Part shown: positions 1 through 37,546 of the stretch, piece after piece
Numbering within the stretch: the first letter of the stretch is position 1
Layout of the letters: each line of letters starts with the position of its first letter
Assembly: GCF_015100155.1 (NCBI RefSeq)
Contig: NZ_JACKZA010000021.1
Coordinates: 1 to 37,546 of the forward strand
Direction of reading: 5' to 3'
From: Acidithiobacillus sp. HP-2
GTDB taxonomy: Bacteria > Pseudomonadota > Gammaproteobacteria > Acidithiobacillales > Acidithiobacillaceae
DNA length: 37,546 nucleotides
Program-made: the position numbers and the translations under genes
The notes under the pieces: generated by a model
The model's database searches: none
Told to the model about the DNA's origin: nothing
Seen by the model: the letters and a program-made list of their open reading frames with translations, nothing else

Positions 1-39
1 TCCAGATTTCCTGCAACGCTGCGTTGCAGGAAATCTGGA
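1..39. repeat. Perfect 18-bp inverted repeat at the window edge
   Basis: Positions 1-18 are the exact reverse complement of 22-39, with a 3-base spacer (ctg). The right arm reads as normal IS256-family transposase coding sequence (LQEIWMAAN). The left arm is therefore a folded-back copy of it. This may be a fold-back assembly or amplification artefact at a contig end, or a genuine small palindrome. Confidence 0.85.
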
Positions 40-434
40 TGGCCGCCAATCGCCAGGCTGCGGAAAAAGCACTGGACGTGTTTGTGCGCAATTACCAGGC
101 AAAGTATCCCTAGGCTGTGGCTAAACTGGAAAAAGATCGGGCTGAATTGCTCGCTTTCTATGATTTTCCGGCCGAACACTGGCGGCATATCCGGACCACC
201 AATGCCATTGAGTCCACCTTCGCTACGGTACGCCACCGGACTACCCGGACGAAGAACTGTGTATCACGCAGCAGCTTTCTGGGATTGGGTTTCAAGATGC
301 TGCAGCAGGCTGAAAAACGCTGGATTGGGATTTATGCTCCAGAGAAAGTCCTGCAGCTTTTTGCAGGGGTGAAATTTATCGATGGCATACCGGCTAACCT
401 CACCCTGCCGGATGATCAACAGACCGCCGCCTGA
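3..434 (+). pseudogene. IS256-family transposase, C-terminal fragment with nonsense codon
   Basis: The frame reads through IWMAANRQAAEKALDVFV, meets an in-frame TAG at 111-113, then continues without break as AVAKLEKDRAELLAFYDFPAEHW and on to QTAA at 434. The block with TTNAIESTFATVRHRT is the conserved C-terminal region of IS256 transposases and carries the expected glutamate of the DDE triad. Relatives usually have lysine where the TAG lies (KYPKAV), so one A-to-T change of AAG explains it. The N-terminal half with the two aspartates is outside the window. This copy should be inactive unless the stop is suppressed or is a sequencing error. Confidence 0.8.
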
Positions 435-477
435 TCTATGTCAGAAAATACTCATACACCAGATTTGACTATAGCTC

Positions 478-735
478 GAGAAGTCTTTCGATGGCCTGAC
501 CTATTTTGTCTACCGCAGCCTGCTCGACGCGAAGGTTCAGAACGCCGAGACGGTCAGCCGGAAGATTCGCCACGCATTCACCGAGTTTCCGAACTGGAAG
601 GGCAGCGAAAACGCTTTCCGAGAACTCCGCAAAAAAGTGACCTTCGCTCTCTTCGCGGAATCGGAAGACCTGGACCGGGTGACGGCGATGGTGGATGAGC
701 TGTTTACGCTGCTGGAAAAGGCGGATCGGATTTGA
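478..735 (+). pseudogene. hsdR: Type I restriction enzyme R subunit (HsdR), C-terminal remnant
   Basis: One open frame runs from the IS256 boundary to TGA at 733-735 and translates as SFDGLTYFVYRSLLDAKV, then a helical stretch with ENAFRELRKKVTFALFAES, ending ELFTLLEKADRI. This pattern matches the C-terminal helical domain of type I restriction HsdR subunits. About 85 residues remain of a protein that normally has about 1000. The nuclease and helicase motor domains are missing, displaced by the insertion sequence to the left. The fragment has no start codon and no visible promoter, so it is a relic. An accessory protein from the same helical family is less likely, because the reading begins abruptly at the IS end. 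Confidence 0.65.
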
Positions 736-1094
736 AACCGCAGATTTCGCCGATGGCTGCAGATTCAAAGAAGACGGAATTCAAACAGCGCGTCCGGTAT
801 TGGGCGGGCAAGCTGGACATCAAGATTGTCTGGCTGGGGGTGCGGCCGATGCGCAACAAATGGGCCTCGTGTTCCACCGCAGGCCATTTGAATTTCAGCG
901 ACGAACTGCCTGGCCTGAAACCCGAGCTATGGGACTACGTGATCGTTCACGAGCTGCTCCACTTCTCGGTTCCCAACCACGGAAAGCTATGGAAAAGCCT
1001 GATGCGCGCGCATTTGGGCGAATATGAGGTACAAGAGGGAGAGTTAAGGCGCATCGCGGGCAACCAAGCCCCGCAGCATAAGCGCTTCGATTGA
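732..1094 (+). CDS. YgjP-like (DUF45) zinc metallopeptidase
   Basis: A 120-residue protein with the zinc signature HELLH at residues 73-77 and a third histidine ligand candidate in NHGKLW (H83). It belongs to the YgjP/DUF45 family of M48-like putative metallopeptidases, which are often encoded beside type I restriction operons. The start TTG at 732 overlaps the hsdR stop (TTGA), which implies translational coupling to hsdR. An internal ATG at 753 is an alternative start. Since hsdR is now truncated, this gene may have lost its promoter or be driven from the insertion sequence. Substrate and role are unknown. The N-terminal WLGVRPMRNKWASC segment is also typical of the family. Confidence 0.75.
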   Translation: MKPQISPMAADSKKTEFKQRVRYWAGKLDIKIVWLGVRPMRNKWASCSTAGHLNFSDELPGLKPELWDYVIVHELLHFSVPNHGKLWKSLMRAHLGEYEVQEGELRRIAGNQAPQHKRFD

Positions 1095-1161
1095 ATTTCT
1101 ATGGCATCTTGAAAATGCACAAATCTGCGCCCAAATTTTGCCCAAGTGAACATCTTTCAGT

Positions 1162-1596
1162 TCATCTGCCTGGAATCATGATGAGATGTTCCTCACGGGC
1201 GGAGTGCAAAACCTTATGCTGAATGCGCCGGTCGAAGGTTGCAAAACATCCATCATGGTCCACCGCGAGTGCGAGCAGATAGACATCAGTAATTTGGCGG
1301 TGACCGATTACCTTAGTCCAGTCCAGTGAATTGTTGTGGAGTAAGTCGAGACTGTCGGGCCAGAAAGCGTGAGACCGGGAATCGGTGGCATCGGTTAGCC
1401 GCCCGGCGATATCCGCAATAGGCAAAGCTCCAGGATAGCCGGGTTGTGAGAGGATGCGCAGGCAGCCGTTGACGGTAATCGGGCAGGTGGCCCAGCCATC
1501 ACTCTGCTGTGCGAGCCAATGATGGGCAGCCCGGTGGTGGATGTGGGCGGCGTCGAGCAGAGCAATCAGTACATTGACGTCGAGCAGGGCGCGCAT
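1162..1596 (-). CDS. vapC: PIN-domain toxin, VapC type
   Basis: A 144-residue PIN-domain protein, expected to act as a sequence-specific ribonuclease toxin held in check by the protein encoded just upstream. Visible acidic active-site positions are D6 (LLDVNVLIALLD), D104 (ITDVYLLALA) and D122 (ATFDRRI). The fourth, normally a glutamate in the TENGFLR-like motif of this subgroup, is replaced: the sequence reads CPITVNGCLRILS, with V42 where E is expected. Antitoxin stop and toxin start overlap by one base (TGATG). The toxin may be weakened or inactive, but expression and fold look intact. Confidence 0.8.
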   Translation of the reverse strand: MRALLDVNVLIALLDAAHIHHRAAHHWLAQQSDGWATCPITVNGCLRILSQPGYPGALPIADIAGRLTDATDSRSHAFWPDSLDLLHNNSLDWTKVIGHRQITDVYLLALAVDHDGCFATFDRRIQHKVLHSAREEHLIMIPGR

Positions 1597-1841
1597 CAGA
1601 GGCCAGATTCATCGCGCAGCCGGTCGATAAGACTATCGGTGACGAGCCGGTTATTAGCTGGAATGGGGCGGAAGCCATTCACTACAGTGGTCTCTGGCGG
1701 CGTTGTGGATATGGGGAAATGGCCGGTAAACGCGACACGCAAAAGTCGGGATACTGCTGCACCTGCACTGATATGCTCACGCCGCGCCAGTTCACGTGCG
1801 GCTTCAAGCACATCGTCTTCGATATCCAGTGTGGTACGCAT
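1596..1841 (-). CDS. vapB: Ribbon-helix-helix-type antitoxin, VapB-like
   Basis: An 81-residue protein opening with MRTTLDIEDDVLEAARELAR, the usual beta strand plus helix of ribbon-helix-helix antitoxins. A second helix (ISAGAAVSRLLRVAF) follows. The C-terminal part (residues 45-81), rich in proline and charged residues, would bind and block the toxin. It precedes vapC with a one-base overlap. As in related loci, the antitoxin alone or with VapC should repress its own promoter, and an inverted repeat lies upstream at 1864-1893. Confidence 0.78.
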   Translation of the reverse strand: MRTTLDIEDDVLEAARELARREHISAGAAVSRLLRVAFTGHFPISTTPPETTVVNGFRPIPANNRLVTDSLIDRLRDESGL

Positions 1842-1863
1842 GAGACAGTCCTTCGTCGTGTTG

Positions 1864-1893
1864 GATGATATGATGTTTTGATGCTATATCATC
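1864..1893 (-). promoter_or_regulatory. Candidate vapBC operator (inverted repeat)
   Basis: The arms gatgatat (1864-1871) and atatcatc (1886-1893) are perfect inverted repeats separated by 14 bases. They sit 23-52 bases upstream of the vapB start codon, where ribbon-helix-helix antitoxins normally bind. No clear promoter hexamers are assigned. The remaining bases up to 2082 show no further feature I can support. Confidence 0.4.
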
Positions 1894-2082
1894 GCCTCCG
1901 AAGTCGTCAATAATAATCATTAAACACTTCAGAGCGACACTGGCGTCAATGTCCCGGTTCAAGGCGGTTATTTTCCATCGCCTTCCGGCACTCGGCCGCA
2001 CGCACTGCCGGCGCGGTTTTATGACGCTCCAAAATTCAGTTTCAGGCATAATGGAAAAGATATTTCAGACGAGGGCAGCATT

Positions 2083-3186
2083 TTGACGGATCGTACTCAA
2101 TCCGTGCAGCGTTGGTTACCCATTTTACTGATTGCTGTTGCATTGATTTGGATCTTGCAGGATTTTTGGTCAGCCTTGGCCTGGTCGGCGGTGCTTTCTG
2201 TGGTTTTCTGGCCTTTTGTGGCGCGCATACCGGGGCGATGGCGACCTTTAGGCGCATTGTTTTTTGCACTGACTGCGGCCAGTTTGATTCTTTTGCCGCT
2301 GGCCTTTGTGATTTTAGAAGTGCTGCGCGGTCTGCATTTGCTCGGGCCATGGATTTCTGGGGAAGAACTATCGCACTGGGCTCTACCCGCCTGGATGAGT
2401 CAGCATTTGCCGCTCATTTTACTGGATCCGTTGCGGCATTTGTGGCGCGTTGCTACGGGTTGGCTTGGCGCATTTTTACCAGGAATCAGTGCAAAAAGTG
2501 TTCTTTTGGCCCCGCATTTTACGGGATTGCAGGTTCTTAGTGGCTCGGATGCGTTGCTGGCGCATGGGCAAATGGTGCTGAATGTTCTTGGTGGTGCCGA
2601 AGATACGGCTTTTAATGCCAGTCTGGCGTTGCTGCTCCTGTTTTTCTTTCTGTTGCATGGCGAAACGTTGGCTCAGGGACTGGCCGAACGGGTGACCGGA
2701 CTGGCTGGTGCTGAAGTGTGGAAAGTCGTTTCCCGTGGTCTCGATATTTTGCGAGGCACTTTCTGGAGTGTCGTGATTACCGGTCTGTTTGAAGCGCTGT
2801 TGTTTTGGGCCTTATATGCCGCCTGCGGAGTGCCACATGCCTTGATCTGGGGGACGGTATCCGGGGTGTTTTCCGTGATTCCCTTTGGTGCTTCGGCAGT
2901 ATTTACCGGGGTGACCTTATGGGTCTGGTTGGCCGCATCTGAACCGCTGCTGGCCTTGGTGATATTTATTGCCGGTAACATTATTACCACCTTGGCAGAT
3001 AATTTGTTGAAACCGTTACTCATCGGTGGTCGTTCAAGAATGCCTTTCATGCTGATTTTTATGGGACTCATTGGGGGACTTTCGGTGCTGGGTATTTTGG
3101 GCATTTTTGTGGGCCCGATGCTGATGGGCATGTTGATGGCCTGGTGGCAGGGGTGGAAGCGTGATGACGCAGAGCAGTCGAGCTGA
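2083..3186 (+). CDS. AI-2E family transporter (YhhT/PerM-like permease)
   Basis: A 367-residue integral membrane protein of the AI-2E exporter superfamily. Transmembrane segments are visible at about residues 11-30, 33-50 and 58-80, then a less hydrophobic central region, and a C-terminal cluster of five segments from about 210 to 360. The C-terminal half with NIITTLADNLLKPLLIGGRS matches the conserved family motif. Members are linked to autoinducer export, sodium-proton antiport or ion efflux, so the substrate here is open. The start is TTG at 2083, preceded by gagg; no ATG is in frame nearby. The gene end overlaps the next gene by 26 bases, suggesting an operon with the MFS exporter. Confidence 0.8.
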   Translation: MTDRTQSVQRWLPILLIAVALIWILQDFWSALAWSAVLSVVFWPFVARIPGRWRPLGALFFALTAASLILLPLAFVILEVLRGLHLLGPWISGEELSHWALPAWMSQHLPLILLDPLRHLWRVATGWLGAFLPGISAKSVLLAPHFTGLQVLSGSDALLAHGQMVLNVLGGAEDTAFNASLALLLLFFFLLHGETLAQGLAERVTGLAGAEVWKVVSRGLDILRGTFWSVVITGLFEALLFWALYAACGVPHALIWGTVSGVFSVIPFGASAVFTGVTLWVWLAASEPLLALVIFIAGNIITTLADNLLKPLLIGGRSRMPFMLIFMGLIGGLSVLGILGIFVGPMLMGMLMAWWQGWKRDDAEQSS

Positions 3187-4639
3187 TATGCAGGACATAA
3201 AACCAGACACTATCGATAACGAGAAGAATTTTCAGCTGGATTGGTCGGCGCGGCTGATGTTTGTAGCCATTCTGTCCTCCATTTTTCTCGCGGCGATGGA
3301 TCAGACTGTTGTTTCGACTGCCTTGCCGACTATTGCTCGTGACCTGAATGGCTTGGCTAAATTGCCCTGGATTGTTACGGCTTATCTGCTGACCTCCACG
3401 GTCTGTTTGCCGGTGTATGGCAAACTCGGTGACTTGTTGGGCCGCAAATATTTGCTGCAATCCGCTGTGTTATTATTTCTGGCCGGGTCAGCCCTTTCGG
3501 GATTGGCCCAAAATATTGATGAACTCATCCTGTTTCGTGCCTTACAGGGTATTGGTGGTGGCGGCTTACTGGTAACCGCCATTGCCTCTATTTCGGATTT
3601 TATTCCGGTAACTCAAAGAGGCCGCTATCAGGGGCTGGTCGGCGCTGCTTTTGGTTTGGCCACTTTAATTGGCCCTTTTCTGGGTGGGTTTATTGTGGAG
3701 ACGTTGAGCTGGCGCTGGATTTTTTATATTAATGTGCCCATTGGCATATTTGCTTTGCTGGTTATTGGCACCGCCTTTCCCAAACCTCTACGTACGGCTG
3801 AATGGATTATGGATGTCTGGGGGACCGTTTTGCTGATTACGGGATTAAGTGCGCTGGTGTTATTTGCCAGCCTGGCAGGTCCGATATTGGCCTGGAATTC
3901 TCCCGAATTATGGTTGATGCTGGTGCTGGGATTGGGTAGTTTCGCCGGGTTTTTCATCTTTGAAAAACACCATCCTCAACCATTGCTACCACTGTCTTTT
4001 TTTAACTTCAGGACGTTTACCCTGAGTGTCATCCTGTCTTTTTTTGTGGGCCTGGCCATGTTGGGTTCCATCAGTTTTTTACCCATCTATCTCCAGGATG
4101 TTCGCCATTTTTCACCTACCATGTCGGGACTCGAATTGCTGTATCTTTTGGTCGGAATGTTGTCCATGTCCATTATGGCCGGGCGGCGGATCAGCCATAA
4201 ACAGCGCTATCGGGAGTTTCCCATTATCGGTGCGCTGCTGATCACGGTTTCTTTGGGTTGGCTTTCCAGACTCGGTGAGCAGACCCCGATGTGGCATATC
4301 GACGCTGCCTTGGTGTTGTTGGGCCTTGGTCTTGGCATGACCATGCAGGTATTGGTGTTGTCCGCACAATTGGCGATTCCGCATAAAAATCTAGGAGTGG
4401 CTACTTCGACGGTTACCTTGTTTCGCTCCATGGGCGGAACCTTGGGAGTGGCTGCTTTTGGTGCCGTTTTTTCCGGATTAATGGCCGGCGTGGCGTCATC
4501 TGCTGAACACGCTGCCATGATTGTTCAGACCTTGCGTACGGATTTTCTGATAGCTGCCAGTTTTAGTCTGGCTGCATTTGTCGGTGCCTGGTTTCTGGAA
4601 GATATGCAAATTCTTTTGAAAAAACGTCAGGATCGTTAA
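3161..4639 (+). CDS. MFS drug/proton antiporter, DHA2 family (EmrB/QacA-like)
   Basis: A 492-residue inner-membrane protein with about 14 hydrophobic segments, as expected for the 14-TM DHA2 family. Motifs are MDQTVVSTALPTIARDL in TM1, GKLGDLLGRK (motif A) near residues 87-96 and LFRALQGIGGGGLL (motif B) near 124-137. The family pumps hydrophobic drugs, dyes or other toxic compounds out using the proton gradient. There is no EmrA-like adaptor gene nearby. Starts at 3161, 3164 or 3188 are possible; 3161 overlaps the end of the preceding permease gene. It converges on bamD with only 8 bases between stop codons and no evident terminator. Confidence 0.85.
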   Translation: MMTQSSRADMQDIKPDTIDNEKNFQLDWSARLMFVAILSSIFLAAMDQTVVSTALPTIARDLNGLAKLPWIVTAYLLTSTVCLPVYGKLGDLLGRKYLLQSAVLLFLAGSALSGLAQNIDELILFRALQGIGGGGLLVTAIASISDFIPVTQRGRYQGLVGAAFGLATLIGPFLGGFIVETLSWRWIFYINVPIGIFALLVIGTAFPKPLRTAEWIMDVWGTVLLITGLSALVLFASLAGPILAWNSPELWLMLVLGLGSFAGFFIFEKHHPQPLLPLSFFNFRTFTLSVILSFFVGLAMLGSISFLPIYLQDVRHFSPTMSGLELLYLLVGMLSMSIMAGRRISHKQRYREFPIIGALLITVSLGWLSRLGEQTPMWHIDAALVLLGLGLGMTMQVLVLSAQLAIPHKNLGVATSTVTLFRSMGGTLGVAAFGAVFSGLMAGVASSAEHAAMIVQTLRTDFLIAASFSLAAFVGAWFLEDMQILLKKRQDR

Positions 4640-4647
4640 GTTCTATG

Positions 4648-5463
4648 TTAACCGGCGGCGGCTGTGCTGGCTTTGGATGGCTGTTCCCAAAGTGAGCGCA
4701 GCCTTTTGGTGAATCGTCCCTGGGGATAGTTGGCATGTAATATGGCCGCTGTGGTCCGTGCTTGCTGGTTCAAATTCAAATGCAGATAGGATTTGGTTAA
4801 ATAATAGAGCGCTTCTTGACGAGCCGGGCTGAGTTGATAATCAGTGATGACCCTGCTGCAGCGATTGGCGGAAGCCACATAAGCATCGCGAATATAATAA
4901 AACTTGCAGATATTCAGATTACGCTGGCCGAGAATGTCGATAATTTTGGCAATGTGCAGTCGGGCACTGACTGCGTATGGTGTCTTGGGAAAGGTTTTGG
5001 CCAGATAGGTGAACGTGTTTAATGCTTCATAGTCGGGAGTAGGGGTATATTCCGGACCCTCAATGCCTTCATATTCGGCAAGAGCCTTCAGATAATAAGC
5101 ATAAACAACATGTGGATTTGCGGGATGTGCCTTGATGAAAGCCGAGGCTGCTGCCGCTGCCGCTTTGGAATCGCCAGACCGGTAATAAGCGTAGGCAGTA
5201 TCCAGTTGGGACTGCTCAGAATAGGGGCCGTAGGGATATTCTGTCTGCAAATTTTCAAATTGCCGGATGGCTCGATCGTAATCGCCCCGATGCAGAGCTT
5301 CCTGGGCCGGTCTGAACATTTGCGCAACGGGTGCTACGTGTATGTGCTCGCCCTTTTTATCGGGTGTGCTGGCGCAACCGGACAAAGACAAGGTCATCAG
5401 CGCAGAAATAAAAAGAAATGAAGGTAAGGCGGTTTTGTAAGTACGAATGGTAAGCGGCGGCAT
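4648..5463 (-). CDS. bamD: Outer-membrane assembly lipoprotein BamD
   Basis: A 271-residue lipoprotein of the BAM complex, which inserts beta-barrel proteins into the outer membrane. The signal peptide ends in the lipobox LSLSGC, with the acylated cysteine at about residue 30. Tetratricopeptide-like repeats follow (ALHRGDYDRAIRQFENLQ, then PYSEQSQLDTAYAYYRSGD), matching BamD/YfiO. The ATG at 5463 is chosen because it gives a proper signal sequence; a longer frame to 5508 only adds unrelated residues. BamD is normally 240-280 residues long. The gene is the last in a minus-strand row and lies next to genes of DNA repair and stress rather than its usual neighbours. Confidence 0.9.
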   Translation of the reverse strand: MPPLTIRTYKTALPSFLFISALMTLSLSGCASTPDKKGEHIHVAPVAQMFRPAQEALHRGDYDRAIRQFENLQTEYPYGPYSEQSQLDTAYAYYRSGDSKAAAAAASAFIKAHPANPHVVYAYYLKALAEYEGIEGPEYTPTPDYEALNTFTYLAKTFPKTPYAVSARLHIAKIIDILGQRNLNICKFYYIRDAYVASANRCSRVITDYQLSPARQEALYYLTKSYLHLNLNQQARTTAAILHANYPQGRFTKRLRSLWEQPSKASTAAAG

Positions 5464-5532
5464 CTCTGGTTCACTATTATTCAGGATCAACCAGTATGAC
5501 GCCGACAATCTGCCAGAAGTTCCCCGGCTGCC

Positions 5533-5802
5533 TTAAATGGGTGCAGGCTCTTGGGCAGAAGCGGTTACCGGAACCATGGATTCAGCGGCATCAATGACGC
5601 CACGTTCGGTTTCGAGTACGTCTCCCCTGGCGCGTTCCCGTTCTACCAGATTAATCAGACGCGCTACCTGAGCTGGTTTGACAGCCAGATATTCGGCAAT
5701 GGCCTTCATGTCTTCTTTCAACTGTGCCTGAATGGAATTGATGCCTTCCCGGCGGTTGATGATGTCTTCAATGGCCTCACGGGCCTTGTGATCAAGTTCC
5801 AA
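5533..5802 (-). CDS. Small helical protein of unknown function downstream of the LexA-box gene
   Basis: An 89-residue, highly charged, mostly helical protein beginning MELDHKAREAIEDIINRRE. The start is TTG at 5802, chosen because agagg lies 6 bases upstream; the frame is open much further up, but that part overlaps the neighbouring gene and is not protein-like. Residues about 20-65 look like two long helices with a short turn (EYLAVKPAQVARL). The layout is faintly reminiscent of GapR/DUF2312-type DNA-binding proteins, but I see no firm family match. The gene starts 52 bases after the small membrane protein gene and may share its SOS-type promoter. The C-terminal tail (VPVTASAQEPAPI) is probably disordered. 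Confidence 0.6.
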   Translation of the reverse strand: MELDHKAREAIEDIINRREGINSIQAQLKEDMKAIAEYLAVKPAQVARLINLVERERARGDVLETERGVIDAAESMVPVTASAQEPAPI

Positions 5803-5854
5803 TGTTTTCCTCTGCAAATGGTGGATGGTAGTCGCGCAGCAGTTTAGCACGATC

Positions 5855-6070
5855 TCATATTTGTGGACGCTGATCTTGGGGCATGACGGGATTTTGTGCG
5901 CTGGCCGGTAAATACTGCACTTGCTGGACTGCGACAGTTTCCATAGCTGAACTTGGGCCGGGCTGATAGTGCTTATCCTGATGGCCGAGCCAGACACCGA
6001 TGAATGCCCCGAAGACAATGATTCCCATGGTTTTGGTCCAGAGCTGCAGAGTAGAATGATGCGTAATCAT
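5855..6070 (-). CDS. 71-residue single-pass membrane protein, probably SOS-induced
   Basis: A 71-residue protein with one transmembrane segment (about residues 12-29, TKTMGIIVFGAFIGVWLG) and a roughly 40-residue polar, Gln/Pro-rich tail. No known family is recognised. The ATG at 6070 has a near-ideal ribosome binding site (aaggagg, 6-base spacing), so the longer open frame upstream is rejected. A LexA-type box lies only 21 bases before the start codon. Small membrane proteins under LexA control in other bacteria (for example SidA and DidA in Caulobacter, YneA in Bacillus) block cell division after DNA damage. By analogy only, this could be a division inhibitor or another damage-response peptide. 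It is followed closely by the 89-residue gene. Confidence 0.7.
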   Translation of the reverse strand: MITHHSTLQLWTKTMGIIVFGAFIGVWLGHQDKHYQPGPSSAMETVAVQQVQYLPASAQNPVMPQDQRPQI

Positions 6071-6090
6071 GATAAGCCTCCTTACGGTTA

Positions 6091-6106
6091 CTGTATATAA
6101 ATACAG
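6091..6106 (-). promoter_or_regulatory. LexA (SOS) box
   Basis: The 16-mer ctgtatataaatacag matches the gammaproteobacterial LexA consensus CTGT-N8-ACAG, with both outer half-sites perfect and an AT-alternating core. It lies directly upstream of the ribosome binding site and start of the 71-residue membrane protein gene, where a bound repressor would cover the promoter. No lexA gene is in the window, so the sequence preference of the host LexA is not known from this region. Confidence 0.75.
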
Positions 6107-6176
6107 TAAACCGATAAAAAGGAAAATGCAAGCCTTTCTGATGTCGCCAAGAACAACAGGCGAGGAACAACGGAGC

Positions 6177-6200
6177 AAAAAGCACCCACGGCAACTGCCG
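6177..6200 (-). terminator. Weak terminator-like hairpin after tag
   Basis: Read on the minus strand after the tag stop codon, a short stem (cggca/tgccg, 2-base loop) is followed six bases later by five T residues. The gap between stem and T-run makes it a poor intrinsic terminator. It could separate tag from the LexA-box gene. Confidence 0.3.
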
Positions 6201-6216
6201 TTTTCAGGATTATGGA

Positions 6217-6771
6217 CTACAAACTTTTGAAGCAGTCGGTGCTGTGATCATTGACCATGCCGACAGCTTGCATATAGGCATAGATGATGGTCGGGCCGAC
6301 GAAGCGCATGCCGCGTTTTTTGAGATCTTTGGATAGGGCATCCGATATTTCGTTACGGGCGGGTACTTCAAGCATGCTGCCGGGACGGTTGATCAGGGGT
6401 TGACCATCGACAAATCGCCAGATGTACGCATCAAAAGAGCCAAATTCTTTTTGAATGGTGAGGAAAATACGAGCGTTATCCCGTGCTGCATAGACTTTCA
6501 GGCGATTGCGGATAATTTCCGGGTTGTTTAAAAGCGTTTCCAGCTCTGTGTCCGGAATCCTGGACACCGCTTCAGGGTCAAAGTGGTGAAAAGCCTGACG
6601 ATACGCTGCCCGCTTTTTGAGGATAGTGTACCAATTCAGCCCGGCCTGACTGCCTTCCAGAATGAGCATTTCAAAAAGTTGCCGGTCATCATGGACGGGA
6701 ACACCCCATTCCAGATCGTGATATTGCACATAATCTGCTTTGTCGAGAGGTACCCACGCACAGCGTTGCAT
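6217..6771 (-). CDS. tag: DNA-3-methyladenine glycosylase I
   Basis: A 184-residue protein that removes 3-methyladenine from alkylated DNA, starting base excision repair. It shows the Tag pattern: N-terminal MQRCAWVPLDKADYVQYHDLEWG, then LFEMLILEGSQAGLNWYTIL, and a C-terminal NDHSTDCF. The zinc ligands of Tag are a cysteine near residue 4, a histidine near 17 and the C-terminal H-x3-C, all present. The ATG at 6771 fits the length of E. coli Tag (187 residues) better than the upstream ATG at 6831. Its location next to a LexA-box gene suggests a small DNA-damage cluster, although no LexA box is seen in front of tag itself. Confidence 0.9.
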   Translation of the reverse strand: MQRCAWVPLDKADYVQYHDLEWGVPVHDDRQLFEMLILEGSQAGLNWYTILKKRAAYRQAFHHFDPEAVSRIPDTELETLLNNPEIIRNRLKVYAARDNARIFLTIQKEFGSFDAYIWRFVDGQPLINRPGSMLEVPARNEISDALSKDLKKRGMRFVGPTIIYAYMQAVGMVNDHSTDCFKSL

Positions 6772-6837
6772 ACAAAAATCCGTTCGGTGAGAAACAAACA
6801 GCATCGTCTCCCGCCGAACGGTTCGCGTCAAATACCC

Positions 6838-7926
6838 TTAATGAGCGGCGATTTGTGCGCTTACTTCCGCTTTCTGACCATTGATGTTCAGTACTTGCAA
6901 CTGGTAAGGACCGGAACTGGTGTTGATAAAGCCCGTACTGCTGACTGGCAGATGCAACATGGCTTCTGCCCCCAGACCTGCCTTCAGGCCCAGAATTTTA
7001 TCCGGAGCAATTTGCTGGTAGGCAAAATCATTGTGGATATCTTTGGGATTCAGACGGGAAAGCTGCTTGCCATCCCAGGACTCCACGACTTTGCCATTAT
7101 AATCCAGCAGACGGATGGCAATAATATGCGCCGGTACGGAAGCGGTTCCTGCATCAATATACATATGCACATCCACGCGACCATCGGGCAGAACCCGCAC
7201 ATCGGTCATTTTGACATGGTGGGCCTTCACGCCGGTAGGATCGCCGTGGAAGGGGGTGATCACTGAGCCACGATAGTAAGAATAGGTGGCGACAATGAAA
7301 ATGACCGCAATCCAGAACAGGGTCAGGGCCAGCTTTTTGAAAGCGCCGTCAGACAGGGGCAGGGGTAAGCTGCCTCCCAGCCAGCGAAACCAGCCTTTCT
7401 GGGCCAAAGCCGGATTGCGTTTCATCATCCAGTTGTCAATGGAGTATGCACCACCACCAACGAGGAGCAGGGTGACGCCCATGCCGAAGTTGGATGCCGC
7501 CATGGTCCATTCATCAATACAGGTAGCCCCTTGCCATCCGAACATCAGCATCAGTGAGAAAGAAAGACCCAGGGTTAAAAAAGCCGCGAGGCGGGTCATG
7601 AAGCCGGATAACAACATCAATCCGGAAATGAGTTCAACCGCGCTGAAAATGATGACGCCCGCATACAGCAGGACAAAGTGGTGCAGTAAAAAAGCCACCA
7701 GATGATTCAAGCCAAGAATGGCTCCTGGCATGGCGGTTTGAAACTTGTAAGCCATCCAGTGTCCGGCCGGATTGATTTTTTGGGGGCCATAAATAAAGCG
7801 GCGGGAGCCACCACCCCAGTAAATCCAGCCCTGGACAAAACGCACGGCGAGCATGCCGATGGCCAGTATGCGCCACGCATGTTGCGTGGCTTGATCGGTT
7901 GCTGCAGATTTCATGGTCGTTGCCAT
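6838..7926 (-). CDS. doxDA: Thiosulfate:quinone oxidoreductase, DoxD-DoxA fusion
   Basis: A 362-residue membrane protein. The N-terminal half (about residues 15-170) holds four to five hydrophobic segments with the DoxD pattern (GWIYWGGGSRRFIYGPQK, then GLMLLSGFMTRLAAFLTLGL). Another membrane segment (about 196-215) leads to a periplasmic-type C-terminal domain of about 140 residues matching DoxA. In Acidianus the two are separate subunits; in acidithiobacilli they are fused as here. The enzyme oxidises two thiosulfate to tetrathionate and reduces quinone. The gene follows tetH by 23 bases on the same strand, so the two are almost certainly co-transcribed. No convincing terminator was found after it. 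Confidence 0.9.
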   Translation of the reverse strand: MATTMKSAATDQATQHAWRILAIGMLAVRFVQGWIYWGGGSRRFIYGPQKINPAGHWMAYKFQTAMPGAILGLNHLVAFLLHHFVLLYAGVIIFSAVELISGLMLLSGFMTRLAAFLTLGLSFSLMLMFGWQGATCIDEWTMAASNFGMGVTLLLVGGGAYSIDNWMMKRNPALAQKGWFRWLGGSLPLPLSDGAFKKLALTLFWIAVIFIVATYSYYRGSVITPFHGDPTGVKAHHVKMTDVRVLPDGRVDVHMYIDAGTASVPAHIIAIRLLDYNGKVVESWDGKQLSRLNPKDIHNDFAYQQIAPDKILGLKAGLGAEAMLHLPVSSTGFINTSSGPYQLQVLNINGQKAEVSAQIAAH

Positions 7927-7949
7927 TCTGAACCCCTGTTAAGCCTTAT

Positions 7950-9464
7950 TTAAGCCTTGTTGGCGTTGAATTGCGGATTGACGTCCTTGACCGGTACGGC
8001 ATTGATCCAGTCCCACGAGTTCCCCAGGTACATGGTGCCCCCGACAATGGTGGGATTCACGATGCCAAAGCGACCTCCGACATGATATTCGTGAACCATC
8101 TGACCGGTTTTAGGCTGAATGGCATAAATATCCGGTCCGGTAGAAATATAGAGCATATTTTCATAGTACGTCGGTGCACCGCGTCCTGCTCCGGCAGGAC
8201 CAGGATTGGGTACGTGCCAGGTCCACGCCACTTTACCGGTATGCAGATTCATGGCCTCATAGGTCGAGGTGACAGGAGAACCGACATAAACCATCCCATC
8301 ATGAATCATGGGAACCCCGCCCTTGAAGGCCGGAATCTTGGGGCCACGTCCCATATTGTTTGTCCACAGAACTTGTCCGGTATTGGCGTTAAAAGCCCTA
8401 ACCAGGGTTTCCATGGTGGGTTTGCCATCCACCATTTTGGGATTGGCCACGGTATCCATGACGACAATGCCATTATCCACAACGGGGGATACATCGCCCA
8501 TGCCGGTATTGACGGCACCGGGAATTTCACCCTTCCACAACACTTTGCCGTTATTGACATTCAGTGCATAAAGACCGGGGATGACGGACATGGAGACGTA
8601 AACGTGGTTTTTCCAGACTACGGGGCTGGACATGTTGGCTATGCCCCCTACATGGGTTTTCCAGATGGCCTTTCCATCTGTGGAGTGAATCCGGTAAATA
8701 TTGCCGTCGCCGGTGCTGATGAAAAGCGAGTGGTCCGCATAGGCCGGGGTGGGCATGGCATCACCCTGGGTCTTGAAACTCCAGAGCAGCTTGCCGTCCT
8801 GACGATCCAGGCAGAAAATCCCGTTGTAACTGATATCCTTGCCGCGCCCGGCCTGCCTGGGATGCTTGGAATACTCCATGACATTGGCAAAATTGAAAGA
8901 CACACTCCCCGCAGATAGATAGACCTTTTTGCCGACGACCAGAGGGTTACCCATGAGGGTGTTGGCTACTGGACTGCTCCGCCATATCAGCTTGCCAGTT
9001 TGGGCATTGACGGCGTAAGCGAACATATCATCGCTTTCCGCATACACGACCCCTTTGACCACCGAAACGCCCAGGGCATTTCCGTAAAACTGGGTTTGTA
9101 CCGGGAGCGCTTCCTTGATGCCATCCACTTTTTCGCCGTAGGGATGGTTATCATCGAGCGGCCAGGCCCGGGCTTCAGGGAAATTCCAGCGGACGCCATC
9201 ACGAATCCAACGGGGCGCGTTGTGCGCAACCGGGAATCCGGCATTGTGCTGAGGGTTTCCATAGGCGTGGGTCCACGCTGAAGGACCGACCTGATCATTT
9301 GCCTGAGGCGCATTTTGCGGTAAATATAGCGTCGCAAAGGGACTTTGGGGGTCCAGGGTATTGTTAATGGGATCCTGGGGAACCTGATTGGTCTGCGCCC
9401 AGGCGGTCCCGGAAATCAGGATGCTGACTGCTGATAATATGACTATCTTGCGGAATTTCATCAC
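7950..9464 (-). CDS. tetH: Tetrathionate hydrolase (PQQ-like beta-propeller)
   Basis: A 504-residue exported protein. The signal peptide ends in AWA at about residue 23. The mature part carries repeated blades of the pyrroloquinoline-quinone-like propeller family (QTGKLIWRSSPVANT, QDGKLLWSFKTQGD, NNGKVLWKGEIPG, NTGQVLWTNNMGRG, HTGKVAWTWHVPN). Length and sequence style match tetrathionate hydrolases of Acidithiobacillus, which cleave tetrathionate to thiosulfate, sulfur and sulfate at low pH in the periplasm or outer membrane. Two ATG codons in tandem (9464 and 9461) follow aggag. A PQQ-dependent dehydrogenase is the alternative, but coupling to doxDA and the size favour TetH. Cofactor residues were not checked one by one. 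Confidence 0.92.
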   Translation of the reverse strand: MMKFRKIVILSAVSILISGTAWAQTNQVPQDPINNTLDPQSPFATLYLPQNAPQANDQVGPSAWTHAYGNPQHNAGFPVAHNAPRWIRDGVRWNFPEARAWPLDDNHPYGEKVDGIKEALPVQTQFYGNALGVSVVKGVVYAESDDMFAYAVNAQTGKLIWRSSPVANTLMGNPLVVGKKVYLSAGSVSFNFANVMEYSKHPRQAGRGKDISYNGIFCLDRQDGKLLWSFKTQGDAMPTPAYADHSLFISTGDGNIYRIHSTDGKAIWKTHVGGIANMSSPVVWKNHVYVSMSVIPGLYALNVNNGKVLWKGEIPGAVNTGMGDVSPVVDNGIVVMDTVANPKMVDGKPTMETLVRAFNANTGQVLWTNNMGRGPKIPAFKGGVPMIHDGMVYVGSPVTSTYEAMNLHTGKVAWTWHVPNPGPAGAGRGAPTYYENMLYISTGPDIYAIQPKTGQMVHEYHVGGRFGIVNPTIVGGTMYLGNSWDWINAVPVKDVNPQFNANKA

Positions 9465-9524
9465 TGCTCCTCACGTATCGAAAATGTGGAAAAACCTCGT
9501 TGTAAATGCACTCATGAGGCGTGC

Positions 9525-9562
9525 TGAATAATTAGAAAATTCTAATTTGTTAATGAATAATT
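9525..9562 (-). promoter_or_regulatory. AT-rich repeat cluster upstream of tetH
   Basis: A perfect inverted repeat (aattagaa, 9530-9537; ttctaatt, 9540-9547) is flanked by two direct copies of tgaataatt at 9525-9533 and 9554-9562. It lies 60-100 bases before the tetH start codon. The symmetry suggests a protein binding site. In A. caldus and A. thiooxidans tetH is controlled by two-component regulators, but the sites described there do not obviously match. Confidence 0.4.
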
Positions 9563-9614
9563 CAGTATCATCATGGAGTTACTGAACCATAAACCTCTCG
9601 CTATAAGATATCAA
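9561..9614 (-). promoter_or_regulatory. Candidate tetH promoter with overlapping operator
   Basis: On the minus strand, TTGATA (9614-9609) and TATGGT (9591-9586) are spaced by 17 bases and would start transcription about 115 bases before tetH. A perfect 7-bp inverted repeat, ttcagta (9561-9567) and tactgaa (9580-9586), overlaps the -10 element and the expected start. The rest of this gene-free stretch, up to the htpG terminator near 9741, is AT-rich with no other supported feature. Confidence 0.35.
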
Positions 9615-9740
9615 TAATATAACTGTAAAAAATTGAAACATGGTTACATATGATTACACTTGGTATCTTAAAAATAATTTCAACTATGGTGTTTTTTGTG
9701 AATTAAAAGAAAAGGTATTATTTTGAAGAAAATATGCAAA

Positions 9741-9778
9741 TAAAAAAGCATCACCTTCTGTGGGTTAGAAGGTGATGC
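9741..9778 (-). terminator. Intrinsic terminator of htpG
   Basis: A perfect 12-bp stem (gcatcaccttct, 9748-9759; agaaggtgatgc, 9767-9778) with a 7-base loop is followed on the minus strand by six T residues (9747-9742). It lies 34 bases after the htpG stop and should isolate htpG from tetH. Confidence 0.9.
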
Positions 9779-9811
9779 CATGACCGTTGAACAAAAGGGT
9801 CAGTGGGTTTA

Positions 9812-11704
9812 TCAGCCTGCCAGGGCGAGCATTAACTGGTTGAGACGGGCCACAAAACCAGCAGGATCCTCCAGTTGTCCGCCCTCGCTCAAAATCGCCT
9901 GATCCAGTAACAGCGATGACCACTCCGCAAAGCGTGACGCATCTTTTTCACTTTCTATGCGGGTCAACATAGGATGGGTAGGGTTGATTTCCAGGGTGGG
10001 TTTGGTACTGGGTACTTCGTGTCCAGCCTGCTTCAATAATTGCTGCATATACAGGGCCATGTCCCGTTCGCCCAGGACCATGCAAGCAGGAGAACTGGTC
10101 AGCCGGTGGGAAACCCGAACCGCTTCAACCCGATCACCCAGCGCATTTTTGATACGCTCCACCAGACCTTCTGCGGTTTTTTCGATTTCTTCCTGAGATT
10201 TGCGTTCTTCTTCAGTTTCAATGCTACCCAGATCAAGCGTGCCTTTGGCTACAGAGCTCAGGGCCTTGCCTTCAAATTCATGGAGGTGGCTGGTCAGCCA
10301 TTCATCCACACGGTCGCTGAGCAGCAATACTTCAATGCCCTTTTTACGCAGCAGTTCCAGTTGTGGACTGTTTTTGGCAGCAATAAAAGTATCCGCAGTA
10401 ATGTAATATATTTTGTCCTGACCTTCGCGCATACGGCCCATATAATCAGCCAGAGAAACATTCTGGGTTTCAGTATCGGAATGGGTGCTCGCAAAACGTA
10501 ATAATTTCGCGATTTGTTCGCGATTGGCAAAATCTTCACCAGGACCTTCTTTCAGTGCCCGTCCAAACTCATTCCAGAAGTTTTGATATTTTTCGGGTTC
10601 TTTTTCAGCCATTTCTTCCAAAAGGCCCAGTACCCGTTTGATGGAGCCCGAGCGCATCTGGTCAATGACCCGGTTGCCCTGAAGAATTTCGCGGGAAACA
10701 TTCAGGGGGAGATCGCTGGAATCCATGACGCCGCGTACAAAGCGCAAATAACGGGGCAGAATCTGGTGTTCGGTATCGTCCATGATGAAAACGCGCTGCA
10801 CGTAAAGCTTGATGCCGTGCGTCTGATTGGGTTCCCAAAGATCAAAAGGTGCCTTGCCGGGAATGTAGAGCAGAGAAGTATATTCGAGGCGACCTTCCAC
10901 CCGGTTATGCGCCCAGGCCAGTGGATCAGCATAATCATGGCTGACGTACTGATAAAATTCCTTGTATTCTGCATCACTGATTTCAGACTTGGAACGTTGC
11001 CAAAGAGCAGAGGCTTTATTGACGGTCTCCCAGCTATCGCCGGGCTTGCCATCTTCGCCCGCTTTACGCATCAGAATGGGTAGGGGAATATGGTCTGAGT
11101 ATTTGTTGATAATGCCGCGCAAGCGCCAGAGATTCAGAAGGTCCTGGCGTTCATCTTCGCGTATGTGCAGCACTATCTCGGTACCGCGCTCTGGCAAATC
11201 GATGGTTTCGAGGGTGTAGGCGCCCGTCCCATCGGACTCCCAGCGTACACCATGCTCTACTTCCATTCCGGCTCGACGGGTACTCAGCTTTACGCGGTCG
11301 GCGACAATAAAGGCAGAATAAAAACCTACGCCAAATTGACCAATCAGTTTGGCATCCTTGCTCTGATCGCCACTCAGTCTCTCAAAAAATTCTTTGGTTC
11401 CCGACTTGGCAATGGTTCCAATGTTGGCAATGACTTCGTCGCGGTTCATGCCGATACCATTGTCGCGGACAGTTAATGTGCCTTGTTCGGCATCAAAATC
11501 TACCTGCACTTTGAGTTCGCTGTCCCCCGCAACCAGACTGGGATCCGCCAAGGCTTCAAAGCGCAGTTTGTCACAGGCATCAGAGGCATTGGATATCAGT
11601 TCACGCAGAAAAATTTCTTTGTTTGAATACAGAGAATGAATCATCAGATGCATCAGCTGATTGATTTCAGTCTGAAATTTTAGAGTTTCCTTGTTGGTGG
11701 TCAT
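9812..11704 (-). CDS. htpG: Chaperone HtpG (Hsp90)
   Basis: A 630-residue ATP-dependent chaperone, the usual HtpG length. The N-terminal GHKL ATPase domain shows [20 protein letters not shown], the ATP-binding DNGIGM and the lid/glycine motif [12 protein letters not shown]. The middle domain has the conserved [11 protein letters not shown], and the C-terminal dimerisation domain ends near [10 protein letters not shown]. It assists folding of client proteins in the cytoplasm under heat and other stress. The start ATG has a strong ggaaggag site. It is a single-gene unit: a heat-shock-type promoter lies upstream and an intrinsic terminator downstream. Confidence 0.97.
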
Positions 11705-11763
11705 TATTTCTCCTTCCTATGGACAAGTTGTCTGAGCAGCTATCATTTCAATAGACAGACTGG

Positions 11764-11792
11764 AAGTGGGGCCTGCTTCACCGAGAATCAAG
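11764..11792 (-). promoter_or_regulatory. Candidate sigma-32 (heat-shock) promoter of htpG
   Basis: On the minus strand CTTGAT (11792-11787) is followed after 15 bases by CCCCACTT (11771-11764). This closely fits the RpoH consensus CTTGAA and CCCCAT-T. It would give a 5' leader of about 50 bases before the htpG start, and induction of htpG by RpoH is known in other proteobacteria. The rest of the divergent gap up to 11908 shows nothing else I can support. Confidence 0.65.
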
Positions 11793-11908
11793 AGCACTTA
11801 TAGACCGTTCTGCCGGGACAATGGACTTTACGCATTGAGCTTGCCACCTCGACAGGCATAGGGCCATCCTCTAATATTGATGAAATCTCTCAACATTGTA
11901 GGTTGTTT

Positions 11909-12442
11909 ATGTCAGATCCAGTCCTGTTGACGGCTATTGATGGATCACAAAATGCCTTGCTGGCGGCTGCTGTAGCGGCGCGCTTTTCACGTCTTCTTGG
12001 TGCACGTCTTGGGCTGGTGACTTCCCTGCATGTGGCCAGTGATCCACTGGGTTTTGGCGGAGGACTGTTTTCCCGTGATCTGACGGATCGCATGCTGGCA
12101 GAATCCCGCCTTGAAGCGGAGAGTAACCTGCGCGCCGTCGCCGAACGTATTGAAGAACATTGTGATATTGGGCTGCCAGAATATTTTCTGCTGGAAGGGG
12201 CGCCAGAACAGGAAATTCCGCGACTAGTCCAGAGTCTTCCGGAAACGATCATGGTGGTGATAGGGCAGCGTGGTTTTGGCACGGAAAGTAAACCGCGAGG
12301 GTTACCCCATCTTCTTGGGGGACTCGGTGCAAAACTGAGCCTGACATTGGCCGTACCGGTATTGCTGGTGCCGCCTGATACGAACATCGATCAACTGTGT
12401 TCTGCGGTCTTTTGTTCCGATCCGTCGCAGGGAGATCGCTGA
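11909..12442 (+). CDS. Universal stress protein (UspA family)
   Basis: A 177-residue cytoplasmic protein with the Usp fold. The N-terminal strand and helix PVLLTAIDGSQNALLAAAVAARFSRLLGARLGLV contain the usual aspartate after the first strand. The C-terminal part (VVIGQRGFGTESKPRGLPHLLGGLGAKLSLTLAVPVLLVPP) resembles the G-x2-G-x9-G-[ST] nucleotide-binding pattern, though somewhat degenerate. Usp proteins modulate survival under stress; the client is unknown. The start is ATG at 11909, with a weak ribosome binding site. Its stop is immediately followed by the GTG of the TauE/SafE gene, so the two are translated together. Confidence 0.8.
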   Translation: MSDPVLLTAIDGSQNALLAAAVAARFSRLLGARLGLVTSLHVASDPLGFGGGLFSRDLTDRMLAESRLEAESNLRAVAERIEEHCDIGLPEYFLLEGAPEQEIPRLVQSLPETIMVVIGQRGFGTESKPRGLPHLLGGLGAKLSLTLAVPVLLVPPDTNIDQLCSAVFCSDPSQGDR

Positions 12443-13357
12443 GTGGAATTGTTCCTGCCTATCGCGCATATGGACGTGAATATCTGGCTGATAGTCAGTT
12501 TTGGTTTGGCGGTGGGTTTTCTGTCGGGATTGACCGGAGTGGGTGGGGGAATTTTGATTACGCCTCTGCTGATTTTTATCGGGGTCCCGCCACTGGTTGC
12601 TGTGGGTACCGGAGCGGCCCAGATTGTTGGTGGCTCGGCTATTGGCAGTTATGCGCACTGGCGCATGGGTAATGTCGATATGCGCATGGCTTTTGTCCTG
12701 TTGGCAGGGAGCTGGACGGGAGGGCTGATCGGTGTACACATTGCCCGGATTCTGGAGGCGGGTGGCCACTTCAGTCTGGTGGTGACTTTTCTGTATGTCA
12801 TTTTGCTGAGTGTCATCGGTACTTCCATGTTGATTGAATCGCTGCTGGCTTTGCGTGGTCGGCATGGGCATGCATCCCAAAAAAACCGGACAAAAAATCA
12901 GTCCATTCTGCAGCGCCTTCCGGGACAAATGGATTTTCCGGTTTCAGGATTGCGTCTTTCTTTTCTGACCCCAGTTTTACTGGGTTTTGGCGTGGGCTTG
13001 CTTACCGCGCTGATGGGGGTTGGAGGTGGTTTTGTGATGGTGCCCATCATGCTTTATGTATTGAAAATGCCCACCAAAGTGGTGGTAGGTACCTCATTGT
13101 TTCAATTGCTTTTTACCACGGCTGAAGTAGGTATTTTGCAGGCGGGAATGAATCATGCCGTAGACCCTTATCTGGCTCTGGCTCTGGTTTTGGGTTCCAT
13201 TTTCGGCACGCAATTCGGGGCGCGGGCCGGGGCGTATATGAAGGGGGAGCAGTTGCGTCTGGTGCTGGCCCTGGTGGTCGTGGGAGTAGCTATCAAGATG
13301 GGGTTGGGATTATTTATTACGCCCGAACACATTTTCAGCATGGCGCGGGTTGTTTAG
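12443..13357 (+). CDS. TauE/SafE family permease (probable sulfite or sulfur-anion exporter)
   Basis: A 304-residue inner-membrane protein of the TSUP/DUF81 family with about eight hydrophobic segments in two repeated halves. Each half carries the glycine-rich signature: GLTGVGGGILITPLLIFIG near residues 29-47 and LMGVGGGFVMVPIMLYVLKMP near residue 190. Members export sulfite, sulfoacetate or taurine-derived anions; sulfite export would suit a sulfur oxidiser, but the substrate is not proven. GTG at 12443 directly abuts the preceding stop; ATG at 12470 is an alternative. The next gene starts at the base after its stop. Confidence 0.85.
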   Translation: MELFLPIAHMDVNIWLIVSFGLAVGFLSGLTGVGGGILITPLLIFIGVPPLVAVGTGAAQIVGGSAIGSYAHWRMGNVDMRMAFVLLAGSWTGGLIGVHIARILEAGGHFSLVVTFLYVILLSVIGTSMLIESLLALRGRHGHASQKNRTKNQSILQRLPGQMDFPVSGLRLSFLTPVLLGFGVGLLTALMGVGGGFVMVPIMLYVLKMPTKVVVGTSLFQLLFTTAEVGILQAGMNHAVDPYLALALVLGSIFGTQFGARAGAYMKGEQLRLVLALVVVGVAIKMGLGLFITPEHIFSMARVV

Positions 13358-14101
13358 ATGATTTATCTGCGCCTGATGCTCATGCTGCTGACTATGGGTT
13401 CTGCCATGCTGGCCGAAGCGTCTACGCCCCTGGTAGTGGCTACCAGTACGGATAAGGTGAACGTGACCAGCCATTTTGTCGGGGAAAACCTGCTGGTGTA
13501 TGGTGCCATCACGGGTCCGGGGCAGGTCATTGTCATACTGCGTTCGCCCGACAGCACTGAAGCCATGCAGCAAAAAACCCGAACCGGACCAATCTGGCTG
13601 AATGGTGCAAAGGTAACGGTGACCAGGGCTCCGGGTATCTGGCAGCGGCTTTCTTCGGCCCCGGTCAGGCACATTCTGCCTGATGATACCCTGCAGAAAC
13701 TGGGATTAACCCTGTCTTCGCTGGTAGATAAAGCCCGTTTCGCTCCCGAACCCGATCATTTGGATACCTGGCAAAAAGCCTTTCTGGATGAGAAAATTCG
13801 CCACCGCAATTACGTGGTGGAACCCGCTGGGGTCACTCTGAAGCAGGGGTTATTTTCGGCGAAAATCAGGCTGCCGGCGTCATTGCCTCTGGGTTATTAT
13901 CAATTGCTGACTTATCTGGTCCGGCAGCAACAGGTGCTTGCAGTCCGCAAGCAGCAGATTAATGTCCGCCAGGTCGGTTTTCAAGCGTGGATTGCCCGTT
14001 TTGCCAGAGAGAACAGCTGGGTCTACGGCATTGTTCTGACTTTTATTCTGGCAGGATTGGGTTTTGCTCTGGGTATCCTCATGCGTCGCCGTTCAGCCTG
14101 A
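13358..14101 (+). CDS. TIGR02186-like (Alph_Pro_TM) membrane-anchored periplasmic protein
   Basis: A 247-residue protein with an N-terminal signal sequence (to about residue 22, ending near AEAST). A periplasmic domain of about 190 residues follows, then one C-terminal transmembrane segment (about 222-242, VYGIVLTFILAGLGFALGIL) and an RRR stop-transfer end. The layout and segments such as VNVTSHFVGENLLVYGAI and PGIWQ match the Alph_Pro_TM family, found mainly in alphaproteobacteria next to TauE/SafE exporters. The immediate abutment to the exporter gene supports a shared function, perhaps a periplasmic accessory. The biochemical role is unknown. The gene converges with the HAD gene with 5 bases between stops. 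Confidence 0.75.
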   Translation: MIYLRLMLMLLTMGSAMLAEASTPLVVATSTDKVNVTSHFVGENLLVYGAITGPGQVIVILRSPDSTEAMQQKTRTGPIWLNGAKVTVTRAPGIWQRLSSAPVRHILPDDTLQKLGLTLSSLVDKARFAPEPDHLDTWQKAFLDEKIRHRNYVVEPAGVTLKQGLFSAKIRLPASLPLGYYQLLTYLVRQQQVLAVRKQQINVRQVGFQAWIARFARENSWVYGIVLTFILAGLGFALGILMRRRSA

Positions 14102-14106
14102 TGGAT

Positions 14107-14847
14107 TCAGTTGTCTGCATGTTTTTGCGCCAGAAAAGCCACGCCATCCAGTACCTGATAAAAGTCCTGTGCGAAATAATCCGGCTGAATATCGTTGTAG
14201 GATTTGGCACCCTGATTGGAGTCTATAAAAATGGTTTTGAATCCAGCCTGTTGCGCGCCATAAATATCCCGAAACATGTCGTTACCCACATAAATGGCCT
14301 GATGTGGCGCTACTTCGAGTTGTTCGGCAGCCATTTGAAATAATCGGGAATCAGGCTTGCGATATCCGTAATCACCGGAAATGATGCGAATGTCGAAATA
14401 CTTTTTGATATTCAATGCGCGCATTTCGGGCAAGGCAAAACAGCGTTGGGCATCGGAAATGAGGGCAAGCTGGTATTGTTCCTGCAAGCTTTTGAGCGTT
14501 CTTTTGACGCCTTCATAACGTTCCAGGCGGGTTCTGGAAATGCCACGATGCAGCCGCGCCAGTTCCTTGGCCAATTTTTCCCTGCCGTTCAGTGGCTTGC
14601 TGTTTTCCTGAATCAGAATGGTATGCCAGATGGCTTCCACATCAATTTCCGGATAGCGTTCGGTGGATTGGCGTTTGCGTTCTTTCATGACGGCGAAATA
14701 GCGTTCGCGCACTTCCCGACGATTCATGAAAACCCGGTGATATGTCAGGTAATGAGAAATTCCTCGATAAATTTCCTCCATGTCTTCATTGGTTTCTATG
14801 TTGATCAGTGTGCCATACAAGTCAAAGCAGACAGCGCGAATAGACAT
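14107..14847 (-). CDS. HAD-superfamily hydrolase with DLYGT motif
   Basis: A 246-residue HAD-type hydrolase with the nucleophile aspartate D9 in CFDLYGTLI, motif II serine in ALISDAQ, motif III lysine in GYRKPDSRLF and motif IV in VGNDMFRDIYGAQ. The second aspartate typical of phosphatases (DxD) is tyrosine here (D9-L-Y11), as in haloacid-dehalogenase-type members and some uncharacterised hydrolases. The start ATG at 14847 has an excellent aaggaggt site that overlaps the stop codon of the APH gene upstream. Both genes are therefore translationally coupled. The substrate is unknown. Confidence 0.8.
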   Translation of the reverse strand: MSIRAVCFDLYGTLINIETNEDMEEIYRGISHYLTYHRVFMNRREVRERYFAVMKERKRQSTERYPEIDVEAIWHTILIQENSKPLNGREKLAKELARLHRGISRTRLERYEGVKRTLKSLQEQYQLALISDAQRCFALPEMRALNIKKYFDIRIISGDYGYRKPDSRLFQMAAEQLEVAPHQAIYVGNDMFRDIYGAQQAGFKTIFIDSNQGAKSYNDIQPDYFAQDFYQVLDGVAFLAQKHADN

Positions 14848-14851
14848 GAGA

Positions 14852-15850
14852 CTACCTCCTTAGAACAGAGAGTGCAGCATGAACCAGAATTTGACTGTAA
14901 CGCCAGTCCAGCCAGGAATTACGGGCGATGCGTAACAGCGTCATGCCCATGTAAAAGGGAATTCTCCGGGTGATGGCTGCAAATGCCGCCTGTCGGTCGG
15001 GAAAATGGGTGCTGTACTCCCAGAGAAAATGACCGATGTAGGACTCGGCCTGCTCACCATGATGGTTGTTGCGCAGGAAATGGTGTTTGATTTCACCGGC
15101 AATCATGCCCAGGTCGTAGGCGCGGTCAGCGCGCTTGATGCGCTCGAAATCAATGGCAATAATGGTTCGGGGGTGCGCAAACAAAAAATTGGATGGAGTG
15201 GCATCGCCATGAATCAGAACCGCCTGATCGCTCCACATACAGGGAGACTGCTGCCACTGATCGCGAAATCCATAAACTTCGCGCACTTGTGCTTCGCTAA
15301 TGCGGTGGCGTCGCTGCAGACGCGCCACGATTTTATCAAAGTAGGCAAACTGGGTATGAAAGTGAACCGTCTCAGCGCTGGCCGTGTGGTTATGTAACTT
15401 GGCCAGAAACCAGGCGAGATCGGTGAGACGGGCATACAGCAAATCTTCATGGTGTTCAGCAAGACTCTGACTCATCACACTCGATAATGATTGACCGGGA
15501 CAATATTCTTCCACGACCAGACTATTCATGTGGCGGGCAATGCCAAAAGCCTGAGGAATATGAAAATGCTTATGATTGAGACCGATGTTGCGCAAATAAT
15601 GCAGATTTTGCCATTCATTCCAGGCTCTTTCCCAGGCGTTTTGGGGATCTTTACCCGGACGCTGAAAAAATTTCCCGATCACCTTTTGCTGAGAATGAGT
15701 TTCTTCATACAGAAATACCTCATTGGAAGCAGGAAACTGAAATACCCGAAAATTGCGGACCTGATCATTTGGCAGTATTTGCGGATAAACTTCATCGCGT
15801 AAATAGGCAAAAAGCGGATCCTGAGGATTCAGGCGCCCGAGATATTTCAC
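14852..15850 (-). CDS. Aminoglycoside phosphotransferase-like (APH) kinase
   Basis: A 332-residue protein with the APH/choline kinase fold. Its catalytic loop HGDATPSNFLF carries the HxDx4N pattern, followed by the Mg-binding AIDFERIKRADRAYDLG. The N-terminal lobe (VFLYEETHSQQKVIGKFF and VVEEYCPGQSL) contains the expected ATP-site lysine and hinge. Such proteins phosphorylate small hydroxylated molecules, and only a minority give antibiotic resistance; no resistance claim is made. The start is GTG at 15850 preceded by ggag. Coupling to the HAD gene suggests a kinase/phosphatase pair acting on the same or successive metabolites. Confidence 0.8.
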   Translation of the reverse strand: MKYLGRLNPQDPLFAYLRDEVYPQILPNDQVRNFRVFQFPASNEVFLYEETHSQQKVIGKFFQRPGKDPQNAWERAWNEWQNLHYLRNIGLNHKHFHIPQAFGIARHMNSLVVEEYCPGQSLSSVMSQSLAEHHEDLLYARLTDLAWFLAKLHNHTASAETVHFHTQFAYFDKIVARLQRRHRISEAQVREVYGFRDQWQQSPCMWSDQAVLIHGDATPSNFLFAHPRTIIAIDFERIKRADRAYDLGMIAGEIKHHFLRNNHHGEQAESYIGHFLWEYSTHFPDRQAAFAAITRRIPFYMGMTLLRIARNSWLDWRYSQILVHAALSVLRR

Positions 15851-15881
15851 GATATCTGCTCCATTCTGTTGCTCTTACAGT

Positions 15882-16391
15882 TCATGGCGGTGGCTCCTGA
15901 AGGGCGGGATGCAGCTCTATGTGTTCAATAGTCCAGCCTGGTTCCAGTCTTGCCAGGGTTGGGGCGATGTTGTCCATGATCTGACGACCCAGATCTTGCT
16001 GTGCTGTCGGTGAATGTGAAACCTGATTCAAGTCTGGAAAGGCCATGAAGGGATTGACAATCAGGCTCTCAAAATGGTTTTGGGCGTCATGTAGAGGCTG
16101 CCAGGGTCCGTGCCCGTGAAGAATGGCAACAGGGTGAATGGTCAACGCTTTTTCAGAGCCATCAGCACTGCGCACCATCACCCCGAAAGAACCCAAGTCC
16201 AGAGTTTTTTTCATCAGTTTGGGAACATTTGTTTTTTTGGGTACCGGTTTTTCAGGAGTCGGGCTGACAGATTGTGGAGATATCGGAATGTTGAGGGCAA
16301 TACCAATGGCAATGGCGGCAGTGATCAGCGCGATAATAACCACCAGAATCCAGGGTTTTTTTCTGGAACGGGGAGATTTGCGTGGGGCCAA
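15882..16391 (-). CDS. Unknown single-pass membrane-anchored protein
   Basis: A 169-residue protein with a basic N-terminus (MAPRKSPRSRKKP), one transmembrane segment at about residues 14-34 and a Pro/Lys-rich linker. A soluble domain of about 110 residues (starting LDLGSFGVMVRSADG) probably faces the periplasm. The topology is like that of FliL or other small anchored proteins, but no FliL signature or flagellar gene is present. The gene stands alone, 31 bases upstream of the APH-HAD pair on the same strand, and could be first in that operon. Function unknown. The 273 bases between it and the MFS gene show no feature I can support. Confidence 0.6.
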   Translation of the reverse strand: MAPRKSPRSRKKPWILVVIIALITAAIAIGIALNIPISPQSVSPTPEKPVPKKTNVPKLMKKTLDLGSFGVMVRSADGSEKALTIHPVAILHGHGPWQPLHDAQNHFESLIVNPFMAFPDLNQVSHSPTAQQDLGRQIMDNIAPTLARLEPGWTIEHIELHPALQEPPP

Positions 16392-16664
16392 TGTTCATCA
16401 CTCCTTTGCGGAATGCCCGGATGTTCCAGGCTATCAACTGATTTGTATCATGGTCTGCAGCCAGAGACCAAACCGGGCAATACGTCGCGCGGGTCAAAGT
16501 CGCTGCAACGTCCCAGGGCAACTGCAGTTTTTGGTTTTAAGCCTGTATTTATGCCTTCTGTCAGCCTCATTAATCATCTGCACGATGGGTATGACATGAA
16601 GTTGATGGCACCAGAACGGCTGACCTTCATGTCCTTATTGCAAGAGACGTGAATATGAAGCGGC

Positions 16665-17798
16665 TTATTGCTGCCGGCTATTGCGCCAGGCCAGCCAGAG
16701 CAGTGGGATCGCCCATAGAGCGGAGAAGGTGTAAATCTGATTCAGTGAAATGAAATGTTGCAGTGGACCCAGTCCGGTAGAGCCGATGCCTTCTCCAATC
16801 ATCAGCGCTCCAACCAATAGTCCAGCCATTTGCGTGCCCTCCTTGCCGTGTGCGGCCACCCCGAAAGCCATGCTGTAGGGATAGTATATACCGCAAGCCG
16901 CACCGGCCAGGGCAAATGCCAGTAACAGCGCCGTTGCACTGAGCAGATGGGGGATGATGATAAAGCAGGCTGCCATACCGATAGGCGCCAGACGATAAAT
17001 CCAGCGTCGGGAAAGAAAGCGGTCGGGAATGCTGCCCAAAATGAAGCGGGCAACGGTCATACCTCCCCAGAACAGCGACAGAGCCAGGGCTCCGGTCGCG
17101 GCGGGAAGATGGCGGTCGACACTGACCAACACATTGGCCCAGCTGCCAAAGCTGCCTTCACAGATCGCATAAATCACTACTGCAAAAGCGAAGGGCATCA
17201 TGGAGCGTCGCCAGGCACGTAAGCCGCCCAGTTCGTGCGTATCCGTATCCTCCGCGAGTGGAAATAAGAGTAGAACGAACCAAAGCAAAAGAATGAGGGC
17301 AGGCCAGGCCACCCAGCTCAACCAGCTTTGCGCACCAGTCAGAATCATGGGCGAGACCGCAGTTGCTCCGCCAATAACGGCATTCAGAATGGTGACGGCC
17401 GCCGCCGCAGCGCCCGCAAAGAGGAGCGACGCAGCCCGATTGATGGCGGCATTGGTCAAGCCGAACCCGATACCGAGCATCAGTGTTTCAGCCAGCAGCA
17501 GCAGCACAACGAACAGCCCGGTACTGAAAAAAGCCGCTACCAGAAAAGCCATGGCAACGGCATTGATAAGGGCTCCCAGACGAAACAGCCCCTTGCTGCC
17601 CAGGCGTTTATGAATGGCTCCCGCACTCAAAGCCGCCAATATGGCGCCGATGATTTCCGGAAAATACAACATGCCGTAAGTAGCATTACTCATATCGTAA
17701 GGTGCGCTGCGCAGGGTGGTACCCAGTGCTGGAATCAGCACAAAAGCAGCTCCCTGCAAAAAACCGGCAATATAAACGGCGCTGAGACCGCGTTTCAC
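16665..17798 (-). CDS. MFS transporter of the sugar-oxidation cluster
   Basis: A 377-residue inner-membrane protein with about 12 hydrophobic segments. It has a short basic loop after TM2 (GAIHKRLGSKGLFRLG, a degenerate motif A) and a matching loop in the second half (GSIPDRFLSRRWIYRL). The specific family is not certain; FucP/NNP-like and general sugar or organic acid carriers fit. The ATG overlaps the GMC stop by four bases (ATGA), so it is the last gene of the GH15-SDR-GMC-MFS unit. It may import the sugar substrate or export an oxidised product. Confidence 0.78.
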   Translation of the reverse strand: MKRGLSAVYIAGFLQGAAFVLIPALGTTLRSAPYDMSNATYGMLYFPEIIGAILAALSAGAIHKRLGSKGLFRLGALINAVAMAFLVAAFFSTGLFVVLLLLAETLMLGIGFGLTNAAINRAASLLFAGAAAAAVTILNAVIGGATAVSPMILTGAQSWLSWVAWPALILLLWFVLLLFPLAEDTDTHELGGLRAWRRSMMPFAFAVVIYAICEGSFGSWANVLVSVDRHLPAATGALALSLFWGGMTVARFILGSIPDRFLSRRWIYRLAPIGMAACFIIIPHLLSATALLLAFALAGAACGIYYPYSMAFGVAAHGKEGTQMAGLLVGALMIGEGIGSTGLGPLQHFISLNQIYTFSALWAIPLLWLAWRNSRQQ

Positions 17799-19309
17799 AG
17801 GGCGCCTTTGGCATGCTGAATAATATGCGCGCTGACGCGCAAGGCATTGGCCATGATGGTCAGCGAGGGATTGACCGCACTAATCGAGGGCATAAAGCTG
17901 GCATCCACCACATACAAATTGTCCAGATCATGCGCCTTGCAATGAGGATCAAGGACATTGTCGGCAGGATCCTCACCAAAGCGGCAGGTTCCGACCTGAT
18001 GGGCGGTGGCAGAAATATCCATGGCCTGAAAAAATACGCCCATGAACCCGGCTTTCTGCAGAATTTCCCGCCACTTCTGGCAAAGGCGGCGATGACTTTC
18101 GCGGTTTTTGGGATTCCAGGCCAGACAAATGTTGCCATCGGTATCCAGAGTCACCCGGTTGTCTGGATCAGGCAGGTCTTCGGTGGTCAGCCACCAGTCT
18201 ACGGAATGACTGGCCGTCCAGGCGCTGATGGGAATCGGCATGAGCGGCCGCTGCGCATGGAGCAGGCCCGGTGTGACCTTTCCCAGCCCCTGAATATGCC
18301 CCAGTGGATAAGGATAGTCCGGGTCTCCGGAGTCTTCATAAAAATCGTTCAAAGCCAGGGTTTTCTGAAAAATGCTGCGATTTTCCCGACCCGGTTTAAT
18401 GGCCATGCAGGCGCTATTGAGATGGCACATATAATTGCGCCCAACCTGATCACTATGGTTAGCCAGTCCTGAAGGATATTTTTCCGACGCAGAAGCCAGC
18501 AGGAGAGCCGCACTATTGACCGCTCCTGCAGCCAAAACTACCAGCCGGGCCTTAAAGCTTCCCTGATCGGTCTCGACAGATTCCACCGTTTTGCCGTTTT
18601 TACCATGGATCAGACGGCGCACCCGATGGCCGGTCAGCATCCGGACATTACTGTGTTGCAATGCGGGGCGGACACCGCACAGTTCCGCATCACCCTTGGC
18701 ATGGAGCATACAGGGAAAGCCATCGCAAGTCGGGCAGCGCACGCAGGGGCTTTGTTCAGGTTCATCGGCCAAACGGTGGAGTGCCAGGGGCAGGGGAAAG
18801 GGGTGATAGCCCATCTCGCGCAGAGCCTTATCTACCAAAGCGATATCTTCATCATGGGGAAACGGGGGGTAGGGATAAGCTTTGCGGGGGGCTTCAGTAG
18901 GATCGGCACCGGCCTCGCCGTGCGTGAAATACCAGGATTCGGCCTCATCATAAAAGGGTGCCAGATCATTATACGTGATGGGCCAGGCGCGGGTATTGCC
19001 ACCCTGATGCTGGCGAAGCGCAAAATCCTTGGCGCGGCGACGCAAAACGGCTGCCCCGTAAAACTTGGTGTTGCCTCCGACATGATAACCGGTGACCGGT
19101 GAGAAGGCTTTGCCGTCCTGATCATGCCACTGTTCATCGGTATGATAGCGGTGTTCGCCGAAAACTGTCTGGGGATCCCAGTTTCCCCATTCACGGGGTA
19201 AATAATCGCCGCGTTCAAGAATCAGAATTTGTAAACCAGAGTCCGCCAGGGCACGGGCCAGTGTTCCGCCACCCGCACCGCTGCCGATAATAATGACATC
19301 GGCATCCAT
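17795..19309 (-). CDS. GMC-family FAD oxidoreductase
   Basis: A 504-residue flavoprotein. The N-terminal dinucleotide fold is clear (DVIIIGSGAGGGTLARALADSG, residues 4-25) and the C-terminal block has the GMC signature (HQVGTCRFG, then LYVVDASFMPSISAVNPSLTIMANALR), including the active-site H/N pair. A cysteine cluster C189-x2-C192-x2-C195-x4-C200 lies in SPCVRCPTCDGFPC and might bind a metal or an Fe-S cluster. The family includes gluconate, glucose and choline dehydrogenases; a sugar or polyol substrate is likely from context. No signal peptide is seen, so it is probably cytoplasmic or membrane-associated. It lies between the SDR and the MFS gene. Confidence 0.85.
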   Translation of the reverse strand: MDADVIIIGSGAGGGTLARALADSGLQILILERGDYLPREWGNWDPQTVFGEHRYHTDEQWHDQDGKAFSPVTGYHVGGNTKFYGAAVLRRRAKDFALRQHQGGNTRAWPITYNDLAPFYDEAESWYFTHGEAGADPTEAPRKAYPYPPFPHDEDIALVDKALREMGYHPFPLPLALHRLADEPEQSPCVRCPTCDGFPCMLHAKGDAELCGVRPALQHSNVRMLTGHRVRRLIHGKNGKTVESVETDQGSFKARLVVLAAGAVNSAALLLASASEKYPSGLANHSDQVGRNYMCHLNSACMAIKPGRENRSIFQKTLALNDFYEDSGDPDYPYPLGHIQGLGKVTPGLLHAQRPLMPIPISAWTASHSVDWWLTTEDLPDPDNRVTLDTDGNICLAWNPKNRESHRRLCQKWREILQKAGFMGVFFQAMDISATAHQVGTCRFGEDPADNVLDPHCKAHDLDNLYVVDASFMPSISAVNPSLTIMANALRVSAHIIQHAKGAL

Positions 19310-19313
19310 AGGG

Positions 19314-20099
19314 TCATCCTCCGTGGCGGAAATCCGGATAAATCAACATGCCCCCATCTACAGCAAGGGTGGTGCCGGTGATGTAACTGGCGAGATCACT
19401 CGCCAGAAAAGCCACGACATTGCCAATTTCCTGGGGCTTGCCGAGGCGACCCATGGAGATTTTTTTGTCGAGATCTTTCAACGACTGAGGATCGCTCCAC
19501 ACCGATTCGTTGATGGGTGTTTGAATGGCACCCGGGGCAATGGCCACCACCCGAATGCCTTTGTCTGCGGTTTCCTGGGCCAGGGTTTTGGTGAACATGG
19601 ATAATCCCGCCTTGGCGCTGGTGTAGGCACTATAGCCTTCCCAGGGAATGAATTCGTGCACTGAAGTAATATTGATGATGACCCCGCCCTGGAGTTTTTC
19701 CATGCGCGGGATGGCTGCCCGGGCACAATAATAAGGGCCGAGCAGATCAACGCTCAGTACTTTCTCCCAGATTTGCGGGTCATCATCTCCCACCAGGGCA
19801 CGCGGCCCGTCCATACCGGCATTGTTGACCAGAATATCCAGACCCCCAAAAGCCTGCTCAATTTGCTGTACCAGTTTTTCCACTGCGGCCGGATCAGAGA
19901 TGTCTGCCTGGAATGATTGCGCTTTGCCGCCTGCCTTGCTGATGCTGTCGACTACGGCATCGGCCTCATCCTTGCCCTTGCGATAATGGACCGCCACTTC
20001 TGCGCTCGCTGCCGCCAGAGTTTCCGCAATAGCCCGTCCCAATCCACCACTGGCACCCGTGACTAAGGCCCGTCGTCCCTGCAAATCAAGATGAATCAT
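19314..20099 (-). CDS. Short-chain dehydrogenase (glucose 1-dehydrogenase-like)
   Basis: A 261-residue NAD(P)-dependent SDR. The cofactor motif is TGASGGLGRA, with NNAG at about residue 85, catalytic serine in NITSVHE and Y-x3-K in YSAYTSAK. The C-terminal ASYITGTTLAVDGGMLIYP is typical of classical SDRs close to glucose 1-dehydrogenase. The ATG at 20099 overlaps the GH15 stop (ATGA). The frame is open to 20162 but that extension lies inside GH15. In context it would oxidise glucose released by the glucoamylase, using a soluble cofactor, in parallel with the flavin-linked GMC enzyme. Confidence 0.88.
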   Translation of the reverse strand: MIHLDLQGRRALVTGASGGLGRAIAETLAAASAEVAVHYRKGKDEADAVVDSISKAGGKAQSFQADISDPAAVEKLVQQIEQAFGGLDILVNNAGMDGPRALVGDDDPQIWEKVLSVDLLGPYYCARAAIPRMEKLQGGVIINITSVHEFIPWEGYSAYTSAKAGLSMFTKTLAQETADKGIRVVAIAPGAIQTPINESVWSDPQSLKDLDKKISMGRLGKPQEIGNVVAFLASDLASYITGTTLAVDGGMLIYPDFRHGG

Positions 20100-22459
20100 G
20101 CCAAAGCTCCTGTAATATCCAGATGAAAATTTTCTCCGATCCAGTCTCCGCTTTCCTGCCAACGGATGGTGAACTGAACACTTTCTCCCGCGCTTAACGG
20201 TTTCAGGGGCAAAATGGCTACATGACCAAGTTCCCAGTCTTCCGAGTGGAGATCCTGCACATCCTGCCAGCCATTAATACCCCAATGAACCGTAAAGGGG
20301 GCACGAAGCAGCACACGTAACTCCTGGCCTGCCGGTAATTGCCGGGGCCTTTGCCGCAAGCGCCAAAGGCGGTAGTCAATATCCGGTTTTTTCCCTTGAT
20401 AGCGTTTCCAGGTGGCTGCAGGCCGGTCTACGGGCTCCCCTTTCATGAAGCTGTGACACAGTTTGATATATTCACCGTGGGCCCAGACCAGTGGCATGGC
20501 GGAACCACTGGGGTGGCCCGGTTCCAGACCCTTTTCCGGAATCGGGTCGGCTTCCCAGATTTGTTCGGGGAGTAGGCCGCCTTTCCCGGTCATGGCGGCC
20601 ATGGCTTCAATGTAGGGCAGGGCGCTTTCTCCAGCGGCCAGCGCGTAATGACCGCGCTCTCCAACCAGCAACGGCCAGCCACGGCCAATTCCGGTGCCAT
20701 CAAAAGGGCTGCCATCCTGATGTTCTCCGTAGCCATCCCCATTATAACGATGCCATACCGGACCGCTGGGGGTGTCGGTTTTGAGCAGGGCATCCATCAC
20801 CTTGACGGAGGCAACAATGTGAGGATCTGCAGCGCTGCGCAGTCCATAACGCACCAGTTGCAGAAAATCATTGGCTACCTGCTCGCTGGCGGGAAGATGC
20901 GGATCATGCGCCCGATTTTTGATCAACACCCACTCATCTTTGGCGCCATCCTGAACCAGCACATCTTCCGGCGTAATCCGCACAAAATAACCGGGTACCT
21001 GATACTGTCTGGCCAGATCCGTATCCTTGACAAAAGTCCAGTCTTCCAGTCGTGCATTCCAGTAGTCCGCCAGCATCAGTGCACATTCAGCGGTTTTACC
21101 GCCCATTAATTCGGCACCCTCTACCAGCGCTGCAACGGCGACTGCCAGCGTAAAAGTATTGACGCCGCCATCTTCTTCCCAGCGATCCTGTCCGGTTACC
21201 GGGCCTTCGTGGGCAATAAAGTGCAGGGCACGCTGGACCATATCGGCTACGGCAATGTCTTCCAGGGCGTTATGCTGGCGGAGCAGCGCGGCCAGTAAAA
21301 CGGGAAACCCGGTTTCATCCAGTTGAACACCTTGCCAAAATGGTTTGCCACCGAGCCACTGGTTTTGCAACCAATGGCCATCAGCCTGCTGGGTGCTGAT
21401 GAGGTAAGTCAGCACCTGTCGGGCTTCCTGGGTAGCCCCCATGGCGACCAGGGCTCCGGCGCTTTCGACCAGGTCCCGTGACCAGACCAGATGATAGCCG
21501 CCGCGACTGGTACTGGCTTCACCCCAGGGCACCGAAAGGCTGGCGACCAGCGCACCGGGAAAAGTCCGGTCTTCATGAACCTTCAGAATATTCTTGGAAC
21601 GGGCATAAAGGGTTTTGGCCGTATCGGGAAGTTTGCTGGCGAAATTGCGGGGGCGCGGATGTTTTTTGTGCCAGGCCTGCCACAAATCCGCATAACTGGA
21701 TGATGTGGCCTGGAAACCATTCGCCAGCGCGCTCCAGGCATTGGTCGCGGCGGCTTCTTTGCTGGAGCCCAGTCCTAAAGCCAGAGTCCCCTGACGGGGC
21801 ATTTGTCCGGCCAGGGCCACTTCACCAGGTCCGGCTTCCCCATATTCCCAGAGCATGCGCCCATGCTCATGAAAATCCTGCCACAAATCGCTGGCGCCGA
21901 CCTCCCCAACGCTGCAGTGTTCCAGCGCCGCGTAACCGGCGGAATTCCGGCAGGCGAGAGCCAGTCCGAAAGGACCCTGTTCTGCCCAGAGCACCTTGCG
22001 ACCTTCCCAGTCACCGACCCAGGCCCGATTGTTTTCGGCATCTTCCCCGAGTCGCGCTGAACACAACAGATAAGGGCGGAGACTGGAATCTCCTTCCAGC
22101 TGAAAATCGACGAGCAGCACATCACGGTCAGGATCAGCACAGACCTTGATGGTAAAGTCAAAACGCGCGTGATGATGGCGGATGATGGGTAGCGGTACCT
22201 GCGGATCACCCAGTTCCAGAGCCGGCTCTGGCAGGGTTTTCAGTTCCTGCCAAAAGCCTTGATCATCGGCAATGATAAATCCGAGATCACGCACCTGCGG
22301 AATATCAATGCGCGGATAAAACACTTCGGTAATGATGCCGCTGCCGGTGGTGAACCACAGCTTGCTGGTGCCCAATGCTGTCCCGACACAGGACTTCCGG
22401 GCGGTAGACCATACCGGATGACGCCACTGTGCTGCCGGTGCCTTACTGACTGACTCCAT
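20096..22459 (-). CDS. GH15 glucoamylase (glucodextranase-like)
   Basis: A 787-residue glycoside hydrolase. The N-terminal beta-sandwich domain (about residues 15-260) and the C-terminal (alpha/alpha)6 barrel match bacterial glucoamylases. In the barrel, the conserved segments are WSRDLVE (about 326-332), RWEEDGG (about 426-432, with the likely catalytic acid) and PEQIWE (about 631-636, with the likely base). The enzyme releases beta-D-glucose from non-reducing ends of alpha-glucans or alpha-glucosides. No signal peptide is visible, so it probably acts on internal material such as glycogen, maltodextrin or trehalose. The ATG at 22459 has an aggag site 7 bases upstream. It is the head of a tightly overlapping unit with SDR and GMC. 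Confidence 0.9.
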   Translation of the reverse strand: MESVSKAPAAQWRHPVWSTARKSCVGTALGTSKLWFTTGSGIITEVFYPRIDIPQVRDLGFIIADDQGFWQELKTLPEPALELGDPQVPLPIIRHHHARFDFTIKVCADPDRDVLLVDFQLEGDSSLRPYLLCSARLGEDAENNRAWVGDWEGRKVLWAEQGPFGLALACRNSAGYAALEHCSVGEVGASDLWQDFHEHGRMLWEYGEAGPGEVALAGQMPRQGTLALGLGSSKEAAATNAWSALANGFQATSSSYADLWQAWHKKHPRPRNFASKLPDTAKTLYARSKNILKVHEDRTFPGALVASLSVPWGEASTSRGGYHLVWSRDLVESAGALVAMGATQEARQVLTYLISTQQADGHWLQNQWLGGKPFWQGVQLDETGFPVLLAALLRQHNALEDIAVADMVQRALHFIAHEGPVTGQDRWEEDGGVNTFTLAVAVAALVEGAELMGGKTAECALMLADYWNARLEDWTFVKDTDLARQYQVPGYFVRITPEDVLVQDGAKDEWVLIKNRAHDPHLPASEQVANDFLQLVRYGLRSAADPHIVASVKVMDALLKTDTPSGPVWHRYNGDGYGEHQDGSPFDGTGIGRGWPLLVGERGHYALAAGESALPYIEAMAAMTGKGGLLPEQIWEADPIPEKGLEPGHPSGSAMPLVWAHGEYIKLCHSFMKGEPVDRPAATWKRYQGKKPDIDYRLWRLRQRPRQLPAGQELRVLLRAPFTVHWGINGWQDVQDLHSEDWELGHVAILPLKPLSAGESVQFTIRWQESGDWIGENFHLDITGALA

Positions 22460-22566
22460 ATAATCACTCCTGGATGAATGTCCGTGGATTTCAAGCACCG
22501 GCTGGTGTTATTCAATGATCAAAATGCGTTGTTCCTCCGGTACCATTCCCTGAAAGAATGAAAAAA

Positions 22567-23418
22567 TTAACCTTTGTGCTTGGGCAGAATACCCGCTTTT
22601 TCGAGATAAACGGGCAATACAGCCACCACGCGCATACCCCGTTGCACATCAGGATCTTTGAGCATGTGATACAGACCGGATAGTCCTCCGGCTTTGCCGG
22701 TGGCCTCGTGTTCGGCAGCATCCGCAAGGGCAGCGGCCATCAAGCGTCCACTTTGCATAAGACTCGCAGCGGAGTTCATCAGCGGACTATCCTGGCTCTT
22801 TTGCACGAATTGTCCCAGCAGGCTTTCCAGATTAATGGTTTCGGCAAAAAGACCAATTTGACGACTGAGGTCCGCAACGCGCTGCAAATTGCCATCGTCC
22901 TGCATTTGTTTCAGCAGACGCAAGGCTTCGACAATGGTGGTATCGGCCGAGGTTTCCTGCCAGATATCACCCAGTTCCTTGATTTTGGCCACCACAGCAC
23001 CGCCCGCAGGCCCCCGGAGAAATTCCAGAACGGCATTTACTTTCGGAATGATTTCGCCAAACATCTGTAGGGCAGATAACCACTCTGCCAAAGGCATTTC
23101 ATGCAGTTTACTCAGCAGACTGGGGATAAAAGGCTTCAATAACGCGATGCTCTCAGTCACAAAAGCCGCATTTTCACGGATGAGCGCCAAGAGACCGCTT
23201 TCGCGCAGGACGTTAAGCGTATCAAGCAGCTCTTCAATGCTCCCTTCCAGATCATAGCGTTCATTCCATGTGCCGGCTTTGAGGGCCAGTTCCATGGGCA
23301 GGTTTCCTGCCGGGCTGCCCATAAAGCTTTCGCTACCATGGGCAAGGTCGCCCAAGCGGGCAAGACCTGCCCATTGTTCTGGTGTGAGTTGAGGGGTGAA
23401 AGATTCTTGTGTTGCCAT
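22567..23418 (-). CDS. DUF1641 protein, partner of the SQR-like enzyme
   Basis: A 283-residue, mostly helical protein whose end (GGLSGLYHMLKDPDVQRGMRVV, about residues 245-266) is the DUF1641 signature. Proteins of this family are encoded next to sulfide:quinone oxidoreductase-like flavoproteins or formate dehydrogenase-type genes in bacteria and archaea, and their function is unknown. It has no signal peptide and no clear transmembrane segment. It starts with ATG at 23418 behind a gggag site, 62 bases after the SQR-like gene but across a strong hairpin. It may help anchor, regulate or assemble the flavoprotein; this is inference from neighbourhood. Confidence 0.8.
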   Translation of the reverse strand: MATQESFTPQLTPEQWAGLARLGDLAHGSESFMGSPAGNLPMELALKAGTWNERYDLEGSIEELLDTLNVLRESGLLALIRENAAFVTESIALLKPFIPSLLSKLHEMPLAEWLSALQMFGEIIPKVNAVLEFLRGPAGGAVVAKIKELGDIWQETSADTTIVEALRLLKQMQDDGNLQRVADLSRQIGLFAETINLESLLGQFVQKSQDSPLMNSAASLMQSGRLMAAALADAAEHEATGKAGGLSGLYHMLKDPDVQRGMRVVAVLPVYLEKAGILPKHKG

Positions 23419-23456
23419 AATGCATCTCCCTTGATTTATATCATGCCAATAGTAAA

Positions 23457-23480
23457 AGAGGGCCTTGCGGCCCTCTTTTT
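23457..23480. terminator. Bidirectional terminator-like hairpin between SQR and DUF1641 genes
   Basis: An 8-bp perfect stem (agagggcc, ggccctct) with a 4-base loop is flanked by A residues on one side and T residues on the other. Read in the direction of the genes (minus) it ends in four T residues. It begins right at the SQR-like stop codon. It could lower transcription of the downstream DUF1641-GH15 genes relative to SQR. Confidence 0.75.
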
Positions 23481-24767
23481 TCAGGCTGCGAAGAGTTTTT
23501 CGGCCAGTAATTTGGAAGCGTCAAGCCCCCATTCCGGCATTTTGCCCTTCGTCTTGAAGAAGAGATTTTTGTACTGCATTTTCAGCAAGAAGGGCATATG
23601 GCCCATTTTCAGAATCTGGTCAGGACCGCCAAACCAACTGTTGGAGCGGATATAAAAGGCCATGTTGTTGCCCATGTCACCAATACAATAGACTACGGGT
23701 TCCAGAGGCTTGTCGGCTTCCACCGGAGCCATTTTCCCCAGATCCTTGGCGATTTGCTTGGCGACAATTTCACATTGGGCATGACCAATTCCGCCCAGTT
23801 TCGGCACGGTAATGGCGGCCGCGTCACCCGCTGCAAACACATTGGGATATTTGGGATTACGCATGGTCACATCGGTCACTACAAAGCCTTCATTATCACT
23901 GATAGGCAGGCCTTTCATGAAATCATGGGGAACCCAGTCCGGGAAAACCAGTTTCAATTCGGCTTCAATATTTTTACCGCTGGCCAGTTCAATACCGTCC
24001 TTGGTTATCCGGGTAATATCTTTGGCTTCATTGACATAATTGAAACCCATGCCCCCGGCGATTTCGAGGAGCTTTCCCACTACTTTTTCACCAGCATCCT
24101 CAGCAATCAGGGCCGCTGGGGTAAACACCGTGATTTTATCGGGACCGCCCTTGCCGTGCTGTCCTAACCAGGTAGCCATGGACAACATGGTTTCCACGGG
24201 CGGGCCTTCACAGGCCGCTTCAGCACTTGGGAAAGCATGACCACCATACAACTTGACGTCTTTGGTCCCATCGCCCTGATGGAAACGGGCAGAACCAATG
24301 GCTACCGGACCACCTTTGTATTCATGGGCCAGGAAATGACGCAATTTGTTACCGTAGTAAAAATCGCTGACCGTATGGCCGTGTTCGGCAAATCCTTCAA
24401 TTTTATCATAGGCCAGACGATTGCCCACGGCCACAACCAGATAGTCATAAGACATGCTTTCGGGCGCAGCGCCGGGGCGCTCATTTGGCACAAAATCCAC
24501 ACGCCTGGCATCCGGGTCAATGGCTTTGATTTCGGCCTGAATAAAGCCGATATCATCTTCATCCAAAGTGCTGGCTATATCCATTGCCAGGGTTTTACTG
24601 GGGTCGCGATCCTCAAAAACTTCGGCAGGAATATTAGGCACAAACAACAAGAAATTTTTGCGATCAATAACGGTGATACGCACCGACTCTCCACACAACT
24701 CACGTACTTTTTGGGCTGAACCGAGACCGGCAAAATTACCACCAAGAACGACAACATGAGGCTTCAT
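23481..24767 (-). CDS. Sulfide:quinone oxidoreductase-like flavoprotein
   Basis: A 428-residue FAD protein of the SQR/NDH-2 superfamily. The first FAD motif is VVVLGGNFAGLGSAQ (residues 5-19) and the second is VFAAGDAAAI (310-319). Two cysteines occupy the usual SQR redox positions: C186 (AACEGPP) and C361 (VVYCIGDMG). This favours sulfide oxidation with quinone reduction over NADH dehydrogenase activity. The C-terminal region (about 372-428) has amphipathic helices for membrane binding. The ATG at 24767 is chosen for its ggaggg site; an upstream ATG at 24803 lacks one. It differs from the classical A. ferrooxidans SQR and probably belongs to another SQR type. It heads the DUF1641-GH15 gene row. 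Confidence 0.82.
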   Translation of the reverse strand: MKPHVVVLGGNFAGLGSAQKVRELCGESVRITVIDRKNFLLFVPNIPAEVFEDRDPSKTLAMDIASTLDEDDIGFIQAEIKAIDPDARRVDFVPNERPGAAPESMSYDYLVVAVGNRLAYDKIEGFAEHGHTVSDFYYGNKLRHFLAHEYKGGPVAIGSARFHQGDGTKDVKLYGGHAFPSAEAACEGPPVETMLSMATWLGQHGKGGPDKITVFTPAALIAEDAGEKVVGKLLEIAGGMGFNYVNEAKDITRITKDGIELASGKNIEAELKLVFPDWVPHDFMKGLPISDNEGFVVTDVTMRNPKYPNVFAAGDAAAITVPKLGGIGHAQCEIVAKQIAKDLGKMAPVEADKPLEPVVYCIGDMGNNMAFYIRSNSWFGGPDQILKMGHMPFLLKMQYKNLFFKTKGKMPEWGLDASKLLAEKLFAA

Positions 24768-24930
24768 AGATTTTCCCTCCGTTTTTTCGTCATGAAATTG
24801 CAATAATCAACATCCAAATTGAATGAATGTCTCCTTATTAAGAGTAGTAGATAATCTCAAAAGTTCAACAAAACCTTTTTGGATGGTTATCTGGTTCATT
24901 ATATTAATACGGTATTATATTTTTATTGGA

Positions 24931-26385
24931 TTATAAATCATCAGGTTTTGCCAGATGATTTTTCTTCAGTTTCTCGAAAATATCCAGGGCCCGCTGTCTG
25001 ACTTCATGGTGATCAATGAGCCGTTGAGGATAATTGTCTCCCAGAACGACCCCTGCCTTTTTAAGAATGTCCTGATCTGCCGCCCAAGGCTGGTGAATAA
25101 AGCGGTCGGGCAGAGCGGATAATTCCGGAATCCAACGGCGCAGATATTTTCCTTCGGGATCAAATTTTTCTCCCTGTAATACCGGGTTGAAAATCCGGAA
25201 ATAGGGAGCTGCATCTGCACCCGAACCGGCAACCCATTGCCAGGAAGCGCTGTTATTAGCCAGATCCGCATCCACCAGGGTATCCCAAAACCAGGCTTCT
25301 CCCTGTTGCCAGGAGACCAAAAGATCCTTGATGAGAAAACTCGCGCAAATCATCCGGACCCGATTATGCATCCAGCCACTCTGCCAAAGTTCGCGCATGC
25401 CTGCATCGACAATCGGATAACCCGTTTGTCCAGACTGCCAACGCTCCAGCAAAAGCGCATCTTTTTGCCAGGGAAACTCGGCAAACTCCGGACGCAATGG
25501 GGTGTCCGGCAACTGCGGAAAATGAAACAGTAAATGCCAGGAAAACTCCCGCCAGCCCAATTCCCGCAAAAAATGTTCCCCTTCATCCGTAAGCTCGGGA
25601 TGTTGCCGCAAGTGAAAATGCGTTTCCTGCCATATCTGACGAGGACTGATTTCACCATGACTCAGGTGCGGAGAAAGTCGGGATACGGAATTTTGGGCAG
25701 GAAAATTCCGCCCCTCACTGTAGTTCACCAGTGATTCATCCAAAAATTGCTGAAGTCTGTTTTTGGCGCCGGTTTCACCGGGGGCCCAGAATTCCGAAAA
25801 ACGAATAGCCCAATTGGGTTTTTGCGGAAGCAGATGCCAATCTGCCAGAGTTTCAGTTACCAGGTTTTGGGTCAGTTCATGCGGTAAAGACGAAAAATCG
25901 GGTTCTGGTAATGCTGGCGCAATGCTGAAGCGAGCCAGGAGGCTTTTCCAGAAAGGTGTAAAAACCTTATAGGGTTTCTTGTCGTGATGATGCAGCCAGG
26001 GTTCAACCAGGCAATCACCCGTAAACGAGCGCACAGCAATACCCTGGCTGCGCAACTCGGCCTTGATGGCAGTATCCTGAGCTATTCCAGCAGGATCATA
26101 GCGGCGATTCCAGAAAACTGCTCGCGCCGAAGTTTCAGCAATGATTTCCTGCAAAATCTGCAGAGGTTTCCCACGTCTGAGCAGTAAAGGTAAACCATGC
26201 CGGGCAAGCGCTTCCTGTAATTGTTGCAGACTATGATGCCGCCACCAGAGCTCGGCAGCACCAGCCTGCGCATCAGCATCATGAATATACAGCGGTATTA
26301 CTGCTCCTTCCTGGGAGGCTTCCCACAAGGCCGGATGATCAGCGAGACGAAGATCTCGGCGCAACCAGACAATCGTAATGGTCAT
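24931..26385 (-). CDS. phrB: Deoxyribodipyrimidine photolyase
   Basis: A 484-residue class I CPD photolyase that repairs UV-induced pyrimidine dimers using blue light. The N-terminal antenna domain starts TITIVWLRRDLRLADHPAL. The FAD-binding domain carries LRELGWREFSWHLLFHFP, then VDAGMRELWQSGWMHNRVRMICASFL and DTLVDADLANNSASWQWVAGSG, all hallmarks of the family, including the tryptophans used for electron transfer. The length is typical. It is a minus-strand gene between PBP1A and the SQR row, with 39 bases to the PBP1A stop, so co-transcription with PBP1A is possible. Its presence implies exposure to light, as in surface mine waters. Confidence 0.95.
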   Translation of the reverse strand: MTITIVWLRRDLRLADHPALWEASQEGAVIPLYIHDADAQAGAAELWWRHHSLQQLQEALARHGLPLLLRRGKPLQILQEIIAETSARAVFWNRRYDPAGIAQDTAIKAELRSQGIAVRSFTGDCLVEPWLHHHDKKPYKVFTPFWKSLLARFSIAPALPEPDFSSLPHELTQNLVTETLADWHLLPQKPNWAIRFSEFWAPGETGAKNRLQQFLDESLVNYSEGRNFPAQNSVSRLSPHLSHGEISPRQIWQETHFHLRQHPELTDEGEHFLRELGWREFSWHLLFHFPQLPDTPLRPEFAEFPWQKDALLLERWQSGQTGYPIVDAGMRELWQSGWMHNRVRMICASFLIKDLLVSWQQGEAWFWDTLVDADLANNSASWQWVAGSGADAAPYFRIFNPVLQGEKFDPEGKYLRRWIPELSALPDRFIHQPWAADQDILKKAGVVLGDNYPQRLIDHHEVRQRALDIFEKLKKNHLAKPDDL

Positions 26386-26424
26386 CCTGTAGCCTCATAG
26401 GGTAGATAAACCAAGCGGCGTTCC

Positions 26425-28920
26425 TCAGAACAGGTTCTTGATGGTATCCATCAATTTGCTCCCCATATCGGTTCCCGCACTACTGTTTGTCGAAGCGGTT
26501 GAAGAAGTGGTCGCAATGGGGGGGTAACCCGCCAGATAATCACTGACCCCGATGATGTTGCTGCCGCCACTGATGGTAGGCCCGGTGACCGAAGGGGGAC
26601 GGAAAAAGCCTGTCGCCGGATTTCCCGCCATGGCAGTACGCATATAGTGAATCCAGATCGGCAAGGCTTCCCGTGCCCCGGCGGCCCAGCGTCCCATGGT
26701 ATGGTTGTCGTCATAACCCACCCAGACGCTGGTGGTCATGCGTGGACTGAAACCATTGAACCAGGCGTTGTTTTCATTGTTGGTGGTACCGGTTTTGCCG
26801 GCAATGTCATTACGTCCGAGGCTTTGCGCTGCCACACCCGTACCAATTTTAATGACCTGCTGCATCATTTGCGTCATCAAATAGGCGACGCCTGGCGGTA
26901 TGGCTGTCTGTTGGGATGGGGGAGCATAACCCATGGGGCAGTTCAGCAAGGAAATCTGGGTTCCCCGACCATTGACGATTTTGGTAATAAGATAAGGGTG
27001 GGGTAGAAAACCACCGCTGGAAAATACCGAATAGGCTCTGGCCATTTGCAGCGGGCTGTAATCTCCGGCACCCAGGACCATGGAAGGTACCTCTGGAACC
27101 TGCTTGGCAGGAAACCCAAAACGCTGCACATACTGGGCGGCGTAGGGGATGCCAATATCCATCAAAATGCGGACACTGGGGACGTTGTGGGAGTACGCCA
27201 GATTGGACCATACCGGTATGGGCGTGTTCGAGAACTGCTTGCTGTAGTTGGTCGGCGCATAAACCTGCCCATCGGGCAGGGTGATGGACAGAGGGGTATC
27301 CGGTATGGGGGTCTGGGGCGTCATGTAAGTGCTTTGACCGGATGCCAGCAGTGCCGGTGCATCCATGGCTGCAGCATAGACAAAAGGTTTAAAACCTGAG
27401 CCGGGTTGCCGATAGGCAAATACCGCACGATTAAAGTGGCTGAGTTCGTAGCTGAACCCACCCACCATGGCGTGAATAGCGCCGTTGCGGCTGTCGAGAC
27501 TGACCAGCGCGCCCTGTACCTTGGGAATCTGGGTAAGCTGCCATCCCGGATCCTTTCCGGCAGAAGACCAGACATTGGCACCCCATTCCTGCCCGGCCCC
27601 AGCGGTCATCGCATGAACGTAGGGACGCAGCCAGATCAGGTCGCCGCTATGTAAAACACTATCGACCTGACTGGGCAGGGGACTGTTGAAACGCAGACGG
27701 GCCCAGCGCACATCACGCAGGGTCATGGTGATGTTTTTCTTGCCCTCCAGTGAAACCGTAGCCGTTTTGCTATTGGCAGTGATGACTACCCCCCATTTCA
27801 GGTTGGCCGGGTCATGAGGCGGGAGGGCATCGGGACGCTGTCCGGTAAGGGCCGTTTGCAGGGCATCGCCACTCAAACGGGCAACAGGCCCACGATAGAT
27901 TTTCGGGTCCATGCTGGAAAGTCCCATATCGTAGTTTTCCAGTCCTACGGCTACGGCTTCGTTGGCGGCAATCTGATCTTTGGGAATGATGCTGGTGTAG
28001 ACCTTGAGTCCTGAGCGATAGGTGAAATCACTGCCAAATTGCTGGGTCAGCCAGCTTGCGATCCAGTCGGTGACGTAAGGAGCACTATCTGAAGCCTGGG
28101 CATGGAAGCGGGAAAGAACAGGTTCAGCATTGGCCTTGGCGGCTTCAGCCCTGGTAATATAACCGCGATTGACCAGACGCTTCAGCACATAAGCGCGGCG
28201 TTTTTTGGCAAGATCCGGATTCATGACTGGATTCAGTACCGAGGGTGCTGGCGGGAGTCCGGCAATGGTGGCCATTTCCCCCAATGTCAGTTGTTCGACA
28301 CTCTTGCCGTAATACGTGCGGGCGGCAGCCTGAACGCCGTAGGCCCCCTGACCCAGATAAATTTTATTGAGATACAGTTCCAGAATCTGCTTGTGACTGA
28401 AGTGGTCCGCCAGTTTGTAAGCCAGTAAAATTTCCGCAATTTTACGGGTGATGGTTTTTTGTGGCGTAAGGTAAAAATTACGGGCAACCTGCTCGGGGAT
28501 GGTGCTGGCCCCCTGTACAGGAGACATATGGATCAGGTCGACCAGCGCCGCACGTATGATGCCCGGATAGCTGACCGGATAGTACAGTGGATTATTACTG
28601 TAAAAACGGGCGTTCTCTGCAGATATGAAAGATTCCTGCAATTTGACCGGAATCTGGTCAATGGGCAGGGCATAGCGCATTTGCGGACCGACTTCCTGGA
28701 GCAACGACCCGTCCGCCGCATAAATCCGCAGGGGTTCATCGGGATGCCATTCTTTCAGTTCATGAACGGGCGGCAGGGTTTCCCAGATGCGATACACATA
28801 AATACTGATACCAATGAAAATGTTGATGATGATCAGCGCGATGATCAATAAAACCCAGCGTCCATAACGAGGACGTTTGGGTGCCTTGCCACGCGCACGG
28901 GGGCTGCCGGTTTGAGCCAT
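26425..28920 (-). CDS. Class A penicillin-binding protein (PBP1A-type)
   Basis: An 831-residue bifunctional peptidoglycan synthase. It has a short basic cytoplasmic start, one transmembrane anchor (about residues 22-42), a GT51 glycosyltransferase domain (about 65-250), an OB-like insert and a transpeptidase domain. The transpeptidase motifs are complete: GSGFKPF (SxxK), YSHNVPS (SxN) and GKTGTT (KTG). The GT51 motifs are altered: ISAENARFYSNN replaces the usual AxEDxxFxxHxG, keeping the catalytic glutamate E102, and ASTIPEQVARN replaces GSTITQQ. The C-terminal tail (residues 790-831) is Ser/Thr-rich. The gene is divergent from gltX, with 95 bases between starts. Confidence 0.9.
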   Translation of the reverse strand: MAQTGSPRARGKAPKRPRYGRWVLLIIALIIINIFIGISIYVYRIWETLPPVHELKEWHPDEPLRIYAADGSLLQEVGPQMRYALPIDQIPVKLQESFISAENARFYSNNPLYYPVSYPGIIRAALVDLIHMSPVQGASTIPEQVARNFYLTPQKTITRKIAEILLAYKLADHFSHKQILELYLNKIYLGQGAYGVQAAARTYYGKSVEQLTLGEMATIAGLPPAPSVLNPVMNPDLAKKRRAYVLKRLVNRGYITRAEAAKANAEPVLSRFHAQASDSAPYVTDWIASWLTQQFGSDFTYRSGLKVYTSIIPKDQIAANEAVAVGLENYDMGLSSMDPKIYRGPVARLSGDALQTALTGQRPDALPPHDPANLKWGVVITANSKTATVSLEGKKNITMTLRDVRWARLRFNSPLPSQVDSVLHSGDLIWLRPYVHAMTAGAGQEWGANVWSSAGKDPGWQLTQIPKVQGALVSLDSRNGAIHAMVGGFSYELSHFNRAVFAYRQPGSGFKPFVYAAAMDAPALLASGQSTYMTPQTPIPDTPLSITLPDGQVYAPTNYSKQFSNTPIPVWSNLAYSHNVPSVRILMDIGIPYAAQYVQRFGFPAKQVPEVPSMVLGAGDYSPLQMARAYSVFSSGGFLPHPYLITKIVNGRGTQISLLNCPMGYAPPSQQTAIPPGVAYLMTQMMQQVIKIGTGVAAQSLGRNDIAGKTGTTNNENNAWFNGFSPRMTTSVWVGYDDNHTMGRWAAGAREALPIWIHYMRTAMAGNPATGFFRPPSVTGPTISGGSNIIGVSDYLAGYPPIATTSSTASTNSSAGTDMGSKLMDTIKNLF

Positions 28921-29015
28921 GCTGTTTCTTCCATTTCCTGAATGCTTGGCAAAAGAGAGGGGAGACTGCCTTTTACCAAGTATCCTGTTGCCGTTTTGTC
29001 ATTGCGAGACGGCTT

Positions 29016-30512
29016 ATGGCGCAATACTATACCACCATGAATCTAAAGAGTCGCTTCGCCCCGAGCCCCACCGGCTATCTTCATCTGGGAAATGCCCGCA
29101 CCGCCTTGTTTGCCTGGTTGGCAGCACGGGCTGTTGCGGGTCGTTTCGTTCTGCGGCTGGAAGATACAGACCAGTCCCGCTCACCGCAAATTTATGAAAA
29201 AGCTCTGTTGGAAGACCTGCGCTGGCTGGGTCTGAACTGGGATGAAGGCCCCGACATAGGCGGCCCGGTGGGTCCTTACCGGCAGATGGAACGCCTGGAT
29301 ATTTATCAAAAATACTACGAAGCTCTGCTGGAAACAGGACAGGCTTATCCTTGTTATTGCAGTGCCGAGGATCTGGCCGCAGAACGGGCGGTGCAAAGGG
29401 CCTCTGGCAAGCCACCGCGCTATGGCGGACGTTGTCGGCATTTGAATGCGGAGCAGCGCAGTGAGCTTGAAGCCAGGGGTATCCAGCCGGTGTTGCGCTA
29501 TCGGGTACCTGACTCGGGAATGTTGATCGTGCCCGACCGGGTTTGGGGTGAGCGCAGCTATGCCCTGGCTGATCTGGGTGATTTTGTCATTCGCCGCAGT
29601 GATGGCAGCCCGGCCTTTTTCTTCGCCAATGCGCTGGACGACGCCCTGATGGGGGTGAATCTGGTGTTGCGCGGAGAGGATCATCTCAGCAATACCCCGC
29701 GTCAGGTTCTGATTTTGCAGGCGTTGGATTTGCCCATACCCGAATATGCCCATCTGCCCCTTCTGCTGGGTAGTGATGGTCAGCCCCTGTCCAAACGCCA
29801 CGGCGCGGCCAGTTTGCGTGATCTTCAATTGCAGGGTTATCTCCCGGCAGCCGTGCGAAATTATCTGGCCCGTCTCGGTCATCACTACGCGGAAACTGAT
29901 TTGCTGGATGATCAGGCTCTGGCTGCGGGCTTTTCGGTGGAAAAAATAAGCCGTGCGCCGGGGCATTTTGATGTCGCTCAGCTTCAGCATTGGCAGCGTC
30001 TGGCTCTGCAGGCGTTGAGCGATGCACAGCTGTGGGAGTGGCTGCTCGCTGCCAATTCATCCAATATTGAAAATCGTTTATTGGAAAAAATGTTGAAGAC
30101 TGTTAGTGAAGATGAAAATCTGCCAATACAGTTTGTCGCAGCAGTGCGCGCCAACGTGCTGTTTCCCGAAGAGGCCGTGGATTGGGCAAGACGTTGCTTT
30201 GCCGATGAGGCATTTGCTGAATTGGAAAAAGATGACGCAGCACTTGCCGCCCTTGCAGAAACTCCGGCGGAATTCTGGCCGTTGGCTGCGGTGCTCCTCC
30301 AGCAGTCAGCCGGAGATTACCGGATCTGGACCAAAACCCTGCAGCAGGAAAGTGGATTAAAAGGAAAATCCTTGTTTATGCCCCTGCGGGCAGCCTTGAC
30401 AGGACGCAGTCATGGTCCCGAACTGGCAGCTCTTCTGCCTTTAATCGGTATGGAGCGCGCGCAACAGCGCCTGCGTACTGCCGCCAGCGTATTATCTGAA
30501 GCGAGAAATTAA
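29016..30512 (+). CDS. gltX: Glutamyl-tRNA synthetase
   Basis: A class I aminoacyl-tRNA synthetase that charges tRNA-Glu. The signature HLGN (HIGH equivalent) lies at residues 23-26 in [18 protein letters not shown], and LSKRHGA (KMSKS equivalent) near 258-264. A zinc-binding pattern CYC ... C occurs around 113-140 ([17 protein letters not shown]). From ATG at 29016 the protein has 498 residues; ATG at 29037 is also possible and gives 491, starting [13 protein letters not shown]. Neither has a strong ribosome binding site. The stop overlaps the cysS start by one base. Acidithiobacilli are known to carry two GluRS enzymes; which one this is, and whether it also charges tRNA-Gln, cannot be read directly. 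Confidence 0.93.
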
Positions 30513-31912
30513 TGTCGCCATCCCTGCCGTCCATCATTCTTTACGACACCCTGCAGCGTGACAAGACCATTCTGGAACCGGCAACGCCGGGGCAGGTGGG
30601 TATTTATGTTTGTGGTATGACAGTCTATGACTACTGTCATCTGGGTCACGCCCGGGTCATGGTCACTTTTGATACGATGGTGCGTTATTTACGGGCACGG
30701 GGCATGAAAGTGACCTATGTGCGTAATATTACCGATATTGACGACAAGATTATCCGTCGTGCTCTGGAACAGGGCGAGTCTATTCAGGCGCTGACCGCGC
30801 GTTTCATTGAGGCCATGCATGCCGATGAAGCGGCCTTGCTCTGCCAGAAGCCGGACCTGGAGCCGCGTGCTACGGAGCATGTGGGTGCCATGCAAAACAT
30901 GATTGCCGAGTTGATTGAACGGGGACATGCCTATGCAGCTGCCAACGGCGATGTGTATTACGCCGTGCGCAGTTTCCCTGACTATGGCAAGCTTTCGGGT
31001 AAATCCATAGATGAACTCAATTCGGGCGCGCGCGTGGAGTTGGGCGAAGATAAACGCGATCCCCTGGATTTTGCCCTCTGGAAAGCGGTCAAGCCCGATG
31101 AACCCTCCTGGTCTTCACCCTGGGGTGAGGGTCGGCCCGGCTGGCATATAGAGTGTTCGGCCATGTCTGCAGATGCCTTGGGCTGCACTTTTGACATTCA
31201 TGGTGGCGGCGCCGATTTGCAGTTTCCGCACCATGAAAATGAAATTGCCCAATCCCAGGGGGCAGGGTGCGCTTTTGCCCACTACTGGATGCATAACGGC
31301 TTTGTGCGCATCAATGACGAAAAAATGTCCAAGTCCTTGAATAATTTTTTAACGGTGCGCGAGCTTCTGCCTCTTTTTTCAGGCGAAGTGCTGCGCTTTT
31401 TTATTCTTTCCAGCCAATATCGCAGTCCCTTGCATTATAGTGAAGAAGGGCTGGAGCAGGCCCGTGCCGGATTGACGCGCCTATACACGGCACTGCGCGG
31501 CATGCCAGCGCGCCAAATTGTGCCCGAATTGGGCAGTGAATGGCGGGAGCGCTTTCATAACGCCATGAGTGATGACTTTCATACTCCGGCAGCCCTCGCC
31601 ACCCTTTTTGACCTTGCTAGGGAAATCAATCGCTTGCGAGATGAGCAAAGCGAAGTGGCAGCACCCTTGGCCACCCTCCTGCGCGAACTGGCAGCCATGC
31701 TGGGAATATTGCAGGAAGACCCGGAAAGCTATTTCCGGGGTTCCAATGAAAGCGATAATGTCTGGATTGAAGAGCGCATAGTGGCCCGCCTTGCCGCCCG
31801 CCAGAAAAAAGATTTTGCGGGCGCAGATGCCATTCGTGCGGAATTGGCTGCTGCAGGAATTATTCTGGAAGATGGCCCTGCCGGCACCAGTTGGCGACGG
31901 CATGGAGCCTGA
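30512..31912 (+). CDS. cysS: Cysteinyl-tRNA synthetase
   Basis: A 466-residue class I synthetase that charges tRNA-Cys. The family features are clear: zinc ligand C34 in [17 protein letters not shown], the HIGH motif HLGH at 43-46, GWHIECSAM with C215, [10 protein letters not shown] and KMSKS at 271-275. The C-terminal part (about 400-466) is the anticodon-binding domain with [20 protein letters not shown]. The length is normal (E. coli 461). It is translationally coupled to gltX by a one-base overlap. It converges with rne; 27 bases separate the stops and only weak dyads are seen there. Confidence 0.96.
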
Positions 31913-31939
31913 ATTGCCGGGCGGCAGCCGCTTTACGAA

Positions 31940-34405
31940 TTAATCGTCGTTCAGTGGCAGGGACTGCTGACCGGGGTCTTCAAGACTTTCTGCAACGTCC
32001 CCTTCCGAAACAGCCTTTGTTACTGCCGTTTCAGTAAACAGTGGCAAATGCCAGTCTTCAGGACTTGTTACAGTAGCTGCTGTCGAGGAACTCTCGGTGG
32101 CAGAAGGTTCCGCCAGCCCGGTCACTGGCTCAGCCGAGAGTTCTGCTGCTTCAGAATCAGAGGTCAGGACGGACCCTGTGGCGGCGCTCATGGTTTCCGG
32201 AGCTGAATCAGGCTGTATTTCCGCTGCTTCTGATGTTTCCGCCCGGGTTTCTTCCTGAGCTTCCGCCGGCGCTTCCTCGGCAGCTGCGATGACGGCAGGC
32301 TCGGTAGGGAGGCTCTCGGTCAGCACTGCTGTACTCACCGGAGTGGCTACCAGCATTTGATGCCAGTCGTCCGTGGCAGGAACCGGCCCGGGATAGATCA
32401 GCAGTTCACGCGGCGCCGGCTGTTCAAGCTTTGCCGGCGTTTTGGCTGCTGCTTTAGGCGCTGCATGAGTGGTTTCCGGAGTGGCTTCCCCGGTCTCCGT
32501 TTCCAGAGCGTTTTCGTTCTCTCCCGAATTACCCTGGGTGGAACGCCGGGCTCTGGCCCGCCGACCTCCGCGCCGTCGACGGCGGCCCCGGTTTTCTTCG
32601 CCGGAATTTTCTTCGACTACTTCACTTTCGGGAGCAGGCGGCGCTTCACTGCCATTGCTTTCTGCCAGAAAGGTAGCTGCGTCCACCGGGACATAACGCG
32701 ATACCAAAGCGCGTACCAGGCGGGCGAGAATCCCCTCTTCGGGCACGGCAGGTTTGTTGTTGCCGCCAGTATTGTTGCTTTTGGCTGCCGGCGCCGGGGT
32801 GCGGAGCGGGGGCAGCACATCGGGTGGTGGTGGTGCAGTCAGCGGACTCAGCGCCGCAGATTCGGTACCAGGACGGCTGGGACGTGCGGGTAAAGCATTG
32901 TTCAGGTTTTGTGGCAAAGTCCGCGTGGCGCTCGCCTCCATGCGGGTGCGCTCAATGTTGTAGTGCGGGGTTACCAGCTCCGGCTTGGGAATGATGACAA
33001 TGCGGGTTTCTGTTTTTGCCTCAAGTTCGAGAATCGGCAGACGTTTCTCGTTGAGCAGATAAACGGCCACATCCACCGGTACTTCACAGTGCACTTCAGC
33101 AGGACCGGGTTTCATGCATTCTTCCTGCAGTAAGCGCAGCACATGCATGCTGGTTGCCTCACAGCCGCGAATCTGGCCCGTACCATTACAACGCGGGCAG
33201 GGTTCCGTAGAAGCTTCTTCCAGGCTGGCTCCCAGCCGCTGCCGGGACATTTCCATCAAACCAAAGCGGGAAATACGGCCGAGCTGTACCCGCGCCCGAT
33301 CCAGCTTGAGGGCTTCCTTGAGCTTGCCTTCCACTTCACGTTGATGTTTGGGAGACTCCATATCAATGAAGTCCACCACAATCAGGCCACCCAGATCCCG
33401 CAGACGGATTTGCCGGGCGATTTCTTCCGCCGCTTCCAGATTGGTGCGGAAAGCGGTTTCGGCAATATCTTGACCCTTGGTGGAACGGCCGGAATTGACG
33501 TCCACGGCAACCAGCGCCTCGGTATGATCAATGACAATGGCCCCGCCCGACTCCAGCCGCACTTCCCGACTGAATGCCGATTCAATCTGCTGTTCAATTT
33601 GATAGCGGCTGAAGAGGGGCACGTCATTATCGTAATGTTTCAGGCGGTGCACCATTTTCGGCATCATGGCGCCCATAAACTGCACGGCAGCGTTATAGGC
33701 GCCTTCCTCATCAATGAGGACTTCACCAAAATCTTCCGAAAAGTGATCGCGCAGGGCCCGGACGACCACATTTCCTTCCTGGTAAATCAGAAAAGGGGCG
33801 GCACGGGGTGCGGCTGTATCGACAATGGCCTGCCAGATTTGTTTCAGGTATTCGAGATCACGATGCAGCGCCTCAAGTTCTTGACCAATACCAGCAGTAC
33901 GGGCAATAACGCCCATATTTTCGGGAATGTCGAGAAGTTGAAGGTGCTGACGAATCTGGGTGCGATCATCACCTTCAATGCGGCGGGAAACGCCGCCCGC
34001 CCTGGGATTATTGGGCATCAGGACCAGATAGCGACCGGCCAGACTGACAAAGGTGGTGAGGGCAGCACCCTTGCTGGAGCGCTCTTCCTTGTCCACCTGA
34101 ACAATGACTTCCTGACCTTCGCGAATCAGTTCTTGAATGCGCTTGCGGCCCTGGCCGGGTTCCTGTTGCTGGAAGTATTCCCGGGCAATTTCCTTGAGTG
34201 GCAGAAAGCCGTGACGGTCCGCCCCATAATCAACAAAAGCCGCCTCCAGGCTGGGCTCTACACGGGTGATTCTGCCCTTGTAGATGTTGCTCTTTTTTTG
34301 TTCCTTGTAGGCGCGTTCAATATCCAGGTCGAGGAGTTTTTGACCATCTACCAAAGCCACCCGCAACTCCTCCGCATGGGTGGCGTTAATCAACATCCTT
34401 TTCAT
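31940..34405 (-). CDS. rne: Ribonuclease E
   Basis: An 821-residue endoribonuclease that starts mRNA decay and processes rRNA and tRNA. The N-terminal catalytic half has the S1 domain ([30 protein letters not shown], about residues 41-70), DNase-I-like metal ligands D302 (VAVDVNSG) and D345 (IVVDFIDM), and the zinc-link CPRC at 403-406. The C-terminal half is low-complexity: a basic Arg-rich patch after about residue 600, flanked by acidic Glu/Ala-rich tracts typical of degradosome scaffolds. The scaffold is shorter than in E. coli (1061 residues). ATG at 34405 follows a long leader of about 135 bases, which may mediate the feedback control known for rne elsewhere. Confidence 0.94.
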
Positions 34406-34546
34406 AAGTTCTTCTTTCTCCGGCGCTCAACCCGCATGCTCAATCAAGCAGGCCAGGGAGCGCAGCGTTTGTAATTGGGACCGAAAGGCTTGCCCTTCGA
34501 TGCTAAAATGGGGGCCGCACCTTGTTAGCGCAGCGTCCTCAGTCGC

Positions 34547-34576
34547 AATATATGCCATAAAAGAATAGAATCGCAA
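34547..34576 (-). promoter_or_regulatory. Candidate rne promoter
   Basis: On the minus strand TTGCGA (34576-34571) and TATATT (34552-34547) are 18 bases apart, matching sigma-70 elements at 4/6 and 5/6 positions. Transcription would start near 34540 and give an rne leader of about 135 bases. The site lies in the divergent gap with rluC. Confidence 0.4.
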
Positions 34577-34603
34577 ACGAAAAAATGCAGGGGCGGTGAA
34601 AAT

Positions 34604-35557
34604 ATGGCGGAAAACGGAGTGCGACAGTGGCTGGTGACCGATGCGGATGCGGGCCAGCGTCTCGACAATTTCCTCCTGCGGGTCATGAAAGGCGTGCCCC
34701 GTTCTCACATCTACAAAATCCTGCGTAGTGGCGAGGTGCGGGTCAATAAAGGCCGGGCGCGGCCCCATTACCACATTGCCGTTGGCGATGTGCTGCGCCT
34801 GCCGCCGGTGCGGGTTGCTGAACCCAGTGATCCGGCCATTCTGCCTGCCCACCTGCGCGGACAACTGGAATCGGCAGTTCTTTTTGAAGACAGCCATGTG
34901 CTGGTACTGAACAAGCCCAGTGGTCTCGCTGTCCATGGCGGCTCCGGTTTGAGCTGGGGCATTATCGAAGCCCTGCGCCAACTGCGGCCAGAAGCCCGGG
35001 AACTGGAACTGGTGCATCGTCTGGATCGCGACACTTCCGGTTGTCTGGTGCTCAGCAAAAAGCGCTCGGCACTGCGGGCGCTGCATGAGGCCTTGCGCCA
35101 GGGACAGATGGAAAAACAATATCTGACCCTGGCCCTGGGTGACTGGAAAGACAAAACCCGCTCCGTGCGCCTGGCCTTGCGCAAAAATACCCTGCAATCG
35201 GGAGAACGCATGGTGCGGGTGGATCCGGTCGACGGCAAACCCGCACATACGCGGTTTTCGTTGCTGGAGCGTTTCCCCGGCGCGGCGTTATTGCAGGCCG
35301 ATCTGGATACCGGACGTACCCACCAGATCCGGGTACATCTTCAGGCCATAGAGCACCCGGTGGCGGGTGATGAAAAATATGGCGACGCAGCTTTCAATCA
35401 GCGCCTGCGCAGTCTGGGCTTGCGCCGCCTGTTCCTGCACGCGGTCAGCATTCGTTTTACGCATCCTCGCGATCAGCAGCCCGTGCATATCCAGGCCCCG
35501 TTGCCTGCAGAGCTGGAAGGATTGCTTCAGCAATTACGTCAGGAGCCCAAATCATGA
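34604..35557 (+). CDS. rluC: 23S rRNA pseudouridine synthase RluC
   Basis: A 317-residue RluA-family pseudouridine synthase with an N-terminal S4 RNA-binding domain (about residues 18-65, GQRLDNFLLRVMKGVPRSHIYK). The catalytic segment ELVHRLDRDTSGCLVL has D141 as the nucleophilic aspartate. The sequence before it (VLVLNKPSGLAVHGGSG) and the later GRTHQIRVHLQ are also conserved. RluC modifies positions 955, 2504 and 2580 of 23S rRNA in E. coli. The head-to-head arrangement with rne is a known conserved order, which supports RluC over RluD. The ATG at 34604 follows a purine-rich stretch. The stop overlaps the following HAD gene (ATGA). Confidence 0.92.
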   Translation: MAENGVRQWLVTDADAGQRLDNFLLRVMKGVPRSHIYKILRSGEVRVNKGRARPHYHIAVGDVLRLPPVRVAEPSDPAILPAHLRGQLESAVLFEDSHVLVLNKPSGLAVHGGSGLSWGIIEALRQLRPEARELELVHRLDRDTSGCLVLSKKRSALRALHEALRQGQMEKQYLTLALGDWKDKTRSVRLALRKNTLQSGERMVRVDPVDGKPAHTRFSLLERFPGAALLQADLDTGRTHQIRVHLQAIEHPVAGDEKYGDAAFNQRLRSLGLRRLFLHAVSIRFTHPRDQQPVHIQAPLPAELEGLLQQLRQEPKS

Positions 35558-36216
35558 ATTCTGCGCTGCAGGATCGCCGTCTGATCATATTCGACTGGGA
35601 CGGCACTTTGATGGACAGCATACCCACTATTTGCCGATGCCTTGCCCATGCATTCTCCTATGCCGGGCTGGCCGATCGCGGCGAAGAGCAATATAAGGAA
35701 ATTATTGGCTTAGGCCTTGGTGATGCGTTGGCGGTTCTCGCCCCTGATGCAGACGAAAACTTGCGTTCCCGCATTCTGGAGGGGTACCGGAATTGCTTTT
35801 TTTCCACCCCGGCAGTCGATATGCCACTTTTCCCTGGAGTGGAGCAGACGATCATTGCCCTGGCGGATGCTGGCTTTCAAATTGCCGTGGCAACGGGCAA
35901 GGCGCGCCGTGGTCTGCACAAGGTGCTGAATGAAAACCCGCACCTGGCGGCACGCATCAGCGCCAGTCGTTGTGCGGACGAAACCCGTTCCAAGCCCGAT
36001 CCCCTGATGCTCGAACAGCTCCTGGATCATTACGCGTTGGCACCCGAAGCCGCCGTCATGGTCGGGGATACCGTCCATGATATGGAAATGGCCGTAGCCG
36101 CTGGCGTGTTGCCGGTAGGCGTTCTTTGCGGCGTACATGACAGCCAACGGCTGACGCGGGCGGGAGCGGCGCTGTGCTTGCCTGATCCGAGTTTTTTGCT
36201 TCGTGAGGTTGGTTGA
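35554..36216 (+). CDS. HAD phosphatase, phosphoglycolate phosphatase-like
   Basis: A 220-residue HAD-IA phosphatase with the DxD motif at D14/D16 (FDWDGTLMDS), motif II in AVATGKARRG, the motif III lysine in TRSKPDPLML and motif IV VGDTVHDMEMA. It is close to Gph-type phosphatases, and this gene is often found directly after rluC in gammaproteobacteria. In an autotroph, phosphoglycolate removal after Rubisco oxygenation is a plausible role, but other phosphate esters are possible. It overlaps rluC by four bases and is the last gene of that unit. Confidence 0.85.
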   Translation: MNSALQDRRLIIFDWDGTLMDSIPTICRCLAHAFSYAGLADRGEEQYKEIIGLGLGDALAVLAPDADENLRSRILEGYRNCFFSTPAVDMPLFPGVEQTIIALADAGFQIAVATGKARRGLHKVLNENPHLAARISASRCADETRSKPDPLMLEQLLDHYALAPEAAVMVGDTVHDMEMAVAAGVLPVGVLCGVHDSQRLTRAGAALCLPDPSFLLREVG

Positions 36217-36301
36217 AGCTTTATTCATGCCATTCATTCGGTTGACTTTGCCTTACTGATGTCTTTTTGACAATATTGAGTACCAATGAGGAGAGCAACC
36301 C

Positions 36302-36505
36302 ATGCATCCAAACATCGCAGAATTTCCGCATCCTGCACTCATCGGAACCTTTCGCCAGTTCGGACCGTTTGGTATTGCCTACCAGATACTCAAGGAAAGC
36401 CATGCCACCGCGAAGGGCTGGACTGTCGAGATTGAGGTGCCACAAACAGGGGAACGCTTGGAATATCCTTTGAAGGATGCTCTTGACGATCCAGAGGCAC
36501 GCTAG
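36302..36505 (+). CDS. DUF5397 protein, probable antitoxin for VapD
   Basis: A 67-residue protein with the conserved GTFRQFGPFGIAYQIL core and a C-terminal ERLEYPLKDALDDPEAR, characteristic of DUF5397. This family is found next to vapD and is thought to be its antitoxin, by analogy with VapX-VapD. The ATG at 36302 has a strong gaggaga site. Its stop overlaps the vapD GTG by one base (TAGTG). With vapD interrupted, it is now an orphan antitoxin. Confidence 0.75.
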   Translation: MHPNIAEFPHPALIGTFRQFGPFGIAYQILKESHATAKGWTVEIEVPQTGERLEYPLKDALDDPEAR

Positions 36506-36560
36506 TGTTCGCCATCGCTTTTGACCTGACCGTTAAGGAAGCGGCGTCTGTCAAGGTAGT
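36505..36560 (+). pseudogene. vapD: vapD toxin gene, 5' fragment cut by an insertion sequence
   Basis: Starting with GTG at 36505, the frame reads VFAIAFDLTVKEAAS and is then lost. The opening MFAIAFDL is the hallmark N-terminus of VapD (virulence-associated protein D), a Cas2-like ribonuclease toxin of about 95 residues. After about 18 codons the sequence passes into the end of an IS3-family element and stops at TAA 36580-36582. The catalytic fold cannot form from this fragment. The rest of vapD, if it exists, lies on the far side of the element beyond the window. Confidence 0.75.
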
Positions 36561-37546
36561 TGTCGCGTCCCCCATTTTTTAAGTAACCTTTTTATCCTGC
36601 CGCTGCGGGTTCAGATCTACCGCACCGACGGGTGTCCAATTGCGTGTGTGGCCTGACCAGCGCGCTGGGTTTCTCGCCTTGGCCGCCTCATAGAGGTCAT
36701 GGCGCCTCGTCAGCAGTGCATGATCCTCGCCCCGATGGCGCTGGGCGGGGGTGACGAAGCGAATGCGGCTGTGACGATGCTCATGGTTGTACCAGGCGAT
36801 GAAGTCACGCACCCAGATCCGGGCAGCTTCAAGGCTTGCAAAGCCGCTTTCCGGCCACTGTGGGCAGTATTTCAGCGTCCGGAACAGCGACTCTGAATAC
36901 GGGTTGTCATTGCTGACCCGTGGTCGGCCACGGGATGGCGTGATCCCCAGATCATAAAGCTTGGCCAGCAGGGTGGATGATTTCATCGGGGCACCATTGT
37001 CGGAGTGCAAGACCAATGGCTGCCGCCAGCATTGCTCCACCATAAAGCCCCTTTGGATGAGCGCAGCGGCATACTCGCCACTCTCCTCCGTATGGACCTC
37101 CCAGGCCACCGCCTTGCGGCTGTATAAATCCTCAAAGAGGTAGAGATAGTAGTACTGCCCCCGCACCGGCGACGGCAAGTACGTGATATCCCAAGACCAG
37201 ACGGTATTGGCTGCGGTGGCCGTATGGGTGGTGGGTAACTTCCCTTTGCGGGGCGGGTGCGCACGACCCCGTCGTGCGTTCATACCTTCGGCCTTGAGGA
37301 TCCGGTAGAAAGTGGACTCTGATGCCAGATAAACCCCCGCATCCGCCAGCCGTGGCACGATCTGGGTGGGTGGCAGGTGTGCGGTATCCGGACGATGACA
37401 GGCGTCCAGCACTTCCTGCACCTCGGCTTCACTCAGCTTGTTGCTGGGTGCCGGTCGTTCCACCGTCGTGCGGGCATCCGCCTTCACCATTCCCTGCTCC
37501 TCTGTCCATCGCTGGACGGTACGTAATGATAAGCCCGCTTCTGTGC
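36561..37546 (-). mobile_element. IS3-family insertion sequence (partial, runs off the right end)
   Basis: The element begins where vapD stops being readable. The probable terminal repeat starts at tgtcgcgtcccccatttttt (36561-36580); TG at the tip is usual for IS3. The transposase gene lies on the minus strand and the other end is outside the window. The boundary is accurate only to a few bases. Confidence 0.7.
36579..37546 (-). CDS. IS3-family transposase (partial at the 5' end)
   Basis: The C-terminal 320 or so residues of a DDE transposase. The frame is open to the window edge; before the ATG at 37490 it still reads TEAGLSLRTVQRWTEEQG, part of a helix-turn-helix, so the true start lies outside. 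A second helical domain (LSEAEVQEVLDACHRPD) precedes the integrase core. The catalytic residues are D in WSWDITYLP, D in LHSDNGAP and E in NPYSESLFRTLKY. The core is complete and undamaged, so the element may be mobile. Subgroup within IS3 is not assigned. Confidence 0.88.
   Translation of the reverse strand, partial: TEAGLSLRTVQRWTEEQGMVKADARTTVERPAPSNKLSEAEVQEVLDACHRPDTAHLPPTQIVPRLADAGVYLASESTFYRILKAEGMNARRGRAHPPRKGKLPTTHTATAANTVWSWDITYLPSPVRGQYYYLYLFEDLYSRKAVAWEVHTEESGEYAAALIQRGFMVEQCWRQPLVLHSDNGAPMKSSTLLAKLYDLGITPSRGRPRVSNDNPYSESLFRTLKYCPQWPESGFASLEAARIWVRDFIAWYNHEHRHSRIRFVTPAQRHRGEDHALLTRRHDLYEAAKARNPARWSGHTRNWTPVGAVDLNPQRQDKKVT

What the first reader, a model, noticed from the sequence alone, without database searches (positions are those of the whole stretch)
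5533..6106. LexA-box operon with an unknown 71-residue membrane protein and an 89-residue helical protein
A nearly ideal LexA site (ctgtatataaatacag) sits just before a strong ribosome binding site and a tiny single-pass membrane protein of no recognised family. A second small unknown gene follows 52 bases later. Small SOS-induced membrane proteins elsewhere arrest division. This may be an undescribed SOS checkpoint of acidophilic sulfur oxidisers.
Basis: partly seen in the sequence, partly recalled or inferred. Interest (0 to 1): 0.8.

Follow-up and report, generated by a model that had tools for sequence, protein, structure and literature searches.

The report
DNA-damage operon with tiny membrane protein
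Acid-loving sulfur bacteria keep a small gene pair behind what looks like a DNA-damage switch; its first gene makes a tiny membrane protein of an unnamed family, cousins of which also head error-prone DNA polymerase operons, so it is probably a damage-response brake or helper.

Summary
A perfect LexA box (6091-6106) begins 36 nt before a 71-aa single-pass membrane protein gene (5855-6070, minus strand); an 89-aa helical protein gene follows 52 nt later. The 71-aa gene is in 15 of 17 Acidithiobacillus genomes, 14 with a perfect box, in at least three neighbourhoods. A strict box pattern occurs 40 times in 29 family genomes (control 4): 19 precede lexA, 11 this gene, 9 a related small gene, followed by umuD-umuC in 6 of 9. 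Both small-protein sets share TM-WLGHxxxxY (profile P 8.5e-6). No box was found near recA in 24 loci, and this genome gave no SulA hit. Gene 2 shows a weak T4 DsbA signal (best family member E 5e-6, window copy 0.1), the helix order described for GapR, and paralogs near a topA-like gene in 5 of 14 loci. Best reading: an SOS-induced membrane checkpoint protein that works like SosA or SidA, without shown homology, co-induced with a DNA-binding protein. LexA control about 0.95; the checkpoint role is inference, about 0.4. Rivals: Pol V accessory, membrane toxin. A new family of a known kind, in what looks like a lean LexA regulon.

The parts
6126..6131 (-). -35-like element TTGCAT, 17 nt before TACTGT, so that the LexA box would cover the -10 position (inferred promoter)
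   Evidence: CTTG conserved at this place in 8 of 8 representatives that I chose from 15 loci. The consensus scan did not pick it; it picked one other site (6097-6069, over box and start codon), no more than chance
6091..6106 (-). LexA box CTGTATTTATATACAG (extended TACTGTATTTATATACAGTA, 6089-6108)
   Evidence: perfect in 14 of 15 gene 1 loci; same motif at lexA
5855..6070 (-). gene 1: 71-aa single-pass membrane protein; hydrophobic stretch about residues 14-30, conserved WLGHQ...YQP at its end, predicted disordered tail
   Evidence: dN/dS below 1 in 9 of 9 pairs with finite dS
5533..5802 (-). gene 2: 89-aa all-helical protein (TTG start, GAGG ribosome site), helices 2-41, 43-59 and 62-76; weak T4 DsbA-like profile signal in the family
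6188..6201 (-). terminator-like hairpin between tag and the LexA box
   Evidence: consensus match; 1 found, 0.6 expected in shuffles, so weak

Best explanation
A LexA-repressed two-gene SOS operon. When DNA is damaged, LexA leaves the box that covers the promoter (inferred from conservation; not shown by experiment). Gene 1 then makes a small inner-membrane protein: one N-terminal membrane helix, a conserved segment at its end (WLGHQxxxYQP) and a disordered tail, probably facing the periplasm. I think it most likely works like SosA or SidA, a checkpoint protein that holds septal wall synthesis by touching a membrane division protein until repair is done (inference, about 0.4). Gene 2 makes a three-helix, probably dsDNA-binding protein of the T4 DsbA / GapR type that coats or services overtwisted or stalled DNA (inference, about 0.45). 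Gene 1 is the constant element: it also stands without gene 2, and cousins of it head umuD-umuC operons.
For: Box: perfect in 14 of 15 gene 1 loci, with unlike flanks and at least three genomic neighbourhoods. The pattern CTRTATNNNNATAYAG gives 40 sites in 29 genomes against 4 for the control; 39 of 40 were assigned to lexA (19), gene 1 (11) or a gene 1-like ORF (9). Gene 1 family: A3 against A4 gives P 8.5e-6, probability 83%. All 19 distinct WLG[HRN]x4Y occurrences in 814 kb of held family DNA are box-led. Checkpoint analogy: SosA is 77 aa, has a TM at 10-30 and is conserved just after it (PMC6851548, passages). The window genome has no SulA hit, and the one SulA-model hit examined in a relative is ImuA. 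Gene 2: 12 of 22 family members match phrog_639, the family of T4 DsbA, at E up to 0.1; one long plus two short helices is the GapR monomer order stated in the abstract of PMC6853979; paralogs lie next to, or one ORF from, a topA-like gene in 5 of 14 loci.
Against: No expression, LexA-binding or filamentation data. No homology of gene 1 to any known division inhibitor was found. The cousins at the head of umuDC operons point to mutagenesis as much as to division. A3-A4 similarity covers only 26 columns, and against the single L105 protein it is weaker (P 8.5e-4). Gene 2: the window copy alone hits phrog_639 only at 0.1; profile comparison with 12 T4-type DsbA proteins is weak (P 0.0013, probability 18%) and with T4 DsbA alone nil (P 0.12); Foldseek gave nothing significant; no GapR Pfam hit at E 0.1. 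Membrane topology was judged from hydropathy and the model only. Gene 2 may have its own promoter. Gene 1 was not found in one genus genome rated 100% complete (G006) nor in one rated 81% (G011).
Confidence: 0.42

Rival explanations
1. The small protein is an accessory of damage tolerance and not a division brake: it anchors or regulates Pol V (UmuD'2C), or in the chromosomal operon the gene 2 protein, at the membrane during SOS.
For: Relatives are the first gene of box-small ORF-umuD-umuC operons in 7 held loci (L105, L106, L131, L132, L133, L134, L138); SRAP lies upstream in L107, L108, L131-L134 and L138.
Against: No umuD or umuC match in any of the 14 fetched gene 1 neighbourhoods; in G002 gene 1 has no gene 2 either. 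In L107 a umuD match but no umuC match follows, and in L108 neither was found, within the 3.3 kb held of each.
Confidence: 0.22
2. A membrane-active SOS peptide of the TisB / DinQ sort that lowers membrane potential and causes dormancy.
For: Small single-TM SOS proteins of this kind are known (DinQ, PMC3567139, and TisB, PMC11575346; both search listing only).
Against: Full-length members are 71-88 aa with a conserved motif at the end of the helix and a long tail, not a short peptide; a depolarising peptide would be costly at very low pH (inference). No antisense RNA was looked for, so that feature is untested.
Confidence: 0.15
3. Only gene 1 is SOS-controlled; gene 2 is a neighbour with its own promoter, expressed constitutively as a nucleoid protein.
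For: A TGNTAAACTGC motif is shared between clades at the gap; gene 2 is more conserved (85-99% identity to the window copy in the syntenic copies of A1) than gene 1 (50-97%); 16 loci of gene 2 homologues elsewhere (L036-L051) show no perfect CTGTN8ACAG in the stretch up to 700 nt upstream.
Against: Gene 2 follows gene 1 in 14 of 15 gene 1 loci across different neighbourhoods; the gap is 52-62 nt in the five intact copies measured.
Confidence: 0.3
4. The box is a chance palindrome and the small ORF is not a gene.
For: None beyond the general frequency of loose CTGTN8ACAG matches.
Against: Conservation in 15 genomes, dN/dS below 1 in 9 of 9 usable pairs, and the same box at lexA.
Confidence: 0.02

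Closest known systems
SosA (Staphylococcus SOS division inhibitor, PMC6851548)
   Same: 77 aa, one N-terminal TM, C-terminal part conserved just after the TM, SOS-induced (passages)
   Different: no sequence relation seen in family searches (no direct comparison made); activity here untested; Gram-negative host
SidA / DidA (Caulobacter), YneA, DivS, ChiZ
   Same: small DNA-damage-induced single-pass membrane proteins (SosA paper, passages; listing)
   Different: no shared family found; no LysM model hit in Pfam; activity untested
umuDC operons with a leading small ORF (A. caldus mpAca1.1, WP_040131357.1, annotated hypothetical)
   Same: LexA-type box, ATG about 40 nt after the box start, TM followed by WLGHQSxxY
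   Different: umuD-umuC follow instead of gene 2; here on a plasmid; AT-substituted boxes (CTATAT....ATATAG) in some other members
T4 DsbA (phrog_639, PF11126)
   Same: 89 aa, profile hits over most of the length in some gene 2 family members
   Different: weak E-values; no late-transcription partner; a bacterial gene behind a LexA box
GapR (PF10073)
   Same: order of one long and two short helices; topoisomerase neighbours of some paralogs
   Different: no Pfam hit at E 0.1; Foldseek did not return it; no GapR sequence was compared

Membership tests
LexA (SOS) regulon, E. coli-type box | CTGT-N8-ACAG palindrome before the gene, same motif at lexA | tested here: met
LexA (SOS) regulon, E. coli-type box | LexA binding and induction by DNA damage | not testable with these tools
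   experiment needed
SosA/SidA/YneA-type SOS division inhibitors | small, behind a LexA box, single N-terminal membrane helix | tested here: met
   box; helix 3-33, pLDDT 83-85 over residues 11-30, whole model mean 60.5; hydropathy maximum at residues 14-30
SosA/SidA/YneA-type SOS division inhibitors | sequence homology to a named member | tested here: inconclusive
   no Pfam hit above its cut-off and no NCBIfam hit; no direct comparison with SosA, SidA or YneA sequences was made
SosA/SidA/YneA-type SOS division inhibitors | blocks division when expressed | not testable with these tools
   experiment needed
SulA (PF03846) | PF03846 domain | tested here: not met
   gene 1 has no PF03846 hit at E up to 1; no hit in the whole window genome at E up to 0.001
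T4 DsbA (phrog_639 / PF11126) | profile match of the family | tested here: inconclusive
   12 of 22 members hit phrog_639 at E up to 0.1, best 5.1e-6; the window copy 0.1; PF11126 in 2 of 22, best 0.037; hhalign P 0.0013
T4 DsbA (phrog_639 / PF11126) | binds dsDNA | not testable with these tools
   experiment needed
GapR (PF10073) | PF10073 match | tested here: inconclusive
   no hit at E 0.1 for any of 22 members; HMMER filters can miss remote relatives; no GapR sequence was aligned
GapR (PF10073) | one long N-terminal and two shorter helices | tested here: met
   model helices 2-41, 43-59, 62-76, mean pLDDT 79; GapR description from the abstract of PMC6853979
WLGH box-led small membrane protein family (proposed here) | LexA-type box starting 36-41 nt before the ATG, hydrophobic stretch, WLG[HR]x4Y at its end | tested here: met

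The most novel reading that the evidence does not exclude
Acidithiobacillaceae have a pared-down LexA regulon: strong boxes at lexA and at WLGH-family small membrane proteins, none found near recA. The small membrane protein is then a general SOS effector, portable and always first behind the box, which is paired either with Pol V (umuDC) or with a phage-DsbA / GapR-like DNA-binding protein. It would tie the damaged chromosome or the mutasome to the membrane, a type of SOS module not described before.
Probability: 0.25. Interest if true: 0.82.

Novelty: new variant of a known kind. Interest (0 to 1): 0.6.

Why it matters
It gives acidophilic sulfur and iron oxidisers a testable damage-response effector; their SOS response seems little studied (by titles and abstract starts, the three paper searches naming Acidithiobacillus with SOS-related terms, listed no study of its LexA regulon). 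It defines a small-protein family by motif and links it to mutagenic polymerase operons, at least one of them on a plasmid. It also suggests that the strong-site part of a LexA regulon can be reduced mainly to lexA plus one membrane protein. Mitomycin C treatment of A. ferrooxidans is in print (PMC6370655, passages), so the first test is easy.

Tried and rejected
A role tied to tag, the upstream 3-methyladenine glycosylase gene, was rejected. Tag is next door in 5 of the 14 neighbourhoods fetched besides the window (L090, L091, L095, L096, L097); the other 9 gave no tag match within the stretch held, some of which are short. Two of those 9 were read by eye.

SulA in relatives: 16 of 29 genomes gave PF03846 hits, but the one examined (L136, right after lexA) is ImuA by NCBIfam. 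I did not scan the other 15.

Gene 2 structure: the solved-structure search with its profile gave 14 matches at E up to 10, best 0.011, which I take as coincidental helical hits, and none at 0.001. Foldseek found nothing significant in PDB (2 matches, best E 7.9) or viral models (18 matches, best E 1.8), and VIA-align saw only 5 chains, best Z 3.7. GapR and DsbA were not among them, which does not exclude them.

Wider searches: gene 2 by tblastn in phages and plasmids and by profile in viral contigs: none. Gene 1 and umuDC-linked profiles in viral contigs: none. In a class sample of 369 genomes both window genes were found only in the window genome. The 84-aa umuDC-linked protein as a single query found 5 places in 3 of 29 family genomes and nothing in plasmids; the other members came from the box pattern. 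Its L132 cousin found 6 plasmid records: A. caldus at 1e-13 and five at E 0.07-0.7 that I take as chance. The umuDC-linked profile in a phylum sample matched 28 of 398 genomes at E up to 0.05, the window genome included. The 19 loci held for the others were checked: 18 lack the motif, one (L166) has it without an open small ORF or box, and none has a strict box.

The three one-mismatch copies of the strict box in the window genome precede no gene start: two lie inside ORFs and C23:890 lies between the ends of two convergent ORFs. The G023:C22 site stays unassigned.

recA: 24 loci (27 of 29 genomes had recA; three fragments not examined), from about 465 nt upstream of recA to its early codons. 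I asked for at most 1 mismatch to CTGTN8ACAG and at most 4 to the strict pattern. None lay near the gene; three loci (L182, L186, L189) have such a poor match about 450 nt upstream. A box further up in an operon is not excluded. PADLOC: only weak hits of gene 2 (E 0.025 and 0.027) and none of the small proteins.

Rows dropped before counts: A3 leaves out the truncated G012 copy (14 of 15). A4 leaves out the decayed L109 copy (9 of 10); its members were picked by their place behind a box and by the motif seen by eye. A1 uses 22 of the 34 match rows (near-duplicates, broken copies and matches without loci left out). One search looked at 14 paralog loci of 20 non-syntenic match rows. One search used 8 of 15 gene 1 loci. 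In one search one of 10 gene 1 pairs and one of 7 gene 2 pairs had saturated dS and gave no ratio.

Full report
WHAT IS THERE. The finding is correct as described. On the minus strand, in order: tag (6217-6831), a terminator-like hairpin (6188-6201), a LexA box (6091-6106), gene 1 (5855-6070, 71 aa), a 52-nt gap, gene 2 (5533-5802, 89 aa, TTG start) and a bamD-type lipoprotein gene (4648-5508). A CTTG element conserved in 8 of 8 chosen representatives begins a TTGCAT that lies 17 nt before TACTGT, so the box probably covers the -10 region. That is an inferred promoter; the consensus scan did not pick it.

IS THE BOX REAL. CTGTN8ACAG alone is weak evidence: 26 sites in the genome against 17 for the control pattern. 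The extended palindrome CTGTATNNNNATACAG has only two exact copies in the genome: this one and one that begins 47 nt before the lexA match. Allowing up to two mismatches gives 90 sites against 43 for the control, most of them not inspected. Gene 1 is found in 15 of 17 genus genomes and in none of 12 genomes of the three other genera sampled. The box is perfect (CTGTN8ACAG) in 14 of the 15; the fifteenth, a draft with a truncated gene 1, has one mismatch. Among 8 representatives, the mean best-base count per column is 7.4 of 8 in the box with two flanking bases, 4.65 upstream and 4.84 downstream.

THE CASSETTE KEEPS TOGETHER. Of 14 neighbourhoods fetched besides the window, those of G001, G015, G016, G009 and G010 keep the tag / DoxDA-like / PQQ-repeat context of the window; the other 9 gave no tag match. 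Two of these 9, read by eye, differ from each other: L088 has LysR-, MFS- and lon-like genes, L084 a cytochrome b561-like gene. Box and gene 1 stay together throughout. Gene 2 follows in 14 of 15; in G002 gene 1 stands without it. Both genes are under purifying selection: dN/dS 0.10-0.76 in 9 gene 1 pairs and 0.05-0.24 in 6 gene 2 pairs with finite dS.

A FAMILY, NOT A SINGLETON. Searching CTRTATNNNNATAYAG in the 29 family genomes gave 40 sites against 4 for the control. 39 of 40 fall in three places: 19 before lexA (in some genomes as hybrids such as CTGTATAAAAATATAG, which suggests that LexA accepts a CTAT half), 11 before gene 1, and 9 before another small ORF. One site (G023:C22) is unassigned. 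The second kind of small ORF starts about 40 nt after the box start; intact members are 77-88 aa with a hydrophobic stretch followed by WLG[HR](Q/P)SxxY. In 6 of the 9 (L106, L131-L134, L138) umuD and umuC follow; L107 has a umuD match only, L108 neither, and L109 is a decayed copy. A tenth, L105, has an off-pattern box and umuD-umuC. SRAP, the SOS-associated peptidase gene, lies just upstream in L107, L108, L131-L134 and L138. On the A. caldus plasmid mpAca1.1 the order is annotated SRAP - hypothetical protein - umuD - Y-family polymerase. Some of these boxes are TACTATATAAATATATAGTA, one base from the hybrid TACTGTATAAATATATAGTA at L133 and L134. Gene 1 and this set match by profile comparison over 26 columns, P 8.5e-6, probability 83%; gene 1 against L105 alone is weaker. 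WLG[HRN]x4Y occurs 19 times as distinct DNA in 814 kb of held family sequence, always in a box-led small ORF. The held sequence overlaps itself and was chosen around such hits, so this is a statement of specificity and not an unbiased count.

GENE 1 MODEL. Hydropathy peaks at residues 14-30. The model has a helix 3-33, pLDDT 83-85 over residues 11-30, and a disordered tail (mean pLDDT 60.5). Invariant columns cluster in and just after the helix, W27 L28 G29 H30 Q31 Y35 Q36 P37 among them. This is the plan of SosA: 77 aa, TM 10-30, conserved membrane-proximal extracellular segment needed for division inhibition (PMC6851548, passages). It is a likeness of plan; no homology is claimed. The window genome has no SulA hit.

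GENE 2 MODEL. No Pfam family above its cut-off and no NCBIfam hit. Relatives, some broken, occur in all four genera sampled, in 17 of 29 genomes. In 5 of 14 non-syntenic loci examined (L037, L042, L044, L045, L047) the copy lies next to, or one ORF from, a topA-like gene; the full-length one, in L098 (the larger view of L045), passes the TIGR01051 cut-off. 12 of 22 members hit phrog_639 at E up to 0.1, best 5.1e-6; T4 DsbA itself hits that family at 2.1e-40. The window copy alone reaches only 0.1. Profile against profile with 12 T4-type DsbA proteins is weak, P 0.0013. The model has one long and two short helices, the order given for GapR in the abstract of PMC6853979. Fold searches were uninformative. 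T4 DsbA is a ~10-kDa protein that binds AT-rich late-promoter DNA with low affinity (PMC2988020, passages). A survey of nucleoid proteins in Acidithiobacillia mentions neither GapR nor DsbA in its main text (PMC10561277, abstract and term search).

recA. In 24 recA loci no LexA box was found close to the gene. With lexA and WLGH genes holding 39 of the 40 strict sites, the strong-site part of the regulon looks very small. Weaker sites remain possible.

MECHANISM. Shown by comparison: a conserved box-gene 1-gene 2 unit, and the same box at lexA. Inferred: LexA binding and SOS induction (about 0.95). Inferred with less support: gene 1 as a membrane checkpoint (0.4), a Pol V or DNA-binding-protein partner (0.22), or a membrane toxin (0.15); gene 2 as a dsDNA-binding protein of DsbA/GapR type (0.45). 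Gene 2 may also have its own promoter: a TGNTAAACTGC motif is shared between clades at the gap.

NOVELTY. SOS-induced small membrane proteins are a known kind. The family, its motif, its two alternative operon partners and the lean regulon were not seen in the listings of the paper searches made. Those searches cover open-licence PMC papers only, and most listed papers were not opened.

Noticed in passing
L105, L106, L131-L134, L138, L203 (small ORF before umuD): umuDC operons of Acidithiobacillaceae, one of them on a plasmid, begin with a box-led WLGH small membrane protein gene, often with SRAP upstream.
   Followed up: yes
L106, L107, L109 (and, with TG for TA at its start, L108): box at 1460-1479 of the gene's strand: AT-substituted palindrome TACTATATAAATATATAGTA in place of a canonical LexA box; it may be a LexA variant site or the operator of another repressor.
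   Followed up: partly
recA loci L173-L196: No LexA box close upstream of recA in 24 Acidithiobacillaceae loci.
   Followed up: partly
L136 3684-5753: In G003 lexA is followed by imuA (NF033429) and a gene with a weak Y-family polymerase hit; the window genome has no such imuA after lexA (L100).
   Followed up: partly
L098 6800-9928 (G000 contig 33): A gene 2 paralog near a topA-like topoisomerase gene, with DnaC-like and lytic transglycosylase-like genes around; the same pairing in four more loci.
   Followed up: partly
L109 (G000 contig 33, 46.8 kb): A decayed copy of the umuDC-linked small ORF that keeps its palindromic box.
   Followed up: no
window 5803-5857: TGNTAAACTGC motif shared between clades at the gene 1-gene 2 gap; possible internal promoter for gene 2.
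   Followed up: no
L139 (G023 contig 22, 46.0 kb): One strict box-like site not linked to lexA, umuDC or a WLGH gene.
   Followed up: partly
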